From assembly GCF_030209745.1 (NCBI RefSeq), contig NZ_JARVRJ010000017.1:186001-250000 (forward strand): a stretch of DNA of 64,000 nucleotides, given 5' to 3'. Of this stretch, positions 1 through 64,000 are shown piece by piece. The translations under genes were made by a program, and so were the position numbers. Every line of letters begins with the position of its first letter. The stretch's first letter is position 1. Below the pieces are notes generated by a model. That model worked only from the letters and a program-made list of their open reading frames with translations. It did not search any database and was not told the origin of the DNA. Source of the stretch: Arthrobacter sp. fls2-241-R2A-200. GTDB taxonomy: Bacteria; Actinomycetota; Actinomycetes; Actinomycetales; Micrococcaceae.

Positions 1-1008
1 TTCGGCCAGCAAGAGATTCGTCCCATAGAAGTCGGCCATGTCCCTGATCCAAGGGGAGTTACCAACGGACGCGCCGCGGGAAATCGGGAGCGCGTGGAAG
101 ACGCTTGCGGGCCTGCGGCTGTATTCCTGCAGGGCGGTGAAGAACGGTGTCTCGTATCGCTCTGCAACGCCGGACAGGAGGGAAAGGTGCAGGTCCAAGT
201 GGTCCTGCCTGCGGAAAATCCGCCGGAACCCCTTGGTCAAGGAACCTGCCAAGGACTCGATGGACACACCCGCAACCAGGTAGACATCCAGTTCCGGTCG
301 GATTCCGGAAACAGCCTCGGCCAAACCAAGAATGCGCCGCAGTGGCCGGGCCGACTCCAAGCCCTGGTCCGAGTGCGGGGCCAGGAATTTACGGAGATCC
401 CGGCCCAAAGGCTGTGTGCTGCGGTATGAAAAGCCCGGGCGCAGAATGACAGCCTGGATATCCGGGTTGAGGAGGACGGCAACCAAAGCATCCTCGTAGC
501 TGGGCACCACGTTGATGGCGTACGTGAAGGCGTCCGAAGGCCGGGCTTGTGCGGCCATATCCGCTTTGAGCGATTCGGCCTCGAAGTGATCCAGGGTGTC
601 CACCACCAGCACCTCGAAGCGGGGACGCTCCGGGCCGCCGGCACCGGCCACGCCATCATCGTCCAAAGGCTCGACGACGGCGCCGGTACCGGACTCGGTT
701 GCGGCCGCGAGGGGAAGGTTGGACAAACCCGACAGGAGGTCGAGCGCGGAGCGGGGATCGCCGTCGTCGACGAAGTGGCGCAACTGTGCCACTACCGCTA
801 CCCCCGGCTGCGCCCAATACGGTTCCACGGCCTCCAGAAGGGCGAAGGCCCGGCCGATCTGCGAGCCGAGGTCCGGGTCCGACGAATCGCTGTGACGGCC
901 CGACGCCAATTGCTTGATGGCGTATCCCAGGAACTCCCAGGCGTCGGCGCGGGAACGCCAGGCCCGGCTGGGCGTGCCAATGGTGGGGGACGGGGAGTGG
1001 TTGCTCAT
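1..1008 (-). CDS. Orn/Lys/Arg decarboxylase family protein, N-terminal part (cut by window edge)
   Basis: PLP-dependent basic amino-acid decarboxylase of the Orn/Lys/Arg (SpeA/AdiA-like) family. I translated 336 codons running off the left edge. The last residues read VFHALPISRGASVGNS and WIRDMADFYGTNLLLAE, matching the conserved 'SRG.S...S.WI.DM..FYGTN..LAE' block that opens the catalytic domain of this family. The preceding ~290 residues would be the response-regulator-like wing domain. The ATG at 1008 follows a GAAAGAG stretch. It lies 34 bp downstream of the permease on the same strand, so the two are probably one operon. The PLP lysine is outside the window, so the substrate (arginine, ornithine or lysine) cannot be decided. 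Confidence 0.8.
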   Translation of the reverse strand, partial: MSNHSPSPTIGTPSRAWRSRADAWEFLGYAIKQLASGRHSDSSDPDLGSQIGRAFALLEAVEPYWAQPGVAVVAQLRHFVDDGDPRSALDLLSGLSNLPLAAATESGTGAVVEPLDDDGVAGAGGPERPRFEVLVVDTLDHFEAESLKADMAAQARPSDAFTYAINVVPSYEDALVAVLLNPDIQAVILRPGFSYRSTQPLGRDLRKFLAPHSDQGLESARPLRRILGLAEAVSGIRPELDVYLVAGVSIESLAGSLTKGFRRIFRRQDHLDLHLSLLSGVAERYETPFFTALQEYSRRPASVFHALPISRGASVGNSPWIRDMADFYGTNLLLAE

Positions 1009-1042
1009 GTGTAGTTTTTTCTCTTTCAAACTGACGGAACGG

Positions 1043-2536
1043 CTATGCGGTCAGGCCACTGCGGATACGGCCCCGGTACGCGTACCAACCCGCCACCAGC
1101 AGTGGCGCAAGGACCAGCAGCGACGCCAGCACCCAACGGCCGGTTTCGGAAAAGCCCATGGTGACCAGCACGAAGGCCAGGAACCCGAGGGTCAAGTATG
1201 ACGTGAAAGGGGCACCGAAGAGCCGGAACGCGGGCCTGGTGGCTTTGCCGGTCTTGACCCAGGACTGCAGTTTGATGTGGCACAACATGATGGTGGCCCA
1301 GCCGCCGATGATGCCCACAGCCGAGATCTCAAGCACGATCTCGAAGACCTGTGAGGGAACTATGGCGTTCAGACCCACGCCCACCAAGGTGATTGCCGCG
1401 GTCAGGAGGATTCCGCCGTAAGGGACTCCTGACGCGCTGATCCTGGCGGTGAAGCGGGGAGCCGAGCCATTGAGCGCCATGGAGCGCAGAATCCGGCCCG
1501 TTGAGTAAAGCCCTGCGTTGAGGCTGGAGAGCGCGGCGGTCAAGACCACGAAGTTCATCACCGACGCCGAGACGGCCCCGGCCTGCGGGTCGCCGAGGTG
1601 GGAGAAGAAGGTCACGAACGGTGATTCGCCTGCCTTGTACATCGTGAAAGGCAGCAAAAGGGACAGCAACAGAACAGAGCCAACGTAGAAGATGCCGATC
1701 CGAAGCACCACGGTGTTGACGGCCTTGGGCATGACCTTGTGGGGGTTGGCTGTTTCGCCCGCGGCAGTGCCCACGAGCTCAACCGCGGCGTAGGCGAACA
1801 CGACGCCGCTGATCGCCAGGAGCGGCGCCACGGCTCCGGTGGGGAACACTCCGCCGTTTTCAGCGATGATGTTCAGCCCCGGAATGCCGACGTCGGTCCT
1901 GCCGCCAAAGACGATAAAGCAGACGCCCACCACTAGGAACGCCACCAATGCGCCCACCTTGATGAGGGCGAACCAAAATTCCATCTCGCCGAAGATTTTG
2001 ACCGAAACGAGGTTAAGGGACAGCACCACCACCAAGGCAACGAGCGCCACGAGCCACTGCGGCACATCGTTGAGGGGCGCCCAAAAGTGGCCCCAGAACT
2101 TCACATACAGGGCGACGGCGGTGACGTCCACAATGGAGGTCATGGCCCAGTTCAGGAAGTACAGCCAACCGGCCGTGTACGCCATCTTCTCGCCGTAAAA
2201 CTCACGGGCGTACGAAACGAAAGAGCCCGACGTCGGACGGTACAGCACCAGCTCGCCCAAGGCCCTCAGGATCAGGAAAGCGAAAAACCCGCATACCGCA
2301 TAGGCCAGGACCAGGGCCGGTCCGGAAGCGTGGAGCCGGCCGCCTGCGCCCATGAAAAGGCCGGTTCCAATAGCGCCTCCGATGGCGATCATCTGGATTT
2401 GCCGGGGCTTGAGCGTCTTTCGGTAGCCGACTTCCTCCAAGGAAAAATCGTGCGCGGCGGAAGGTTTAGTGGCGGTGGCCAACGCGCCGTGAAGGCTCGG
2501 CGCGGCTTTCTCTGTTGAAGCTGGACTGGGTATCAC
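1043..2536 (-). CDS. APC-family amino-acid permease (AnsP/GABA-permease type)
   Basis: Inner-membrane amino-acid:proton symporter of the APC superfamily, 497 residues with about 12 hydrophobic segments. The start of TM1 reads [20 protein letters not shown], the family hallmark, and the segment [12 protein letters not shown] is also typical. By recollection the sequence is closest to L-asparagine permeases. The GTG at 2536 is preceded by AAAGGAG with 7-bp spacing, so I prefer it over the longer reading to 2674. It heads an operon with the downstream basic amino-acid decarboxylase and is divergent from a PucR regulator and glutaminase. Substrate could therefore be asparagine/glutamine or the decarboxylase substrate; sequence alone does not settle this. 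Confidence 0.88.
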
Positions 2537-2817
2537 TGGGGGTCTCCTTTGACTCCGGCGCCACCGGTCAGGTGGCTCAATACTCCGCAACGCGTGGCCG
2601 GACTGAAGGACGCGGGCACCATGGCTTGGGCGCGTCCCAGGGCAGTCTTCGTGGCGTTTGGGGACAGTCACCAACTCTAGGGCGAGACGGTCCTCGGGAA
2701 ACTGGCTGGCGAACCAAATTCACGGCCCGGCTCTTGTGCTGGGAGGACAACACTGCTGAGCTGAAGTGCCGGTAATGTTGCTGGCTGTGCGCGTTCATGC
2801 GCATGCACCGGCAGGTA

Positions 2818-2835
2818 TTTTTCAATGGCGAAAAA
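2818..2835. promoter_or_regulatory. Inverted repeat in the permease/PucR divergent region
   Basis: The 370-bp divergent intergenic region (2537-2906) holds no credible gene. It contains TTTTTC-N6-GAAAAA (2818-2835), perfect 6-bp arms, plus the self-complementary CATGCGCATG at 2796-2805. The AT-rich arms stand out in GC-rich surroundings 70 bp before the PucR gene. A regulator site is plausible but the binding protein is inferred only. Confidence 0.35.
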
Positions 2836-2906
2836 TGCCCTGGGCCGGTGAAAATGCGGTGAAGTCAATGCGACGAACTTAATAAGGAGAGGAAGCGTCA
2901 GCTTCG

Positions 2907-4523
2907 TTGAAAGCCCTGGAACCCGACGACGACGATGTCGTCACCCTGCTAAGCGATGTACTGGAAGACCTGGGAGTGGACAACGCCAGGCTGTTGCTGG
3001 CACCCAACCCGGACAACGGGATCGTCCGTGATGCGATCATCGTGGATGCCGAAGATGAAGACGGGGTTCAGCCCGGAACCCTGGTGATGCTCATAGGCGC
3101 CCGCGGTCGGGCGGCGCTGCCTGCTATCCGCCGGATCATGACCTACCGGCCCGCGGCCATTGCCGTCAAAGGCAACGAACGTGAACTGGAAGCCACGGCC
3201 CAGCTGCTGGAACCAGCCGGGATCGGACTCATCGCGGTAGCTCCGGGCCTGCGCTGGGACAACTTCAAGCGCATCGTCATGGACCGAATCCACGAGAACG
3301 ATGTTCCGGGGGACAGCCCCACGTCGGTCCACCGGGACCTGTTCGCGATTGCGCAGACCACCGCTACCCTGACCAACGGGCACGTGGTGATCGAGGACCC
3401 CGGCAACCAAGTACTGGCCTATTCGCCTGCCTCCAATGATGTGGACGAGTTACGCCGCCTCTCCATCCTGGCCAGGCGCGGACCGGAGCGGTACCAGAAG
3501 CTGCTCAAGGAATCCGGGGTCTACAAACACCTTCAAGCCACCGAAGCGCCCGTCCATGTTGAAGCCAACCCGGAAGCGGGACTCCGGGAACGGGTAGCCA
3601 TCGGTATCCATGCCGGTAGCCGTGTCATGGGCTACATCTGGTTGCAGGAGGGCGCCGAGCCCCTCGCACCGAACACCGACAGGCTGATGGTCGGGGCCGC
3701 CCGCCATGCCGCCGTCGAACTGGTACGGCACCGCAACGAGCAGTCCCAGTCGATGCGCGAGGACCGCGTGTCCAGCCTGCTCAGCGGCACCGCACAGGTC
3801 CATTCCCAAGCCCAGTCCGCAGGCATCGACCCATCAAAACCGGCGGCACTGGTGCTGATCTCCGCAGGAGGTCTGGACCAGAGCCCAGCGGGTCTTCAGC
3901 TTCGCAGGGGCGAGCTCTCCAACCTCGCCTCCATCCATGCGGCCGGATACCGTCCCGGCGCAGTGGTGGGAGCTTTGGGCCTTGAGACGGCCATCATCCT
4001 CCCGGACCTGGACCCGGCAAAGTCGCTGCCTGCCATCAACCGGCTGGTCAACACGATTGTCCGTGATGCCACCACCCACCTGCACTTCCACGTCCAGGCA
4101 GCCGTTGGCCCGATTGTTCCCCGCTTGGATGCATTGTCCGCCACGCTGGACCACGTCCGGAATGTCCTCAAGGTGCTCGAGGCCACGCCGTCGATCAGGG
4201 TTGCGTCCTACAGCGACGTTGAAACCACGGTGCTGACCAATGAGCTCCTGGAGTTGCTCGGGTCACGGACAACCCTCCGGCATGAAGGGATCACCAAGCT
4301 CTGCAGCCTCTACCCGGAGTTCGCGTTGACGCTGCTGACCTACCTGGAGTTTTTTGGCGACGTCAACCGGTGTGCCGAGGAACTGGCCATCCACCGCAAC
4401 ACCGTCCACTACAGGCTCCGCCGCGCCTGCGAAGTGGCTGGGTTGGATCTGCAGTCCGCGGACCAACGACTACTCGCCCACCTCCAGATCAGGCTCTGGA
4501 CCTACGCAGGCACAAAGGGCTGA
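2907..4523 (+). CDS. PucR/CdaR-family transcriptional regulator
   Basis: Transcription factor of 538 residues. The C-terminus carries the PucR-type helix-turn-helix (HTH_30): CAEELAIHRNTVHYRLRRA followed by a leucine-rich tail, as in PucR and CdaR proteins. The middle part fits the GGDEF-like/ligand region of this family; no classical N-terminal PucR domain is obvious. The start is a TTG at 2907, with AAGGAG at 2884-2889 rather distant; an in-frame stop at 2883 rules out a longer form. It overlaps nothing and is followed after 4 bp by glutaminase, so the two are co-transcribed. It probably senses an amino acid or nitrogen signal and controls glsA and perhaps the divergent permease operon (inference). 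Confidence 0.82.
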   Translation: MKALEPDDDDVVTLLSDVLEDLGVDNARLLLAPNPDNGIVRDAIIVDAEDEDGVQPGTLVMLIGARGRAALPAIRRIMTYRPAAIAVKGNERELEATAQLLEPAGIGLIAVAPGLRWDNFKRIVMDRIHENDVPGDSPTSVHRDLFAIAQTTATLTNGHVVIEDPGNQVLAYSPASNDVDELRRLSILARRGPERYQKLLKESGVYKHLQATEAPVHVEANPEAGLRERVAIGIHAGSRVMGYIWLQEGAEPLAPNTDRLMVGAARHAAVELVRHRNEQSQSMREDRVSSLLSGTAQVHSQAQSAGIDPSKPAALVLISAGGLDQSPAGLQLRRGELSNLASIHAAGYRPGAVVGALGLETAIILPDLDPAKSLPAINRLVNTIVRDATTHLHFHVQAAVGPIVPRLDALSATLDHVRNVLKVLEATPSIRVASYSDVETTVLTNELLELLGSRTTLRHEGITKLCSLYPEFALTLLTYLEFFGDVNRCAEELAIHRNTVHYRLRRACEVAGLDLQSADQRLLAHLQIRLWTYAGTKG

Positions 4524-4527
4524 CACC

Positions 4528-5439
4528 ATGGACATTCAAAACCTCCTCGACGACATTGTGGGGGCCGTGCAGCCCCATGTCGGCCAAGGAAACGTGGCCG
4601 ACTACATCCCGCAACTGGCCGCCGTTGATCCCCACCAGTTCGGCATTTCCGTAGCCACCCGGGACGGCGAAGTTTTCTCCGCGGGGGATGCCCACGTGGA
4701 GTTCTCCATCCAGAGCATCTCCAAGGTCTTCGCGCTCGCCTTGGTGTTGGCGTTCGACGGCGACGGCATCTGGAAGCGCGTCTTCCGGGAACCGTCCGGT
4801 AATCCGTTCAATTCCTTGATCCAACTGGAGAGCGAAAACGGCATTCCGCGGAACCCCTTCATCAACGCTGGCGCCATCGTGGTTTCGGACAGGCTCCTGA
4901 GCGTCACCGGGAGTGCTGCGATGGCTGTTCGGGACCTCCTGCGGCGGGAGACAGGAAACGCCACGCTTGAAGCGGATCAGCGGGTGGCAGGCTCCGAACT
5001 GGCCAACAGCCACCGCAATGCCTCACTGGCACACTTCCTGGCCAGTTGCGGCAATTTGGAGAACCCGGTGGACCTCGTCCTTGAGTCCTACGTCAACCAA
5101 TGTGCCTTGGCGATGACCTGCGAAGACCTGGCGCTCGCAACCCGGTTCCTGGCAGCCAACGGCGTCGGCGCTGAAGGCACCCGGCTGCTGTCGCCCGCGC
5201 AGACCAAACGGATCAACGCCGTGATGCTTACCTGCGGAACCTATGACGCCGCAGGGGAGTTCGCGTACCGGGTGGGACTTCCGGGCAAGAGTGGCGTGGG
5301 CGGTGGGATCGTGGCTGTGGTCCCCAACAAGTGCGCCATCAGTGTGTGGAGTCCAGGGCTGGGGAGGTCCGGCAACTCTGTGGCCGGTGTCGCTGCTTTG
5401 GACGAGTTCACCACCCGCACGGGGTGGTCTGTGTTTTAG
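4528..5439 (+). CDS. glsA: Glutaminase A
   Basis: Hydrolyses L-glutamine to glutamate and ammonia in the cytoplasm. The 303 residues span the whole beta-lactamase-fold glutaminase family. Visible signatures are FSIQSISKVF (the catalytic Ser-x-x-Lys: S..K), NPFINAGAIV, ESYVNQCALAM and the final GKSGVGGGIVAVVPN. The ATG lies 4 bp after the stop of the PucR regulator, so expression is likely coupled to it. The last codons and the TAG stop fall inside a 14-bp tandem repeat (5429-5470). With the neighbouring permease this suggests uptake and deamidation of glutamine or asparagine as nitrogen source. Confidence 0.95.
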   Translation: MDIQNLLDDIVGAVQPHVGQGNVADYIPQLAAVDPHQFGISVATRDGEVFSAGDAHVEFSIQSISKVFALALVLAFDGDGIWKRVFREPSGNPFNSLIQLESENGIPRNPFINAGAIVVSDRLLSVTGSAAMAVRDLLRRETGNATLEADQRVAGSELANSHRNASLAHFLASCGNLENPVDLVLESYVNQCALAMTCEDLALATRFLAANGVGAEGTRLLSPAQTKRINAVMLTCGTYDAAGEFAYRVGLPGKSGVGGGIVAVVPNKCAISVWSPGLGRSGNSVAGVAALDEFTTRTGWSVF

Positions 5440-5470
5440 GCCCTGTGTTCCAGGCCCTGTGTTTTAGGCC
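5429..5470 (+). repeat. 14-bp tandem repeat, three copies, spanning the glsA stop codon
   Basis: CTGTGTTTTAGGCC at 5429-5442, CTGTGTTCCAGGCC at 5443-5456, and CTGTGTTTTAGGCC again at 5457-5470. The functional TAG of glsA (5437-5439) sits in the first unit. The third unit repeats a TAG at 5465, in another reading frame. One of several such stop-spanning duplications in this window. Confidence 0.9.
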
Positions 5471-5558
5471 TGCGCTCTATGTGACGCAGCATTACCCAGC
5501 GTTACCGGGTGTTTCCGGGCCTTTGAAGCATGTTACGGAGCCGCCCTACAGTTTTTTC

Positions 5559-6830
5559 ATGGCAATACAGGACATTTACCCCACGGCGCTGCGGCTTCTG
5601 GGCAGGCCGGTGCTGGTGGTTGGCGGCGGTCCCGTCGCGGAGCGCCGGGCCAAAGGACTGCTCGACGCCGGTGCAGTAGTCACCGTGGTCGCTCCGGTTG
5701 CCACCGATAACCTTCGCGGGCTATCCGACGCCGGCCTGCTCACCTGGGAGCGCCGCGAGTACCGCACGGAGGACCTCGACGGCGTCTGGTTCGTCCAGAC
5801 CGCCACCGGCACTTCCGCCGTGGACACCCAAGTGGCTGCCGACGCCGAGGCGCAGCGGTTGTGGTGCGTCAACGCCTCCGACCATGAAGCCTCAGCGGCG
5901 TGGACGCCCGCGGTCGCCGTCGTCGACGATGTCAAAATCGCCATCAACGCCGGCGGAGATCCGCGCCGCGCCATGGCCCTCCGCAACGCCGTGGCAACGG
6001 CCCTCGAAACGGGGGACCTGCCGCTGAGGCGCCACCGCACGCCGGACGCTTCCGGAACCACAGGATCGGTCGCACTCGTCGGCGGGGGTCCGGGCGACTC
6101 CGGGCTCATCACGGTCCGCGGCCGGCGCTTGCTGGGCCAGGCCGACGTCGTGGTTGCCGATCGTCTTGGCCCGCGCGAGTTGCTCAACGAACTCGCCCCT
6201 GACGTCCGCGTCATTGAGGTGGGTAAAACTCCTGGACACCACCCCGTGCCTCAACTGGAGATCAACCGCATCCTCGTGGACGAAGCCTTGCAGGGCAAAC
6301 GGGTGGTCCGCCTCAAAGGCGGGGACCCGTATGTCTTGGGGCGCGGCGGGGAGGAAGCGGAGTTCTGCCGCCAGAACGGCGTCGAGGTTGAAGTTGTGCC
6401 CGGCGTGACGTCGGCAATCTCGGTTCCCGCTGCCGCCGGCATTCCAGTGACGCACCGCGGGTTGGCCAAAGGCTTCAGCGTGGTGACCGGCCATGAGGAG
6501 CTGTCCGAAGTCCCCGCCCGGCCCGATCACACTGTGGTGTTGCTCATGGGGGTGGCTCAATTGCGTGATTCTGCGGCTTCCTTGGCTGGCTCGGGTCTGC
6601 CTTTGGACACTCCAGTAGGTATCGTTGAGAACGGGTATTTGCCGAATCAGCGCGTCACTATCGGTACGCTGGGGAGCATCGCGGATCAGGCCGAAGCCAT
6701 CGGTGTGGCCAATCCAGCGGTCATCGTGATCGGCGACGTCGTCCGTGTCAGCCCCTTTGCGCCGCAGCATTTCAAGACCGCTGATTACAGCACCATCACC
6801 CCTAATCGTCCCCGCGTCCGCACTAACTGA
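5559..6830 (+). CDS. cysG: Siroheme synthase (fused precorrin-2 dehydrogenase/ferrochelatase and uroporphyrinogen-III C-methyltransferase)
   Basis: Makes siroheme, the cofactor of sulfite and nitrite reductases, from uroporphyrinogen III. The 423 residues show two parts. The N-terminal NAD-binding domain (~1-150) has [19 protein letters not shown]. The C-terminal SUMT domain (~165-410) has [34 protein letters not shown] and [22 protein letters not shown]. This matches CysG architecture, slightly shorter than the E. coli enzyme. I place the start at the ATG at 5559 just before [11 protein letters not shown]; no strong ribosome site is visible. The ferredoxin reductase gene follows after 20 bp, consistent with supplying both cofactor and electrons to a ferredoxin-dependent sulfite or nitrite reductase elsewhere. 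Confidence 0.93.
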
Positions 6831-6850
6831 ACAGAAGAAGGAACACAGCC

Positions 6851-8317
6851 GTGTCAATTAGCACTCCCGTAGGTTCTGCGGACCGTCCGCTTCGCGTCGC
6901 CGTCATCGGCTCCGGCCCGGCCGGTGTGTACGCCGCGGACATCCTGACCAAGAGCGAGGCCGTCAAGAGCGGCGAACTCAATGTCAGCATCGACCTTTTT
7001 GACCGCTACCCAGCACCCTACGGCCTCATCCGCTACGGCGTGGCACCGGATCACCCCCGCATCAAGGGCATCGTGAACGCGCTGCACAAGGTGCTGGACC
7101 GCGGCGACATCCGCTTCTTCGGCAACGTCGACTACGGCACGGACATCTCCATCGAGGACCTCCGTAAGCACTACGACGCCGTCATCTTCGCCACCGGCGC
7201 CATCAAGGACGCGGACCTGAATATCCCGGGTATCGAGCTTGAGGGTTCCTTCGGCGGCGCGGACTTTGTTTCCTGGTACGACGGCCACCCTGATGTCTCC
7301 CGCGAATGGCCCTTGGATGCCAAGGAAATCGCGGTTCTTGGTAACGGCAACGTGGCGCTGGACGTAGCCCGCGTCCTTTCCAAGCACGCAGACGACCTCC
7401 TGGTCACCGAAATCCCGGACAACGTCTACGCCGGCCTGAAGAACTCCCCGGTCACCGACGTTCACGTCTTTGGCCGCCGCGGGCCGGCCCAGGTCAAGTT
7501 CACTCCGTTGGAACTGCGCGAGCTCTCGCACTCCAAGGACGTTGACATCATTCTGTACGCCGAAGACTTCGAATTCGACGAAGAGTCGGACCGCCAGATC
7601 CAGACCAACAACCAGACCAAGACCATGGTTGGCACGCTCACCAACTGGATCGCCGAGCAGCCCGAGGACCTCTCCGAGCTCACGGCTTCCCGCCGCCTGC
7701 ACCTGCACTTCCTGCACAGCCCGGTTGAAATTGTCGATTCCCCGGAGACCCCGGGGAAGGTGGCAGGCATCAAGTTTGAGCGCACCGAGTTGGACGGAAC
7801 CGGCAATGCCCGTGGCACGGGCGAGTTCATCGATTACCCCGTCCAGGCCGTCTACCGCGCCATCGGCTACTTCGGCTCGGCCCTGCCGGACGTGGAGTTC
7901 GACCACAAGAAGGGCGTTGTTACCAACGACGGCGGCCGTATCCTCGACGCCGACGGAAACCACGTCCCCGGGCTCTACGCCACTGGGTGGATCAAGCGTG
8001 GTCCGGTGGGCCTCATCGGGCACACCAAGGGCGATGCCCTCGAAACAGTCACGTACCTTCTGGAGGACCGGGAGAACCTGCCGACTGCGGAAGTTCCCGC
8101 GGCAGACGCCGTCGTGGATCTTCTTGACGCGCGCGGCGTGAAGTTCACCAGTTGGGAAGGCTGGCTTGCGCTGGACGCCCATGAACTCGCACTCGGCGCA
8201 GCGGCCACGGAGGCCGGCGGATCCCACGGTGTTGAGGTTAAGCGGGAACGCATCAAGGTTGTGCCGCGCGAGGACATGGTCACCATCTCCCGTGACGGAG
8301 TAGCCGCGGAGGTCTAA
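6851..8317 (+). CDS. fprA: Ferredoxin--NADP+ reductase, FprA/adrenodoxin-reductase type (copy 1)
   Basis: FAD- and NADP-dependent reductase moving electrons between NADPH and ferredoxin. The 488 residues include the FAD motif VIGSGPAGVYAADIL near the N-terminus, YGLIRYGVAPDHPRIK, the NADP motif VLGNGNVALDVAR near residue 160, and the C-terminal YATGWIKRGPVGLIGHTKGD, all typical of mycobacterial FprA. GTG start at 6851 after a GAAGAAGGAA stretch. It is 20 bp downstream of cysG and probably co-transcribed. A close paralogue lies at 16201-17640, with about three quarters identical residues by eye. Confidence 0.92.
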   Translation: MSISTPVGSADRPLRVAVIGSGPAGVYAADILTKSEAVKSGELNVSIDLFDRYPAPYGLIRYGVAPDHPRIKGIVNALHKVLDRGDIRFFGNVDYGTDISIEDLRKHYDAVIFATGAIKDADLNIPGIELEGSFGGADFVSWYDGHPDVSREWPLDAKEIAVLGNGNVALDVARVLSKHADDLLVTEIPDNVYAGLKNSPVTDVHVFGRRGPAQVKFTPLELRELSHSKDVDIILYAEDFEFDEESDRQIQTNNQTKTMVGTLTNWIAEQPEDLSELTASRRLHLHFLHSPVEIVDSPETPGKVAGIKFERTELDGTGNARGTGEFIDYPVQAVYRAIGYFGSALPDVEFDHKKGVVTNDGGRILDADGNHVPGLYATGWIKRGPVGLIGHTKGDALETVTYLLEDRENLPTAEVPAADAVVDLLDARGVKFTSWEGWLALDAHELALGAAATEAGGSHGVEVKRERIKVVPREDMVTISRDGVAAEV

Positions 8318-8346
8318 ATCCCTGCCTGAATTCCGCTGTAACCGTT

Positions 8347-8370
8347 GCCCGACCACATCTGTGGTCGGGC
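8347..8370. terminator. Hairpin between convergent fprA and GntR genes
   Basis: GCCCGACCACA (8347-8357) pairs with TGTGGTCGGGC (8360-8370), a perfect 11-bp arm pair. There is no clear U-tract. It lies between two converging genes and may end transcription from either side. Confidence 0.5.
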
Positions 8371-8400
8371 GATGGCGTTAAGGTCGGGCGACGGCGTTAA
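8363..8400. repeat. 19-bp tandem duplication
   Basis: GGTCGGGCGATGGCGTTAA (8363-8381) is followed directly by GGTCGGGCGACGGCGTTAA (8382-8400), one mismatch. The first copy overlaps the right arm of the preceding hairpin. Intergenic between fprA and the GntR gene. Confidence 0.85.
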
Positions 8401-8433
8401 AGCGGCCCGCACGTGCCACGGCGCTGCGAACGG

Positions 8434-9120
8434 TTAGAGAACGTTGTGTCCTTGGTCCACGCTGTAGTCCAGGTTCTTATAGACGCTGCGGACGGCGGCC
8501 TCGGGGTCACGGGCTTCCAGAGCTTCAATCAGCTCGTCATGTCCTGCCCGGGGGAGGCCGTTGAAGCCGTCTTCGCGCTGACTGCGCAGCAGGTCGTTGT
8601 GGAAGACCCCGCCAAATGATGCGTACAGCTGATGCAGCAGGGGGTTCCCGGAGGCCGAAGCCACCCGTTCGTGGAAATCCCAGTCGGCCCGCGCCCACGC
8701 CGGGTAGTCTCCCTTTTCCCACGCATCGCGCCGGAGGGCCAGGAACCTGCGCATCTCAGCAAGGTCCTCTGCGGTGGCATGCTTGGTGGCAAGCCGCGCG
8801 GCTTGGGTGTCAAGGCCGAGGCGCACTTCCACCACGTGTTCTTGCGTGTGCTCTGCGTACATCCGTTGCGCTGCACCGGACATTTCGCTGTTGGAACGGA
8901 CATACGTGCCATCGCCGCGCCGGACCTCGAGCATCCCGGAGTGGGCCAGGGCCTTAATGGCCTCCCGGAGGGTTCCGCGCGACACACCCAGGGTCGCCAT
9001 CAGCTCGGGCTCCGCCGGGATCCGCTCCTGGAGCGGCCACTGACCTGTTGTGATCATGTCCCGGAGTTTGGCGGTGATCTCCTCGGCCAGCGCCGGCCGA
9101 TGTGAAGGTGTCAGGGTCAT
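8434..9120 (-). CDS. GntR-family regulator, FadR/FCD subfamily
   Basis: DNA-binding repressor of 228 residues. The N-terminal winged helix is seen in GQWPLQERIPAEPELMATLG, VSRGTLREAIKALAHSGMLEV and RRGDGTYV. The C-terminal all-helical FCD effector domain has the expected arrangement, including ADWDFHERVASASGNPLL and the late H of AGHDELIEAL (metal/ligand-binding type). Its ATG overlaps the stop of the upstream transporter by 4 bp (9117-9120), so the two are translationally coupled. The palindrome at 10398-10416 in front of that transporter is its likely operator, giving autoregulation (inference). Confidence 0.92.
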   Translation of the reverse strand: MTLTPSHRPALAEEITAKLRDMITTGQWPLQERIPAEPELMATLGVSRGTLREAIKALAHSGMLEVRRGDGTYVRSNSEMSGAAQRMYAEHTQEHVVEVRLGLDTQAARLATKHATAEDLAEMRRFLALRRDAWEKGDYPAWARADWDFHERVASASGNPLLHQLYASFGGVFHNDLLRSQREDGFNGLPRAGHDELIEALEARDPEAAVRSVYKNLDYSVDQGHNVL

Positions 9121-10388
9121 GCTGTCCTCGGTCCCGTTTTGGTGGCGGTGCGCTTGCTCGTAAGCAGGTGGCCGGTAATCATTAGCGCCACAGCAACGAT
9201 GGAAAGCAACGCCAAGGGCAAGACCCAACTGCCAGTGGCACTGTGGAGCAAGCCCATGCCGAACGGGCCAATTGCGGCGATCAAGTACCCCACGGATTGG
9301 GCGACGGTGGAGAGCGCGGTGGTTTCCGCCGTCGACCGGCCGCTGCGGCTGATGATCACCAGGACCAGCGGGAAGATGCCCAGACCGAAACCAAAGAGTA
9401 CCGCCGGAATGACGGCCAAGGACGTGGGCAGCCAGATCGTGGCACCGATGGCCACAAGCGTGGCGCTGCTCGCGAGGTAGAGCGTGGGCCGAAGCATGCC
9501 GCGCCGGGAACCGAGCGCGAGGAGGATCATGCCGGCGGCCACGGAGACCAACTGCATAATGCCGAACTGCAATCCGCTGTCGGAAGCGCTGAGACCTTCG
9601 GAGGTCAGGATGTAGGCGAACCAGCTCATGACGGCGTAGGCAAGGAACGCTTGCAGCGTGAAGATGGCAGTGATCAGCAGGCCGAGGCGTGTGCGCAGCA
9701 GCGGCCACATGGAAACGCGTGCGGCGTCGGCCTTGCTCGCGTGGCGGTGCGAGTGAAGGACAACGGGGAAGAAACCAAGGAGCGCTGCGACGCCGAGGAC
9801 ACCCCATGCAGCCAAGCCCAGGGACGGCGTACCGAGTTGCTGCGCCAAGGGAACGCTGACCGCCGCGGCGAACGTTGCGCCGCCGGACATGGCGAACGTG
9901 TAGAGCCCTGTCATCATGGAGGTTCGCTCCGCGTAGTGCTCCCGGATGAAGGACGGCATGGCGACGTTGCACACAGCCAGACCGGACATTCCGAGCACGG
10001 TGCCGCCCAACAAAGCGCCAGTTGCCGGGACGCCGCGCACCAACAGGCCGCCGGCGAGCAACACCAGGGCAATAAAGATCGCCTTTTCGACTCCAACCCG
10101 GCGGGTCAACCATGCTGTTCCCATCCCGGCCACCGCAAAGCAGAGCAACGGAATGGAGGGCAAGATCGATGCCACCAACGCCCCGTAGCCCAGGTTCTGC
10201 TGCAAGTCGTGGAACAGTGCCGCCGCGCTGGTGATGCCGGCACGTAGGTTCAGGCCGATCAACACCACGGCAATGATGCCCACCACGACGACGACACGTG
10301 GCTTGGGTGCCACGCCCTGCTTGCCGCCCGAAACGGGAGTCAGGGAGGGGCTTTCGGTGTTGGGGGTACGGGGAGTCGACACAGCCAT
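9117..10388 (-). CDS. MFS transporter, CynX/NimT-like
   Basis: Major facilitator of 423 residues with about 12 membrane segments. The stretch LIGLNLRAGITSAAALFHDL and the overall layout fit the CynX/NimT (cyanate/2-nitroimidazole) subfamily. GLYTFAMSGGATFAAA and SVAQSVGYLIAAIGPFGMG are typical inner helices. First gene of a two-gene operon with the GntR regulator, which starts inside its stop codon. Start ATG at 10388; a second transport substrate guess is not possible from sequence. Drug or small organic anion efflux is usual for the family. Confidence 0.87.
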   Translation of the reverse strand: MAVSTPRTPNTESPSLTPVSGGKQGVAPKPRVVVVVGIIAVVLIGLNLRAGITSAAALFHDLQQNLGYGALVASILPSIPLLCFAVAGMGTAWLTRRVGVEKAIFIALVLLAGGLLVRGVPATGALLGGTVLGMSGLAVCNVAMPSFIREHYAERTSMMTGLYTFAMSGGATFAAAVSVPLAQQLGTPSLGLAAWGVLGVAALLGFFPVVLHSHRHASKADAARVSMWPLLRTRLGLLITAIFTLQAFLAYAVMSWFAYILTSEGLSASDSGLQFGIMQLVSVAAGMILLALGSRRGMLRPTLYLASSATLVAIGATIWLPTSLAVIPAVLFGFGLGIFPLVLVIISRSGRSTAETTALSTVAQSVGYLIAAIGPFGMGLLHSATGSWVLPLALLSIVAVALMITGHLLTSKRTATKTGPRTA

Positions 10389-10397
10389 AGCTAAAGG

Positions 10398-10416
10398 TTA
10401 GACGTTTGACGTCTAA
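10398..10416. promoter_or_regulatory. Palindromic operator of the MFS-GntR operon
   Basis: TTAGACGT-TTG-ACGTCTAA: perfect 8-bp arms with a 3-bp spacer, 10 bp upstream of the transporter start codon. Size and position fit a FadR-type GntR repressor site overlapping the transcription start. Confidence 0.75.
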
Positions 10417-10466
10417 TGTTCGTGGTTCTGTGGTGGATCTCTCGCCGTCCCCGCAGCCCTACGGGG

Positions 10467-11909
10467 CTACCGCGGCTGCCGCGAACCCAATCTCTGCACC
10501 GCCAGGGCAAGCCAGAGCTGCACCCGATCCTGGGTCTGGGAGGGGTCGTAACCGGTCAGCTCGGTGATCTGCGCCAAGCGGTATCTGACTGTGTTGCGGT
10601 GCAGCGTCAAGGCATCGGCGACGGCGGCGACCGAACCGTTGTTGTTGAGATAGCTTTCCAGTGTGGTTACCAGTTCCGCTCCGTGCGCGGCGTCGAATTT
10701 CCGCAGCGGAGTGAGCGACTCGCTGGCCATGTCGGCCAGCGGAACGTCCTCACTGGCCAGCAACAACGAGGTCAGGCTCAGCCGCTCCGGTTCGTTGACC
10801 GGCAAGCCGTGCGCCACGGCGTCGCGCGCTTCAAAGTAGCTCCAGCGCAAGCCATTTGGCTTGGTGTACGCCCCGCCGATGCCGATGACCGCATGTATTC
10901 CGGCCTCTTGAAGGTGATCGCTGAGCCCCTTGGCCAAGGCAGTCGCCGAGCTTCCATCGTCCGGGATAACCGTCACCAAGTCTTTCCCGACGACGGCGCT
11001 GACGCCCGCGTCCAGCGCTTGGGGGAGGGAAATGCTGATCAGTTGTTTGGTGTGCGCGGAGGACTCAGCGACCAGTACCACGTTCTTTCGGGTGCTGTTG
11101 ATTCCCACCCCCGCCAAGCGCCGGGCAGCTTCGATCGTCTCCAGGGTGCCATGAATGACGTCGTCCAAAACCTGGCCGGCCATGGCGCGCTGGGCCTGGC
11201 GTTGCTTGACCATGTTGTTCAGCTCCACGCTGATGAGGTTTTGCGCATAACTGACGATTCCGGAGTCCACGAAGGGCTGGCGCAACCAGAGCGTGCAGGC
11301 GTCCCTCCGGCCTGTGGGGATGGGGTAGGAGGCCCAGCCGTCCGCCGTCGGAGCCGGCTTGCCGGCCACGCTGTTGTAGAGCTGTGCGCTGAACTGGGTG
11401 AGCACAACATCGGTCCGCAGCATGCTTCCGAGCTGCTTGAGGAGTTCGTTGAGGCCACCGCCGGTCAGAAGCGAGCGGGCCAGGATCTGGTGCCCGGCGA
11501 GGAGCCGCTCCAGGTTGGAGTAGTGATCGGCTGAGTGGGATTCGGCCACCAGCTTGCCGATGGCAATGAACGGGGTCTCATACGGCACCTCCACCAAGGG
11601 CAGGCCCCAACGGTTTGCCTCCGCGATGAGGGCGTCCGGGACGGACTCGTGCGTCAAGCCAATGCCGAAGCCGATGCCGACGGCCCCCGCGCGTTGGGCC
11701 TGCCGGACGAACCGACGCTGATCGGCAGCGCTCTTGAGGCGCAACCCAGTGGTGAGGACCAATTCCCCACCGCTCAGGAAGCGCTGCGGATCTTCCAACT
11801 CAGTCACTGCTACCCAGCTGATGTCCTGGTCCCAGGTGGTCTCCGCGCTCCCTGCTCGGCGGAGTTTCAGGGACGGGACAGCGACGAGCGAAGCGAGGGA
11901 CATGGCCAT
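10467..11909 (-). CDS. PucR-family regulator of GABA/polyamine genes
   Basis: Transcription factor of 480 residues. The N-terminal PucR ligand domain (~1-125) contains DQDISWVAVTELEDPQRFL and SGGELVLTTGLRL; the C-terminus has the HTH_30 motif VADALTLHRNTVRYRLAQI. It is divergent from the aminobutyraldehyde dehydrogenase and gabT genes with a 144-bp shared promoter region, the usual arrangement for a pathway-specific activator. Two ATGs are available (11909 and 11903) and neither has a strong ribosome site. Role in GABA control is inferred from position. Confidence 0.87.
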   Translation of the reverse strand: MAMSLASLVAVPSLKLRRAGSAETTWDQDISWVAVTELEDPQRFLSGGELVLTTGLRLKSAADQRRFVRQAQRAGAVGIGFGIGLTHESVPDALIAEANRWGLPLVEVPYETPFIAIGKLVAESHSADHYSNLERLLAGHQILARSLLTGGGLNELLKQLGSMLRTDVVLTQFSAQLYNSVAGKPAPTADGWASYPIPTGRRDACTLWLRQPFVDSGIVSYAQNLISVELNNMVKQRQAQRAMAGQVLDDVIHGTLETIEAARRLAGVGINSTRKNVVLVAESSAHTKQLISISLPQALDAGVSAVVGKDLVTVIPDDGSSATALAKGLSDHLQEAGIHAVIGIGGAYTKPNGLRWSYFEARDAVAHGLPVNEPERLSLTSLLLASEDVPLADMASESLTPLRKFDAAHGAELVTTLESYLNNNGSVAAVADALTLHRNTVRYRLAQITELTGYDPSQTQDRVQLWLALAVQRLGSRQPR

Positions 11910-12053
11910 GGTGAAAGGATAACCCGGCGTTGGTCAAGCGCACTAAGGCGAGCCCGGGGGAGTGTGCAGCTGACTATTCCTTGGACCCCTCGCCTGGCAT
12001 AGGCTCTGATCAGCTAAATCCAGTCTCCAGGCTCCGAAAGAGGGTTGCACACC

Positions 12054-13484
12054 GTGGTTCAAACCTTGCAAAACTTCATCAACGGCGAATTTGTCACGCC
12101 GACGGGCACGAATCTCATGGACATCGTGAACCCGGCCACCGGGGAAACCGTTGCCAAGTCGCCCATTTCGGTGCAGGCCGACGTCGACGCTGCCATGTCC
12201 GCGGCCAAGGAAGCCTTCAAGACGTGGAAGAAAGTGACCCCCGGGCAGCGCCAGCTGATGCTCCTTAAGCTCGCCGACGCCGTCGAGGCCAACAGCGAGG
12301 AACTGGTCGAAGCCCAGCACCGCAACACCGGACAGGTCCGCTCCCTCATCGCATCCGAGGAAGTTGCTGCCGGTGCTGACCAGCTCCGCTTCTTCGCCGG
12401 TGCCGCGCGCATCATGGAAGGCAAGTCGGCCGGCGAATACTTCGAGGGCCACACCTCCTACGTGCGCCGCGAACCGATCGGCGTGGTGGCACAGGTTGCA
12501 CCGTGGAACTACCCGTTCCTCATGGCCATCTGGAAGATCGGCCCTGCCTTGGCCGCGGGAAACACCGTGGTCCTGAAGCCGTCCGACACCACTCCCGAAT
12601 CCACGTTGGTGCTGGCCCGCCTCGCCGGTGAGATCTTCCCCGCCGGTGTCCTGAACGTCGTCCTCGGTACGGGTGAAACCGGTGCCATGATGGTGGACCA
12701 CAAAGTCCCCGGCCTGGTATCCATCACCGGGTCCGTCCGCGCAGGCATCGCCGTCGCCACTGGTGCTGCCAAGGGCCTCAAGCGTGCTCACCTTGAATTG
12801 GGCGGCAAGGCGCCGGCCATCGTGTTCAAGGATGCCGACATCAAGAAGAGCGCGGCAGCCATCGCCGAGTTTGCCTTCTTCAACGCAGGCCAGGACTGCA
12901 CTGCCATCACCCGTGTGCTGATCCAGGACGAGATCCACGATGACATGGTGGCGGCCATGGTGGAGCACACCAAGACCCTGCAGACCGGCTCGCAGAATGA
13001 CGAAGACAACTACTTCGGCCCGCTCAACAACATCAACCACTTCAACGCGGTGACGTCCGTGGTGGAGAACCTTCCGGAAAACTGCAAGATCGAGACCGGC
13101 GGACACCGCGCTGGCGAGAAGGGCTTCTTCTTCGAGCCCACTATCGTCTCCGGCGCCAAGCAGACCGATGACATCGTGCAGATGGAAACCTTTGGCCCGG
13201 TCATCACCGTCCAGAAGTTCAGCACCGAGGCCGAAGCGCTGGAGATGGCAAACGACGTCGAGTACGCCCTTGCATCCAGCGTGTGGACAACCGACCACGG
13301 CACCGCCATGCGCATGAGCCGCGATCTGGACTTCGGTGCGGTCTGGATCAACACCCACATCCTGCTGACGGCTGAGATGCCGCACGGCGGCTTCAAACAG
13401 TCCGGCTACGGCAAGGACCTCTCCATGTACGGCGTTGAGGACTACACGCGCATCAAGCACGTGATGTCTGCGCTCGATGCATAA
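12054..13484 (+). CDS. Gamma-aminobutyraldehyde dehydrogenase
   Basis: NAD-dependent aldehyde dehydrogenase oxidising 4-aminobutanal to GABA in putrescine breakdown. With the GTG start at 12054 it has 476 residues. The catalytic cysteine is C282 (NAGQDCTAITRV) and the general base E248 (LELGGKAPAIV); VAPWNYPFLMAIWKIGPALA is the substrate/cofactor entry segment. I prefer GTG 12054 over the TTG at 12045 because GAGG at 12040-12043 is then properly spaced. Assignment rests on resemblance to PatD/betaine-type enzymes and on gabT immediately downstream. The stop codon lies in a short tandem repeat. Confidence 0.87.
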   Translation: MVQTLQNFINGEFVTPTGTNLMDIVNPATGETVAKSPISVQADVDAAMSAAKEAFKTWKKVTPGQRQLMLLKLADAVEANSEELVEAQHRNTGQVRSLIASEEVAAGADQLRFFAGAARIMEGKSAGEYFEGHTSYVRREPIGVVAQVAPWNYPFLMAIWKIGPALAAGNTVVLKPSDTTPESTLVLARLAGEIFPAGVLNVVLGTGETGAMMVDHKVPGLVSITGSVRAGIAVATGAAKGLKRAHLELGGKAPAIVFKDADIKKSAAAIAEFAFFNAGQDCTAITRVLIQDEIHDDMVAAMVEHTKTLQTGSQNDEDNYFGPLNNINHFNAVTSVVENLPENCKIETGGHRAGEKGFFFEPTIVSGAKQTDDIVQMETFGPVITVQKFSTEAEALEMANDVEYALASSVWTTDHGTAMRMSRDLDFGAVWINTHILLTAEMPHGGFKQSGYGKDLSMYGVEDYTRIKHVMSALDA

Positions 13485-13512
13485 CGCGATTGCATAACGC
13501 AGCCGCGTAACC
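13476..13512 (+). repeat. 12-13-bp tandem repeat spanning the dehydrogenase stop codon
   Basis: GATGCATAACGC (13476-13487), GATTGCATAACGC (13488-13500) and a degenerate AGCCGCGTAACC (13501-13512). TAA occurs at 13482 (the stop), 13495 and 13508, that is, once in each reading frame. Confidence 0.75.
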
Positions 13513-13539
13513 GTACGAAATTCCCAGAAAGGCAACCTC

Positions 13540-14895
13540 ATGACTACTACCGCGAACGAACTCTCGTACCGCATCGAGCAGAAGCGCAACATCAACGGCG
13601 CTTTCCCCGGGCCCAAGTCGCAGGCACTGGCCGAGCGCCGCTCCGCCGTCGTTGCGGCCGGCGTCGCCTCCGGCGTCCCGGTCTACGTTGAAGACGCCGA
13701 CGGCGGCATCATCCGCGACGTCGACGGCAACTCCTTCATCGACCTCGGTTCCGGCATCGCCGTGACCAGCGTCGGCGCGTCCGATCCCGCCGTCGTCGCC
13801 GCTGTCCAGGAAGCCGCCGCGCACTTCACGCACACTTGCTTCATGGTGACTCCGTACGAGGGCTACGTCGCCGTCGCCGAGCAGCTCAACCGCCTCACCC
13901 CGGGCGACCACGCCAAGCGCACTGTGCTGTTCAACTCCGGTGCCGAAGCTGTTGAGAACGCCGTCAAGGTGGCACGCTTGGCCACCGGCCGCGACGCCGT
14001 CGTAGCTTTCGACCACGCCTACCACGGCCGCACCAACCTGACCATGGCGCTGACCGCCAAGGCCATGCCGTACAAGACCAACTTCGGCCCGTTCGCGCCC
14101 GAGGTCTACCGCATGCCCATGAGCTACCCGTTCCGTGAAGAGAACCCGGAAATCACCGGTGCCGAGGCCGCCAAGCGCGCCATCACCATGATCGAGAAGC
14201 AGATCGGTGGCGACCAGGTAGCCGCGATCATCATCGAACCGATCCAGGGCGAGGGCGGATTCATCGTCCCGGCCGAAGGCTTCCTCCCGGCACTGGCCGC
14301 TTGGGCCAAGGAAAAGGGCATCGTCTTCATTGCTGACGAAGTCCAGTCCGGCTTCTGCCGCACCGGCGAATGGTTTGCCGTTGACCACGAAGGTGTTGTC
14401 CCGGACATCATCACCATGGCCAAGGGCATCGCCGGCGGCCTCCCGCTGTCCGCGATCACCGGCCGCGCAGACCTGCTCGACGCCGTTCACCCGGGCGGCC
14501 TGGGCGGCACCTACGGTGGCAACCCGGTTGCTTGTGCTGCAGCCATCGCCGCAATTGGCACCATGGAACAGCATGACCTCAACGGCCGTGCACGCCACAT
14601 CGAAGAGCTGGCCCTGGGCAAGCTCCGCGAACTGGCCTCTGAAGTTTCGGCGGTTGGCGATGTCCGCGGCCGTGGCGCCATGCTGGCCATCGAACTCGTC
14701 CAGCCCGGCTCCAAGGAACCGAACGCCGAGCTCACCAAGGCAGTAGCCGCCGCGTGTCTCAAGGAAGGCGTCATCATCCTGACCTGTGGCACCTACGGCA
14801 ACGTGATCCGCTTGCTCCCGCCGCTGGTGATCAGCGACGAGCTGCTCATCGACGGCCTCGAAGTTCTCGCTGCGGCCATCAAGGCCAACGCGTAA
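13540..14895 (+). CDS. gabT: 4-aminobutyrate (GABA) aminotransferase
   Basis: PLP enzyme converting GABA and 2-oxoglutarate to succinic semialdehyde and glutamate. The 451 residues match class-III aminotransferases. The PLP lysine is K295 (ITMAKGIAGGLPL) and the cofactor-binding aspartate D266 (FIADEVQSGFCRTG); NSGAEAVENAVK and HAYHGRTNLTMALT are also family marks. AAAGG precedes the ATG at 13540. It follows the aminobutyraldehyde dehydrogenase by 55 bp and ends at a strong terminator, so the two form an operon under the divergent PucR regulator. Confidence 0.95.
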   Translation: MTTTANELSYRIEQKRNINGAFPGPKSQALAERRSAVVAAGVASGVPVYVEDADGGIIRDVDGNSFIDLGSGIAVTSVGASDPAVVAAVQEAAAHFTHTCFMVTPYEGYVAVAEQLNRLTPGDHAKRTVLFNSGAEAVENAVKVARLATGRDAVVAFDHAYHGRTNLTMALTAKAMPYKTNFGPFAPEVYRMPMSYPFREENPEITGAEAAKRAITMIEKQIGGDQVAAIIIEPIQGEGGFIVPAEGFLPALAAWAKEKGIVFIADEVQSGFCRTGEWFAVDHEGVVPDIITMAKGIAGGLPLSAITGRADLLDAVHPGGLGGTYGGNPVACAAAIAAIGTMEQHDLNGRARHIEELALGKLRELASEVSAVGDVRGRGAMLAIELVQPGSKEPNAELTKAVAAACLKEGVIILTCGTYGNVIRLLPPLVISDELLIDGLEVLAAAIKANA

Positions 14896-14909
14896 GCTGC
14901 ACCACCCAA

Positions 14910-14945
14910 GAGGAGGGCCGGGGATTCCCCGGCCCTCCTCTTTTT
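14910..14945 (+). terminator. Rho-independent terminator of gabT
   Basis: GAGGAGGGCCGGGG (14910-14923), loop ATT, CCCCGGCCCTCCTC (14927-14940), then five T. A perfect 14-bp stem with a U-tract. Confidence 0.95.
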
Positions 14946-15001
14946 AACCCGGTCTAAACCGGGCCCGATTCACACGGGGCCCGATTCAAACCGGGCGCAG
15001 C

Positions 15002-16072
15002 CTAGGCGCGGGCCTGTTTCTTGAGTACCGAGTTTTTCCGGGTCATCCGAAGCATGTCGATGGTCAGCAGGACCAAGGCCAGCCACACCACGCCAAAGCC
15101 GGTCCAGCGTGCCGGCGTCATGGTTTCGTTGAACACCGTCAGCGCCACAATGAACTGAAGGATCGGTGCAAAATACTGGAGCAACCCGATGGTGGTCATC
15201 GGGAGCCGCCTGGCAGAGGCGCCGAAGAACAACAGAGGCACTGCGGTGATGACGCCCGATGCCAGGAGCAGCCAGAAGTGTCCCGGGCCCATCGTTGTGA
15301 GCGTCGAGGCACCGGAGCTTCCCAGAACCACCATGGTGACGGCCGCGAAGGGCGCGAGAACCACGGTCTCCACCGACAGGCTGGTCAGTGCGTCCACCTT
15401 GGGACCGACGCGCTTTTTGACGAAGCCATACAAGCCGAAGCTGAAAGCAAGCACCAAGGCAATCCACGGCAACTGCCCATAAGAAAAGGTCAGGACGCCC
15501 ACGGCCAGGAATCCGATCCCGACGGCGGCCCACTGCAAGGGCCGCAGCTTCTCCTTCAGGACGAAGACGCCGAGCAGCACGGACACCAGCGGGTTGATGA
15601 AATAGCCCAAGGACGTTTCAACGGCGTGCCCGGTAGTGACTCCGAAGGTATATGTCAGCCAGTTGATGGCAATCAGCACGGCGGCCACTGCAAGGGGGCC
15701 AAACACGGAGCGGTCCCGGAGCGCGTTACCCAAAGCCTTCCAGGCCCGCGTGACGGTGATCAGAAGTGCGCAGAAAATCAGCGACCAAACAACGCGGTTG
15801 GCCACGATCTCAAGGGCTCCGGCGGGCTGAAGGATGAAGAAATAGAGGGGAAGGAGTCCCCACAGGCCGTACGCACCGATGCCGAACAGGATCCCCGCCC
15901 TCGACTCGCTACGCACGGGTTTGCCGAAGGTACCGGCACCGCCAGCTTTGCCCGCCGTCCCCGGGCGGGCACCCGGCGTCGTGGGTTGCGTGGTGGAAGG
16001 TGGGCTGGAAGCTATCTGATCCGGTGTAGACACACTGTCGGCAACAGAGCCGGACCGCGCAATATTCCGCAA
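15002..16072 (-). CDS. rarD: RarD/EamA-family transporter
   Basis: Membrane protein of 356 residues with about ten hydrophobic segments. The core from residue ~58 (AGILFGIGAYGLWGLLPLYF) matches RarD of the drug/metabolite transporter superfamily; ETSLGYFINPLVSVLLGVFVLKE and GLLQYFAPILQF are conserved. The first ~55 residues are Pro/Ala/Ser/Gly-rich and probably disordered, an extension not usual for RarD; an internal start would remove it. Converges on gabT. Substrate unknown. Confidence 0.88.
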   Translation of the reverse strand: MRNIARSGSVADSVSTPDQIASSPPSTTQPTTPGARPGTAGKAGGAGTFGKPVRSESRAGILFGIGAYGLWGLLPLYFFILQPAGALEIVANRVVWSLIFCALLITVTRAWKALGNALRDRSVFGPLAVAAVLIAINWLTYTFGVTTGHAVETSLGYFINPLVSVLLGVFVLKEKLRPLQWAAVGIGFLAVGVLTFSYGQLPWIALVLAFSFGLYGFVKKRVGPKVDALTSLSVETVVLAPFAAVTMVVLGSSGASTLTTMGPGHFWLLLASGVITAVPLLFFGASARRLPMTTIGLLQYFAPILQFIVALTVFNETMTPARWTGFGVVWLALVLLTIDMLRMTRKNSVLKKQARA

Positions 16073-16131
16073 TGTAACAGGGCTGTTGATGAAATGTCGT
16101 GACTCTTGCCATATAAGCGGCCCGGTGCGGA

Positions 16132-16156
16132 GCAGACCCCTAGAATTGGAGTCTGC
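16132..16156 (+). promoter_or_regulatory. Possible promoter with inverted repeat before the second fprA
   Basis: GCAGAC (16132-16137) and GTCTGC (16151-16156) flank a TAGAAT hexamer (16141-16146) resembling a -10 element, about 55 bp before the start codon. Weak evidence; no clear -35. Confidence 0.3.
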
Positions 16157-16200
16157 ACGCCCCTACGGCGGCGTGGCTCACTGCTTCGGAAGGGCTAACG

Positions 16201-17640
16201 GTGTCCAACTCAACCGATAACACTCCCCAACGGCCGCTTCGCGTCGCGATCATCGGTGCGGGCCCCGCCGGTGTCTATGCGGCGGACATCTTGACCAAGT
16301 CCGCGGAGGTCAAAGAAGGCCGCGTGGAGGTCAGCATCGACCTCTTCGAGGCTTATCCCGCACCGTATGGCTTGATCCGGTATGGTGTTGCGCCTGACCA
16401 TCCGCGCATCAAGGGCATCGTTAACGCACTGCACAAAGTGCTGGACCGCGGCGATATCAGGTTCCTGGGCAATGTCACATATGGCCGGGACCTCACCCTC
16501 CATGACTTCCGTTCTTTCTATGACGCAGTGATCTTCTCCACCGGTGCCATCAAGGACGCAGACCTGAAGATTCCCGGCGTCGAGCTTGATGGATCTTTTG
16601 GTGGAGCGGATTTTGTGTCGTGGTACGACGGCCATCCGGACGTTCCCCGGGATTGGCCACTGGATGCCAAGGAAGTTGCGGTCATCGGCAATGGCAACGT
16701 GGCCTTGGACGTAGCCCGCATGCTGGTCAAGCATCCTGAAGAGTTGCTTGTCACGGAGATTCCGGACAACGTCTACGCCGGGCTCAAGAAGTCCCCGGTC
16801 ACCGACGTCCACGTCTTTGGCCGTCGAGGTCCCGCGCAGGTTAAGTTCACGCCTTTGGAGCTGCGCGAGCTTTCGCACTGCAAGGACGTGGACATCGTGT
16901 TGTACCCGGAGGACTTCGAGTTCGACGACGCCTCCGACGAAGCGATACGCACCAACAACCAGATCAAGACCATGGTCAACACCATGACCAACTGGCTTGT
17001 GGAGGAGCACACGGAGTCAGAGCAGCCGTCCTCCCGCCGCCTGCACCTGCACTTCCTGCACAGCCCCGCTGAAATCGTGGACTCGCCGGAGACACCGGGA
17101 AAGGTGGCGGGCATCAAGTTCGAGCGCATGCAGTTGGATGGCACCGGAAACGTCAAGGGCACGGGGGAGTTCATCGAATACCCGGTCCAGTCCGTGTACC
17201 GCGCCATTGGCTACCACGGTTCGCCGCTGGAAGAGCTTGAATACGATACCCGCCGTGGCGTCATACCGAACGACGGCGGCCGCGTCCTGGATGCCGACGG
17301 AAACCACATGCCCGGCATCTATGCCACTGGCTGGATCAAACGCGGGCCCGTGGGCCTGATCGGGCATACCAAGGGTGATGCCTTGGAGACTGTTGGGTTT
17401 CTGTTGGAAGACCGGCTGAATCTGCCACCCGCCCAGAACCCCGACCCCCAGGCGATCATCGATCTTTTGGATGATCGCGGGATCGAGTACACCACCTGGG
17501 AGGGCTGGAACCGGCTCGATGCCCACGAAACCGCCTTGGGTGCTTCCTGGTCGGCTTCGGATGAAAACCCGGACGGCGTGGTTCGTGAGCGCATCAAGGT
17601 TGTTCCACGTGAGGACATGATCAGAATTTCGCGTGGCTGA
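16201..17640 (+). CDS. Ferredoxin--NADP+ reductase, FprA type (copy 2)
   Basis: Same family and architecture as the gene at 6851-8317: FAD motif IIGAGPAGVYAADIL, YGLIRYGVAPDHPRIK, NADP motif VIGNGNVALDVAR, C-terminal GWIKRGPVGLIGHTKGD. 479 residues, GTG start at 16201. Differences to copy 1 concentrate in surface segments and the C-terminal 60 residues, so both are probably functional. It stands alone, divergent from rarD, while copy 1 sits with cysG. This suggests distinct regulation or ferredoxin partners (inference). Confidence 0.92.
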   Translation: MSNSTDNTPQRPLRVAIIGAGPAGVYAADILTKSAEVKEGRVEVSIDLFEAYPAPYGLIRYGVAPDHPRIKGIVNALHKVLDRGDIRFLGNVTYGRDLTLHDFRSFYDAVIFSTGAIKDADLKIPGVELDGSFGGADFVSWYDGHPDVPRDWPLDAKEVAVIGNGNVALDVARMLVKHPEELLVTEIPDNVYAGLKKSPVTDVHVFGRRGPAQVKFTPLELRELSHCKDVDIVLYPEDFEFDDASDEAIRTNNQIKTMVNTMTNWLVEEHTESEQPSSRRLHLHFLHSPAEIVDSPETPGKVAGIKFERMQLDGTGNVKGTGEFIEYPVQSVYRAIGYHGSPLEELEYDTRRGVIPNDGGRVLDADGNHMPGIYATGWIKRGPVGLIGHTKGDALETVGFLLEDRLNLPPAQNPDPQAIIDLLDDRGIEYTTWEGWNRLDAHETALGASWSASDENPDGVVRERIKVVPREDMIRISRG

Positions 17641-17714
17641 CAATCTCCCTGTAACGAACTAGACTCCTCGGTACTGTGCCGCGCACCACCTGCGCGGCGC
17701 ACTACGGGAGTTCC

Positions 17715-19070
17715 ATGAAGAATTCAGTCCATCCTGCAGTTGCCGGTAGCGATGCCGGGAAGCTGTTGCAAAAGCGTGCCTTGGCCGGGCACGAACACTT
17801 GGACATTCTGCGGTCCGACTCCGCGACCGAGATCTCCGGCCTGCGCCGATTGGTCCGCGAATCCTGGCAGCGTTCGGCCAGCCTGAAGGCCAATCCAGAC
17901 CTCGCCGAAGCACCCCTCGCCATGGACAGAGATGAGCTGGAGCAGTACCGCCAGGACCATCCGTTGGCTGCCATCATGCCGGTCATCAGGAAACTCCTGG
18001 TCCAGCCCAGCCATGACAGCGGCCTTTTGGTGGCGGTGGGCGACGACGTTGGCCGGCTCCTATGGGTGGACGGTGACCCGGTGATGCAGCGGCGCGCAGA
18101 AGGGATGATGTTCGTCGCCGGCTCCGACTGGTCAGAGGCATCCGTTGGGACCAGCGCGCCCGGTACGGCCCTTGCCCTGGACCGCAGCATCCAGATCGCC
18201 GGCGCGGAACACTTCAAGAGGTCTGCCCATGCCTGGAGCTGCACCGCCGTGCCCTTCCATGACCCCGATTCCGGAGCGGTGCTAGGTGTTGTGGACATCA
18301 CCGGTACCGACATCGCCGTGGCACCACACACGGTCTCCTTAGTGGAGGCAACTGTTGCTGCAGCCCAAGCGCAGCTTCGAATCGAACGCCTGCAGCGTGC
18401 CGCGGCTGTTCGGGACAGGCCGCGTCGCCGCAGCGCGCTGCCGACTCCGAACCAGGCCTTGTATCGGAACAGCCTCCAGTTGCTCGGACGGGACCAAGCC
18501 CTGCTCAGCATTGCGGGCCGGACTGTTTCCCTGTCGGCACGGCACAGCGAGCTCCTGGCCATCCTTTCCAGCCACCCTGACGGTCTCAGCGCAGAGGACT
18601 TGTGCGCCGAGCTCTATCCGGGTGGCGGATCCCCGGCAACACTTCGCGCCGAGATGGTACGTCTGCGCAAGGTCCTCCAAGAGCTCAGCCCGGATGCCGT
18701 TCCCGAGTCACGGCCTTACCGGCTGCCCGTCGAGTTGCTTCCTGACTCCGGGCAAGTGCTGAACTGCCTCCAGCGCGGCGCGCACCGCATCGCCTTGGAG
18801 ATCTACAAAGGTGCTGTCCTGCCGCGTTCGGAGGCGCCCGGCGTCGTGCACTTGCGCGAGCGCCTCTCCCACGTGCTGCGTGAAGCGCTGCTCAGTGACG
18901 GTAGCGTCGATTCGCTCCTCAAGTACGCTGAACTGCCTGAGGCGAAGTACGACGTCGACGTCCGCCTTGCCGTCCTCAGGCTGCTGCCGCCGCGCTCGCC
19001 ACGCCGCGCCGCCGTCGTCATTGACCTCGAACGCATCGACAGTGAGCTGGCTCACAAGGTTGCAACGTAG
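17715..19070 (+). CDS. GAF-domain transcriptional activator, AcoR-like but without AAA+ domain
   Basis: Regulator of 451 residues, likely controlling the aldehyde dehydrogenase that follows. The N-terminal half resembles the sensory part of AcoR-type regulators: RRLVRESWQRSASL, then a GAF-like region with DWSEASVGTSAPGTALALDRSIQI and GVVDITGTDIAVAPHTVSLVE. No Walker motifs or sigma-54 activation segment are present. The C-terminal half has a winged-helix-like segment (LSARHSELLAILSSHPDGLS, AEDLCAELYPGG, TLRAEMVRLRKVLQEL). GGGAG sits 4 bp before the ATG at 17715. The stop is within an 11-bp tandem duplication. Confidence 0.8.
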   Translation: MKNSVHPAVAGSDAGKLLQKRALAGHEHLDILRSDSATEISGLRRLVRESWQRSASLKANPDLAEAPLAMDRDELEQYRQDHPLAAIMPVIRKLLVQPSHDSGLLVAVGDDVGRLLWVDGDPVMQRRAEGMMFVAGSDWSEASVGTSAPGTALALDRSIQIAGAEHFKRSAHAWSCTAVPFHDPDSGAVLGVVDITGTDIAVAPHTVSLVEATVAAAQAQLRIERLQRAAAVRDRPRRRSALPTPNQALYRNSLQLLGRDQALLSIAGRTVSLSARHSELLAILSSHPDGLSAEDLCAELYPGGGSPATLRAEMVRLRKVLQELSPDAVPESRPYRLPVELLPDSGQVLNCLQRGAHRIALEIYKGAVLPRSEAPGVVHLRERLSHVLREALLSDGSVDSLLKYAELPEAKYDVDVRLAVLRLLPPRSPRRAAVVIDLERIDSELAHKVAT

Positions 19071-19082
19071 CTGCAACGTAGC
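19061..19082 (+). repeat. Perfect 11-bp tandem duplication spanning a stop codon
   Basis: TGCAACGTAGC at 19061-19071 and again at 19072-19082. The gene's TAG (19068-19070) is repeated at 19079 in a shifted frame. Confidence 0.9.
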
Positions 19083-19141
19083 GGCTCCTAGGCTCGGATC
19101 AACGGCGACAGCCACCGTGATTCGCAGCAAAGGAGCTAGCA

Positions 19142-20665
19142 ATGACCGTTTACGCCCGGCCAGGTGCCGAGGGTTCGAAGGTTACCTTCAAGGACCGGTA
19201 CGAGAACTGGATTGGCGGCGAGTGGGTTGCCCCGGTCAAGGGCGCCTACTTTGAGAACATCACCCCGGTGACAGGCAAGGCTTTCTGCGAGGTTGCCCGC
19301 GGAACGTCCGAGGACATCGAACTGGCCCTGGACGCCGCCCACAAAGTTGCGCCTTCTTGGGGGAAGACGTCGGCCACCGAACGCGCGGCCATTCTCAACA
19401 AGATTGCCGACCGTATCGACGAGAACGTGGAGATGCTCGCCGTTGCGGAAACGTGGGACAACGGCAAGCCCATCCGTGAAACGCTCAATGCCGACATCCC
19501 CTTGGCCGCCGACCACTTCCGCTACTTCGCCGCAGCCGTTCGTGCCCAGGAAGGCCACCTTTCCCAGCTCGACGAGGACACCACGGCGTACCACTTCAAG
19601 GAACCCTTGGGCGTGGTGGGCCAGATCATTCCGTGGAACTTTCCCATCCTCATGGCTGTGTGGAAGCTGGCTCCGGCCCTGGCAGCCGGCAACGCGGTGG
19701 TGCTCAAGCCGGCCGAGCAGACGCCGTCGTCCATCCTGGTCCTGATGGAACTGATCAGCGATCTTCTGCCTGCGGGCGTGGTGAACGTCGTCAATGGCTT
19801 CGGGGTTGAAGCCGGAAAGCCGTTGGCTTCCAGCCCGCGCATCCGCAAGATCGCTTTCACGGGCGAGACCACTACAGGCCGCCTCATCAGCCAATATGCA
19901 TCCAACAACCTCATTCCTGTCACCTTGGAACTGGGCGGTAAGAGCCCCAACATCTTCTTTGACGACGTCGCAGCCCGGGACGATGCCTTCTACGACAAAG
20001 CCCAGGAAGGCTTCACGCTCTTCGCCTTCAACCAAGGTGAGGTGTGCACCTGCCCCTCCCGCGCGCTGGTCCAAGAGGGAATTTACGATTCGTTCATGGC
20101 CGACGTCATCGCCCGGACGCAGAAAATCATCCAAGGCAACCCGCTGGACACTGACACGCAGGTGGGTGCCCAGGCGTCCAACGACCAGCTCGAGAAGATC
20201 CTCTCCTACATCGACATCGGAAAGCAGGAAGGCGCCAAGATCCTCACAGGCGGCGCGCGGGCCGAACTCTCCGGTGAACTGGGCGAGGGCTACTACGTCC
20301 AGCCCACCATCTTCGAAGGCCACAACCGGATGCGCATCTTCCAGGAAGAGATTTTTGGTCCGGTGGTGTCCGTTACTAAATTCAGCGATTACAACGACGC
20401 CATCGGTATCGCCAACGACACCCTGTACGGGCTTGGCGCAGGTGTTTGGTCGCGCGACGGAAACGTCGCTTACAGGGCCGGACGGGAAATCCAGGCCGGC
20501 CGCGTGTGGATCAACAACGACCACGCCTACCCGGCCGGCGCTGCCTTCGGCGGATACAAATCCTCGGGCATCGGCCGTGAAAACCACGCCATGATGCTGG
20601 ACCACTACCAGCAGACCAAGAACCTCCTGGTCAGCTACAACGAGAACAAGCTCGGCTTCTTCTAG
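19142..20665 (+). CDS. NAD-dependent aldehyde dehydrogenase (acetaldehyde-type, ExaC/AldB-like)
   Basis: Oxidises an aliphatic aldehyde, probably acetaldehyde or a similar short one, to the acid. The 507 residues have the catalytic cysteine C302 in [16 protein letters not shown] and the base E263 in [32 protein letters not shown] is the cofactor segment. The C-T-C around the active site is typical of the ExaC/AldB subgroup. Start ATG follows AAAGGAG at about 6 bp. Placed between a GAF regulator and a DUF779 gene, a recurrent trio in actinobacteria and proteobacteria as I recall. Confidence 0.92.
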
Positions 20666-20691
20666 GAGTCGGTCACCAGGGAAGGTTCACC

Positions 20692-21108
20692 ATGAACAAC
20701 CCCAGCCTGGACGCTGCGGTGACGTTGCCCGGGGAGGATTTCTCCCGGGTGGCGCTCACCGCGGCGGCCGTGGAGCTCCTGCGTAAACTGTGGCTCCAGC
20801 ACGGGCCACTGATGTTCCATCAGTCCGGGGGCTGTTGCGACGGCTCGTCCCCGATGTGCTTTCCCGCCGGGGAATTCCTGACCGGGGACTCCGATGTCCT
20901 CCTCGGAAGGTTCGACGTCGGATCGGTTCAGGAACCGCAGCCGCTGGAATTCTGGATGTCCAAGGAACAATTCGCCTATTGGTCGCACACCCACCTCACC
21001 GTGGACGTGGTCCCTGGCAGGGGAAGCGGGTTTTCGGTGGAAGCCCCCGAGGGCAAACGGTTCCTCATCAGGTCTACCCTGATGGATTGGAAAGTCCCGG
21101 GGATGTGA
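20692..21108 (+). CDS. DUF779 family protein
   Basis: Small protein of 138 residues whose function is not established. The motif HQSGGCCDGSSPMC, with two adjacent cysteines and a third nearby, is the family signature and looks suited to metal or thiol chemistry. Family members are regularly found next to acetaldehyde-type aldehyde dehydrogenases, as here (26 bp downstream). AAGG at about 8 bp before the ATG. No signal peptide or membrane segment, so cytoplasmic. A role as accessory or activating factor of the dehydrogenase is inference. Confidence 0.85.
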   Translation: MNNPSLDAAVTLPGEDFSRVALTAAAVELLRKLWLQHGPLMFHQSGGCCDGSSPMCFPAGEFLTGDSDVLLGRFDVGSVQEPQPLEFWMSKEQFAYWSHTHLTVDVVPGRGSGFSVEAPEGKRFLIRSTLMDWKVPGM

Positions 21109-21255
21109 CGAGGGGCCGTGACGTGCAACCGTGAGTCGGCTATTGGGTATCGGCTATCCGGGCGTCTCAGTATCTGGAATAACTGGGGCCGTCCATTGGC
21201 CGGACACTATTCTTGATGAGTCCATTACCAGCCTCCTCCAGAATGTGGCACCTTC

Positions 21256-22812
21256 ATGAACATTTTCAGGACCAAGTCGATCGAGCAATCGATCGCCGAC
21301 GCCGATGAGCCCGGGCGTAAGCTCAAGCGCAGCCTCAGTACCTGGGACTTGATGATTATGGGCGTGGCCGTTGCGGTTGGCGCCGGGATCTTCTCCGTTG
21401 GGGCCAAAGCCGCAGCGAACTTTGCCGGTCCGGCCGTCACGATCTCCTTTGCCATCGCTGCTGTTACGTGTGCCCTGGCCATCATGTGTTACGCGGAATT
21501 CGCCACGGCGATCCCAGTGGCCGGGTCGGCGTACGTGTTCACCTACGCCACCATGGGTGAGGTGCTCGCGTGGATCATCGGCTGGAACCTCATCCTGGAA
21601 CTGTTTACCGCCGCGGCAGTGATCGCCAAATATTGGGGGATCTACCTCAGCAAGGTTTTTGCCTTGATGGGTGTTGACGTTCCGCCGGCGTTGAACGTCG
21701 GCGGCGTCGACCTCTACTGGGGTGCGTTCCTCATCGTCGCAATCTTTACCGTCTTGCTGGTCCTGGGGACTAAGTTGTCCGCACGCGTGGGCAATGTCTT
21801 CACGATCATCAAGATCGCCGTGGTGCTCTTTGTGATCATCGTGGGTTTCAGCTACGTCAAGTTCTCCAACTTCACGCCCTTCGTTCCCGCCTCCCAGCCG
21901 ACCGCCGGAGCTGGTGCAGGCGACGTGATGAAGCAGTCCTTCTTTGGTTTCCTCACTGGTGCGGTCCCGGCCCAATACGGAACCTTAGGCATCTTTGCTG
22001 GTGCTGCGCTGGTGTTCTTCGCGTTCATCGGCTTCGACGTCGTGGCCACTTCCGCCGAGGAAGTCAAGAATCCGCAGAAGACCTTGCCGCGAGGGATCTT
22101 CAGCGGCTTGGCTGTGGTCACCCTGCTCTACATTCTGGTCTCACTTGCCCTCACCGGCATGGTTTCCTACGCCCAGCTGGCCCAGGAAAAGAACCCCACC
22201 CTGACTACGGCATTCGAGGCCGTAGGTAACACCGATGCGGCCAAGGTCATCGCTTTTGGTTCGTTGATCGGCCTGACCACGGTGATCATGGTGCTTCTCA
22301 TGGGCCTCTCACGTGTTGTCCTGGCAATGAGCCGGGACGGATTGTTGCCCCGCGCCCTTTCGAAGACCAGCGCCAAACGATCCACCCCCGCACGCCTGCA
22401 AATCATTTGCGGCGGTGCCGTTGCCTTGGTGGCCGGGCTGACGAACGTGGATCTGTTGGAAGAAATGATCAACATCGGGACACTGTCTGCGTTCGTGATG
22501 GTCAGCCTTGGCATCCTTGTCCTCCGCAAAAAGCGTCCCGACCTCAAGCCCGCGTTCAGGGTTCCCTTGGGTAAGGTGCTCCCTTGGGTTTCTGCGGTCC
22601 TGTGCGTGTACCTGATGACCAACCTCGCCGTAGAGACGTGGATCTTCTTCGCTATCTGGTTGGTCATTGGCATCGTCATCTACTTCTCCTACGGACAACG
22701 CCATTCGCGGCTCAATGAGAAGTTCGCCTCTGCGAAGGCCGCCGTCAACACCCCTGCGGGCGAGGACGAAACACACCGCGGAACGTCGGAAGGCAGCTAT
22801 ACCAAGGTCTGA
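21256..22812 (+). CDS. APC-family amino-acid permease (cationic amino-acid transporter type)
   Basis: Membrane transporter of 518 residues with 12 or more hydrophobic segments. The N-terminal SLSTWDLMIMGVAVAVGAGI, AGPAVTISFAIAAVTCALA, FAFIGFDVVATSAEEVKNPQ and SRVVLAMSRDGLLPR fit the YfnA/CAT group of amino-acid transporters. The ATG at 21256 has no strong ribosome site, but the MNIFRTKS start is common in this group. The hydrophilic tail of ~40 residues is cytoplasmic. Followed by a hairpin terminator. Substrate not determinable. Confidence 0.9.
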   Translation: MNIFRTKSIEQSIADADEPGRKLKRSLSTWDLMIMGVAVAVGAGIFSVGAKAAANFAGPAVTISFAIAAVTCALAIMCYAEFATAIPVAGSAYVFTYATMGEVLAWIIGWNLILELFTAAAVIAKYWGIYLSKVFALMGVDVPPALNVGGVDLYWGAFLIVAIFTVLLVLGTKLSARVGNVFTIIKIAVVLFVIIVGFSYVKFSNFTPFVPASQPTAGAGAGDVMKQSFFGFLTGAVPAQYGTLGIFAGAALVFFAFIGFDVVATSAEEVKNPQKTLPRGIFSGLAVVTLLYILVSLALTGMVSYAQLAQEKNPTLTTAFEAVGNTDAAKVIAFGSLIGLTTVIMVLLMGLSRVVLAMSRDGLLPRALSKTSAKRSTPARLQIICGGAVALVAGLTNVDLLEEMINIGTLSAFVMVSLGILVLRKKRPDLKPAFRVPLGKVLPWVSAVLCVYLMTNLAVETWIFFAIWLVIGIVIYFSYGQRHSRLNEKFASAKAAVNTPAGEDETHRGTSEGSYTKV

Positions 22813-22860
22813 CATTGGCAGGGCTGTCTTGTCAGACAGCTGACTGGTATGTGCCCCATG

Positions 22861-22891
22861 GAGCGCCCGGAGAGAATGGTTCCGGGCGCTC
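22861..22891 (+). terminator. Terminator hairpin after the permease
   Basis: GAGCGCCCGGA (22861-22871), 9-bp loop, TCCGGGCGCTC (22881-22891), followed by a short TTGTG. Perfect 11-bp stem, weak U-tract. The GAF-ANTAR gene converges from the other side. Confidence 0.75.
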
Positions 22892-22932
22892 TTGTGTCGG
22901 TGCTGCCACGTGGCCGTGGCGGGTCCCGATCT

Positions 22933-23655
22933 TCAAGGTTGGTAGAAGCGCCGTCCTCCCGGGAACCCCGCAATGATGTCTTCGGCAACACTCTGAAGTT
23001 TTTGGTGGTTACTCCGGGATCTCCCGAGGAGTACCGACCGGGCCTCGGCGCGAGTGCAATTGTTTCGGGACATGATCATCCGGCTGGCGAGTTCGATAGG
23101 TGCCTGCCGGGCCAAGGCGGCGTACAGGTCCTTGTCATTCCCGCCAGAGGTCGGCATGCGAAGGGTGAGGCGTAGTGCTGGGCCCGCGCTCTCGGCAAAC
23201 CCGGTTGCGTCCCTGATAGCCTGCCCTGTGAAGACCCCTGTCCTGTCGGCGAAGAAGTGCAGAGCTGCGGACGCGTCTTTCCCAACACCCAAGGGAACGA
23301 TTAAGACGTTCCGAATGTGGGCGGAGGCAAGGCTTTTGGTGTAGTCCGGCCAACGCTGGTCCAGGCTCGTGTCGGCAATAACGATGAGGCGGGACGTTTC
23401 CGTGGCTTCCAGGGCGGGCCCGTTACCCCACACGTATGCCAGCCCTCCCTGCCAGAGTGCGTCGTTGCTGCTTCCGACAATACTTACAGGACCCCCGGGC
23501 CGCCACAGAATCAGGGCGCACTGTACTGGCGCGCCTGTGGCTCGGCTCATCAGTGTGGCCGCATAGCGTGTCATTCCGTCAAGGAAGCTTCTGACGTCCT
23601 CGCTGCCGGCTATGAGCTGGCGAAGACGTTGCTGGTCCTCTTCGCGATCACCCAC
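22933..23655 (-). CDS. GAF-ANTAR domain regulator (intact copy)
   Basis: Probable RNA-binding antiterminator with a GAF sensor. From the GTG at 23655 it has 240 residues. A GAF-like region holds the middle (VQCALILWRPGGPVSIVGSS, RNVLIVPLGVGKDASAALHF). The C-terminal ~60 residues form an ANTAR domain: LARQAPIELASRMIMSRNNCTRAEARSVLL, helical as in AmiR/NasR proteins. The upstream reading to 23919 is unlikely to be translated, because it lacks family similarity and a start signal. It is the last of three genes on this strand and resembles the product of 24103-24820. Confidence 0.78.
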   Translation of the reverse strand: MGDREEDQQRLRQLIAGSEDVRSFLDGMTRYAATLMSRATGAPVQCALILWRPGGPVSIVGSSNDALWQGGLAYVWGNGPALEATETSRLIVIADTSLDQRWPDYTKSLASAHIRNVLIVPLGVGKDASAALHFFADRTGVFTGQAIRDATGFAESAGPALRLTLRMPTSGGNDKDLYAALARQAPIELASRMIMSRNNCTRAEARSVLLGRSRSNHQKLQSVAEDIIAGFPGGRRFYQP

Positions 23656-23791
23656 ATTTCCATCATAGGAGCAGACGCTCAAGGATCGAAGGGCTCCCTG
23701 TAAGGAAGGGACCCCTGCAAGGCAGGGACGCCTGTAAAGGTTTGCGCTGCTCGGAAGCACGCGGGACGGGCCGCCTTCCGGAGCCCGGGTT

Positions 23792-24094
23792 TCATGAGGG
23801 GTTTTCGCTTGATGAATTTTGCTCTTGGTGCGTCTCGGGAGGTTTACCGCTGTAGGGCGCCATCCGCCGCGGTGGGAGCTCTTTGATGAGTTCATTGACC
23901 GCGTGGGAGATGAGGTCACGTTCGTGGGCGGGCAGCTCTAATGATCCGTTGAGGTAGGCGTCGATTTCGTACTCGCCGGCTTCTCCAGTGAAGCTGAAGT
24001 ACCGCATCCAGACAGCGTTGAGCCGGAGACCGGCTTCTTCCATAGCCCGGCGGGTTGCTGGTGCTTGTCCGTTTGGTTCATCGAACGACTCCAC
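23792..24094 (-). CDS. Conserved small protein of unknown function in the GAF-ANTAR cluster
   Basis: 100 residues, not recognised. A GTG start at 24094 has AGGAG 5 bp upstream and begins 8 bp after the stop of the upstream GAF-ANTAR gene, so translation is probably coupled. The sequence is soluble: a helical start (RRAMEEAGLRLNAVWMRYF), an acidic centre with YEIDAYLNGSLELP, and helix RDLISHAVNELIKEL. The tail is polar and probably disordered. Being embedded between two GAF-ANTAR genes suggests a linked role, perhaps a partner or input protein. This is inference only. Confidence 0.7.
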   Translation of the reverse strand: MESFDEPNGQAPATRRAMEEAGLRLNAVWMRYFSFTGEAGEYEIDAYLNGSLELPAHERDLISHAVNELIKELPPRRMAPYSGKPPETHQEQNSSSENPS

Positions 24095-24102
24095 AGGTTC
24101 TC

Positions 24103-24820
24103 CTACTGGTTGGTCATTCCGTTGACGATCTCCCGGGCTATCTCGTGCAAGGGCTTGTCTCCGCCTTTGGAGGCGGAGAGCATGACGGTCAGGGTTTCCC
24201 TGGCCGTGAGCTTCATCCGTTCCATGAGCACACCCTGAGCCCGCGAGATCAAGTCGCGGTTGGACAAGGCTTCTACCAGTTGTGAGCTCATCCGCTCCGT
24301 GGCTTCCCTGTCCCGGGCGTTGCCGAGCATCACAGCCGCGGGGGTGGCGAGCCGTTCGATGAGGAATACCGAGTGATCATCGAAGGCGTTGGGAGCCGAC
24401 GAGTAGACCTTGATCGCACCAATGCGCCTTCCTTCGGTTGTCAGCGGGGCGCTGAGCACGGACCGCAGCGGAAGACCGGTGATCCGGGCCGTCCACTCCG
24501 GCCAGCGGGTCTCCCTCGTGATGTCCTGGATGAGGATAGGGCGTTGCTCTGCCCACGCGCTCAGGCATGGGCCTATCCCGAGCATGTACTGAAGCTTGTC
24601 GGCCTGTAGTACTACCGAGTCCGTTGCGCCTGCGCTTTCACGGCGTCCGCGGGCGTTGATGATTGACGCGCCAGCACCTGTTGCGCTGGGGTACCGAGTC
24701 CTTGAGGACGTACGCGAGGGATTGCACGGCTTTAGCGGCGTTCTCCTCCGTGAGGGAACCACCTGCTGCTGGTCCTGCCAAGGCAGTAAGTTCACTTGCC
24801 AGTGGAAGGAAATCGTTCAT
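24103..24820 (-). pseudogene. GAF-ANTAR domain regulator with an apparent frameshift
   Basis: The N-terminal part starts at ATG 24820 (NDFLPLASELTALAG ... SLAYVLKDSVP) in one frame. The remainder (SATGAGASIINARGRRESAG ... GAF region ... ANTAR helices ERMSSQLVEALSNRDLISRA, QGVLMERMKLTARE) lies in another frame. The frames join at a run of four G (24688-24691, CCCC on the coding strand). With one base fewer the gene would read through as 238 residues, close to its 240-residue paralogue. Either a true inactivating or programmed frameshift, or a sequencing error in a homopolymer. Everything outside the run looks conserved, so decay would be recent. Confidence 0.75.
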
Positions 24821-25187
24821 TGCTTTCTCGCCTCTATAGTGCCAAGGACTGCCCTGGCTGCCGCGGAACCTGATGACCTGACGTGCTGCAGCCACCCGAA
24901 GCGGCCCTCGTGTGTGCCTGTTCTACCCAAAAATAGAAAAGACAAACATCCACGACAGCCCGCGCGATTGCTGCGCCCGAGTTGATTTCGGTCAACCGTC
25001 CGCAGAGTCACGCAGAGCATGCGCCTACAGGTCCCACTTACGATCCTAGTCCTGGCCCGCACCGATGGATCCTCCATCACCGAGCGATCGCACATCGCTG
25101 ACACATTGGGATCAGAATCACGGTCTTAGAACCGCCACGATCTTTAGACCCACAGTCTTTCTGACCCACAGTCTTGCTGGCTGTCCG
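24821..25187. other. Intergenic region without a supported gene
   Basis: 367 bp between two genes on the minus strand. Open frames here lack ribosome sites and recognisable sequence. An AT-rich patch at 24925-24950 may be the promoter of the GAF-ANTAR cluster. A 16-bp tandem duplication lies at 25147-25178. Confidence 0.5.
25147..25178. repeat. 16-bp tandem duplication after the DUF2461 gene
   Basis: GACCCACAGTCTTTCT (25147-25162) followed by GACCCACAGTCTTGCT (25163-25178), one mismatch, 10 bp beyond the stop of the DUF2461 gene. Confidence 0.85.
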
Positions 25188-25823
25188 TCACGGTGCGGCA
25201 TGAACGCTGACCCATTGCACCAAGGGCTTGAGCGCTTCCCAACGAGCGGCGACGTGTTCCACCGCAGCGTCCGTCGAGACCCAGGCAGGCTCTCCCAGAT
25301 GCTCTCGGGCAGATAGCGTCTTATGTTTGAGCAGCTCACCCCGGGGGTGGTCTTTGTCGAAACCGCGGGGAACGGTTTTGAGTTTTTCGCCCTCGACGGT
25401 AAACCCGGCGGAGGTCACGGAGTCCATGATGCGCTCCAACTCCAAGCCGCTGTCCGGAGCGTCAACTGCAGCCCTGAAGCGCGCCAGTTGGGCTGGTGTG
25501 TGGGAATGGTATCCGCCGCCCACCAACAGACCGTCAGCGCTGACTTGGAGGTAATAGCCCACGCCCTCCTGGATCGCAGCGAAAGCTCCCTGGGCCGTCT
25601 TGTACGGAGACTTGTCCTGCGAGAACCTGACGTCCCTATTGGGACGGAAAATTTTGGCTGGCCCGAACTCCGGCTCCAACTCCGCAAGAAGAGCTGCCAG
25701 CGGACCCCGCACGCAGTCGTCGTACGTCTTTTTGTGTTCCAACCACCACTCGCGGTTGTTGTTCTCTTCAAGCTCGGCGTAGAAGCGGAATGCAGCGGTG
25801 GGGATGCCCTCGAATGTGCTCAT
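25188..25823 (-). CDS. DUF2461 family protein
   Basis: 211 residues matching the TIGR02453/DUF2461 family, whose biochemical role is not established. Recognisable segments are FRFYAELEENNNREWWLEHK near the N-terminus, FRPNRDVRFSQDKSPYKTA, YYLQVSADGLLVGGGYH and the C-terminal half with FTVEGEKLKTVPRGFDKDHP. Length is normal for the family. No signal peptide or membrane segment. It lies alone downstream of katA behind a terminator. Confidence 0.9.
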   Translation of the reverse strand: MSTFEGIPTAAFRFYAELEENNNREWWLEHKKTYDDCVRGPLAALLAELEPEFGPAKIFRPNRDVRFSQDKSPYKTAQGAFAAIQEGVGYYLQVSADGLLVGGGYHSHTPAQLARFRAAVDAPDSGLELERIMDSVTSAGFTVEGEKLKTVPRGFDKDHPRGELLKHKTLSAREHLGEPAWVSTDAAVEHVAARWEALKPLVQWVSVHAAP

Positions 25824-25880
25824 GAGAAGATCCTATGGATCGGGGCCGAGCGACAACCATAGGCCGCTAAGGCTATGTGG

Positions 25881-25928
25881 AAAAAGAAAAGGGACACCCC
25901 GCCACGGAGATCCGTGACGGGGTGTCCC
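25881..25928 (-). terminator. Rho-independent terminator of katA
   Basis: On the minus strand GGGACACCCCG and CGGGGTGTCCC form an 11-bp stem, extended inside by CACGGA/TCCGTG after one mismatch, then TTTTCTTTTT (25881-25890). Strong terminator directly after the catalase gene. Confidence 0.95.
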
Positions 25929-25943
25929 AAGAAGCCGTAGAGC

Positions 25944-27440
25944 TTAGAGCTTGTTGGCTGCTTCAGCGTCTGACGTGGTCTGGCCGGCACCGAGGTTGGC
26001 GCGCAGCTTGGCACCGAGTTCGGCGTCGACGTTGGTCCAGTACTGGATAGCGCGTTCCTTGATAACGGCGCTCTTCACGCCACCGACGGCACCGGTGATC
26101 GTGTCGAGGAAGCGGGCCTTGGCAGCTTCATCGTAGACCTCGCGGTACAAGGTTCCGGCCTGGCCGAAGTCGTCGTCCTCAGCGTGCAGGGTGTGAGCGG
26201 AGAGGGTCAGTTCTCCATCATTCTCCCAGCCACCGGCGGGGGAGAGGGGCTCCACCGCTGCAGGTCCACCGACTGAGTTCGGTGCGTACACCGGAGTGGT
26301 GGGAGCGTTGAACAGGTAGCGTCCCTGGCCGTCCTGGCTGTAGTTGTGCACAGCGTTCTTTGGCTGGTTCACCGGGATCTGTGCGTGGTTGGTGCCCACG
26401 CGGTAACGGTGCGCGTCCGCGTAGGAGAAGATGCGGGCCTGCAGCATCTTGTCCGGTGAAGCCGCGATCCCCGGGACGAAGTTCGACGGCGCGAAGGTGG
26501 CCTGCTCGATCTGCGCGAAGTAGTTCTCCGGGTTCTTGTTCAGTTCCATGGTGCCCACGTGGATCAGCGGGTAGTCCGAGTGCGGCCACACCTTGGTGAG
26601 GTCGAACGGGTTGAAGCGGTACGTCTTGGCGTCCTCATACGGCATCACCTGGACGTGCAGTTCCCACGAGGGGAAGTTGCCGGCGTCGATGTTTTCCTGA
26701 AGGTCGCGGATGTAGAAGTCTGCATCCGAGCCGGCAAGTGCTTCTGCCTGGTCTCCGGTCATGGAGTCCACGCCCTGGTTGGACTTGAAGTGGTACTTGA
26801 CCCAGAAACGCTCGCCGGCCGCGTTGATCCACTGGTAAGTGTGCGAGCCGTAGCCCTGCATTTCACGCCAGGAAGCCGGAAGGCCGCGGTCACCCATGAG
26901 CCAGGTCACCTGGTGCGCCGACTCCGGGGAGAGCGTCCAGAAGTCCCACTGCATATCGGCGTCGCGCAGGTGGCTGCCCGGGAGGCGCTTCTGGGAGTGG
27001 ATGAAGTCCGGGAACTTGATGCCGTCGCGGATGAAGAACACCGGGGTGTTGTTGCCGACGAGGTCGTAGTTGCCCTCTGAGGTGTAGAACTTCACCGCGA
27101 AACCGCGAGGGTCGCGCCACGTGTCCGGGGAGCCGTTTTCGCCTGCGACGGAGGAGAAACGGATCAGCATATCCGTCTCGACGCCGGGCTGCAGGAAGGC
27201 CGCCTTGGTGTATGCGGAAACGTCCGAGGTGGTTTTGAACGTGCCGAAAGCTCCGCCGCCCTTGGCGTGAACTACGCGCTCCGGGACCCGCTCGCGGTTG
27301 AACTGGGCGAGCTTTTCCACAAGGTAGTGGTCAGTCAGGATGATGGCACCGTCAGCGCCGACGGACTTCGAGTGAGCGTCCGAGGTGACGGGGGCACCGG
27401 ACTGGGTGGTCGACTGAACGGGCGTGATATTCGCGGTCAT
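25944..27440 (-). CDS. katA: Monofunctional heme catalase
   Basis: Decomposes hydrogen peroxide in the cytoplasm. The 498 residues are a full small-subunit clade catalase. The active-site region reads [20 protein letters not shown] (catalytic His), [20 protein letters not shown], and [20 protein letters not shown]. The proximal tyrosine motif is [14 protein letters not shown]. The ATG at 27440 follows AAAGGAG by about 5 bp. The Fur-family regulator gene lies 25 bp upstream on the same strand, so the pair is an operon responding to peroxide. Confidence 0.97.
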
Positions 27441-27465
27441 CGTTCTCCTTTTTTCTATTTCTTGG

Positions 27466-27933
27466 TTACGTGAGGTTTACGGGAAGCTGTTGTTTGGACT
27501 GGCAGTCCTGGCAGATGCCTTGGTAGAGGACATCTGCGATCCGGATGGTCATGGGCTTGGAGTTCCCACTCCAATGCGGCGTGAGGCACGGTGCGTGCCC
27601 CACCGCGCAATCGACGTCTTCAACACGGCCGCAACTGGTACAGACGGCGTGGTGGTGGTTGTCGCCCACGCGGGTTTCATAGAGTGCGGGGGAGTGCGGT
27701 GGCTCGAACCGGCGCAGCATCTCAAGGTCAGTCAGGTCGCTGAGGACCACATAGACGGACTGGGCCGTTAGTTCGGGAAGCTCCTGGCGGGCGGCCGCGA
27801 GTATTCCTTCGGCGGGAGAGTGCGGGTGGTGCTGGACTGCTGCAAGCACAGCCAGGCGCTGTTTGGTGACTCGCCGGCCGTGGGCACGCAGCTCAGCGGC
27901 CCATGTTTCCTGTTCGGCTGTGAGTGCGGTCAT
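27466..27933 (-). CDS. Fur-family regulator (PerR/CatR-like) of catalase
   Basis: Metal-dependent repressor of 155 residues. The winged helix is at residues ~15-75 ([39 protein letters not shown]). The metal site region has [19 protein letters not shown], and a second CxxC (CQDC) near the C-terminus forms a structural zinc site. Together with katA directly downstream this is the classic peroxide-sensing furA/catR-katA arrangement, where oxidation of the regulator derepresses catalase. A probable operator overlaps its promoter (27950-27972). Confidence 0.93.
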
Positions 27934-27949
27934 GCATTCATTGAAACAC

Positions 27950-27972
27950 TTATTATTAGGAGTTCACAATAA
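27950..27972. promoter_or_regulatory. Probable Fur/Per-type operator of the fur-katA operon
   Basis: An AT-rich imperfect palindrome, TTATT at 27950-27954 and AATAA at 27968-27972 around ATTAGGAGTTCAC, 17 bp upstream of the regulator's start codon. Composition resembles Per/CatR boxes and contrasts with the surrounding GC-rich sequence. Confidence 0.55.
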
Positions 27973-28063
27973 GGCGTGGCTAACTTAGCGTGAACAAAGC
28001 AAAACCTTCCGTAACCTGCCCGTCTTGCGGCCCGGGCTGGTGCGCGCTGCTTAGGCTTACACG

Positions 28064-29335
28064 GTGGCAAAACTATTGGCGGACATCACCCCCCTCAAGG
28101 AGAGTCCCGCATTTCGACGACTGTGGCTGGGGGCGTCCATAGCCGCCGTCGGTTCCCAACTCACTTTGGTGGCTGTCAGTTTGGAGGTCTACCGGCTGAC
28201 CCAACAGAGCCTCTATGTCGGCTTGCTCGGCATCTTCGCCTTGGTGCCCCTCGTCGTTGCGGGGCTATATGGCGGATCAGTGTCAGATGCTTACGACCGC
28301 CGGAAAGTTGCCCTGATTGCTTCCCTGGTCCTGTGGGCATCCACGGCAGGTTTGGCCCTGCAGGCATGGTTGCACTTAGGCAACATCTGGATCCTCTACG
28401 TGCTGGTAGCTATCCAGAGCGGCGCGCAGGGAATCAACGGACCCGCACGCAGCGCGATCATCCCGCTGTTGGTCCGCAAGGAATTGCTTCCAGCTGCAAA
28501 TGCACTGAACATGCTGACGTTCGGCCTTTCGATGACGGCCGGGCCATTGCTGGCAGGCGTACTGGTAGCGAGCATCGGCTTCGGCTGGACGTACACCATC
28601 GATGTCATCAGTTTCACTTTCGCGCTGTGGGGCCTTTTGGGGCTCCCGGCCATGCCGCCATCCCACGACGCCGCCCGGCCGGGACTTCGCTCAGTGGTGG
28701 AGGGATTCCGGTTCCTCGGCACACGCCCCAACGTCCGCATGACCTTCATCATCGACCTCATCGCCATGATCTTCGCCCAGCCGCGCGCTCTGATGCCGGC
28801 TATCGGAGCCGTGATGATCGGAGGCGGTGAAATCACAGTAGGGGTGCTCCTCGCGGCAACGGCGGTCGGCGCATTTCTCGCGGGCCTCTTCTCGGGACCG
28901 CTGGGACGGGTCCGACGGCAAGGGAGCGCAGTTGTGTGGTCCGTGATCGGCTGGGGTGGTTCAATCGCCGCCTTTGGCCTGGTGGTCCTCCTGGCCGGTG
29001 AATCAGGGCGTGGAGGCGTGACATCCTGGCTGATTCCCGCGGCTCTTTGCTGCGCGCTCGCCGGAATCGCGGATTCCGTCAGCGCCGTTTTCCGAACCAC
29101 CATTCTCCAGTCGGCCACCCCCGACCATCTCCGTGGGCGCCTGCAAGGTGTGTTCGTGGTGGTGGTTGCCGGTGGCCCACGCATCGGTGACCTGGTTGCC
29201 GGCGGGGTCACCCGATTCCTCAGCGAGGGTGGGGTGCTGCTCGCGGGAGGGATGGTCTGCATGGTCCTGGCCCTGCTGGCCGCGCGAATCCAGCCCGGGT
29301 TTGCGGCGTACGATGCCAAACACCCGACGCCGTAG
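28064..29335 (+). CDS. MFS transporter, EntS-like (MFS_3)
   Basis: Major facilitator of 423 residues with 10-12 membrane segments. PAFRRLWLGASIAAVGSQLT, the loop GGSVSDAYDRRKVALIASLV and the segment AIQSGAQGINGPARSAIIPLL fit the MFS_3 group containing the enterobactin exporter EntS. GTG start at 28064 without any ribosome site; TAGGCT lies 7 bp upstream, so the mRNA may be leaderless. Divergent from fur-katA. Siderophore export is possible but not shown. Confidence 0.85.
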   Translation: MAKLLADITPLKESPAFRRLWLGASIAAVGSQLTLVAVSLEVYRLTQQSLYVGLLGIFALVPLVVAGLYGGSVSDAYDRRKVALIASLVLWASTAGLALQAWLHLGNIWILYVLVAIQSGAQGINGPARSAIIPLLVRKELLPAANALNMLTFGLSMTAGPLLAGVLVASIGFGWTYTIDVISFTFALWGLLGLPAMPPSHDAARPGLRSVVEGFRFLGTRPNVRMTFIIDLIAMIFAQPRALMPAIGAVMIGGGEITVGVLLAATAVGAFLAGLFSGPLGRVRRQGSAVVWSVIGWGGSIAAFGLVVLLAGESGRGGVTSWLIPAALCCALAGIADSVSAVFRTTILQSATPDHLRGRLQGVFVVVVAGGPRIGDLVAGGVTRFLSEGGVLLAGGMVCMVLALLAARIQPGFAAYDAKHPTP

Positions 29336-29406
29336 GAACAGGACGGCCGCCGTCGTCGTTAAGGTCATTAGCTAATCCACCTGACAACCAATCCACATGC
29401 GAACTG

Positions 29407-30288
29407 ATGAAAGTGACGATGACAACGGTGCGAAACCACAACAACGGCCTCAAGACCGCCGCACTCTTTGGCGTGCTATGGGCGGTGTTGCTGGGACTGG
29501 GCGCCATCATCGGGGCCGGAACGCGGAGTGCCGCGCCGCTGTGGATCATGGCCTTGCTGGGTGTGGCGACCACGGCTTACGGCTACTGGAACAGCGATAA
29601 AATCGCGATTCGCTCCATGGCCGCCTATCCGGTCAGCGAAGCGCAAGCCCCGCAGCTCTATCAGATCGTCCGGGAGCTTTCGATGCGGGCCAACAAACCC
29701 ATGCCGCGGATCTACCTCTCGCCCACCATGACGCCCAACGCCTTCGCCACAGGGCGGAACCCCAAGAACGCCGCCGTGTGCTGCACGGAAGGGATACTGC
29801 ACTTGCTCGACGCCCGCGAACTTCGGGGCGTGCTGGGCCACGAGCTCATGCATGTGTACAACCGCGACATCCTGACATCTTCGGTTGCCGCCGCGGTGGC
29901 TGGGGTCATCACGTCCGTGGGGCAGATGTTGTTGTTCTTCGGCGGCGGGGACCGCCGCAACGCAAACCCGCTCGCCATGATCGCGATGGCACTGTTGGCA
30001 CCTTTTGCCGCGTCCTTGATCCAGATGGCCATCTCCCGCACGCGGGAGTACGACGCCGATGAGGACGGAGCGCGGTTGACCGGCGATCCGCTGGCGCTCG
30101 CCTCAGCCCTGCGCAAGATCGAGAATGGCGTCACACAAATTCCGCTCCCACAGGACCAGAACCTCGTCAATGCTTCGCATCTCATGATCGCGAATCCATT
30201 CCGTGGCGGCGGAATGCGGCGGATTTTTGCCACGCATCCTCCCATGAAGGAGAGGATCAGCCGCCTGGAGCGAATGGCGGTCCGTTAG
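29407..30288 (+). CDS. htpX: Zinc metalloprotease HtpX homologue
   Basis: Membrane-bound M48 protease involved in membrane protein quality control under stress. The 293 residues begin with two membrane segments (~17-60). The zinc motif HELMH is at 145-149, and the third ligand glutamate lies in SRTREYDADEDGARLTG. Two further hydrophobic stretches (~160-180 and ~192-210) complete the HtpX layout. The C-terminal IFATHPPMKERISRLERM is conserved. Transcribed alone; converges with efeB. Confidence 0.93.
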   Translation: MKVTMTTVRNHNNGLKTAALFGVLWAVLLGLGAIIGAGTRSAAPLWIMALLGVATTAYGYWNSDKIAIRSMAAYPVSEAQAPQLYQIVRELSMRANKPMPRIYLSPTMTPNAFATGRNPKNAAVCCTEGILHLLDARELRGVLGHELMHVYNRDILTSSVAAAVAGVITSVGQMLLFFGGGDRRNANPLAMIAMALLAPFAASLIQMAISRTREYDADEDGARLTGDPLALASALRKIENGVTQIPLPQDQNLVNASHLMIANPFRGGGMRRIFATHPPMKERISRLERMAVR

Positions 30289-30299
30289 CCCCCGCCGGG

Positions 30300-31661
30300 T
30301 TAGGAGAACAGGCCTTCGCCGATGAAGCCACCCTGTTTAATGCCCGGTGGCACGGCGAACAGCCCCGAGCCTGTGTGCTTGAGGTAGTCCACGGAGAGTG
30401 TGTCGCCCTTGGCCAGTGCCAGTTGCATGGGCACGTAGTGGGTCCTGGGATCCTTGACGAATGCGATGAAGAACAACCCCGCATCCACGTGGCCCAGGCC
30501 GTCAGAGCCGTCCGTGAAGTTGTAACCGCGGCGCAGCATCCGTACGCCGTCGTTCTGGTCGGGATGGGCGAGGCGCATGTGCGAGTCGAGGGGGACCAAG
30601 GGGGTTCCGTCCCGCCCGGCGAGCTTGAAGTCGGGAGCGGTGAACTCGTCGCCTCCGGACAGCGGCGCCCCGGTGCCCTTGGTGCGTCCGATCAAACCCT
30701 CCTGTTCCCGAAGCGACGTCCTGTCCCACGTCTCTATGTGCATCTGGATACGGCGTGCCACAAGGTAGCTTCCCCCGGCCATCCACTGCTCCCCGGCACG
30801 GTCCCCGGGAGCCACCCACACATGGTCGTTCAAGAGCGAGTTGTCCTCCACTTTGAGGTTGTTGGTGCCGTCCTTGAAGCCAAAGAGATTCCGGGGTGTC
30901 GCCTGCGCCCTTGAGGTGGAGGACGTGCGCCCAAAACCCAACTGCGACCAGCGCACCCGGACCTTGCCGAAGCCGATCCGGGCCAGGTTGCGGATGGCGT
31001 GGACTGCCACTTGGGGGTCGTCGGCGCAGGCCTGGATGACAATGTCCCCGCCGGTCCGCCCGGGCTGAAGATCGTCCCCGGGAAAGTGCGGAAGATCGAT
31101 CAGGGCTTCGGGGCGGCGGCCCTCCAGGCCGAATCGGGCCTTGCCGTCCTTCTCGAAAAGCCCCGCCCCAAAGCCAAACGTCAAGGTCAAATGTGCGGCG
31201 GCGAGATCCAGCGCCTCCCCGGTGTCCTCGGGCGGAGCGTTGTACGGTCCGTCGACGGCGCCAGTCTCGCCGGTGGGCTTGCCTGCGGTCATGGCCTCCG
31301 CTGCGGCGGTCCAATCACGCAGGAGCTTGACCAGGTCCTTGCGGTCCTCGGTGGTTACATCGAAAGCGGCCATGTGGAGGCGGTCCTGGGCGGGAGTGGT
31401 GATTCCGGCCTGATAATCGCCGAAGAAAGGCACCACGGCGGCATCGGTGCTAGGCGCGGTAGCTCCTGCCGGTGTGGCCGCGACGGCGTCGTGGCCCAGA
31501 AACCCGGCAGCCAAGCCGGCGACGGCCCCGGCACCGCCAATGCCCGCAATGGACAGCAAACCGCGGCGCGAAAACCCGCTCGTCTGTCGAGATTCGTTAG
31601 GGGCACCCCCGGCTGCACCGCCGGAAACCTCACCGCCGTGTCCGAAAGGGCAGCCGCTCAC
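30300..31661 (-). CDS. efeB: Deferrochelatase/Dyp-type peroxidase EfeB
   Basis: Heme peroxidase exported by the Tat pathway as part of the EfeUOB iron system. The 453 residues start with a Cys-containing leader, then a twin-arginine signal (FSRRGLLSIAGIGGAGAVAG). The Dyp domain shows FGFKDGTNN with the catalytic aspartate, the proximal-side MRRGYNFTDG, and LFFIAFVKDPRTHYVPMQ. Its start overlaps the efeO stop by 4 bp, so translation is coupled. Third gene of the efe operon. Confidence 0.95.
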   Translation of the reverse strand: MSGCPFGHGGEVSGGAAGGAPNESRQTSGFSRRGLLSIAGIGGAGAVAGLAAGFLGHDAVAATPAGATAPSTDAAVVPFFGDYQAGITTPAQDRLHMAAFDVTTEDRKDLVKLLRDWTAAAEAMTAGKPTGETGAVDGPYNAPPEDTGEALDLAAAHLTLTFGFGAGLFEKDGKARFGLEGRRPEALIDLPHFPGDDLQPGRTGGDIVIQACADDPQVAVHAIRNLARIGFGKVRVRWSQLGFGRTSSTSRAQATPRNLFGFKDGTNNLKVEDNSLLNDHVWVAPGDRAGEQWMAGGSYLVARRIQMHIETWDRTSLREQEGLIGRTKGTGAPLSGGDEFTAPDFKLAGRDGTPLVPLDSHMRLAHPDQNDGVRMLRRGYNFTDGSDGLGHVDAGLFFIAFVKDPRTHYVPMQLALAKGDTLSVDYLKHTGSGLFAVPPGIKQGGFIGEGLFS

Positions 31662-32845
31662 AGCACCACCGAAGCGGTGAGCTTGGAGAGGGGTTCGGCC
31701 AACGCGTCGACCAAGGCCGCAAGCTGCTGCACCTGGTCCTTGCTGAGCTCGTTGTAGTAGGCAAAGCCGTCGCCCTTGGCGTGCTTTTTCAGCTCTGTTT
31801 GAAGGGCGGTGAATTTCTCGTCCAGTGAGGCGGCGAGATCCGCATCCTTTTCCTTCAGTGCAGGCTTGAGACTTTCGAAGGCGATCCGGGCGCCATCAAC
31901 ATTGGCTTGGAAATCCCAGAGGTCGGTGTGGGACCAGATCTCTTCCTCACCGGTGACTTTACCGGTGGCCACTTCATCGAGGAGTTCCTTGGCGCCGTTG
32001 CCGAGCTTGTCCGCCGTCAGTGTCACGGACCGGGTCCGTTGGACCAGATCCTCCGTGGTGGCGATCAAGTTGGTGGAGACAGCCTGGCGCTCTGCCTGCG
32101 TCATAGGGGTGTACCCAGCGGGTGGGAACAGGTCCTTTTCAGCCCGGTGCCAGCCGGTCCATTCCTGCCCCGGCTCAAGGTCCGCCTCGCGGGCGTCCAA
32201 CTTCGGGTCAAGGTCACCAAAGGACTCCGCTACGGGCTCGATGCGTTCCCAGTGCATGCGCGTGGCTGCATAGAGGTCACGGGCTTTGGCGGCGTCTCCG
32301 GCAGCGAAGGCAGCGGCGAAGTCTTTGGTCCCCGTGAGTAATTGCTCGCTTTGGTCTTTGACGTAGGCTGCGTACTGCTGGGTCCCGGTATCCAGGAGTT
32401 TCTGGTGGTCGGCATTGAGGCTGGGCTTGTTGCCCGAGTCCGTGACCTCGAAGGAGCCGCGGATCCCGTCACCCTGCATGCCCGGTTTGCACGCCGTGGT
32501 GTACTTGCCAGCGGAAACGGTGACCACCAAGTTCCGGGTAATGCCCGGGCCGATGTTCTCCACTTCGCCGAGGATCCGCAAGCCATCCTCGGCGAGCAGA
32601 TAGAACTCGGTGATTTCGGTTCCATCGTTCTTCACGGAGAACGTCAGGTTGCCACTCGGGGCGCTGGTGGCAGACAGCTTGCACTCGGTTGCGGTGCTGC
32701 TCACCTGGATGGGGCCCCCGGTTGCGCTCGCAGGTTTGGCATTGTCCGTGCAACCAGTCAGTACCAAAGGCACAGCGACTGCTGCGCCGAGTACGGCAAG
32801 CACTCTACGGAATGTGGGCGAAGCGGGCATGGCGGCGCCAGGCAT
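31658..32845 (-). CDS. efeO: Iron uptake lipoprotein EfeO
   Basis: Extracellular iron-binding component of EfeUOB. The 395 residues carry a lipoprotein signal with lipobox LTGC near residue 32. An N-terminal cupredoxin-like domain (~45-135) is followed by the M75 peptidase-like domain with the HxxE iron motif HWERIEP and GWHRAEKDLFP. The reading starts at ATG 32845; an internal ATG (SPTFRR side) six codons on is also possible. Coupled to efeB by a 4-bp overlap and 48 bp downstream of efeU. Confidence 0.95.
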   Translation of the reverse strand: MPGAAMPASPTFRRVLAVLGAAVAVPLVLTGCTDNAKPASATGGPIQVSSTATECKLSATSAPSGNLTFSVKNDGTEITEFYLLAEDGLRILGEVENIGPGITRNLVVTVSAGKYTTACKPGMQGDGIRGSFEVTDSGNKPSLNADHQKLLDTGTQQYAAYVKDQSEQLLTGTKDFAAAFAAGDAAKARDLYAATRMHWERIEPVAESFGDLDPKLDAREADLEPGQEWTGWHRAEKDLFPPAGYTPMTQAERQAVSTNLIATTEDLVQRTRSVTLTADKLGNGAKELLDEVATGKVTGEEEIWSHTDLWDFQANVDGARIAFESLKPALKEKDADLAASLDEKFTALQTELKKHAKGDGFAYYNELSKDQVQQLAALVDALAEPLSKLTASVVL

Positions 32846-32893
32846 GGGCGTGTCCTTTAGGTTCGAGGGGAAGCGAGTGTGAGCGGAGCGGGA

Positions 32894-33751
32894 TCAGGGG
32901 TGCGCGGTGACCGCGGCAGCCGGACTGCGTACCGGTTGCGCAGCAGGAGACCTATTGGCGCGGATGTACAGGAACAGCACGGGAATGACGTACAGCAACC
33001 AGACCGTGGCCTCGAGCCAAGTGGTTGCGGGGGAGAAGTTCAGGGTGCCTTTGAGCAAAGTGCCGTACCACGACGACGGCGGCACGGCGGCTGAGACGTC
33101 GAAGGCCAGGCTGTGCAGGCCTGGGAAGATGCCGGCTTCCTGCAGGTCGTGGACGCCGTAAGCCAACACGCCCCCGGCGATGATAATCAGTCCAACTCCG
33201 GTCCAGGTGAAGAAGCGGCCCAGGTTCACTTTCAGGACTCCCCGGTGCAGCAGGTACCCGAGGCCAGCGGCAGCCAAGAGACCGAGCAATGCACCCACCA
33301 GCGGGAGAGTGCTTGCTCCGGTGGACTGCGCGGCGGCCCAAATGAACAGAGCTGTTTCCAGCCCTTCACGGCCCACGGCCAGGGCTGCCACCAAGACCAG
33401 TCCCCAGGCGGCGCCGTCGGCCGCCTTATCCACGTGCGAGCGCAACTCGCCGCCCAGGCTGCGCGCCGTGCGCGCCATCCAGAAGACCATCCAGGTCACC
33501 AAGGCGACGGCCACTATGGACAGGCCGCCACCGATTGCCTCCTGGGCCTCGAAGGTCAGCCCACGGGGACCGAAGGTCAGGAGGGCGCCGAATCCAAGGG
33601 ATACAGCGATAGCGAGGGCAACGCCGGCCCATAGCCTTGGGATCAAGGACTGCCTGCCTGTTTTGACGAGGTAGGTCATCAGGAGGACAACGACGAGGGA
33701 TGCCTCGAGGCCTTCGCGCAGGCCGATCAGGAAATTGGCGGTCATGATCAA
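32894..33751 (-). CDS. efeU: Iron permease EfeU (FTR1 family)
   Basis: Inner-membrane high-affinity iron permease. The 285 residues have seven hydrophobic segments and the two REGLE iron motifs, LREGLEASL near the N-terminus and GREGLETALF in TM4. Two start codons (33751 and 33745) are possible; MTANFLIG at 33745 is the more usual one. It is the first gene of efeUOB, behind a promoter containing a DtxR/IdeR-like box. The C-terminal ~20 residues are polar and Ala/Pro-rich. Confidence 0.95.
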   Translation of the reverse strand: MIMTANFLIGLREGLEASLVVVLLMTYLVKTGRQSLIPRLWAGVALAIAVSLGFGALLTFGPRGLTFEAQEAIGGGLSIVAVALVTWMVFWMARTARSLGGELRSHVDKAADGAAWGLVLVAALAVGREGLETALFIWAAAQSTGASTLPLVGALLGLLAAAGLGYLLHRGVLKVNLGRFFTWTGVGLIIIAGGVLAYGVHDLQEAGIFPGLHSLAFDVSAAVPPSSWYGTLLKGTLNFSPATTWLEATVWLLYVIPVLFLYIRANRSPAAQPVRSPAAAVTAHP

Positions 33752-33775
33752 TTCTTTCGCTAAGGGAAGCCGTAC

Positions 33776-33789
33776 TTAGGCTCGCCTAA
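33776..33789. promoter_or_regulatory. DtxR/IdeR-type iron box of the efe operon
   Basis: TTAGGC-TC-GCCTAA, perfect 6-bp arms, close to the known actinobacterial DtxR/IdeR consensus halves (TTAGG...CCTAA). It lies just downstream of the predicted -10 hexamer, where a bound repressor would block transcription under iron sufficiency. Confidence 0.8.
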
Positions 33790-33795
33790 TAAGAA

Positions 33796-33823
33796 AGAAT
33801 ACTGTGTGGCGGTCATTACGCAA
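33796..33823 (-). promoter_or_regulatory. Predicted sigma-70-type promoter of efeUOB
   Basis: On the minus strand TTGCGT (33823-33818), 16-bp spacer, TATTCT (33801-33796). The iron box follows directly. A second inverted repeat overlaps the -35 element (33812-33843). Confidence 0.55.
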
Positions 33824-33843
33824 AGTTTTCGTGACGTAATGAC
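33812..33843. promoter_or_regulatory. Second inverted repeat upstream of efeU
   Basis: GTCATTACG (33812-33820) and CGTAATGAC (33835-33843), perfect 9-bp arms separated by 14 bp. It overlaps the predicted -35 element and could be a second regulator's site or the terminator of the small gene upstream. Confidence 0.5.
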
Positions 33844-33880
33844 AATACGCTGCTGGGTAGGGGCGCTGCGTCTTGGCGAT

Positions 33881-34030
33881 CTAGGTGTTTTTGCCCTTGA
33901 GGATGAGCAGGAGCTTGAGGCCGACGGCAACTTCGTCCGGGTTATCCGAGGATCGGAGGTCTTCGGCGAACTGCTGAATGTCGGCCAGCTTGTCACCGGT
34001 TGCGGGGCGTAGTTCAGTTGTCACCGTCAC
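33881..34030 (-). CDS. Small hypothetical protein (49 residues)
   Basis: From GTG 34030 the frame reads 49 residues ending KLLLILKGKNT. It is not recognised. The centre (KLADIQQFAEDLRSSDNPDEVAVGLK) is a plausible amphipathic helical pair. An in-frame GTG at 34024 is the alternative start. No ribosome site is visible, so it may be leaderless or spurious. The protein-like composition, which differs from shadow frames, supports it. It sits upstream of efeU on the same strand. Confidence 0.5.
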   Translation of the reverse strand: MTVTTELRPATGDKLADIQQFAEDLRSSDNPDEVAVGLKLLLILKGKNT

Positions 34031-34070
34031 ACCGTGACAGCACAATCTGAGCGTACGCTGAGGAAGACGA

Positions 34071-34109
34071 CGAGGGCCGCAGGAGCACAATTGCTCGCTG
34101 CGACCCTCG
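34071..34109. terminator. Hairpin downstream of yajQ
   Basis: CGAGGG (34071-34076) pairs with CCCTCG (34104-34109), extended by GCAG/CTGC and GAGCA/TGCTC around a short loop. Strong stem, no U-tract. It lies 17 bp past the yajQ stop and probably ends that transcript. Confidence 0.5.
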
Positions 34110-34126
34110 GTGCCTGCGGAACGGAC

Positions 34127-34618
34127 TTAGCTGCGGAAGTTGACGAACTGAAGATCGGCTTCGTCGAACTTCTTCAGGATATTCATGGTCTCCTGCAGGT
34201 CATCGCGGGACTTGGAGGTGACGCGAAGTTCATCGCCCTGAATCTGGGACTTTACTGACTTGGGGGCCTCATCGCGGATGATCTTGTTGATCTTCTTCGC
34301 GATGTCCTGGGCGATGCCCTCCTTGATGGAGCACTCAAGGCGGAACTCCTTACCCGAGGGGAACGGTTCGCCCTGCTCCAACGATTTCAGTGAGATGCCG
34401 CGCTTGATGAGCTTGGACTGGAACACATCCAGGACAGCGAGTACGCGGTCCTCCGAGTTGGCCTTCATCAGGATCTTTTCACCGCTGAAATCGATCTCTG
34501 CGCCCACGCCCTTGAAGTCGTAACGCTGGGCGATTTCCTTCTGGGACTGATTGAGCGCGTTGGCGACCTCTTGCTTGTCTACCTTGCTGACGACGTCGAA
34601 CGTGGATTCGCCTGCCAT
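34127..34618 (-). CDS. YajQ family nucleotide-binding protein
   Basis: Cytoplasmic YajQ/DUF520 protein of 163 residues, full length. Recognisable are the N-terminal STFDVVSKVDKQEVANALNQ, RYDFKG, KLIKRGISLKSL, and the C-terminal KSVKSQIQGDELRVTSKSRD. Family members bind nucleotides, and some bind cyclic di-GMP. The ATG at 34618 follows AAGGAGAGTC. Monocistronic. Confidence 0.95.
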   Translation of the reverse strand: MAGESTFDVVSKVDKQEVANALNQSQKEIAQRYDFKGVGAEIDFSGEKILMKANSEDRVLAVLDVFQSKLIKRGISLKSLEQGEPFPSGKEFRLECSIKEGIAQDIAKKINKIIRDEAPKSVKSQIQGDELRVTSKSRDDLQETMNILKKFDEADLQFVNFRS

Positions 34619-34796
34619 GACTCTCCTTAGGTTGGGGGCCCTGTAAGGGCGGTTGGTCTGGCATCCAGCCTAGTACGGACAGCGACTGTTGGAACGGTGG
34701 ACAGCTTTCACAGTTCGCTCACAGCACACGCTTGGCTGGAACCGAGGACCTGCCCGGAGAGTTGTACCAAGTTGAAGAGCACAACCGGAGGTAAGC

Positions 34797-35063
34797 ATGA
34801 GCACCAAGGCCGTCCGTTACGTCGGTAAGTCCGCCTCTGCGGCAGCGGGTTCTATCGGCACGGCAGCAGTAGCGGCAGCAAGTGTGGTCGCTGCAGCCGC
34901 CGTCGCGGCATCCATAGTCCTCAGCCCCGTCCCTAACGCCGACGCGCGAATGGACGGCATCCACACTGATCTGCTCCGTGCTGTGCAGCTAAACCAGATC
35001 ACCGCCGAGCAGGCCCAAAAGTTCGAAGCGAGGCTTGCTGGCCGAATCCTCGGGCAGGCTTGA
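34797..35063 (+). CDS. Small alanine-rich membrane protein of unknown function
   Basis: 88 residues with a near-ideal ribosome site (GGAGG, 5 bp before the ATG), which is the main reason for the call. Residues ~14-43 form one long Ala/Val-rich hydrophobic stretch, a single membrane span or signal anchor. The remaining ~45 residues are an amphipathic helical tail (GIHTDLLRAVQLNQITAEQA) outside or at the membrane. Not recognised. It sits between yajQ and tRNA-Tyr. Confidence 0.6.
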   Translation: MSTKAVRYVGKSASAAAGSIGTAAVAAASVVAAAAVAASIVLSPVPNADARMDGIHTDLLRAVQLNQITAEQAQKFEARLAGRILGQA

Positions 35064-35191
35064 AATACCGAAGCCTCGAGGCCCGGGTTTGCCGATTAGA
35101 TTCTTCGCGGGAAGTTCTGTAAGGTTGTCTCTGCCTTCGGTTACCGGATCGGAAAGAAATGGTCTCCGGAAGTGATCTTCTTTTGAAGTTC

Positions 35192-35273
35192 GGCAGATTA
35201 CCCGAGCGGCCAAAGGGGGCTGACTGTAAATCAGCTGGCAACGCCTACGGGGGTTCGAATCCCTCATCTGCCA
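35192..35273 (+). tRNA. tRNA-Tyr (GTA)
   Basis: Class II tRNA of 82 nt. Acceptor GGCAGAT pairs with ATCTGCC, discriminator A at 35273, CCA not encoded. Anticodon GTA at 35226-35228 in CTGACTGTAAATCAG, long variable arm, T-loop TTCGAAT. Confidence 0.97.
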
Positions 35274-35280
35274 CCCAAGA

Positions 35281-35315
35281 AAAATCCCCGGAACCACTGG
35301 TTCCGGGGATTTTTT
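35281..35315. terminator. Bidirectional terminator between tRNA-Tyr and the potassium channel gene
   Basis: A 15-bp perfect stem (35281-35295 with 35299-35313) of core CCCCGGAACC/GGTTCCGGGG, 3-nt loop, T-tract on the plus strand and, as A-tract, on the minus strand too. Confidence 0.93.
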
Positions 35316-35347
35316 GTGCTGCGTCGAATTCCGGATTATCGTCCGCG

Positions 35348-36100
35348 TTAGCCTTGGGCTTTTCGGAGCTCGGCGATTTCCTTGCGCAGGGCGGCGATCT
35401 CGATGATCAGGTCCGCCAGTTCAGCCCGGACAGGTTCTTCGGCGGCAACCAGCTTTTCTTCCGCCGCCGCTGCAACACCCTCGGCGTTCTCCTCGATCCG
35501 CTGAACGAGCCAGGAAGCAATGGCTGCGGTGACGATACCCAGGACGGCGATGCCGCTCATCATGAGAGCGGCAGCGACTATCCGGCCGATGGGCGTTACC
35601 GGATAGAGGTCTCCGTAGCCGACGGTAGTGATGGTGGTGATGGCCCACCAGGCGGCATCCCCAAAGTTGAGGATCTTTGCGCCTGGAGCATTCTGCTCCA
35701 CATCAAGCACCCCTAAGGCGCCAATGAGGACCAGCATGGAAGCCGACCCTGCGACGTATGTTGCGACGCGTCCCCGCAGCGACTCGCCGACCGTGCGCTG
35801 CAGGACTGAGAGCAGGGTGACCAACCGGAGCAGCCGGAGTGGACGAAAGAAGGGGAGCACCACAATCAGGAGTTCGTGCAGGTTCCGGATGAACCACCGC
35901 CAACGGTCCTCGGCAAGCCAGAGGTTGATGAAGTAGTCCAGGGCAAAAATGCCCCAGGTAATCCACAGGACAATCTCGAACGGCGTGCCGGCGGGCCCTT
36001 CCACCCGGCCGATGACTTGCCACGCATAAGCCGTGAGGAAGATCAGGGCCGTGGCCATCAGGGGCCATTCAACGAGGGCCCGGTATCGCGCTTGGGTCAT
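35348..36100 (-). CDS. Voltage-gated potassium channel-like ion transporter
   Basis: Membrane protein of 250 residues. Several hydrophobic helices precede an S4-like segment with regularly spaced arginines (RPLRLLRLVTLLSVLQR). The pore region holds the selectivity filter TTVGYGD, followed by the inner helix GRIVAAALMMSGIAVLGIVT. The last ~50 residues are a predicted coiled coil (EIAALRKEIAELRK), a likely tetramerisation element. It ends at the bidirectional terminator. Complete Kv-type bacterial channel without RCK domain. Confidence 0.9.
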   Translation of the reverse strand: MTQARYRALVEWPLMATALIFLTAYAWQVIGRVEGPAGTPFEIVLWITWGIFALDYFINLWLAEDRWRWFIRNLHELLIVVLPFFRPLRLLRLVTLLSVLQRTVGESLRGRVATYVAGSASMLVLIGALGVLDVEQNAPGAKILNFGDAAWWAITTITTVGYGDLYPVTPIGRIVAAALMMSGIAVLGIVTAAIASWLVQRIEENAEGVAAAAEEKLVAAEEPVRAELADLIIEIAALRKEIAELRKAQG

Positions 36101-36140
36101 AGGGGAATTTTAGTCACTGCTCTTTGGTGACCCCTTGCCC

Positions 36141-36176
36141 GGTTCAACCCTGTCAGGCGGTCCAACCCTGTCAGGC
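36141..36176. repeat. 18-bp tandem duplication reaching the stop of the 73-residue gene
   Basis: GGTTCAACCCTGTCAGGC (36141-36158) and GGTCCAACCCTGTCAGGC (36159-36176), one mismatch. The TGA of the minus-strand gene (36171-36173) lies in one unit and is repeated in frame in the other. Confidence 0.88.
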
Positions 36177-36392
36177 GACGGGAAGCTCCAGCCAATATCC
36201 GTCCAAGTGGTGTACCAACTGCCGCCCCAGCCCACCTTTGAGTTGGATCCAGAGGGTGCTTCGGTCCTCTGTCATGCCGTCGATGGTGCCCTCGATGCGG
36301 TTGCCTCGCGCATCGCAAAGCACGATCTCCTGGTGTCGGGCGAGTTCGGGCCACACTTCCGCGTGGCCTCTCTCGGTCTGAAGCGTGCTCAA
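36171..36392 (-). CDS. Small protein of unknown function, possible small beta-barrel
   Basis: 73 residues from TTG 36392, which has AAGGAGG 4 bp upstream. Not recognised. An N-terminal helix-like segment (~8-20) precedes alternating beta-type segments: HQEIVLCDARGNRIEGTIDG, then STLWIQLKGGLGRQLVHHL, then GYWLELP. This helix-plus-strand order with glycines at turns recalls Sm/LSm or SH3-like barrels. Soluble, no signal peptide. Same strand as the channel gene, 70 bp upstream of it; divergent from the thioesterase. Confidence 0.65.
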   Translation of the reverse strand: MSTLQTERGHAEVWPELARHQEIVLCDARGNRIEGTIDGMTEDRSTLWIQLKGGLGRQLVHHLDGYWLELPVA

Positions 36393-36493
36393 AGTTCCTC
36401 CTTGAATGCCGGCGTATGTCCGAGGATTAATACGAGTTCCAGACATTCTGCACGGAATTTATGAACCGGGGGTAAACGAAGAAAGTTCCAGAT

Positions 36494-36515
36494 CATGTTA
36501 CCGACCGGTAACATG
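36494..36515. promoter_or_regulatory. Perfect 10-bp inverted repeat before the thioesterase gene
   Basis: CATGTTACCG (36494-36503) and CGGTAACATG (36506-36515) with a 2-bp spacer, ending 5 bp before the start codon. Shape and core (TTACC..GGTAA) are typical of TetR-type operators. The cognate regulator is not identified; the TetR gene at 38839-39537 is one candidate. Confidence 0.7.
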
Positions 36516-36520
36516 ACTGC

Positions 36521-37066
36521 ATGCACCTGCTTCTTCGCACCCTCATGTTGTTGTTCACTTCCAGCAAACGGTCCGCTCTGGGCGTGTGGGAACCGTCGTC
36601 GTTGGAGTTGAGGGTCCTCCCCACGGACATCGACATCGCCATGCACGTCAATAACGGCATGTATTTCTCCCTCATGGACCTGGGGCGCTTCGATCTCATG
36701 GTGCGCAGCGGCATCTGGCGGCGTATGCGCAGGCGCGGCTGGACTCCTGTGGCCGCCGGTGAAACCATCGCGTTCCGGAAGTCCCTGCAGCTATGGCAGA
36801 AGTACAGCATCGAAACCCGGATTATCGGGCTGGACACCAAAGCGATCTACTTTGAGCAGCGCATGGTGGTGGAGGGGGAGATTTACGCGCGTGCGCACAT
36901 TGCCACGCGTTTGGTCAGCAAGGGTAAGCCTGTCACCCAAGAAGAGATCATCCAGGAGTTCGGGGCCCCTCCCTCGGATCTGGAACTTCCCGCATGGATT
37001 CACGAGTGGCGCGGAAACAACGCCCTCCCCGGGGCGCGTCGCTCCGCGCCTCATGACTGGAACTAG
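36521..37066 (+). CDS. Acyl-CoA thioesterase-like hotdog protein (THEM6/4HBT type)
   Basis: 181 residues. The hotdog signature is LPTDIDIAMHVNNGMYFSLM, as in 4-hydroxybenzoyl-CoA thioesterase-like THEM6 proteins, with D and H/N in the usual active-site area. FRKSLQLWQKYSIETRIIG and the RMVVEGEIYARAHIATRLV strand are conserved. The C-terminal 25 residues are polar. The ATG at 36521 has no ribosome site, so a leaderless transcript is possible. A strong palindrome precedes it. Its stop overlaps that of the converging ABC permease (CTAG). Confidence 0.85.
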   Translation: MHLLLRTLMLLFTSSKRSALGVWEPSSLELRVLPTDIDIAMHVNNGMYFSLMDLGRFDLMVRSGIWRRMRRRGWTPVAAGETIAFRKSLQLWQKYSIETRIIGLDTKAIYFEQRMVVEGEIYARAHIATRLVSKGKPVTQEEIIQEFGAPPSDLELPAWIHEWRGNNALPGARRSAPHDWN

Positions 37067-37863
37067 ACGCCCACATCCCGTCGTTTCAGCGCCAGCGCGG
37101 CAATAACGATGAGGGCAGCGGAGATCCCCAGCAGTCCGGTCGCGGCTCCCCAATCAGCCCCGTTCGCCACCGGCGAGTTGCCGTAAGCCCAGTGATACGG
37201 CGAAAGATTCAGAAGCCATCCGACGTCGGGGCTCTGCCGCCCCACCGCATTGAAGACATACCCGATAACCGCGACGGCCGCCCCGGCTGCGATGCCATAA
37301 ACCTTGCGCCCGGTCAGCGCGCCAAAGCACAGCGCCGCCGTACCGCTGAGCAACGCCAAGGAGGCGAACAGCACCGTCGCGCCGAAAAGATGGCCGACGT
37401 CGATTTTCAGTTGCGAGGGTCCGTTCAGTCCCAGCACCAAGAGGAAGACGACGGCGGAGAGAACCGCGACGCGGACCAGCAGGGCCAACGCACGTTCCCA
37501 GACCACCTGGATCCGGGTCACACTGTGCGCGAGGGTCAACTCCAACAGCCCTGACTCTTCGTCCCCACCCACTGCACCTGCGCCCCAACTGACGGAAGCC
37601 ATGGACATGAGGAGGAATCCGATGAGCCCGAAGAGGGTGGCTTGTGTGTAGCCGGGCCCGGTGGCGATCTGGTCGTAATTCAGCGCCTTGGTCATTCCCG
37701 CGGGCAGGGCATTGATGAGGTCCTGCATCTGGGAGCTGCCGCCAATGGAGGGGAAGATGGGCAGATACAGCATGCAGGCCGCTGTGAGGCCCAGGGCCCA
37801 GCCGAGGGTCGAGCGCCACGAATCGGTCAGCGCTTTGGTAAACAGAGGCAAGTAACTAGGCAT
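37063..37863 (-). CDS. ABC transporter permease (ABC-2 type)
   Basis: Membrane subunit of 266 residues with about six hydrophobic segments and GDEESGLLELTLAHSVTRIQ in the first cytoplasmic loop, as in ABC-2 exporters. The ATG at 37863 (SYLPLFTKAL) has GGAG 6 bp upstream. It overlaps the ATPase gene by 8 bp and forms with it and the TetR gene a three-gene operon. Drug or lipid export is the usual role of such sets; the substrate is unknown. Confidence 0.87.
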   Translation of the reverse strand: MPSYLPLFTKALTDSWRSTLGWALGLTAACMLYLPIFPSIGGSSQMQDLINALPAGMTKALNYDQIATGPGYTQATLFGLIGFLLMSMASVSWGAGAVGGDEESGLLELTLAHSVTRIQVVWERALALLVRVAVLSAVVFLLVLGLNGPSQLKIDVGHLFGATVLFASLALLSGTAALCFGALTGRKVYGIAAGAAVAVIGYVFNAVGRQSPDVGWLLNLSPYHWAYGNSPVANGADWGAATGLLGISAALIVIAALALKRRDVGV

Positions 37864-38842
37864 GGTGGGCTCCTTCCCGCACGCTGGACGGCTTGGGGGT
37901 ATCCTCACGACTCGGAGAGCCCTTTGCGTAGAGGGTCAGCACGGCTTCCTCGAGGTCCGGTTCTTCCAGGACCAGTTCGCTGAGATTGAGGTGGGCCAAC
38001 GCTTGGACCAAGGCTTGGACCTGCCCTGACAGGGTGGCTCTCGCCTCCACCGATTTGCCGGTGTGACCGCTCGGTGGCGATTCCCGCAGCACCACACTGT
38101 CCACGCCCGGCACCCGGGCCAGCAGCGTGCCGACGTCGTGCGCATCAGTGCCGGCGGCAGTGAACTTGACCTGCCGCACCGCCGCTGTCCTGAGGGCTTC
38201 GACAGTGGAGATGGTGACGATTTCGCCGTCGCGCAGTATCGCTACGGCGTCGGCAGTCAACTGCACTTCACTGAGCACATGCGAGCTGAGGAAGACAGTG
38301 GCCCCGCGGTCCATGGCCTCGCCGATCATGGCGTGGAATTGTTGCTGGACCAGCGGATCCAGGCCGCTGGTGGGCTCATCGAGGATCAACAGCTCGGGGC
38401 GGTGCATGAATGCCTGCAGGAGGCCAAGCTTCTGTTTGTTGCCCTTGGACAGTTTCCGGGTCTGGCGGTCCAGGTCCAGGCCAAGGCGCTCGGCGAGTTC
38501 CTCGACGTACCGGGGATCCACAGAACCGCTGATAGCCGCGAAGTGTTCCACCATGCGGCGCCCCGTGGTCCTGTTCTCCAGGTGCAGTTCACCGGGAAGG
38601 TATCCGATTCTGCGGCGCAACGCTGTCCCGCCCTGTTGTGGATCCTGCCCGAGGACGGAAATGGTTCCCGCGCTGGGCCGGATGATGTCCAGGAGGCAGC
38701 GCATGGTGGTGGTCTTACCCGCGCCGTTGGGGCCGATGACTCCGAACACCGTTCCGGGTTCCACGGCGAAATCCAGCCCGTGCAACACCTCCCGGCGTCC
38801 GAACCTCTTGCGTAACCCTTCGACGACGATTGCCTGGGTCAC
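37856..38842 (-). CDS. ABC transporter ATP-binding protein
   Basis: ATPase of 328 residues, energising the adjacent permease. Walker A is GPNGAGKTT at 37-45, the signature region LSKGNKQKLGLLQAF, Walker B LLILDEPTSGLDPL, and the H-loop FLSSHVLSEVQ. A C-terminal regulatory extension of ~100 residues is typical for ABC-2 exporters of the DrrA/Nod type. Its start overlaps the TetR gene by 4 bp. Confidence 0.95.
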   Translation of the reverse strand: MTQAIVVEGLRKRFGRREVLHGLDFAVEPGTVFGVIGPNGAGKTTTMRCLLDIIRPSAGTISVLGQDPQQGGTALRRRIGYLPGELHLENRTTGRRMVEHFAAISGSVDPRYVEELAERLGLDLDRQTRKLSKGNKQKLGLLQAFMHRPELLILDEPTSGLDPLVQQQFHAMIGEAMDRGATVFLSSHVLSEVQLTADAVAILRDGEIVTISTVEALRTAAVRQVKFTAAGTDAHDVGTLLARVPGVDSVVLRESPPSGHTGKSVEARATLSGQVQALVQALAHLNLSELVLEEPDLEEAVLTLYAKGSPSREDTPKPSSVREGAHHA

Positions 38843-39537
38843 GGGGCATGCTCCCTTCCTTGGGTGGTTGCGTTGTTGTGTTGCAGGGCATCCCGGGCCG
38901 CGTCCAGGAAACGCGCATCTGCGTAAAAGCCGTGGGTGTAAATGTCCAAGGCCGGGAGGGTCAGTTGTCGCAGCAGGTCCGGGCTGATTCCCCCGGTTTC
39001 GCTGGCGTCAGTGCCTGGGCCGGAGTCGGTGCCCAGCGCCCGGGAGAGGTGCCGCCCCAGGACCAGCATCGCGAGGCTGTTGGAGGCAATGATCACCGCG
39101 GTGGACCGGACATCTTCGAAGTCCCGAATGGTGCCGGCCTCGATGCCGGCCTCAATGATCCCTTGGGTTTGGTCCACGACGGCGTCAAAGAAAGCGTTTC
39201 CGGCGTCGGACTCATCGCCGAGCGAGCGGCGGATATAGGCGATCTCGTCCGCATACTGACCCGGATGGTTCAGGTAGTCCTGGATGAGGTGCCTTGTTGA
39301 GGACGGGTCCGCTTTTTCCTTGCCTTGGCTGGCGGTTTGGGCAAGGACGTGCTGGTCGCAGGCTTGCCGGAGGCCTTCTTTGCTGCCGAAGTGGTGGATC
39401 ACCAATCCGGGGCTGACACCTGCGTCAGCGGCCACCGCGCGTACTGTGGCTCGGGAGAAACCATCGCGGCCGAAGAGGGCGATGGCCGCATCCCGGATGC
39501 GGGCCCTCGTCGTCAGATCTTCCACCGTTGAACGCAT
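38839..39537 (-). CDS. TetR-family regulator
   Basis: Repressor of 232 residues. The N-terminal helix-turn-helix reads RIRDAAIALFGRDGFSRATV, RAVAADAGVSPGLVIHHFGS. The C-terminal ligand domain is helical with a typical TetR length. First gene of the operon with the ABC exporter, to which it is joined by an ATGA overlap, so it very likely controls the exporter and itself. Upstream, the AT-rich AACACTTGTT (39551-39560) is a weak candidate half-palindromic site. Confidence 0.92.
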   Translation of the reverse strand: MRSTVEDLTTRARIRDAAIALFGRDGFSRATVRAVAADAGVSPGLVIHHFGSKEGLRQACDQHVLAQTASQGKEKADPSSTRHLIQDYLNHPGQYADEIAYIRRSLGDESDAGNAFFDAVVDQTQGIIEAGIEAGTIRDFEDVRSTAVIIASNSLAMLVLGRHLSRALGTDSGPGTDASETGGISPDLLRQLTLPALDIYTHGFYADARFLDAARDALQHNNATTQGREHAP

Positions 39538-39680
39538 GTTTTATATACTAAACACTTGTTCAATCAGCAGCAAGGGTCAGCGGAAATCTGGTGTGCAGCA
39601 CTTTTATTCCGCGTGACGCGGGAAGCGAACAACGGGCTCCCGCATGGGACATCGGCAAGGCGGGCGCGTACCGTTGAACC

Positions 39681-40058
39681 ATGGCCACAGTTGACATCAC
39701 CGGAGAACAGTTCGCATCGACCATCGAGGGCAATGACATTGTCCTGGTGGATTTTTGGGCTGCCTGGTGCGGCCCCTGCCGTCAGTTTGCGCCCACGTAC
39801 GGCGCGGCGTCGGAGAAGCACACCGACGTCGTCTTCGCCAAGGTTGACACCGAAGCTGAGCAACAGCTTGCAGCGGAAGCGGGGATCACATCCATTCCCA
39901 CGCTCATGGCATTCCGTGACAAGGTGCTGGTCTTCTCCCAGCCCGGCGCCCTGAACGGCCAGCAACTGGAGCAAGTCATCGAAGCCGTCAAAGGCTTGGA
40001 CATGGACGAGGTCCACGCCCACATTGCCAAGAGCCGTGCTGAATCCCAGGAAAGCTAG
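39681..40058 (+). CDS. Thioredoxin
   Basis: Disulfide reductase of 125 residues. The active site WCGPC is at 29-33 in LVDFWAAWCGPCRQFAP, and the cis-proline motif is SIPTLMAFRD. The C-terminal extension of ~15 residues beyond the standard fold is polar. No signal peptide. Monocistronic. A near-repeat of TCCCAG surrounds the stop codon. Confidence 0.95.
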   Translation: MATVDITGEQFASTIEGNDIVLVDFWAAWCGPCRQFAPTYGAASEKHTDVVFAKVDTEAEQQLAAEAGITSIPTLMAFRDKVLVFSQPGALNGQQLEQVIEAVKGLDMDEVHAHIAKSRAESQES

Positions 40059-40086
40059 CGAGTCCCAGTATTGCGGAACCTCGGTA

Positions 40087-40365
40087 CTAGAGGCGGACCA
40101 ACTGAACCGGTTCGGCCAAGAGGGCGCTGAGCGATTCATTCAGGTCTTGGACGGCGATGCCCTTGGAGTGCTTGTCGAGGAGTTCCTCGGATTCCCAGCG
40201 CTCAGTGAGCACCAGCTTCTCTTCAGTGGCCTCGGTCAGTTCGTAGCGGATGCAGCCGGGCTCGTTGACGACCTCGTCGATCGCGATTTCAAGGGCAAGC
40301 TTCACGCGGAAGAACTCGCCGTCGTTGGGAATGAACGTGGCCTGCAGGTCAATGGGTGAACTCAT
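40087..40365 (-). CDS. Antibiotic biosynthesis monooxygenase (ABM)-like protein
   Basis: 92 residues, complete small ferredoxin-like fold protein of the ABM/YgiN type: KLALEIAIDEVVNEPGCIRY, LTEATEEKLVLTERWESEEL, LDKHSKGIAVQDL. Such proteins act as quinol monooxygenases or are of unknown role. The ATG at 40365 is chosen; GTG 40374 is the alternative. Converges on the thioredoxin gene. Confidence 0.85.
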   Translation of the reverse strand: MSSPIDLQATFIPNDGEFFRVKLALEIAIDEVVNEPGCIRYELTEATEEKLVLTERWESEELLDKHSKGIAVQDLNESLSALLAEPVQLVRL

Positions 40366-40447
40366 GGCATCCACCCTACCTGCGCGACACGGCCGGGATG
40401 TCTTGCGGCCTGTTCTGTTGCGGGCCCCGGCTTGGTAGCGTTTCGTC

Positions 40448-42124
40448 ATGTTGTCCTATACCGCCGGAGACACTGACGTCCCGCTGCTCGATGAAACCAT
40501 TGGCGCCAATTTAGAGCGGATTGCCGCCCAGTTTCCGCTAAGGGACGCGCTGATCGAAGCAGCGGCATCGCCGGGAGGGGACGCCCGCCGCTGGAGTTAC
40601 CAAAAACTCAACGACGACGTCGATCGCCTCGCCCGAGCGTTACTGGCCCTGGGGGTGGGCAAGGGCGAACGCGTGGGCATTTGGAGTCCCAACTGCGCCG
40701 AATGGACCATCCTGCAGTACGCCACCGCCAAAATCGGCGCGATCCTGGTCAACGTCAATCCCGCGTACAGGAGCCACGAACTGGAGTTTGTGGTGAAGCA
40801 AAACGGGATGCGGATGTTGGTGACCGCTCCATCGGACAAAAACAACGAGTACGTGGGCATGGCCAGGGAAGTCGCCGGGACCTGCCCGGAGTTGCGCGAG
40901 CTGGTCTTCCTCCCCGGCGCACCGGAGCTCGGACTCGTCCAAGGCGTGCCGGAAGCCGGCCACGAACTGACCTACGGCGAGCTCCTGACCCGAGCAGACG
41001 GCGTCGGGCTCTCGGCGGTAGGCGAGCGCATGGCGCAACTCGATCCGCACGATCCCATCAACCTGCAATACACCTCCGGCACCACGGGGTTCCCCAAGGG
41101 AGCCACCCTGACGCACCACAATATCCTCAACAACGGGCATTCGATCGGGCGGCTGCTGCGCTACACCGAGCACGACCGTGTGGTGATACCTGTGCCGTTC
41201 TACCACTGCTTTGGCATGGTGATCGGAAACCTGAACGCACTGAGCTTTGGAGCGGCAACGATTATTCCCAGCCGCGGATTCAGCCCCTCCGCGGCATTGG
41301 AAGCGGTGCAGGACTTCGGCGGAACGTCCCTCTACGGCGTGCCCACGATGTTCATCGCCGAGCTCGCCTTGCCGGACTTCGACTCCTACGACCTCTCAAC
41401 GTTGCGGACCGGCGTCATGGCCGGCTCCTTGTGCCCCATCGAGGTCATGCGCCGGGTGATCGATGAGATGCACATGGTGGATGTGGCCATTTGCTATGGG
41501 ATGACCGAAACTTCGCCGGTGTCCACCATGACCCGCGACGGCGACACGTTGGAACAACGCACCAGCACCGTGGGCCGGACCATGCCGCATTTGGAGAGCC
41601 GTATTGTTGATCCGGGCTCGGGGGAAGGCGTGGAGCGCGGCGTTATCGGGGAACTGTGCACGCGCGGATATGCGGTGATGCAGGGGTATTGGGGTCAGCC
41701 GGACAAGACCGCCGAAGCGATTGACGGCGAAGGCTGGATGCACACAGGGGACCTCGCACGGATGGACGAGGACGGGTACGTCGTTATCGAAGGGCGCATC
41801 AAGGACATGGTGATCCGTGGCGGTGAAAATATCTACCCGCGCGAAATTGAGGAATTCCTGTATCTGCATCCCTCCGTCCAGGACGTCCAGGTGATCGGCG
41901 TCCCGGACGAGAAGTACGGCGAGGAGCTCATGGCCTGCATCATCCTGAAACCCGGCGCACCCAGCATCACTGCCGAGGATGTTGCGGAATACTGCCAGGG
42001 CAAGTTGGCCCGCTACAAGATTCCCAAGTACGTGGATGTCCGCGAGAGCTTCCCCATGACGGTCTCAGGCAAGGTGCGGAAAGTGGACATGCGCGAGGAA
42101 GCCGTGGCCCGCTTGCACCTGTAG
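40448..42124 (+). CDS. AMP-binding acyl-CoA synthetase (FadD-like)
   Basis: Activates a carboxylic acid, probably a fatty acid, to its CoA thioester. The 558 residues are full length. ATP-binding motif [11 protein letters not shown], the A5 region [25 protein letters not shown], and [19 protein letters not shown] with the late lysine in MTVSGKVRK. Best resemblance is to medium/long-chain fatty-acid ligases. ATG start at 40448. The TAG stop lies in an 8-bp tandem repeat. Monocistronic. Confidence 0.93.
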
Positions 42125-42146
42125 ACCTGTAGACCTGTAGACCTGT
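42118..42146 (+). repeat. 8-bp tandem repeat spanning the acyl-CoA synthetase stop codon
   Basis: CCTGTAGA repeated at 42118, 42126 and 42134, then a partial CCTGT. TAG occurs at 42122 (the stop), 42130 and 42138, one in each reading frame. Confidence 0.95.
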
Positions 42147-42149
42147 GTC

Positions 42150-43124
42150 CTAGTGGCCGCGGTGATCCTGGACCGTCATCCTTGGTCCGAACGTGGGCTT
42201 GCGGAAACCGCTCAGGTACAGCATCCGCACCAGCCGCTGCCGTTGCCCGCGCCAAGGCTCCAGCAACTGGAGCATGCCGGGGTCATCGGTCTTCCGGCCG
42301 GTCAATGCGTAGCCCACATAGGCCGCCAGGTGGTAGTCGCCCACAGAGATCGAGTCAGGGCATCCATGTGTCCGCTGCACCACCTCCGCGGCCGTCCAGA
42401 TCCCGATGCCGGGAATGGTCTGCAGTTTTTCGCCGGCTTGGGTCGAGTCCAGGGCAGTGAGCCGTTCAAGCGCGACGGCGCTCCGCAGCGCCCGCATGAC
42501 GGTGGCCGAACGCTGTGGTCCAACTCCGGCTTTATGCCATTCCCAGGACGGAACGGCCAACCAGTCGCTGGCGGTGGGCGGTACCAGGAGTCCCATGGGC
42601 GTCCTTGGGCCCGGAGCGGGTTTTCCGTAGCGGTACATCAAGTACCGGTAAGCCCGCCTCGCCTCGAGGGCGGTGACCTTTTGCTCCAAGATGGTGGGCA
42701 CAAGTGAGTCAACCATCCGGCCGGTGGAGGGTAACCGCACTGCCAGGTTCCGGCGTCGTGCTTCCCTGACGATGCGGGGGAGGGTGGCGTGGAAGTCCGG
42801 AGCGTCAAAGGCCGACCAATCATCTCCCGCGCCCAGCAACCCGGGAACGCCGGCGACGGCGTCGGCCGCACCGGGGCCCCATGCCTGCGCATCGACGAAA
42901 GCAACGGCGGCAAGGCCAGCGGAGGAGAGCCGGAGCGTCACGGGCCCGGAGGGTGTTGTGAAGGCCATCCAGAAGCCGGCGGAGTCTTTGGCAAAGGAGG
43001 GATCCGCAGCTCCGCGCATCAGCGGGAAGAGGGTCTGGTCCAAGCGGAATGGGCTGCCCGGATGCCACCGGACGGCCGCATCTGCTGCCGCAGCAACACG
43101 TGACGGGGCCTCTGCGATGGTCAT
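42150..43124 (-). CDS. DNA-3-methyladenine glycosylase, AlkA-like
   Basis: Base-excision repair enzyme removing alkylated purines. The 324 residues include the HhH-GPD core with IPGIGIWTAAEVVQRTHG and the catalytic aspartate in SVGDYHLAAYVGYAL. SLVPTILEQKVTALEARRAYR is the usual upstream helix. The N-terminal ~130 residues match the AlkA beta domain region. Converges on the acyl-CoA synthetase gene. No sign of SOS or Ada control. Confidence 0.9.
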   Translation of the reverse strand: MTIAEAPSRVAAAADAAVRWHPGSPFRLDQTLFPLMRGAADPSFAKDSAGFWMAFTTPSGPVTLRLSSAGLAAVAFVDAQAWGPGAADAVAGVPGLLGAGDDWSAFDAPDFHATLPRIVREARRRNLAVRLPSTGRMVDSLVPTILEQKVTALEARRAYRYLMYRYGKPAPGPRTPMGLLVPPTASDWLAVPSWEWHKAGVGPQRSATVMRALRSAVALERLTALDSTQAGEKLQTIPGIGIWTAAEVVQRTHGCPDSISVGDYHLAAYVGYALTGRKTDDPGMLQLLEPWRGQRQRLVRMLYLSGFRKPTFGPRMTVQDHRGH

Positions 43125-43255
43125 GTTTTCATCGTCCCACGCTTGGCCGACATTCCACCAAGGGGACCTCTTACAGTGATGGCCCTACAGGGCTAGACTC
43201 CCGAATGTGGCGCGGGAGGGCCGCGCCTCAACCCTCTAAAACAGGAGTGCGAGTC

Positions 43256-43648
43256 ATGGCCGGAATAGTGCATTTCGAGATTCCCACGGAGAACACGGAG
43301 CGGGCAAACACCTTCTACCAGAGTGCTTTCGGCTGGAACCTCAGCCCGATGCAAGGCATGGAGTACACGATCGCCATGACCACGCCTTCTGATGAAAAGA
43401 CGGGCATGCCCACCCAGCCGGGCGCCATCAACGGTGCGCTGTTCCCACGCACGGATAACCTCAAGACGCCAATCCTCACCATTGACGTGGACGATGTCGA
43501 TGCTGCCCTTGGCCAGGTGGAAAGGTCCGGAGGTTCGGTGGTCCAAGGCAAGGAAACCATTCCCGGCATGGGCTACTACGCCTACTTCAAGGACACCGAG
43601 GGCAATATCCTGGGCGTTTGGCAGTCGGACGAAAGCGCGGGCAGCTAG
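43256..43648 (+). CDS. VOC family protein (glyoxalase/bleomycin resistance fold)
   Basis: 130 residues, one VOC domain. Characteristic are VHFEIPTENTERANTFYQSA, FGWNLSPM, LTIDVDDVDAALGQVERSGG and GYYAYFKDTEGNILGVWQ. The metal-site residues H, E are at the normal places, but substrate cannot be assigned. The ATG at 43256 has AGGAG 8 bp upstream. Stands before the transsulfuration genes. Confidence 0.9.
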   Translation: MAGIVHFEIPTENTERANTFYQSAFGWNLSPMQGMEYTIAMTTPSDEKTGMPTQPGAINGALFPRTDNLKTPILTIDVDDVDAALGQVERSGGSVVQGKETIPGMGYYAYFKDTEGNILGVWQSDESAGS

Positions 43649-43713
43649 CTCGAGGACTGTGACGTCACCGCCGGGGAGAAAACTGTCAGCGGTCAGGCGG
43701 TAGCTTTGTACCT

Positions 43714-45099
43714 ATGAAGTACGCGCAGTCCGTGTTGGACCTCATCGGCAATACGCCCCTCATCAAGCTCAACCACGTCACCGACGGGATCAAAGCAACC
43801 GTCTTGGTGAAGCTCGAATACATCAATCCCGGTGGATCCATCAAAGACCGGATCGCCGTGAAGATGATCGAGGACGCTGAGAGGGACGGCCGGCTCCGGC
43901 CGGGCGGAACCATCGTTGAGCCGACGTCAGGCAATACAGGAGTAGGGCTGGCGCTCGTCGCCCAGCAAAAGGGCTACAGGTGCATCTTCGTGGTGCCGGA
44001 CAAGGTGGGCGAGGACAAGCGCGCTGTACTCGCTGCCTATGGCGCCGAAGTTGTGGTGACGCCTACCGCCGTCGCCCCCGACAGCCCGCAGAGCTACTAT
44101 GGCGTTTCGGACCGCCTGGTCAAGGAGATCCCCGGTGCCTTCAAACCGGACCAGTTCTCCAATCCCGCGGCCCCGGGCAGCCACTACGAGTCAACCGGTC
44201 CTGAAATCTGGCGGGACACCGACGGCAAGGTAACGCACGTGGTCATCGGTGCGGGAACCGGCGGCACCATCACCGGCACCGGGCGCTTCCTCAAGGAAGT
44301 TTCGGCAGACCGGGCAGCGTCCGACGGCGGCCCCGTCAGGATTATCGGCGCCGACCCGGAAGGTTCTGTCTACTCAGGCGGAACCGGCCGTCCGTATTTC
44401 GTGGAAGGCGTAGGCGAGGACATGTGGCCCGCCAACTACGACGCCTCCGTCCCGGATGAGGTCATTGCGGTTTCGGACGCAGACTCGTTCTCCATGACCC
44501 GTCGGCTCGCCCGCGAAGAAGGCCTGCTGGTCGGTGGTTCCTCCGGCATGGCCGTGGTTGCCGCGCTTGAGGCAGCCAAGGACTTGGACGAGTCCGCGGT
44601 GGTTGTCGTGATCCTGCCCGACTCAGGCCGCGGTTATCTTGCCAAGATCTTCAACGACCAGTGGATGCGTTCCTACGGCTTCCTCTCCGGCGGCGAGGAA
44701 GCGTCCGTGGGAGAAGTGCTCAAGTCCAAGACGGGGGAGATGCCGGACCTGGTCCACATCCACCCGAACGAGACAGTGCGGGACGTTATCAACATCATGA
44801 ACGAATTCGGGGTCTCGCACATCCCGGTCCTCTCACAGGAGCCGCCCGTTGTCATGGGCGAGGTTCTGGGAGCTGTGGACGAGCGCAGCCTCACTTCCAA
44901 ACTTTTCCGCGGGGAAGCCAAGCTCACCGACAAGATCGCCGAGCACATGGGTGACCGCTTGCCCGTTATCGGCTCGCTGGAAACCATTTCCGCCGCGCGC
45001 GAGCTCTTGTCCGACGTCGATACCCTGATGGTGACGTTCGTCGGAGCGCCCGTGGGGATCCTGACCCGCCACGACCTTCTGGCGTACCTGAGCAACTAG
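43714..45099 (+). CDS. Cystathionine beta-synthase
   Basis: PLP enzyme condensing homocysteine with serine to cystathionine. The 461 residues comprise a catalytic domain (PLP lysine K44 in NPGGSIKDRIAV; cofactor-binding GAGTGGTITGTG) and a C-terminal pair of CBS domains (~335-460) containing VIGSLETISAARELL and HIHPNETVRDVINIM. No heme-binding N-terminal extension, as usual in bacteria. Followed after 40 bp by the gamma-synthase/lyase, so homocysteine to cysteine conversion is one operon. Confidence 0.95.
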   Translation: MKYAQSVLDLIGNTPLIKLNHVTDGIKATVLVKLEYINPGGSIKDRIAVKMIEDAERDGRLRPGGTIVEPTSGNTGVGLALVAQQKGYRCIFVVPDKVGEDKRAVLAAYGAEVVVTPTAVAPDSPQSYYGVSDRLVKEIPGAFKPDQFSNPAAPGSHYESTGPEIWRDTDGKVTHVVIGAGTGGTITGTGRFLKEVSADRAASDGGPVRIIGADPEGSVYSGGTGRPYFVEGVGEDMWPANYDASVPDEVIAVSDADSFSMTRRLAREEGLLVGGSSGMAVVAALEAAKDLDESAVVVVILPDSGRGYLAKIFNDQWMRSYGFLSGGEEASVGEVLKSKTGEMPDLVHIHPNETVRDVINIMNEFGVSHIPVLSQEPPVVMGEVLGAVDERSLTSKLFRGEAKLTDKIAEHMGDRLPVIGSLETISAARELLSDVDTLMVTFVGAPVGILTRHDLLAYLSN

Positions 45100-45139
45100 G
45101 CGCCCGATCCAACCGTCCAACGAACACAGAGGAGCTTCC

Positions 45140-46303
45140 ATGTCTGCCAACAACAACGCCGGGTTCAACACGCGCGCCGTCCATGCCGGGCAAGCCTTCG
45201 AGCCGCGGACCGGTGCCGTGGTCCCGCCGCTGCACTTCAGCTCGACCTACGCGCAGGACGGCATCGGCGGTTTGCGCTCCGGGTACGAGTACGGTCGCGG
45301 CGGGAACCCGACGCGCGATGCCCTCCAGGAGCAGCTTGCCGCCTTGGAAGGCGGAACGGCGGCATTCTCCTTCGGCTCCGGCCTCGCTGCCGAGGACTCA
45401 CTGATCCGGGCGCTCGCGCGTCCGGGTGACCACATCGTGCTGGGCAACGACGCTTATGGCGGTACCTACCGCCTCATCAGCCGTGTCCTCGGCGACTGGG
45501 GCGTCGGGAACACCCCAGTGGACATGTCCGACCTGGACGCTGTTGCCGCTGCCGTCGCTGCGAACAAGACGCGGATGGTGTGGGTTGAAACCCCGTCCAA
45601 CCCGATGATGAAGATCACCGATATCGAGGCGCTCGCCGCTGTAGCGCACGACGCCGGTGCCCTCCTGGTGGTGGATAACACCTTCGCCTCGCCCTACTTG
45701 CAGACACCGCTGGCCTTGGGTGCCGACGTCGTGGTCCACTCCACCACCAAGTACATTGGCGGCCACTCCGACGTGGTCGGTGGCGCGATCGTGGTCAAGG
45801 ATGCTGAGCTCGCCGAGAAGATCGGGTTCATCCAGTTTGCCGTGGGCGCAGTGTCCGGGCCGATGGATGCGTTCCTGACCACCCGTGGCCTGAAGACGCT
45901 CGGTGTGCGCATGGACCGTCACAGCGAGAACGGCCAGGCTGTGGCCGAGTGGCTGCTCCAGCGCCCCGAAGTAGAGGCTGTGCTGTACCCGGGGCTTCCG
46001 GGCCACCCCGGCCACGAACTTGCTGCCAAGCAGATGAAGAAATTCGGCGGCATGGTGTCCGTACAGTTCAAGGGCGGCGAGGCGGCAGCCCGCACCGTTG
46101 CTGAATCCACCTCCGTCTTCACACTCGCGGAATCGCTGGGCGGCATCGAATCGCTGATGAACTACCCCTCGGAGATGACTCACGCGTCGGTGAAAGGCAC
46201 GGAGCTGGCCGTGCCGGTCAACCTCCTGCGTCTGTCCTGCGGCATCGAGGAAGCCGAAGACCTGATTGCCGACCTTGAACAGGCATTCGCCAAGATCAGC
46301 TAG
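45140..46303 (+). CDS. Cystathionine gamma-synthase/gamma-lyase
   Basis: PLP enzyme of the Cys/Met metabolism family, 387 residues. PLP lysine K204 in HSTTKYIGGHSDVVGG; SGYEYGRGGNPTRDALQEQL and YPSEMTHASV are conserved. AGGAG precedes the ATG by 8 bp. Synthase and lyase activities are hard to separate by sequence; pairing with cystathionine beta-synthase favours lyase (reverse transsulfuration). A long hairpin follows. Confidence 0.93.
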   Translation: MSANNNAGFNTRAVHAGQAFEPRTGAVVPPLHFSSTYAQDGIGGLRSGYEYGRGGNPTRDALQEQLAALEGGTAAFSFGSGLAAEDSLIRALARPGDHIVLGNDAYGGTYRLISRVLGDWGVGNTPVDMSDLDAVAAAVAANKTRMVWVETPSNPMMKITDIEALAAVAHDAGALLVVDNTFASPYLQTPLALGADVVVHSTTKYIGGHSDVVGGAIVVKDAELAEKIGFIQFAVGAVSGPMDAFLTTRGLKTLGVRMDRHSENGQAVAEWLLQRPEVEAVLYPGLPGHPGHELAAKQMKKFGGMVSVQFKGGEAAARTVAESTSVFTLAESLGGIESLMNYPSEMTHASVKGTELAVPVNLLRLSCGIEEAEDLIADLEQAFAKIS

Positions 46304-46313
46304 CCGTGACCGA

Positions 46314-46376
46314 AGTCCGGACCCTGTTCGTCCAGCTGACCGCTCGACGGTAAGCAGTTCGAACAGGGTCCGGATT
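46314..46376. terminator. Long-stem hairpin after the transsulfuration operon
   Basis: TCCGGACCCTGTTCG (46316-46330) and CGAACAGGGTCCGGA (46360-46374), 15 bp perfect, extended by a G:T and an A:T pair, with a 29-nt loop. No U-tract. Probably ends the operon, but the long loop is unusual. Confidence 0.55.
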
Positions 46377-46403
46377 CTGCCGTCAAAGGTGTCACCGTAA
46401 GGT

Positions 46404-46430
46404 CTAGCTTTCTTTAGGAAAGTCAGCTAG
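46404..46430. promoter_or_regulatory. Likely HxlR operator
   Basis: CTTTC-TTTAG-GAAAG (46408-46422) inside an outer CTAG pair (46404-46407 and 46427-46430), 10 bp before the HxlR start codon. A nested palindrome of the size expected for a dimeric winged-helix repressor. Confidence 0.6.
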
Positions 46431-46439
46431 TTTGTGCTC

Positions 46440-46973
46440 ATGCCTTTGCGATCCGACTGGTCTGCCCGGTCCTGCAGCCTTGCCCGCGGCCTCGATGTCC
46501 TGGGAGATCCATGGGGGAGTTTGGTCCTCCGGGAAATCTTCTTTGGTAATGGCCGCTTCGATGCCATCAAGGAACGCCTTGAGGTGGCGGACAACGTGCT
46601 GAGCAAGCGCTTGGCATGGCTGCTCGACGCCGGCCTCCTAGCCCAGCGTCCCTACCGGGACGGAGCCCGTACCCGGCAGGAATACGTCCTCACGCCCAAG
46701 GGACAGGATGCACTTCCCGTTCTGAACGCCATTATCATCTGGGCCGAGAAACACCTGGATGCTCCCAACGAGGTATCCCACATGAAGGTGATCCACACCG
46801 ATTGCGGGCGGCCAACAACCTCGGCCGATACTTGTTCCCACTGCGGCACGCACCTGACTGCAGCAAATACGAGCTGGCACAGCTTCAAACGCAGTGACCA
46901 GCCCGTTCCCCTTGCCATCGCACCGCCCGAAACCCGCAGGGAAACAGCCCTCGGAACGGAGATCCCCGCATGA
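46440..46973 (+). CDS. HxlR-family transcriptional regulator
   Basis: 177 residues. The winged helix is clear: CSLARGLDVLGDPWGSLVLR, FDAIKERLEVADNVLSKRL, LLAQRPYRDGARTRQEYVLT. A C-terminal segment carries paired cysteines (CGRPTTSADTCSHCG), a likely zinc or redox site not found in minimal HxlR proteins. I prefer ATG 46440 over GTG 46434 because the family starts this way. Coupled to the MFS gene by an ATGA overlap. Confidence 0.9.
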   Translation: MPLRSDWSARSCSLARGLDVLGDPWGSLVLREIFFGNGRFDAIKERLEVADNVLSKRLAWLLDAGLLAQRPYRDGARTRQEYVLTPKGQDALPVLNAIIIWAEKHLDAPNEVSHMKVIHTDCGRPTTSADTCSHCGTHLTAANTSWHSFKRSDQPVPLAIAPPETRRETALGTEIPA

Positions 46974-48316
46974 GTGCTCCCCTGGAAACAGTCAAACGCT
47001 CCCGCCGTCGGCTCCACCCGGCCTGGATGGTGGCTGTGGTTGCCTTCCTCGCCTTGGTGGGCGCCGCCGGCTTCCGTGCAGCGCCCGGTGTGCTCATGGT
47101 CCCGCTGCAGCAGGAATTTGGTTGGTCCACCACGGTGTTGTCCCTCGCCGTCAGTATCAACCTTGTCCTCTTTGGGCTGACCGCACCCTTCGCCGCGGCG
47201 CTGATGGAACGCTTCGGCATCCGCAAAGTCACCTCCTTGGCCCTCTGCCTGATCGGGCTTGGCTCGGCGCTCACAGTATTCGTCAACCAGTCCTGGCAGA
47301 TCCTGCTCACGTGGGGCGTGCTGATCGGCCTCGGCACAGGATCCATGGCCTTGGTTTTCGCGGCCACGATCGCCAACACCTGGTTCGCGAAGAGCCGTGG
47401 GCTGGTGATCGGGATCCTGACGGCAGGCAGCGCCGCTGGCCAACTGGTGTTCCTGCCCTTCATCGCCGCACTGGCACAGAATCCCGGCTGGCGCGGCGCC
47501 TCGCTGCTCATCGCCGCCGGCGCCCTCGCCGTGGTGCCCTTGGTCTTGCGGTGGCTGAGGAACTCACCGGCCGACGTCGGCGTCTTGCCTTACGGTGCGG
47601 AAGAACCCACCGCAACGATCCTGCCGGTAGGGGAATCCGCGGGGGCGGAGCCGGCAACCCTCCAAGCCCCGGCTCAACAAGATTCGCCCAACGTGGCTGT
47701 CCGCGCCCTTCAGGTCTTGAAAAGGGCCAGCAAAGTCAGGACTTTCTGGGGGCTGGTTGCGGGCTTTGCCATTTGTGGGGCCACCACCAACGGACTCATC
47801 GGCACGCACTTCATTCCATCGGCCCATGATCACGGCATGCCCGAAACCACCGCGGCGGGCTTGCTCGCCGTCGTCGGAGTGTTCGACATTGTGGGAACCA
47901 TCGCATCGGGTTGGCTGACCGATCGCTTCAACCCGAAAATCCTGTTGGCCGTCTACTACCAGTTCCGAGGCATTGGCCTGCTGGTGCTGCCCCTGCTGCT
48001 CAGTTCATCGGTGCAGCCAAGCATGATCATCTTCGTGGTGGTCTATGGACTGGACTGGGTGGCCACGGTGCCGCCCACCGCGGCGATCTGCCGCTCCGTG
48101 TTCGGTGCTGATGGATCCGTGGTGTTTGGCTGGGTCTTTGCAGCCCACCAGCTCGGCGCGGCGGTCGCGGCACTGGCCGCAGGCTACGTCCGCGATGCCA
48201 CCGGCCAGTACAACTACGCGTGGGTCGGCGCGGCGGCCATGTGCACAGTTGCCGCGGTCATCAGCGCCACCATCCGGAAGGACGCTGTGAAAAGGACCCC
48301 AGTTCCCGTCGCTTGA
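46970..48316 (+). CDS. MFS transporter regulated by HxlR
   Basis: 448 residues, 12 hydrophobic segments. MVPLQQEFGWSTTVLSLAVS and LTDRFNPKILLAVYYQFRGI fit the monocarboxylate/oxalate-formate type MFS group. A large polar loop (~residues 200-250) separates the two halves. It starts inside the HxlR stop codon, so the regulator controls it. Converges with the acyl-CoA dehydrogenase gene. Substrate unknown. Confidence 0.87.
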   Translation: MSAPLETVKRSRRRLHPAWMVAVVAFLALVGAAGFRAAPGVLMVPLQQEFGWSTTVLSLAVSINLVLFGLTAPFAAALMERFGIRKVTSLALCLIGLGSALTVFVNQSWQILLTWGVLIGLGTGSMALVFAATIANTWFAKSRGLVIGILTAGSAAGQLVFLPFIAALAQNPGWRGASLLIAAGALAVVPLVLRWLRNSPADVGVLPYGAEEPTATILPVGESAGAEPATLQAPAQQDSPNVAVRALQVLKRASKVRTFWGLVAGFAICGATTNGLIGTHFIPSAHDHGMPETTAAGLLAVVGVFDIVGTIASGWLTDRFNPKILLAVYYQFRGIGLLVLPLLLSSSVQPSMIIFVVVYGLDWVATVPPTAAICRSVFGADGSVVFGWVFAAHQLGAAVAALAAGYVRDATGQYNYAWVGAAAMCTVAAVISATIRKDAVKRTPVPVA

Positions 48317-48320
48317 CTGC

Positions 48321-48383
48321 CGTTGTGAGGCCCGCTCTGCGTACAAAACCCGCGCGTTTCCCTGCAGAGCGGGCCTCACAACG
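48321..48383. terminator. 20-bp-stem hairpin between convergent genes
   Basis: The 20-bp arms 48321-48340 (CGTTGTGAGGCCCGCTCTGC) and 48364-48383 (GCAGAGCGGGCCTCACAACG) are perfectly complementary, loop 23 nt. The right arm touches the acyl-CoA dehydrogenase stop codon. No U-tract on either strand. Likely a bidirectional end signal or a dispersed repeat element. Confidence 0.6.
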
Positions 48384-49568
48384 TTAACGGAACGCGTTGA
48401 TGCCGGTGAGGTGCTGCCCGAGGATCAAAGTGTGGACCTCGTCCGTGCCTTCGTACGTCCGCACCGATTCGAGGTTGTTTGCATGCCGCAGGGGCGAGTA
48501 GTCCAAGGTGACCCCATTGCCCCCGAGGATGGTCCGGGCTTCCCTCGCGATCTTGATGGCTTCGCGCACGTTGTTTAGTTTGCCCAGCGAGATCTGTTGC
48601 GGTTCGAGGCGCCCGGAATCCTTGAGCCGTCCCAAGTGGAGGGCCACCATGGTGCCTTTCTGGATCTCCAAGAGCATGTTCACCAGCTTCTCCTGCGTTA
48701 GCTGGTACCCCGCCAGTGGCCGGCCGAACTGGAGCCTGGATCCGGCGTACTCGAGTGCTGCCTCATAGGAGTCGCGGGCAGCACCCATGGCTCCCCACGC
48801 GATACCGTAGCGCGCCTCGTTGAGGCACGAAAATGGCGCCCGAAGTCCCACCGCATCCGGGAGGATTGCCTCCGGACCCAGCTGCACGGCGTCGAACGTC
48901 ACATCGCACTGGATGGAAGCGCGCATGGAAAGCTTCGGCTCGATGGGGGTGGCCGTGACGCCGGGGGTCCCGGCCGGAACGAGGAACCCTCGGATGCCCG
49001 GGTTATCCCCGGTGGTCCTCGCCCAGACCACCATGACGTCGGCTATCGACGCCAAGCCGATCCAGCGCTTGGCCCCGTCCAAGACCCAGCCGCCGTCGTC
49101 GGTTTCACGGGCGCACGTGACCATCGACGACGGATCGGAACCCGCCGTCGGCTCCGTCAACGCAAAGCAGCCGATCAACTCACCGGCAGCCATCCGCGGG
49201 AGGTACTGCTGCTTTTGGGCCTCTGAGCCCCACTTGTGGATGGCGGTCATGGCAAGGGAACCCTGCACCGAAACAAACGTGCGGATCCCCGAATCACCGG
49301 CCTCCAGTTCCATGGCCGCGAGGCCATATTCGACGGCGGTGCGCCCAGGACAGCCATAGCCCTCCAAGTGCATGCCAAGGACTCCGAGCTCACCCAACTC
49401 CGGGGCGATCTCCCGGGGGAAGACTGCGTCCTCGTACCAGCGTGCGATGTTCGGCCGGATCCGCTGGGCGGTGTAGTCCCGGATCTTGTCCCTGAGGGCC
49501 AGCTCGTCCGGTGTCAGCAAGGAATCGAGGGCAAGGACGTCGGAGGTGTTCGTCGTTGAATCGCTCAT
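48384..49568 (-). CDS. Acyl-CoA dehydrogenase, glutaryl-CoA dehydrogenase-like
   Basis: FAD-dependent acyl-CoA dehydrogenase of 394 residues. The catalytic glutamate is in RTYEGTDEVHTLILG; CFALTEPTAGSDPSSM and GAKRWIGLASIADVMVVWAR are conserved flavin/substrate segments. The WYEDAVFPREIAPELGELG region resembles glutaryl-CoA dehydrogenase, which takes part in lysine/tryptophan breakdown, but a branched or short-chain substrate is possible. Monocistronic. Confidence 0.9.
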   Translation of the reverse strand: MSDSTTNTSDVLALDSLLTPDELALRDKIRDYTAQRIRPNIARWYEDAVFPREIAPELGELGVLGMHLEGYGCPGRTAVEYGLAAMELEAGDSGIRTFVSVQGSLAMTAIHKWGSEAQKQQYLPRMAAGELIGCFALTEPTAGSDPSSMVTCARETDDGGWVLDGAKRWIGLASIADVMVVWARTTGDNPGIRGFLVPAGTPGVTATPIEPKLSMRASIQCDVTFDAVQLGPEAILPDAVGLRAPFSCLNEARYGIAWGAMGAARDSYEAALEYAGSRLQFGRPLAGYQLTQEKLVNMLLEIQKGTMVALHLGRLKDSGRLEPQQISLGKLNNVREAIKIAREARTILGGNGVTLDYSPLRHANNLESVRTYEGTDEVHTLILGQHLTGINAFR

Positions 49569-49646
49569 TCCAGCATCCTAGGCGTTGGCCCTGCACTCTT
49601 CCCCCGCCGGAATGACGGCGGGAGCAGGAGGAAAGCGGAAGGGCGG

Positions 49647-49835
49647 TTAGCTGAAGCGCACCGCTTCCCACTCGAGAATTCGCGGAACGGCCAGTCCCTC
49701 GGTGACGAACGGATCGCCGGCCAGGAACTTTTCCGCATCCTCCCGGTAACTGAAAATCCCCATCGAGCTCCCGGCAGGGTCGGCAGTAAGGAACGGCCCG
49801 AGGGCCAGGAGCCCGCCTCCAAGATGGCGAGCCAA
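49647..49835 (-). pseudogene. N-terminally truncated YciI-domain remnant
   Basis: The 62-residue frame ends like a YciI protein: LLALGPFLTADPAGSSMGIF, REDAEKFLAGDPFVTEGLA, RILEWEAVRFS. The usual first ~35 residues of the ~95-residue family, with the catalytic-type His-Asp region, are missing. Upstream in the same frame a TGA at about 49857 and a 16-bp tandem repeat follow. I read this as a decayed gene whose 5' part was lost or overwritten by repeat expansion. Expression as a short peptide from the TTG at 49835 cannot be excluded. Confidence 0.6.
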
Positions 49836-49874
49836 GGAACAAGCGAGTCAAGGAACAGGCGAGCCAAGCAAGAA
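49827..49874. repeat. 16-bp tandem repeat, three copies
   Basis: GCGAGCCAAGGAACAA (49827-49842), GCGAGTCAAGGAACAG (49843-49858), GCGAGCCAAGCAAGAA (49859-49874). Sits at the broken 5' end of the YciI remnant, 25 bp before the histidine kinase gene. Confidence 0.9.
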
Positions 49875-49899
49875 CGACGAACCATGTAAGGATGTAGCC

Positions 49900-51414
49900 A
49901 TGGCGGGACCCCAGGTAAACGGCGACGACCTCGACGGCGGATTGTTGCCTCCGCCGGTTCGGGGCATGGGGCGTGCCCGCGTCATTGGAGGCCTTTGCCT
50001 GGCGGTGTCCCTGCCGCCCGCCGTCGAGCTGGTGGTTGCGGTGATGTCCTTCCGCAACTTCGCCATGATCATGCTGCTGCAGTTGGCGGTTGCGGTCACG
50101 GTCGCTGCCATAGGCGGCCTGTGGCCCGCGGTGGTGGCGGCAGTATTGGGCAGCTTTCTCCTTAATTACTACTCAGCGGACCCCGTGGGTTCGCTCTCCG
50201 TTGCGGACCCGACGACGCTTTTCACGTTGGTCGTGTTTCTCGCTTTGGCCTGCGGCGTCGCGCTCGCCGTAGGGTTGGCCGGCCGCCGGGCCCAGGACGC
50301 GGCACGTTCCGGGGCGGAAGCGAAAGCCCTGAGCGCGCTGGCCCTGCGTATCCTGAGCTCGGATGGAACCCTGGAATCGTTCCTTGAGAAGATTCGCGGC
50401 ACGCTGGGGATGGATGCAGTGACGTTGCTAGGAGCGTCAGCGCAGGCATCGGACAGCGGTTCGGGGCCGCCGGCTTGGCAAGTCCTGGCCAGTGCCGGCC
50501 CCAATCCGCCGGTGACCCACGCGGCCGCCGATCATACCGCCGTCGTAGATCCCCATTACACCTTGCTGTTGCGCGGCGGACCCCTCTCACCGCAAGGGCA
50601 GCGGTTGCTGGCGGCCTTCGGAGCGTTCGTGGTGGCGGTGCGGGAACGGCAGCAGTTGGTCAAGAGCCGGCGGGACAATCTCCGGCTGTCCGAGGGGAAC
50701 AAGATGCGTACCTCGATCCTGCGTGCCGTCTCGCATGATCTGAGAACTCCACTGGCCGGGATCAAGCTGGCAGTCAGTAGTTTGCGGCAGGAAGACGTGA
50801 CCTTTCCACCCGATGTTGAGCAGGAACTACTGGAAACGATCGAGGACTATGCGGATCGCTTGGACCATTTGGTGAACAACCTCCTGGACATGTCAAGGAT
50901 CACCGCCGATGCCGTTAGTCCGTTGCTGGATGGCATCACGTGGGCTGAGATCCTTCCGGAGGCACTTCGGGGCGTCCCGACTGGAAGGCTGCGCAACGAA
51001 TTGCCCCCGAACCTCCCCCCTGTGCAGGCGGACGCCGGCATGCTGGAGCGGGTGATAGCCAACATTGTGGAAAACGCCGTGAAGTACGCGCCCGATTCCG
51101 ATGTTGTCCTCAACGCCCGGACGGGGGCGGGAATAACGCTCGGTGACCTGCCAGCGAGCGAGCTGCGCGTGACGGACCACGGCAGGGGAGTGGCGCACCA
51201 AGAGGTGCTCACAATGTTCCAGCCGTTCCAGCGGCTCGATGATTCCTCGGCCAGCGTGCTGTCCGGCGGCGGAGTTGGTTTGGGGCTTGCGGTGGCGAAG
51301 GGATTCACAGAGGCGATGGGCGGCACCCTCGGTGCGGAGCCGACGCCGGGCGGTGGACTGACCATGGTGGTCACCCTGCCGTTGTGGACCGGTCACGGTG
51401 GTGAGCTTCCATGA
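49900..51414 (+). CDS. KdpD-like sensor histidine kinase lacking the KdpD N-terminal domain
   Basis: 504 residues. Three or four membrane segments (~28-125, DUF4118) and a GAF-like region (~145-250) precede the kinase: phosphoacceptor H279 in AVSHDLRTPLAGIKL, N-box NIVENAVKYAPDS, DHGRGV and GLGLAVAKGF. Full KdpD is about 850-900 residues and starts with KdpD/Usp sensor domains; these are absent here. No kdpFABC genes are near. Translation of kdpE overlaps by 4 bp. It likely pairs with that regulator, but potassium sensing should not be assumed. Confidence 0.88.
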   Translation: MAGPQVNGDDLDGGLLPPPVRGMGRARVIGGLCLAVSLPPAVELVVAVMSFRNFAMIMLLQLAVAVTVAAIGGLWPAVVAAVLGSFLLNYYSADPVGSLSVADPTTLFTLVVFLALACGVALAVGLAGRRAQDAARSGAEAKALSALALRILSSDGTLESFLEKIRGTLGMDAVTLLGASAQASDSGSGPPAWQVLASAGPNPPVTHAAADHTAVVDPHYTLLLRGGPLSPQGQRLLAAFGAFVVAVRERQQLVKSRRDNLRLSEGNKMRTSILRAVSHDLRTPLAGIKLAVSSLRQEDVTFPPDVEQELLETIEDYADRLDHLVNNLLDMSRITADAVSPLLDGITWAEILPEALRGVPTGRLRNELPPNLPPVQADAGMLERVIANIVENAVKYAPDSDVVLNARTGAGITLGDLPASELRVTDHGRGVAHQEVLTMFQPFQRLDDSSASVLSGGGVGLGLAVAKGFTEAMGGTLGAEPTPGGGLTMVVTLPLWTGHGGELP

Positions 51415-52085
51415 CGTTGGTGCTGATCGTCGAAGACGAGGCCCGGATTGCCCGGGCCATGCAGGTTACCCTCCAGGCCCACGGGTATCGCGCGTTGACG
51501 GTGGGGACAGGTTTTGACGCCTTGAACCTGGCGTCCACGCAGCCGGTGAAGATCGTTGTCCTGGATCTTGGGCTGCCGGACATGGATGGCGTGGACGTCA
51601 TTCGCCGCCTGCGTGCTTGGAGCAGCATGCCCATTATCGTGTTGTCGGCCCGGCACGCTTCCGAGGACAAAGTTGAAGCGCTCGACGCCGGTGCGGACGA
51701 CTACGTGACAAAACCGTTCGGTTTGGATGAGCTGCTGGCCCGGCTCCGGGTCGCCTCCCGGCGCTTGGTCACCGAGCATGAAGAACCAACATTGGCAATG
51801 GCTGATTTCAGCGTGGATCTTGCCGGCAAGAGAATCCTCAAGGACGGTTCGGAAGTCCGGTTGACTCCCACCGAGTGGAACATCTTGGAACTGCTGGTCC
51901 GCAACAAGGGAAAGCTGGTAAGCCAGCAACAGATCCTGACCCAGGTGTGGGGGCAAGCCTATGCCAAGGAAACCCAGTACCTGCGGGTCTATATCGCACA
52001 GCTGCGCCGCAAACTGGAGCGGGATCCTGCGGCGCCGCGACACTTGCACACGGAGGCAGGGATGGGCTACAGATTTGATCCTTAG
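51411..52085 (+). CDS. KdpE-like OmpR-family response regulator
   Basis: 224 residues. Receiver domain with the acidic pair in LIVEDEARI, phosphorylation aspartate in VLDLGLPDMDGVDVI and K in DDYVTKPF. The C-terminal OmpR-type winged helix has LTPTEWNILELLVRNKGKLV and YLRVYIAQLRRKLE. Closest by motif to KdpE. Cotranscribed with the truncated KdpD-like kinase. Confidence 0.95.
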   Translation: MTLVLIVEDEARIARAMQVTLQAHGYRALTVGTGFDALNLASTQPVKIVVLDLGLPDMDGVDVIRRLRAWSSMPIIVLSARHASEDKVEALDAGADDYVTKPFGLDELLARLRVASRRLVTEHEEPTLAMADFSVDLAGKRILKDGSEVRLTPTEWNILELLVRNKGKLVSQQQILTQVWGQAYAKETQYLRVYIAQLRRKLERDPAAPRHLHTEAGMGYRFDP

Positions 52086-52094
52086 ACTGGTCAC

Positions 52095-52751
52095 ATGAGC
52101 GCTGCATCACTTCTTGCCGTTTGCCGAGTCCACCAGTTGCTTCCTGACCCCGAAGGGAGTGTCGGTGTCACTGCCATCGACAAGCGTCCCATCGAAGGGC
52201 CGGTGAAGGTCCACAAACTGGGTGTCCACGGGGATGTGCAAGCCAGCCGGGTCCACCACGGCGGGGAAGACCAGGCGTTGTACGCCTATTCACAGGCTGA
52301 TGCGGATTATTGGTCCGCTGAACTCGGGCGGGAACTCCTGCCCGGCGCCTTCGGCGAGAACCTCAGGCTGGCCGGAATCGACGCCTCGGGCGCGGTGATC
52401 GGTGAGCGCTGGAAGATTGGCTTGGATGTGGAGGTGGAAGTCACCTCGCCCAGGACGCCGTGCGCCACGTTCCAAAGGGTGTTTGGGGAGCCGCAGTGGG
52501 TCAAGCGCTTCTCGGAGGCGGGCAGGGTGGGGACATACCTGCGCGTCATCAGGACGGGCACCATCTCGGCAGGGGACCACATTCACCGCACGTTCGTCCC
52601 GCGCCACGGCATTACGGTGGGCCAGTGGTTTACCGAGCCCACCGTTGAATTGGCCCAAGCCTTGTTGGATGCCGAGGCGGATGGGGAAATCCGGCTCCAA
52701 GAGGACTATCACCCGGAGATCGCGAAAGTCATGCGGCGCAGCGGCCTTTAG
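52095..52751 (+). CDS. MOSC domain protein (YiiM-like)
   Basis: 218 residues. The MOSC signature shows in GVHGDVQASRVHHGGEDQAL, LPGAFGENLRLAG and SPRTPCATFQRV with the conserved cysteine. The C-terminal 3-alpha extension (ELAQALLDAEADGEIRLQED) is that of YiiM-type proteins, which reduce N-hydroxylated bases or bind molybdenum cofactor. Start ATG 9 bp after the kdpE-like gene, likely same transcript. Confidence 0.92.
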   Translation: MSAASLLAVCRVHQLLPDPEGSVGVTAIDKRPIEGPVKVHKLGVHGDVQASRVHHGGEDQALYAYSQADADYWSAELGRELLPGAFGENLRLAGIDASGAVIGERWKIGLDVEVEVTSPRTPCATFQRVFGEPQWVKRFSEAGRVGTYLRVIRTGTISAGDHIHRTFVPRHGITVGQWFTEPTVELAQALLDAEADGEIRLQEDYHPEIAKVMRRSGL

Positions 52752-53167
52752 GCCCTGCCGTGCGAATACCGCGGTGGGGGATAAGGCGGTGGGGGATACC
52801 GCTGTGGGGAATGTCACCGGGCGTTTCCGGTGGTTAACTCGCGGTCATGCCCCTGCGTGCCCTACACTTGAAATATCCCCCACTCCGGAAATCCCTTTAT
52901 CCTGCCCAATTCTTGAGGCACGACTGGTAAGTGTTGGGGCCCGCTACTGTGTGCGGGCATTTTGCATAGGGAGAGCCGGCTAAAGAAAACGCTGTACAGA
53001 CTGCTGGGATAGCAGCCAAGAGATGCAGCGGGAAGTCCTGCCATGGGATTGCGATAGCGCCGGACTTCTTGCGAGAGCAGGGCACCTTGCCCCGTTCAAG
53101 CGATGAGTACTGCGGCCAAGCCCAACCGGGCCGCGCCGATGCCCTATGGATGAGGAAATTTCCCCCT
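52752..53167. other. 416-bp leader region of the DEAD-box helicase gene
   Basis: No credible gene. Just after the MOSC stop lies a short imperfect repeat (GCGGTGGGGGATA, 52765-52811). Further on, a hairpin with ATTTT tail (52939-52963) and several further self-complementary patches occur. Cold-shock DEAD-box helicase genes often have long regulatory leaders; whether transcription starts upstream of the hairpin is not known. Confidence 0.5.
52939..52963 (+). promoter_or_regulatory. Possible attenuator hairpin in the helicase leader
   Basis: GCCCGC (52939-52944), 8-nt loop, GCGGGC (52953-52958), followed by ATTTT. Terminator-like structure about 205 bp before the start codon. Confidence 0.45.
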
Positions 53168-55309
53168 ATGACCGAAAATCTCAACGAAAACTTCGAGGCC
53201 ACGAACGAAGAATCTGCTGACGTAGCAGATACCGTCACCGAAGCGCCCGAAACTGCAGCTCCCGCCGTCGAATTCACCGAGGCCGCTGCCCCCGTCGAGA
53301 CTCCTGCAGCCCAGGCTGCAGACACCACCGAAGCTCCCGCCAAGAAGACGGAAGACTCGGAAGAAGAAGGCGTTCTCTTTTCCCAGCTCGGCATTGATGG
53401 CCGCGTCCTGGCCGCGTTGCAGGATGTCGGTTACGAGAAGCCGTCGCCCATTCAGGCTGCCACCATTCCGCTGCTCCTTGAGGGCCGCGACGTCGTAGGC
53501 CTGGCCCAGACCGGTACCGGTAAGACCGCGGCTTTCGCTGTTCCTGCCCTGTCCCGCCTGGCTGAACTGCACGACCTCAACGGCCCCTCCCGCAAGACCC
53601 AGGCATTGGTCCTGGCTCCGACGCGTGAACTGGCCCTCCAGGTTGCCGAGGCTTTCACCTCCTACGCCAAGCACATTGATGACTTCACCGTCCTGCCCGT
53701 GTACGGTGGCTCGGCCTACGGCCCGCAGCTCGCCGGCCTTCGCCGTGGCGCACAGGTTGTTGTCGGTACCCCTGGCCGCGTCATCGACCACATCGCCAAG
53801 GGCTCCTTGGATCTGTCCGAACTTCAGTACTTGGTGCTGGACGAAGCTGACGAGATGCTGCGCATGGGCTTTGCCGATGACGTTGAGCAGATCTTCCAGC
53901 AGACCCCGGAGGATCGCCAGGTTGCACTGTTCTCCGCGACCATGCCAGGCCAGATCCGCCGCATGTCCAAGCAGTACCTGAACAACCCGGCGGAAATCTC
54001 GGTCAAGTCCAAGACCACCACCGGTGCGAACACCCGCCAGCGCTACCTGCAGGTCATGGGCCCGCACAAGCTGGACGCACTGACCCGCATCCTCGAGGTT
54101 GAAGAATTCGACGGCGTTATCGCCTTCGTGCGCACCAAGATGGCTACCGAGGACCTGGCTGACAAGCTCAAGGCCCGTGGCTTCCAGGCTGCCGCCATCA
54201 ACGGCGACATCCCGCAGCAGCAGCGTGAACGCACTGTTGACGCGCTCAAGGAAGGCCGCATCGACATCTTGGTTGCGACCGACGTCGCGGCCCGTGGCCT
54301 TGACGTTGAGCGCATCAGCCACGTCATCAACTACGACATCCCGCACGACACTGAGTCCTACGTGCACCGTATCGGCCGCACGGGCCGTGCAGGCCGCAGC
54401 GGTGACGCCATCCTGTTCATGACCCCGCGTGAGAAGTACTTGCTGCGTTCCATTGAGAAAGCTACGCGCCAGCCGGTAGAGCAGATGCACCTTCCCACCG
54501 CTGAGACCGTGAACACGCTGCGTTTGGGCAAGTTCGCAGAACGCATCACCGAGACCTTGGCGTCCGAGGATGTGTCGGCTTTCCGCGATCTCATTGCTTC
54601 CTACGAAGAAGAGCACAAGGTTCCGGCTGCCGAGATCGCCGCTGCCTTGGCAGTCATGGCGCAGGGCGGACAGCCCCTTTTGGTCAAGGAATTGCCTGCG
54701 GCTCCTGAGTACCAGAAGCGTGAGCGCTCCAAGGACGGCTTCGGTTCACGTGGGCCGACCCGTGCACTTACCGAAGGAAACGCAACCTACCGGATCGCCG
54801 TCGGACGCCGTCAGCGCGTCATGCCGGGTTCCATCGTTGGCGCCATTGCCAACGAAGGTGGCATCTCCTCCGCACAAATCGGTGGCATCGACATCCGCTC
54901 GGATCACTCCTTGGTGGAACTCCCGGCAGATCTCAGCCCTGAGCAGTTGCGTGCACTGTCCCGCACTCGGATCGGCGGCGAACTGATCAACCTCGAGCTC
55001 GATAACGGCCGCCGCCCCGGTGGCGACCGTGGTGGCTACGGTGATCGTGAGAACCGTGGTGGCGGGAACTTCAAGGGCGCCGGTGGCTTCAAGAAGGACT
55101 TCCGCAAGTCCGACGGCGAGCGGGGCTCCGCTGACCGTGGCGGACGCTCCTACAGTGACCGCTCAGAGCGCTCTGCAGGCAGCTACGGCGATCGTGATCG
55201 TGGCCAGGCCAGTGGATCGCGCTTCGGTGGTCACGGCGACGGTGCTCGCAAGCCCCGCAGTGGCGGCGAAGGCGGCCACCGCGATTTCAACCGCAAGGGC
55301 AAGTGGTAA
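53168..55309 (+). CDS. deaD: DEAD-box ATP-dependent RNA helicase (DeaD/CsdA-like)
   Basis: Unwinds structured RNA; ribosome assembly and cold adaptation roles are known for the family. From ATG 53168 it has 713 residues. An acidic, Ala/Glu/Thr-rich N-terminus (~1-70) precedes motif Q, Walker A AQTGTGKTAA, DEAD box VLDEADEM, SAT, and ARGLDV/HRIGRTGRAG of the helicase C domain. DbpA-like RNA-binding region follows (TYRIAVGRRQRVMPGSIVGA). The last ~100 residues are Gly/Arg/Asp-rich, an RGG-like tail. The stop lies in a tandem repeat. Confidence 0.95.
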   Translation: MTENLNENFEATNEESADVADTVTEAPETAAPAVEFTEAAAPVETPAAQAADTTEAPAKKTEDSEEEGVLFSQLGIDGRVLAALQDVGYEKPSPIQAATIPLLLEGRDVVGLAQTGTGKTAAFAVPALSRLAELHDLNGPSRKTQALVLAPTRELALQVAEAFTSYAKHIDDFTVLPVYGGSAYGPQLAGLRRGAQVVVGTPGRVIDHIAKGSLDLSELQYLVLDEADEMLRMGFADDVEQIFQQTPEDRQVALFSATMPGQIRRMSKQYLNNPAEISVKSKTTTGANTRQRYLQVMGPHKLDALTRILEVEEFDGVIAFVRTKMATEDLADKLKARGFQAAAINGDIPQQQRERTVDALKEGRIDILVATDVAARGLDVERISHVINYDIPHDTESYVHRIGRTGRAGRSGDAILFMTPREKYLLRSIEKATRQPVEQMHLPTAETVNTLRLGKFAERITETLASEDVSAFRDLIASYEEEHKVPAAEIAAALAVMAQGGQPLLVKELPAAPEYQKRERSKDGFGSRGPTRALTEGNATYRIAVGRRQRVMPGSIVGAIANEGGISSAQIGGIDIRSDHSLVELPADLSPEQLRALSRTRIGGELINLELDNGRRPGGDRGGYGDRENRGGGNFKGAGGFKKDFRKSDGERGSADRGGRSYSDRSERSAGSYGDRDRGQASGSRFGGHGDGARKPRSGGEGGHRDFNRKGKW

Positions 55310-55330
55310 ACACCGCAAGTGGTAAACACT
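55299..55330 (+). repeat. 16-bp tandem repeat spanning the deaD stop codon
   Basis: GCAAGTGGTAAACACC (55299-55314), GCAAGTGGTAAACACT (55315-55330), and a degenerate third unit GCTAAGCGGTAAAGAC. TAA at 55307 (the stop), 55323 and 55333 cover all three frames. Confidence 0.88.
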
Positions 55331-55357
55331 GCTAAGCGGTAAAGACTTAGTGGTTCC

Positions 55358-55393
55358 CGTCAGGGGGTCGGCTTCCGGGCCGGCCCCCTGACG
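55358..55393 (+). terminator. Terminator hairpin of deaD
   Basis: CGTCAGGGGG (55358-55367) with CCCCCTGACG (55384-55393), extended inside by CGGC/GCCG. Strong stem, followed by GCGTTTA, a weak U-tract. Confidence 0.75.
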
Positions 55394-55482
55394 GCGTTTA
55401 AGGTTCCATCCCGCGGGAGCACCGCCGTAGGATCGAAGGAGGCCGGAACGGTGCACGCTGCAATCTAAAGCAGGAGGACTCC

Positions 55483-55956
55483 ATGGGACTACTGGACAGG
55501 GTGAAGAGGAATCTCGGGCTGGCCGATAAGGGGCACCCGGGCGCGGGTAGGCAGGCTGGTGAAGATACTGCCGCCGTCGAGGTTTCCAAGGAGGACCCGT
55601 TCGCAACGGAGGCTGCAGCCGCCGAGGCTGCTTCTCAACAGGAAGCTGCGGACGTTGCTGGGATGCAGGCGGCCCGCCAGACGGAGGCGGACATCGATGG
55701 TTCCCAAGAAGCCCAAGAAGCCCAAGAAGCCCAAGAGGTGGAGCAAGCCCACGAGGCATTCCCAAACGCCTCCGGTGCTGCCGAGGACGGCCCGGATGCA
55801 AAGCGGGTTACCGAGGTTGTGGTGGAGCCTGGCGATACCATGGGCGGGATCGCAGCCCAGTTCGGAGTGGACCTCACAGCGTTGATCGCAACCAACGCGG
55901 ACACCGTTCCGAATCCGGACCACATCTACCCGGGCCAAGTGCTGCGGCTGCCCTGA
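55483..55956 (+). CDS. LysM domain protein without export signal
   Basis: 157 residues. The last ~48 form one LysM domain (VEPGDTMGGIAAQFGVDLTA ... PDHIYPGQVLRL). The first ~105 residues are acidic and Ala/Glu-rich, probably disordered, and contain a 9-bp nucleotide repeat encoding QEA units near 55709-55740. No signal peptide or membrane segment is visible, unlike cell-wall LysM proteins. AGGAGG before the ATG supports the start. Cytoplasmic YgaU-like function or a missed export route are options. Confidence 0.88.
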   Translation: MGLLDRVKRNLGLADKGHPGAGRQAGEDTAAVEVSKEDPFATEAAAAEAASQQEAADVAGMQAARQTEADIDGSQEAQEAQEAQEVEQAHEAFPNASGAAEDGPDAKRVTEVVVEPGDTMGGIAAQFGVDLTALIATNADTVPNPDHIYPGQVLRLP

Positions 55957-56073
55957 TTTCTTCCTTTTAGCCATCGGAAAATCCGATCCTGTCAAATTGT
56001 GTCGGGGGCGATTTTCCCTGCTTTTTAGCCGATTTGTAGCATCCGAAAACGTCCGGTAGAGTATTTACTCGTT

Positions 56074-56145
56074 GCCCCCCTAGCTCAGTGGTAGAGCGCG
56101 TTCTTGGTAAGAACGAGGTCACCGGATCGATTCCGGTGGGGGGCT
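56074..56145 (+). tRNA. tRNA-Thr (GGT)
   Basis: 72 nt, acceptor GCCCCCC with GGGGGGC, discriminator T, CCA not encoded. Anticodon loop TTGGTAA with GGT at 56106-56108. The T-loop is ATCGATT, that is A instead of T at position 54. Confidence 0.97.
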
Positions 56146-56156
56146 CTGAATGGGAG

Positions 56157-56197
56157 CCTGTGTCAGGGCGGTTTTGACCGGCTTGACACAGGTTTTT
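56157..56197 (+). terminator. Terminator after tRNA-Thr
   Basis: CCTGTGTCA (56157-56165) and TGACACAGG (56184-56192) followed by TTTTT. A small CGGT/ACCG stem is nested in the loop. Confidence 0.88.
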
Positions 56198-56206
56198 CTC
56201 ATTCGT

Positions 56207-56280
56207 GGCGGTGTAGCTCAGTTGGTTAGAGCGCACGACTCATAATCGTGAGGTCGGGAGATCGAGCCTCCCCACCGCTA
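56207..56280 (+). tRNA. tRNA-Met (CAT)
   Basis: 74 nt. Acceptor GGCGGTG with CACCGCT (first pair G:U), discriminator A, CCA not encoded. Anticodon CAT at 56241-56243. D-arm and T-arm fit an elongator tRNA, not initiator; T-loop ATCGAGC with A54. Confidence 0.93.
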
Positions 56281-56285
56281 CAGAG

Positions 56286-56319
56286 AAAAAACCCCGCAGG
56301 AATCCCTGCGGGGTTTTTT
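56286..56319 (+). terminator. Terminator after tRNA-Met
   Basis: CCCCGCAGG and CCTGCGGGG (56292-56313) with AATC loop, flanked by six A and six T. The A/T pairs extend the stem, and it works as a bidirectional signal. Confidence 0.95.
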
Positions 56320-56342
56320 GTTTCTTGGGACAGAATGGGTCC

Positions 56343-56999
56343 ATGAGCCGAATTGCAATCATAGGCGGCCACGGCAAAGTGGCCCTGCACCTGTCCCGCA
56401 TCCTCAGTGACGAAGGTCATGACGTGACCTCTTTCGTGCGAAATCCGGATCATGTGCCGGACGTCACGGAGACCGGTGCGTCTGCCCAGGTGCTCGACGT
56501 GGAAAATTCGACGACGGCGGAACTCGCCCAAGGGATGAAGGACCACGACGCCGTGGTCTGGTCGGCCGGGGCCGGTGGGGGCAACCCGGACAGGACGTAT
56601 GCCGTGGACCGGGACGCCGCGATCCGTTCCATGGATGCAGCAGCTGAGGCAGGTGTGGCCCGCTATGTGATGGTGTCGTACATCGGTTCGGCCAAGGATC
56701 ATGGAGTTCCTCCGAGCCACCCGTTCTTTGCCTATGCCGAAGCCAAGGCCGCGGCGGACGACTACCTGCGCGGCACGGGGCTCGATTGGACTGTTCTTGG
56801 GCCAGGGAGCTTGACGGATGAGCCGGCGACGGGGTTGATCGAACGGAACCCTGACAATTCGGGCGAGGGCACTCATACTTCGCGCGCAAACGTTGCTTTG
56901 GTGGTGGCCGCGGTGTTGGAGCTGCGGGAGACCATCCATCAAACCATCACCTTCACGGACGGATCGGACGACGTAGTGGATGCCCTCACCGCGGGGTAA
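56343..56999 (+). CDS. NAD(P)-binding Rossmann protein (atypical SDR)
   Basis: 218 residues from ATG 56343. The nucleotide motif is IAIIGGHGKVALHLSRIL (GGxGxxG type). DHDAVVWSAGAGGGNPDRTY, YVMVSYIGSAKD and FFAYAEAKAAADDYLRGTGL (with YxxxK) and LDWTVLGPGSLTDEP fit atypical SDR/NAD(P)H-binding proteins. Role unknown; such proteins often act as quinone or flavin reductases. Start preferred because the motif begins directly. Confidence 0.88.
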   Translation: MSRIAIIGGHGKVALHLSRILSDEGHDVTSFVRNPDHVPDVTETGASAQVLDVENSTTAELAQGMKDHDAVVWSAGAGGGNPDRTYAVDRDAAIRSMDAAAEAGVARYVMVSYIGSAKDHGVPPSHPFFAYAEAKAAADDYLRGTGLDWTVLGPGSLTDEPATGLIERNPDNSGEGTHTSRANVALVVAAVLELRETIHQTITFTDGSDDVVDALTAG

Positions 57000-57134
57000 C
57001 GGGCCGGCTCCTGCGGCACTCTCGGCTCCCTGCGGCACTCATGGGCTGGTGCCGCCGCGATAAGTTGTAGGTAGCTTGCGCTCAGCGCCTCATGCCGGGC
57101 GCAGCAACTTTCGGCCGTTCGGGGAAGCAGGACT

Positions 57135-58706
57135 ATGGATCAGTTGGCGCTCATTGTCGGGTTGCTTCTGGCAACAGTGGTGGCAGTCGGTTTGGGAGAC
57201 AGGCTCCGGCTCCCATACCCGGTGTTGATGCTCCTGCTGGCTGTGGCGCTCACTTTCATCCCCGGCTTCCCCGAGTTCGAAATAGCGCCCGAGCTGATCC
57301 TTCCGATCTTCCTGCCACCCTTGCTGTTCGCGACCGCCCAGAAGAGTTCGTGGGCAGTGTTCCGCGTGCGGTGGCGCACGCTTCTCCTTCTAGCCGTGGC
57401 CCTGGTGGTCATTTCCACCGCAGTTGTTGCCGGCGCTGCGTGGCTCATGATTCCAGGCATCGGCATCCCCGCAGCAATCGCCCTGGGAGCGATGGTGGCT
57501 CCGCCTGATCCCGTTGCGGTCGAGTCGGTGGCTGGTCGGGTGCATATGCCTCGGCGGTTGACCACTGTCCTTCAGAGTGAGGGTCTTTTCAACGACGCTG
57601 CGGCCATTGTCATCTTCCAGGCCGCGGTGGCTGCCACAGTCTCGGGCAACAACGTTGGGCCCGGCATCATCTGGCAGTTCGTGGTCGGAGCCGCGGTGGC
57701 GGTGCTGATCGGTATCGCCATGGGTTTCCTGACCAAGGTCATCACCAAGCTCGTTACATCAATGGTTGCCCGGAGCGCCGTGACATTGGTGGTTCCCTTC
57801 GCTGCGTACATCCTTGCCGAAGAGCTCCACGCCTCCGGCGTCGTGGCAGTGGTAGTGACAGCTTTGGAGCTGCAGCGCCACGCGCGTCCGCAGGATGCCG
57901 CCGAACGTCTGACCAGGACTGCTTTCTGGGACGTGGTGGAACTGTTGGTCACAGGACTGGCGTTCGGATTGGTCGGATTGGAAATCCGCCATGTGATCCA
58001 TGACGAAGGGACGGCCATTTTCGGCATGGTCGGAATGGCCGTCACCACCTGTGTCCTGGTGTTTGTGGTGCGCTATCTGTGGTTGGGTTTGCTTGCGTTG
58101 ACGGCACGCAGACGCCGGAACCTCCTGCAGCCAACATCGCCCAAGGAAGTGCTCATCCTGACATGGTGTGGCATGCGGGGGCTGGCCACCTTGGCACTGG
58201 CCTTGGCCCTTCCACTGACGCTGCCTGACGGCAGCGACTTCCCGGCCCGCCACGAGATCCTCGTCATTGCTTGTGCAGTGCTCCTGGCCACCCTGGTGCT
58301 GCCGGGCCTGACATTGCCCTGGCTGATGAGGGTACTCAATGCAAGGGAGGACGGTTCCTACGAACACGACGCTGCCCGGCTCTTGGCCAGGCGTGCCCAG
58401 TCCGCGGCAGTGGCCGCGTTGAAGGAGCACGATCTGATGAAGGAACTTCCTGCAGAGAAAGTGGCGTCGGTCAAGGAACGGATGCGTCGCTTGCAGGCGG
58501 AGTTGCTGGGCGACGATCTTCAGAACAAGCCTGTGGTGGAGAAGCTCAAAAAGGGACGGGAACTATCGGTGGCCGTGCAGACCATCGCGTTGGATGCGGC
58601 ACGCCAGGAAGTGGTGGCGGCCAGGGGCGAGCCCGGCACCGACCCGGAAATTGCCGACCGTGTCCTCCGGCAGTTGGACCTGCGCACCATGACGATGCCG
58701 GACTAG
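57135..58706 (+). CDS. CPA1-family Na+/H+ antiporter (NhaP-like)
   Basis: Membrane exchanger of 523 residues with about 12 hydrophobic segments. The ND/DD-type motif region is ALGAMVAPPDPVAVESVAG, the second is LQSEGLFNDAAAIVIF. A TRTAFWDVVELLVTGLAFGL segment and a C-terminal cytoplasmic tail (~400-523), rich in charged helices, follow. Length and motifs fit bacterial NhaP/NhaG-like sodium or potassium/proton antiporters. Monocistronic. Confidence 0.92.
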   Translation: MDQLALIVGLLLATVVAVGLGDRLRLPYPVLMLLLAVALTFIPGFPEFEIAPELILPIFLPPLLFATAQKSSWAVFRVRWRTLLLLAVALVVISTAVVAGAAWLMIPGIGIPAAIALGAMVAPPDPVAVESVAGRVHMPRRLTTVLQSEGLFNDAAAIVIFQAAVAATVSGNNVGPGIIWQFVVGAAVAVLIGIAMGFLTKVITKLVTSMVARSAVTLVVPFAAYILAEELHASGVVAVVVTALELQRHARPQDAAERLTRTAFWDVVELLVTGLAFGLVGLEIRHVIHDEGTAIFGMVGMAVTTCVLVFVVRYLWLGLLALTARRRRNLLQPTSPKEVLILTWCGMRGLATLALALALPLTLPDGSDFPARHEILVIACAVLLATLVLPGLTLPWLMRVLNAREDGSYEHDAARLLARRAQSAAVAALKEHDLMKELPAEKVASVKERMRRLQAELLGDDLQNKPVVEKLKKGRELSVAVQTIALDAARQEVVAARGEPGTDPEIADRVLRQLDLRTMTMPD

Positions 58707-58709
58707 TCA

Positions 58710-58747
58710 CTAGCTTCGAACCAGTTTCCCTAGCTTCGAACGAGTTT
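58710..58747. repeat. 20-bp-period tandem duplication spanning the ROK gene stop codon
   Basis: CTAGCTTCGAACCAGTTT (58710-58727) and CTAGCTTCGAACGAGTTT (58730-58747). The second copy contains the last codons and TAG of the minus-strand ROK gene; the first copies the same end 20 bp downstream in another frame. Confidence 0.9.
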
Positions 58748-59932
58748 AAGGTCCAGGGAATGCGCCTCCACATAGTCGAGGGCGCATCGCACGGCGCCTA
58801 CGGTCACGGCGGTGTCGCCGAGGGTGGAGGCCGCGAGCCGCGGGGGAGTGGCTGTGTATGCCGGGATCTTCGCGGCGACGGCGTCGAGCATACCCGCCAC
58901 TGACTCAGCCACCGCGCCACCCACCACCACAAGGTCGGGGTTATAGATGGTGGCAACCGTGGCAACGATCCGGGACAGGCGTTCGGCCAGGCGCTCGATA
59001 AGTCCGACGGCGACCACATCGCCAGCCGCCGCGGCAGCAAACACATCCTCGGCCGTCACCGTGTGCCCGGGGGGCAACGAGCGGAGCGAGGTCGCGGCCC
59101 CAAGGCCCAGTTGCTCGGTGGCCCAGATCCTTGCGAGCGCAGCTATACCGTGGGTGTCGCCCACTCCTTCAACGAGGTTCAGGTAGGCCATTTCACCCGC
59201 CGCCCCGTGGCTGCCGTGCAGAAGCCGTCCGTTTTCGACCAAGCCCGCGCCCAGGCGCTCGCTGGCCAGCAGCACCACGACGTCGTCCACGCCCACTGCC
59301 GAGCCCCGCCACCGTTCTCCGAGCGCGGCCAGGTTGGCGTCATTTTCAAGCAGTACCTCCCACCCGTGGAGGTCGTGCAGTGCGGTGCGGAGTCCGACGT
59401 CGAACTGCCGCCAAAACTGTTGGCTCGCCAGGACTTTGCCGGTGCGGTCAACCGGCGCCGCAATCCCGACGCTGGCGGCGAGGACCCGCGACGGGCAGGC
59501 CCCGGCGTCGTCCAAAGCCTGCAACGCGGTGCGGTTGATCGTGTCGATGCGTTCTTGGGATGAAATCCGCATGTGGGCGAAGGGTTCGCTGGCGCGGCTG
59601 ATGGTGTCGCCCCTCAGATCCGCCACAACCACGGTCACTTTGAGCGCGCCGACGTCCACGCCCACCACGAAGCCTGCGGTCTCATCGAGCGCGAACCTGC
59701 GCGCCGGCCGGCCCTTTTGGTAGGTGGCGGGCTCCCGCGGCACCATCACTTCCCGTATCCACCCACGTTTCATCAGGTCTTCGCACACGGCCAGTGCCGA
59801 GGCGCGGGTGAGGCCGGTGGCTTCCATGAGCTCAGTCACGGTAACGACGCCGGAGCTCCGCACGACGCCGAGCACAGCGGCTGCGTTGACCCTGCGCAGG
59901 AGCTGCGGAGTCGCTGCGGAAACTTCTGCCAT
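58730..59932 (-). CDS. ROK-family transcriptional regulator
   Basis: 400 residues. N-terminal MarR-like winged helix (VTVTELMEATGLTRASALAV ... KRGWIRE), then a ROK sugar-kinase-like domain with VVGVDVGALKVTVVVADLRG, LLENDANLAALGERW and the glycine-rich ELG/GAG regions. The zinc-binding Cys cluster of classic ROK proteins is not evident. ATP site may be used for sensing, not catalysis. Divergent from the alpha-glucosidase gene with a palindromic site between them, so it probably represses that gene in the absence of sugar. Confidence 0.88.
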   Translation of the reverse strand: MAEVSAATPQLLRRVNAAAVLGVVRSSGVVTVTELMEATGLTRASALAVCEDLMKRGWIREVMVPREPATYQKGRPARRFALDETAGFVVGVDVGALKVTVVVADLRGDTISRASEPFAHMRISSQERIDTINRTALQALDDAGACPSRVLAASVGIAAPVDRTGKVLASQQFWRQFDVGLRTALHDLHGWEVLLENDANLAALGERWRGSAVGVDDVVVLLASERLGAGLVENGRLLHGSHGAAGEMAYLNLVEGVGDTHGIAALARIWATEQLGLGAATSLRSLPPGHTVTAEDVFAAAAAGDVVAVGLIERLAERLSRIVATVATIYNPDLVVVGGAVAESVAGMLDAVAAKIPAYTATPPRLAASTLGDTAVTVGAVRCALDYVEAHSLDLKLVRS

Positions 59933-59981
59933 CGAGTGTTGACCTCTCTCTGCCCGCGCCAGATAATACTTAAGGAGCTTT

Positions 59982-59996
59982 ATTTAGAATCTAAAT
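59982..59996. promoter_or_regulatory. Palindromic operator between ROK regulator and alpha-glucosidase
   Basis: ATTTAGA-A-TCTAAAT, perfect 7-bp arms with one central base, in an AT-rich stretch of the 105-bp divergent region. Fits a dimeric ROK repressor site acting on both genes. Confidence 0.7.
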
Positions 59997-60037
59997 CAAA
60001 TCTACGAGAAAACAAAGACACACGAAAAGGAATCACC

Positions 60038-61798
60038 TTGTCCACCACACCCTTGGCAACACTCACCGACGCACAGCGATCCGCGCGAATGGCCGATCCG
60101 AAATGGTGGCGCCAGGCAGCGGTTTACCAGATCTACCCGCGCAGCTTCTATGACGCCAATGGCGACGGTCTCGGTGACCTCAAAGGCATCACTGCGAAGG
60201 TCCCGTACCTCCAGGAGCTGGGGATCGACGCCGTCTGGCTCAGCCCGTTCTACCCCTCGGCACTGGCCGACGGCGGTTACGATGTCGATGATTACCGCAA
60301 CGTGGACCCCAAGCTGGGCACCCTTGAAGATTTCGATGAGATGGCCGCAACGCTGCACGCGGCGGGTATCAAACTCGTGGTGGACATCGTCCCCAACCAC
60401 TCCTCGGACCGGCACGAATGGTTCAAGGAAGCCCTCGCATCTCCCAAAGGCTCCGCTGCCCGGGACCGCTACATCTTCCGCGATGGCCGCGGCGAGAACG
60501 GTGAGCTGCCGCCGTCGGACTGGGACTCCGTATTCGGTGGACCCATCTGGGAGCGCATCACGGAACCGGACGGCACCCCGGGCCAGTGGTACATGCACAT
60601 CTTTGCCAAGGAACAGCCGGACTTCAATTGGGAAAACCCGGAAATCCGCGAGGACTTCCTGAAGACCCTGCGGTTCTGGTCCGACCGTGGCGTGGACGGA
60701 TTCCGCATCGACGTCGCCCACGGCATGGCAAAAGACCTCTCGGAGCCGATGCCCATGAAGGCGGACCTCGAAGCAAGGGCCCACGGCACCGATGGCTTCA
60801 TCGATGGATCGCACCCGTTCTGGGACCGGGACGAGGTCCACGAGGTCTACGCCGAGTGGCGCAAGCTCTTCAACGAGTACAACCCGCCCCGGACCGCCGT
60901 GGCCGAAGCATGGGTCCACGAGTCCCGCCGCGCGCGCTATGCCAGCCCTGAGGGCCTCGGGCAGGCTTTCAACTTCGACCTGCTGCAGTCCGACTTCGAC
61001 GCCTCATCGTTCCGGAAAATCATCACCGACAACCTGGTGGCCGCCAAGGAATCCGGCGCATCGTCCACCTGGGTGTTCTCCAACCACGACGTCGTCCGCC
61101 ACGCCACACGCTACGGACTGCCGAAGGGCGGTTCCACCGCCCAGGGAACCAACGCAGCGCAGGATGTTACGGGCGGTGAGCCCAAGGGGCAGGACGGCAA
61201 GGGGTGGCTACTCGCCGGTGCGCCCGCTGAAGAGCTCGACGTCGAACTTGGCTTGCGTCGGGCCCGCGCTGCCACGCTGTTGCTGCTCGCGCTGCCAGGC
61301 TCCGCGTACCTTTACCAAGGCGAGGAGCTCGGCTTGCGTGAAGTGGCGGAAATTCCTGACTCAGAGCGCCAGGACCCGTCCTTCTTCAGGAACAAGGGCG
61401 TGGAAATCGGCCGTGACGGGTGCCGTGTTCCGCTGCCTTGGACACCGGATGGTTCGTCCTTCGGATTCGGTGCCGGCTCCGCTCACCTGCCCCAGCCTGC
61501 ATGGTTCGCCGATTACGCTGTTTCCACGCAGGAAGGCGTGGAGGGCTCCACGCTGGAGCTGTACCGTAAGGCCCTGCGCCTGCGCAGCGAGCTCCAGACG
61601 GATGAAGAACTGGAATGGGTGGAAACCGGCAACCATGACGTACTGCACTTCAGCCGTCCAGGAGGCTGGCACACGGTTACGAACTTCGGCTCGGATCCCG
61701 TTGACCTCCCGGAAGGCGAGGTAGTTGTCAGCAGCGGTCCGCTCTCGGACGGAAAGCTGCCCGCCGACACCACTGCCTGGATCGTCAGCAAGGCCTAG
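60038..61798 (+). CDS. GH13 alpha-glucosidase (oligo-1,6-/alpha-1,4-glucosidase type)
   Basis: Hydrolyses alpha-linked glucose oligosaccharides. From TTG 60038 it has 586 residues; AAGG lies about 7 bp upstream. Catalytic nucleophile D225 (GFRIDVAHGM), acid/base E290 (AVAEAWV), transition-state D351 (FSNHDVVRH), with the N-terminal QIYPRSFYDANGDGLGDLKG. No signal peptide, so it acts on imported sugars. Longer reading upstream is not supported. Substrate (maltose, isomaltose, trehalose-like) cannot be fixed by eye. Confidence 0.93.
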   Translation: MSTTPLATLTDAQRSARMADPKWWRQAAVYQIYPRSFYDANGDGLGDLKGITAKVPYLQELGIDAVWLSPFYPSALADGGYDVDDYRNVDPKLGTLEDFDEMAATLHAAGIKLVVDIVPNHSSDRHEWFKEALASPKGSAARDRYIFRDGRGENGELPPSDWDSVFGGPIWERITEPDGTPGQWYMHIFAKEQPDFNWENPEIREDFLKTLRFWSDRGVDGFRIDVAHGMAKDLSEPMPMKADLEARAHGTDGFIDGSHPFWDRDEVHEVYAEWRKLFNEYNPPRTAVAEAWVHESRRARYASPEGLGQAFNFDLLQSDFDASSFRKIITDNLVAAKESGASSTWVFSNHDVVRHATRYGLPKGGSTAQGTNAAQDVTGGEPKGQDGKGWLLAGAPAEELDVELGLRRARAATLLLLALPGSAYLYQGEELGLREVAEIPDSERQDPSFFRNKGVEIGRDGCRVPLPWTPDGSSFGFGAGSAHLPQPAWFADYAVSTQEGVEGSTLELYRKALRLRSELQTDEELEWVETGNHDVLHFSRPGGWHTVTNFGSDPVDLPEGEVVVSSGPLSDGKLPADTTAWIVSKA

Positions 61799-61821
61799 GG
61801 AACGCGGAGAATACTGACGCA

Positions 61822-62781
61822 ATGACAACTGCGAACGGGCGGGGACGCCTCATCTATGGCTGCATGGGGCTCGGCGGACCGTGGGCCGGCACATCCTACG
61901 GTGTTGCGGAGATCGACCAGGCGGCTGCGGCGATTGAAGCCGCACGGGGCATCGGCATCGAGCTTTTCGACCATGCGGACATTTATCGCAGCGGAAAGTC
62001 CGAGGCCGTGTTCGGGGAAGTCCTCTCCCGTTCGCAAGGTTTGCGCCAGGAAATCCAGCTGCAAACCAAGTGTGGGATCAGGTTGGGGGAGCGTGGGCTG
62101 GACACGCACTACGACCTCAGCCGGGAAGCCATCCTTGAACGCGTCAACGATAGCCTCACGCGCCTTCACACCGACTACGTCGACGTTCTGCTCCTGCACC
62201 GGCCCGATCCGCTGATGGACCCCCATGAGGTGGCGGGCGCCATCGGGCAATTGATGGCTGAAGGCAAGGTGCGGCAGCTGGGTGTATCCAACATGTCCGG
62301 CGCGCAGATCGCCTTCCTCCAAGACCAGCTGGAGGTACCCATCGTGGTGAACCAGCTGGAGATGAGCCTGCTGCGCAGGGACTGGCTGGAAAGCACTGTG
62401 CTGGTCAACCACGTGGAAGGGCAGGAATACAGCTTCCCGCACGGGACCATGGAACACTGCATGGCCCGGGGAATTGAGCTTCAGGCGTACGGTTCCTTGG
62501 CGCAGGGGCGTTACACGGGAGCGGGGTCCTCAGGGATGTCACCCGCTGAATCGGCTACGGCTGGGATGCTTGAACGGTTGGCCGAAGGAAAGGGCACCAC
62601 GCCCGAGTCCGTGCTGCTGGGCTGGCTGATGAAGCACCCGGCCGGGATTTCACCGGTAGTGGGCACCACCAACCCGGATCGGATAAAGGCTTGCGCGGAC
62701 GCCGCCTCGGTGGCCCGCGCCATGTCACGCGCCGAGTGGTACGGCCTGTGGGTTACAGCTCGCGGCAGCAACATCCCCTAA
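61822..62781 (+). CDS. Aldo/keto reductase, YdhF-like
   Basis: NADPH-dependent oxidoreductase of 319 residues. Active-site Asp and Tyr are in LFDHADIYRSGKSE, with Lys in LQTKCGIR and His in VLLLHRPDPL. The C-terminal cofactor loop is ISPVVGTTNPDRIKACADA. Closest in layout to E. coli YdhF. 24 bp after the alpha-glucosidase gene, so likely co-transcribed; link to sugar use is plausible. Confidence 0.92.
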   Translation: MTTANGRGRLIYGCMGLGGPWAGTSYGVAEIDQAAAAIEAARGIGIELFDHADIYRSGKSEAVFGEVLSRSQGLRQEIQLQTKCGIRLGERGLDTHYDLSREAILERVNDSLTRLHTDYVDVLLLHRPDPLMDPHEVAGAIGQLMAEGKVRQLGVSNMSGAQIAFLQDQLEVPIVVNQLEMSLLRRDWLESTVLVNHVEGQEYSFPHGTMEHCMARGIELQAYGSLAQGRYTGAGSSGMSPAESATAGMLERLAEGKGTTPESVLLGWLMKHPAGISPVVGTTNPDRIKACADAASVARAMSRAEWYGLWVTARGSNIP

Positions 62782-62817
62782 CCACTGACCCGCACCAGAC
62801 GGGTCAGCGGTCAGGGG
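62775..62817. terminator. Hairpin between convergent genes
   Basis: CTGACCCG (62785-62792) with CGGGTCAG (62800-62807), extended imperfectly by CCCCT/AGGGG. No U-tract. Lies between the aldo/keto reductase and the converging dioxygenase gene. Confidence 0.5.
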
Positions 62818-62855
62818 ATTCGCGCCTAGGGCAACACACGCGTGCTACTTCGGCT

Positions 62856-63803
62856 CTACAGGGCAGCAGGCGCAGCGACCGAATCCACAGGGGCCACCAC
62901 CGAGTATGTGCTCGAATCGCCTTGGAGGGCCTGGCTCGGTTTGCCATGGATACTGACCGGGATGTCACCGGCGATGGTCACGCGGTTCAGCTTGCGGGGC
63001 TGTCCGTCGTAGTTGTCCGGAGCATAGTGCTGCGTGATGCGGTTATCGAAGAGAACCACTTGGTTCGGCTCCCAGTTCACGCGGACCACATTCTCCGGAC
63101 GGGTCACGTACGCCTGGAGCAGCCGGATGATGTCCCTGGACTCGGTGTTGGACAAGCCCACGATCCTGAGCCGCTGCGCGAAGCCCCCAATGAACAACCC
63201 GCGCTCGCCGGTCAAGGGGTGGACGCGCACCACGGGGTGGGCGGTTTCGAACTTCAGGCGGGTGAACTCCTTGCGCCGCTCCTCGGCATTGGCATGCTCC
63301 AGGTTCTTGGGAACCGAGTAGTCGTAGTCGTTGGTATGGATGGCCCACAAAGTGTCCGCGAAATTGCGAAGCTCCTCGGGGAGGTCCCGATAGGCGCCGG
63401 CTGATGACGCAATCAGTGTCTCGCCACCATAGGCGGGCAGGTCGATGCTCCGCAGGGTTGAAGCCTGCGGTGGGTTGACCACGAAGGTGACGTCCGTGTG
63501 CCAGTTGTTGGCCGAGCCGTTTTCGCTGTCCACGGGCAGGACATTTTCCTCGCCATCCACTGATGCGACAGTCGGGTGGGCCTTGGTCAACGGGCCGAAA
63601 TGCGAAGCGAACTTCACCTGTGCCTCATCCGTGAGGATGTTTGCCTCACGGAAAACCAGTGCCTTGTGCTCATTCAACGCGGCCCGGATCTGGCTAACGG
63701 TGTCAGCGCTGAGGTCTCCGCTGATGTCCAGCCCACGGATTTCTGCGCCGATTCGCGAGCCAAGCTTCGCGAATTCCAATTTGGTTTCGGTAATGACTGT
63801 CAT
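62856..63803 (-). CDS. TauD/TfdA-family Fe(II)/2-oxoglutarate dioxygenase
   Basis: 315 residues. Iron triad H102 and D104 (NWHTDVTF) and H259 (RITQHYAPDNY); the 2-oxoglutarate arginine is in YDGQPRKLNRVT. Resembles taurine and alkylsulfate dioxygenases (TauD/AtsK), which release sulfite or sulfate from organosulfur compounds. AGGAAAG precedes the ATG. It follows an ABC permease gene on the same strand, consistent with a sulfonate import and desulfonation operon. The exact substrate is unknown. Confidence 0.92.
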   Translation of the reverse strand: MTVITETKLEFAKLGSRIGAEIRGLDISGDLSADTVSQIRAALNEHKALVFREANILTDEAQVKFASHFGPLTKAHPTVASVDGEENVLPVDSENGSANNWHTDVTFVVNPPQASTLRSIDLPAYGGETLIASSAGAYRDLPEELRNFADTLWAIHTNDYDYSVPKNLEHANAEERRKEFTRLKFETAHPVVRVHPLTGERGLFIGGFAQRLRIVGLSNTESRDIIRLLQAYVTRPENVVRVNWEPNQVVLFDNRITQHYAPDNYDGQPRKLNRVTIAGDIPVSIHGKPSQALQGDSSTYSVVAPVDSVAAPAAL

Positions 63804-63832
63804 GGTTCTTTCCTTACTTTTGTTGTGATGGT

Positions 63833-64000
63833 TTAGGAAGCTGTGGCACCGACGGCGGTCCGCCAGCGGGAGAAGTGCCGCTCAAGGGCGACCAGCAGGA
63901 AGTTCACACCGAGCCCCAGCAGGGAGACCGTGAGGATGCCCGCATACATGTCAGGGATGAGGAAACTGCTTTGAGCGTTCACGATCAGATAGCCCAGCCC
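63833..64000 (-). CDS. ABC transporter permease, C-terminal end (TauC/SsuC-like; cut by window edge)
   Basis: I translated 55 codons from the right edge to the TAA at 63833-63835: a start GLGYLIVNAQSSFLIPDMYA and LLGLGVNFLLVALERHFSRW. This is the characteristic last part of TauC/SsuC-type sulfonate permeases. The dioxygenase gene begins 29 bp downstream. Most of the gene is outside the window. Confidence 0.8.
   Translation of the reverse strand, partial: GLGYLIVNAQSSFLIPDMYAGILTVSLLGLGVNFLLVALERHFSRWRTAVGATAS

What the first reader, a model, noticed from the sequence alone, without database searches (positions are those of the whole stretch)
24103..24820. Frameshift in a GAF-ANTAR regulator at a GGGG run
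The two parts of the gene lie in different frames and join exactly at four G (24688-24691). Removal of one base yields a 238-residue protein matching its paralogue in length. All other residues look conserved, so this is a recent mutation, a phase-variable homopolymer, or a sequencing error.
Basis: seen in the sequence. Interest (0 to 1): 0.6.

Follow-up and report, generated by a model that had tools for sequence, protein, structure and literature searches.

The report
Single-base frameshift in a GAF-ANTAR gene
One extra base splits an otherwise normal bacterial regulator gene that is whole in related species, so this is most likely a recent, ordinary gene-breaking mutation, or a sequencing slip.

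Summary
The frameshift is present in the sequence. The gene lies on the minus strand: the start at 24820 opens a frame that leaves the conserved protein after 44 residues and stops at 24638 (60 aa). Most of the GAF domain and the ANTAR domain lie in another frame, ending at 24103. The frames meet at GGGG 24688-24691. In the 15 homologous loci examined, from 11 other same-genus genomes, the gene reads in one frame with 236-238 residues; read through, the window copy has 238. Relatives have no repeat tract at the site, and runs of exactly four G or C are common (343 in the window), so phase variation has no support. No slippery site is conserved, so programmed frameshifting has none either. A codon model gives the window's branch normal constraint (omega 0.09 versus 0.11), so the change is recent or not real. 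Real mutation and sequencing error cannot be separated here: no reads are held and the nearest relative is 75% identical in DNA. Another one-base frameshift was confirmed against relatives elsewhere in the 464 kb surveyed. I judge a genuine recent loss of function somewhat more likely. This is ordinary, with low interest.

The parts
24638..24820 (-). N-terminal reading frame of the broken gene: 60 codons and a stop; residues 1-44 native, last 16 out of frame
24688..24691 (-). GGGG on + strand (CCCC in the gene), where the two frames meet
   Evidence: compared with homologous loci
24103..24795 (-). C-terminal reading frame (230-aa ORF from a GTG; native from about residue 45 of the protein): most of the GAF domain and all of the ANTAR domain
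23792..24094 (-). Small 100-aa ORF directly downstream; the same pairing is seen in 11 of 15 homologous loci
22933..23919 (-). Second GAF-ANTAR gene (paralogue), open in one frame

Best explanation
A single extra base at or beside a four-base C run (gene strand) has recently inactivated a GAF-ANTAR regulator gene in this strain. Translation leaves the frame after residue 44 and stops 16 codons later, before the matched part of the GAF domain and before the ANTAR RNA-binding domain, so no working regulator is made. Shown: the two frames, intact relatives, and normal constraint on this branch. Inferred: that the base is really in the chromosome, that function is lost, and that expression of the small downstream ORF may drop through polarity.
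For: Two frames meet at the run. 15 of 15 homologous loci examined, in 11 genomes, read through in one frame, and the Sinomonas humi relative L024 aligns over residues 1-234 in one segment. Pfam GAF_2 starts at residue 60 and ANTAR at 180 of the read-through protein, so the truncated product has neither. The own-branch omega is 0.089 against 0.106 (LRT 0.46), and, with the other parameters held fixed, a final neutral phase of 0.1 branch units (constrained part then 2.46) lowers lnL by 2.1, so the event is recent. Nine strong frameshift signals appeared in 464 kb. On inspection I judged six to be ordinary gene junctions, one noise and two real-looking, which does not suggest an assembly full of indel errors.
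Against: No reads and no second strain, so a one-base consensus error explains the sequence equally well. One further one-base indel beside a G run in the same assembly (L058) fits either a mutation-prone sequence or a systematic error. My detector found only 57 of 118 planted indels and missed the frameshift in question at every setting whose hits were listed (costs 10 to 18), so its count is a loose lower bound.
Confidence: 0.58

Rival explanations
1. Consensus error: the assembly has one base too many in a short homopolymer and the gene is whole in the organism.
For: The read-through frame is under normal constraint with no second lesion. The assembly is a 27-contig draft. Another one-base frameshift beside a G run is present in a gene (L058) that reads in one frame in 6 of 7 relative loci found.
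Against: A four-base run is short for most technologies (recalled). Strong frameshift signals are sparse in the surveyed 464 kb, though the detector's sensitivity was only 57 of 118. The genome is scored 99.99% complete.
Confidence: 0.35
2. Phase-variable switch: the run slips reversibly to turn the regulator on and off.
For: The change lies at a homopolymer and the rest of the gene is preserved.
Against: The run is only 4 long, one of 343 G/C runs of that length in 64 kb. None of the 14 relatives whose DNA was printed has a long tract at the site. Known contingency loci use much longer tracts (recalled).
Confidence: 0.03
3. Programmed +1 frameshift: ribosomes slip on the CCC C sequence and make the full protein from the two frames.
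For: The sequence at the junction (GTA CCC CAG) has a run on which +1 slippage is conceivable (mechanism recalled). The read-through gene is constrained.
Against: 15 of 15 relatives examined need no shift, so there is no conserved recoding site. No Rfam family matched at E<=1 within 20000-29000.
Confidence: 0.02
4. The shorter 230-aa ORF from the GTG at 24795 is a working, re-started form.
For: It is open and keeps the ANTAR domain and most of the GAF domain.
Against: Its first 36 or so residues are out of frame with the conserved N-terminus, and the start lies inside the normal gene; the 15 relatives read from the upstream start in one frame.
Confidence: 0.02

Closest known systems
GAF-ANTAR one-component regulators (Pfam PF13185/PF01590 + PF03861)
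   Same: Domain order and length of the read-through protein; over the Pfam cut-offs; homologues in 11 other genomes of the genus.
   Different: The window copy is split into two frames by one base.
Ordinary frameshifted genes (pseudogenes by single-base indel; kind recalled)
   Same: One indel, no further lesion in the read-through frame, intact in relatives.
   Different: Nothing seen; sequencing error is not excluded.
Homopolymer phase-variable contingency loci (e.g. tracts in M. tuberculosis, PMC11898584, passages seen)
   Same: An indel at a homopolymer.
   Different: Run of only 4, no long tract in relatives, no evidence of reversibility.

Membership tests
GAF-ANTAR regulator | GAF domain followed by a C-terminal ANTAR domain | tested here: met
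   Read-through protein: GAF_2 55.2 bits (cut-off 28.6), ANTAR 40.5 bits (cut-off 27.3)
GAF-ANTAR regulator | Encoded in one open reading frame | tested here: not met
   Two frames in the window; one frame in 15 of 15 relatives examined
GAF-ANTAR regulator | Binds two-hairpin target RNA | not testable with these tools
   No Rfam match at E<=1 in 20000-29000, which is no test of binding
Pseudogene by recent frameshift | Intact homologues and a disrupting indel | tested here: met
Pseudogene by recent frameshift | Indel present in the living strain | not testable with these tools
   No reads and no second strain held
Pseudogene by recent frameshift | Relaxed constraint since the lesion | tested here: inconclusive
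   Own-branch omega 0.089 vs 0.106, LRT 0.46: no decay seen, as expected if very recent or an artefact
Phase-variable homopolymer locus | Long tract, length varying between relatives or cells | tested here: not met
   Run of 4; no long tract at the site in the 14 relatives printed; variation between cells not testable
Programmed ribosomal frameshift | Recoding site conserved in homologues | tested here: not met
   15 of 15 relatives examined read in one frame

The most novel reading that the evidence does not exclude
The CCC C junction is a strain-specific low-level +1 slippage or short-run slippage switch that leaves the regulator expressed at a reduced level.
Probability: 0.04. Interest if true: 0.4.

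Novelty: new member of a known kind. Interest (0 to 1): 0.08.

Why it matters
Mainly for annotation: the locus should be flagged as a frameshifted GAF-ANTAR gene of unverified status and not listed as a new short protein. If real, the strain has lost one of the eleven ANTAR-domain matches in its genome and possibly normal expression of the small partner ORF.

Tried and rejected
Closer relatives: a scan of genome contigs gave 5 loci at 50% protein identity or less. DNA searches of 59, 206 and 295 genomes (the sets overlap and include the window's own genome) gave no match of 100 bases or more above 75% DNA identity other than the window itself; three short pieces (about 37 to 63 bases, L020-L022) were 76-86% identical. 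Plasmid records gave only two short pieces.

Rows left out of the count of 15: six weak partial matches (L017-L022) and the four distant loci L025-L028 were not examined at the junction; L024 was looked at only by tblastn.

Decay of the gene: the 6 private changes at otherwise invariant columns (the other 15 sequences have 0 to 9 by the same count) and the altered YELGQGPC motif at first suggested relaxed constraint. The codon model showed a long branch with normal omega, so I dropped that idea. The tree is poorly supported near the window's sequence (support 29-55). In one search the window's branch was fitted with all parameters free, but the other tips with the remaining branches held fixed; all but the window's branch was held fixed.

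Frameshift survey: a home-made hidden Markov detector over the window and 20 stretches (464 kb) gave 9 signals at the strict setting and 39 to 181 at looser ones, which I did not inspect one by one. On inspection of the 9, by eye, I judged six to be ordinary gene junctions (window 4507, L043, L048, L051, L052, L053), one noise (L040) and two real-looking (L056, L058). Only L058 was checked against relatives: 6 of the 7 loci found gave the one-frame reading and the seventh (L066) was not matched by my motif. The detector missed the frameshift in question.

Literature: five searches (ANTAR with Arthrobacter; ANTAR with frameshift and GAF; phase variation; GAF-ANTAR; sequencing errors) listed no paper that appeared to concern this locus. 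Three papers were seen as passages, the rest as listings. Structure prediction was not run.

Full report
What is there. The gene runs on the minus strand from ATG (first base 24820). Its first frame gives 60 residues with the stop ending at 24638; the second frame holds an ORF from 24795 to 24103. The frames meet at GGGG 24688-24691. Read through, the product has 238 residues with GAF_2 (residues 60-165) and ANTAR (180-232), both over the Pfam cut-offs. The truncated product keeps 44 native residues and neither of these matched stretches.

Relatives. Among 206 same-genus genomes, the window's own included, 12 had a match at E<=1e-20. Without the window's own these are 11 genomes with 15 loci; four of the genomes hold two loci each. 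All 15 are open in a single frame of 236-238 residues across the site. The closest are 75% identical in DNA and 76% in protein. A wider draw of 295 family genomes added no new locus at the same threshold. The more distant Sinomonas humi locus L024 aligns over residues 1-234 in one segment. At the junction the 14 relatives whose DNA was printed carry ordinary codons with no long G/C tract and no shared slippery sequence. The window copy therefore has one base too many relative to the inferred ancestral frame; which base of the run is extra cannot be said.

Is the run special? The window holds 343 G/C runs of length 4, 82 of 5 and 5 of 6. A run of four is no outlier, and it is far shorter than the tracts of known phase-variable loci (recalled). 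Of the tract paper PMC11898584 I saw passages only.

Age. On a codon tree of the 16 sequences the window's terminal branch is the longest. A two-ratio model gives omega 0.089 for it and 0.106 for the rest (likelihood ratio 0.46). A model with a final neutral phase, other parameters fixed, fits best with a phase of zero; a phase of 0.05 costs 0.9 lnL units and one of 0.1 costs 2.1, against a constrained length of about 2.5 to 2.9. The gene was thus kept by selection for nearly all of that branch. The 6 private changes at columns invariant in the others (I96L, A112R, P141S, A209T, R218K, E220G) and the YMLGIGPC form of a motif that reads YELGQGPC in 14 of 15 lean the other way, but the long branch can account for them. 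The lesion is recent or is not in the organism.

Assembly quality. The draft has 27 contigs and 99.99% completeness. In 464 kb (the window plus the 20 stretches) a coding-frame model flagged 9 places at its strict setting. By eye six were ordinary junctions, one was noise and two looked real. One, at L058:16260, in a gene that I take for an MFS transporter (name from my reading; no family search was run), is a one-base loss beside a short G run; 6 of the 7 relative loci found are in one frame, the seventh not being read by my motif. The other (L056:1623) was not checked against relatives. The detector recovered 57 of 118 planted indels and missed the frameshift under study at the settings listed. 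Frameshifts in this genome are thus few but not unique, which fits ordinary pseudogenes and fits a low consensus-error rate equally.

Neighbourhood. A 100-aa ORF starts 8 bases after the gene's stop. The same ORF follows the gene in 11 of the 15 relatives; the 4 without it (L015, L016, L023, L037) form one clade in the tree (support 100) and look like a paralogous type. It matches no Pfam family at 1e-3 and no NCBIfam model at 0.01. Loss of translation in the first gene could lower its expression by polarity (inference).

How it would work. Intact, ANTAR proteins bind two-hairpin RNAs and control termination or translation (PMC7496416 and PMC8164766, passages seen), with the GAF domain presumably sensing a signal (inference). 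Broken, no RNA-binding product is expected. I put 0.58 on a genuine recent null mutation, 0.35 on a consensus error, and the remainder on slippage, recoding or a restart.

Verdict. The phase-variation reading is not supported. The rest is an ordinary single-base frameshift whose reality needs reads. Interest is low.

Noticed in passing
23792-24094 (-): Uncharacterised 100-aa ORF tightly linked downstream of this GAF-ANTAR gene in 11 of 15 relatives and also next to the Sinomonas humi relative L024; no Pfam or NCBIfam match at the limits used. Possibly a conserved partner of the regulator.
   Followed up: partly
L058:16260 (G000 contig C6): Another one-base frameshift beside a G run, in a probable MFS transporter (name from my reading) that reads in one frame in 6 of 7 relative loci found.
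   Followed up: partly
L056:1623 (G000 contig C5): Probable frameshift near the start of a long putative surface protein (name from my reading), seen by coding signal only.
   Followed up: no
L011 (G000 contig C13, about 1038-1769): A copy 88% identical over 244 residues to the window's second GAF-ANTAR protein (22933-23919) lies near the end of a 20.6-kb contig.
   Followed up: no
L015 and L016: Two intact GAF-ANTAR genes of the paralogous type show raised omega on their terminal branches (0.58 and 0.78, other branches held fixed).
   Followed up: no
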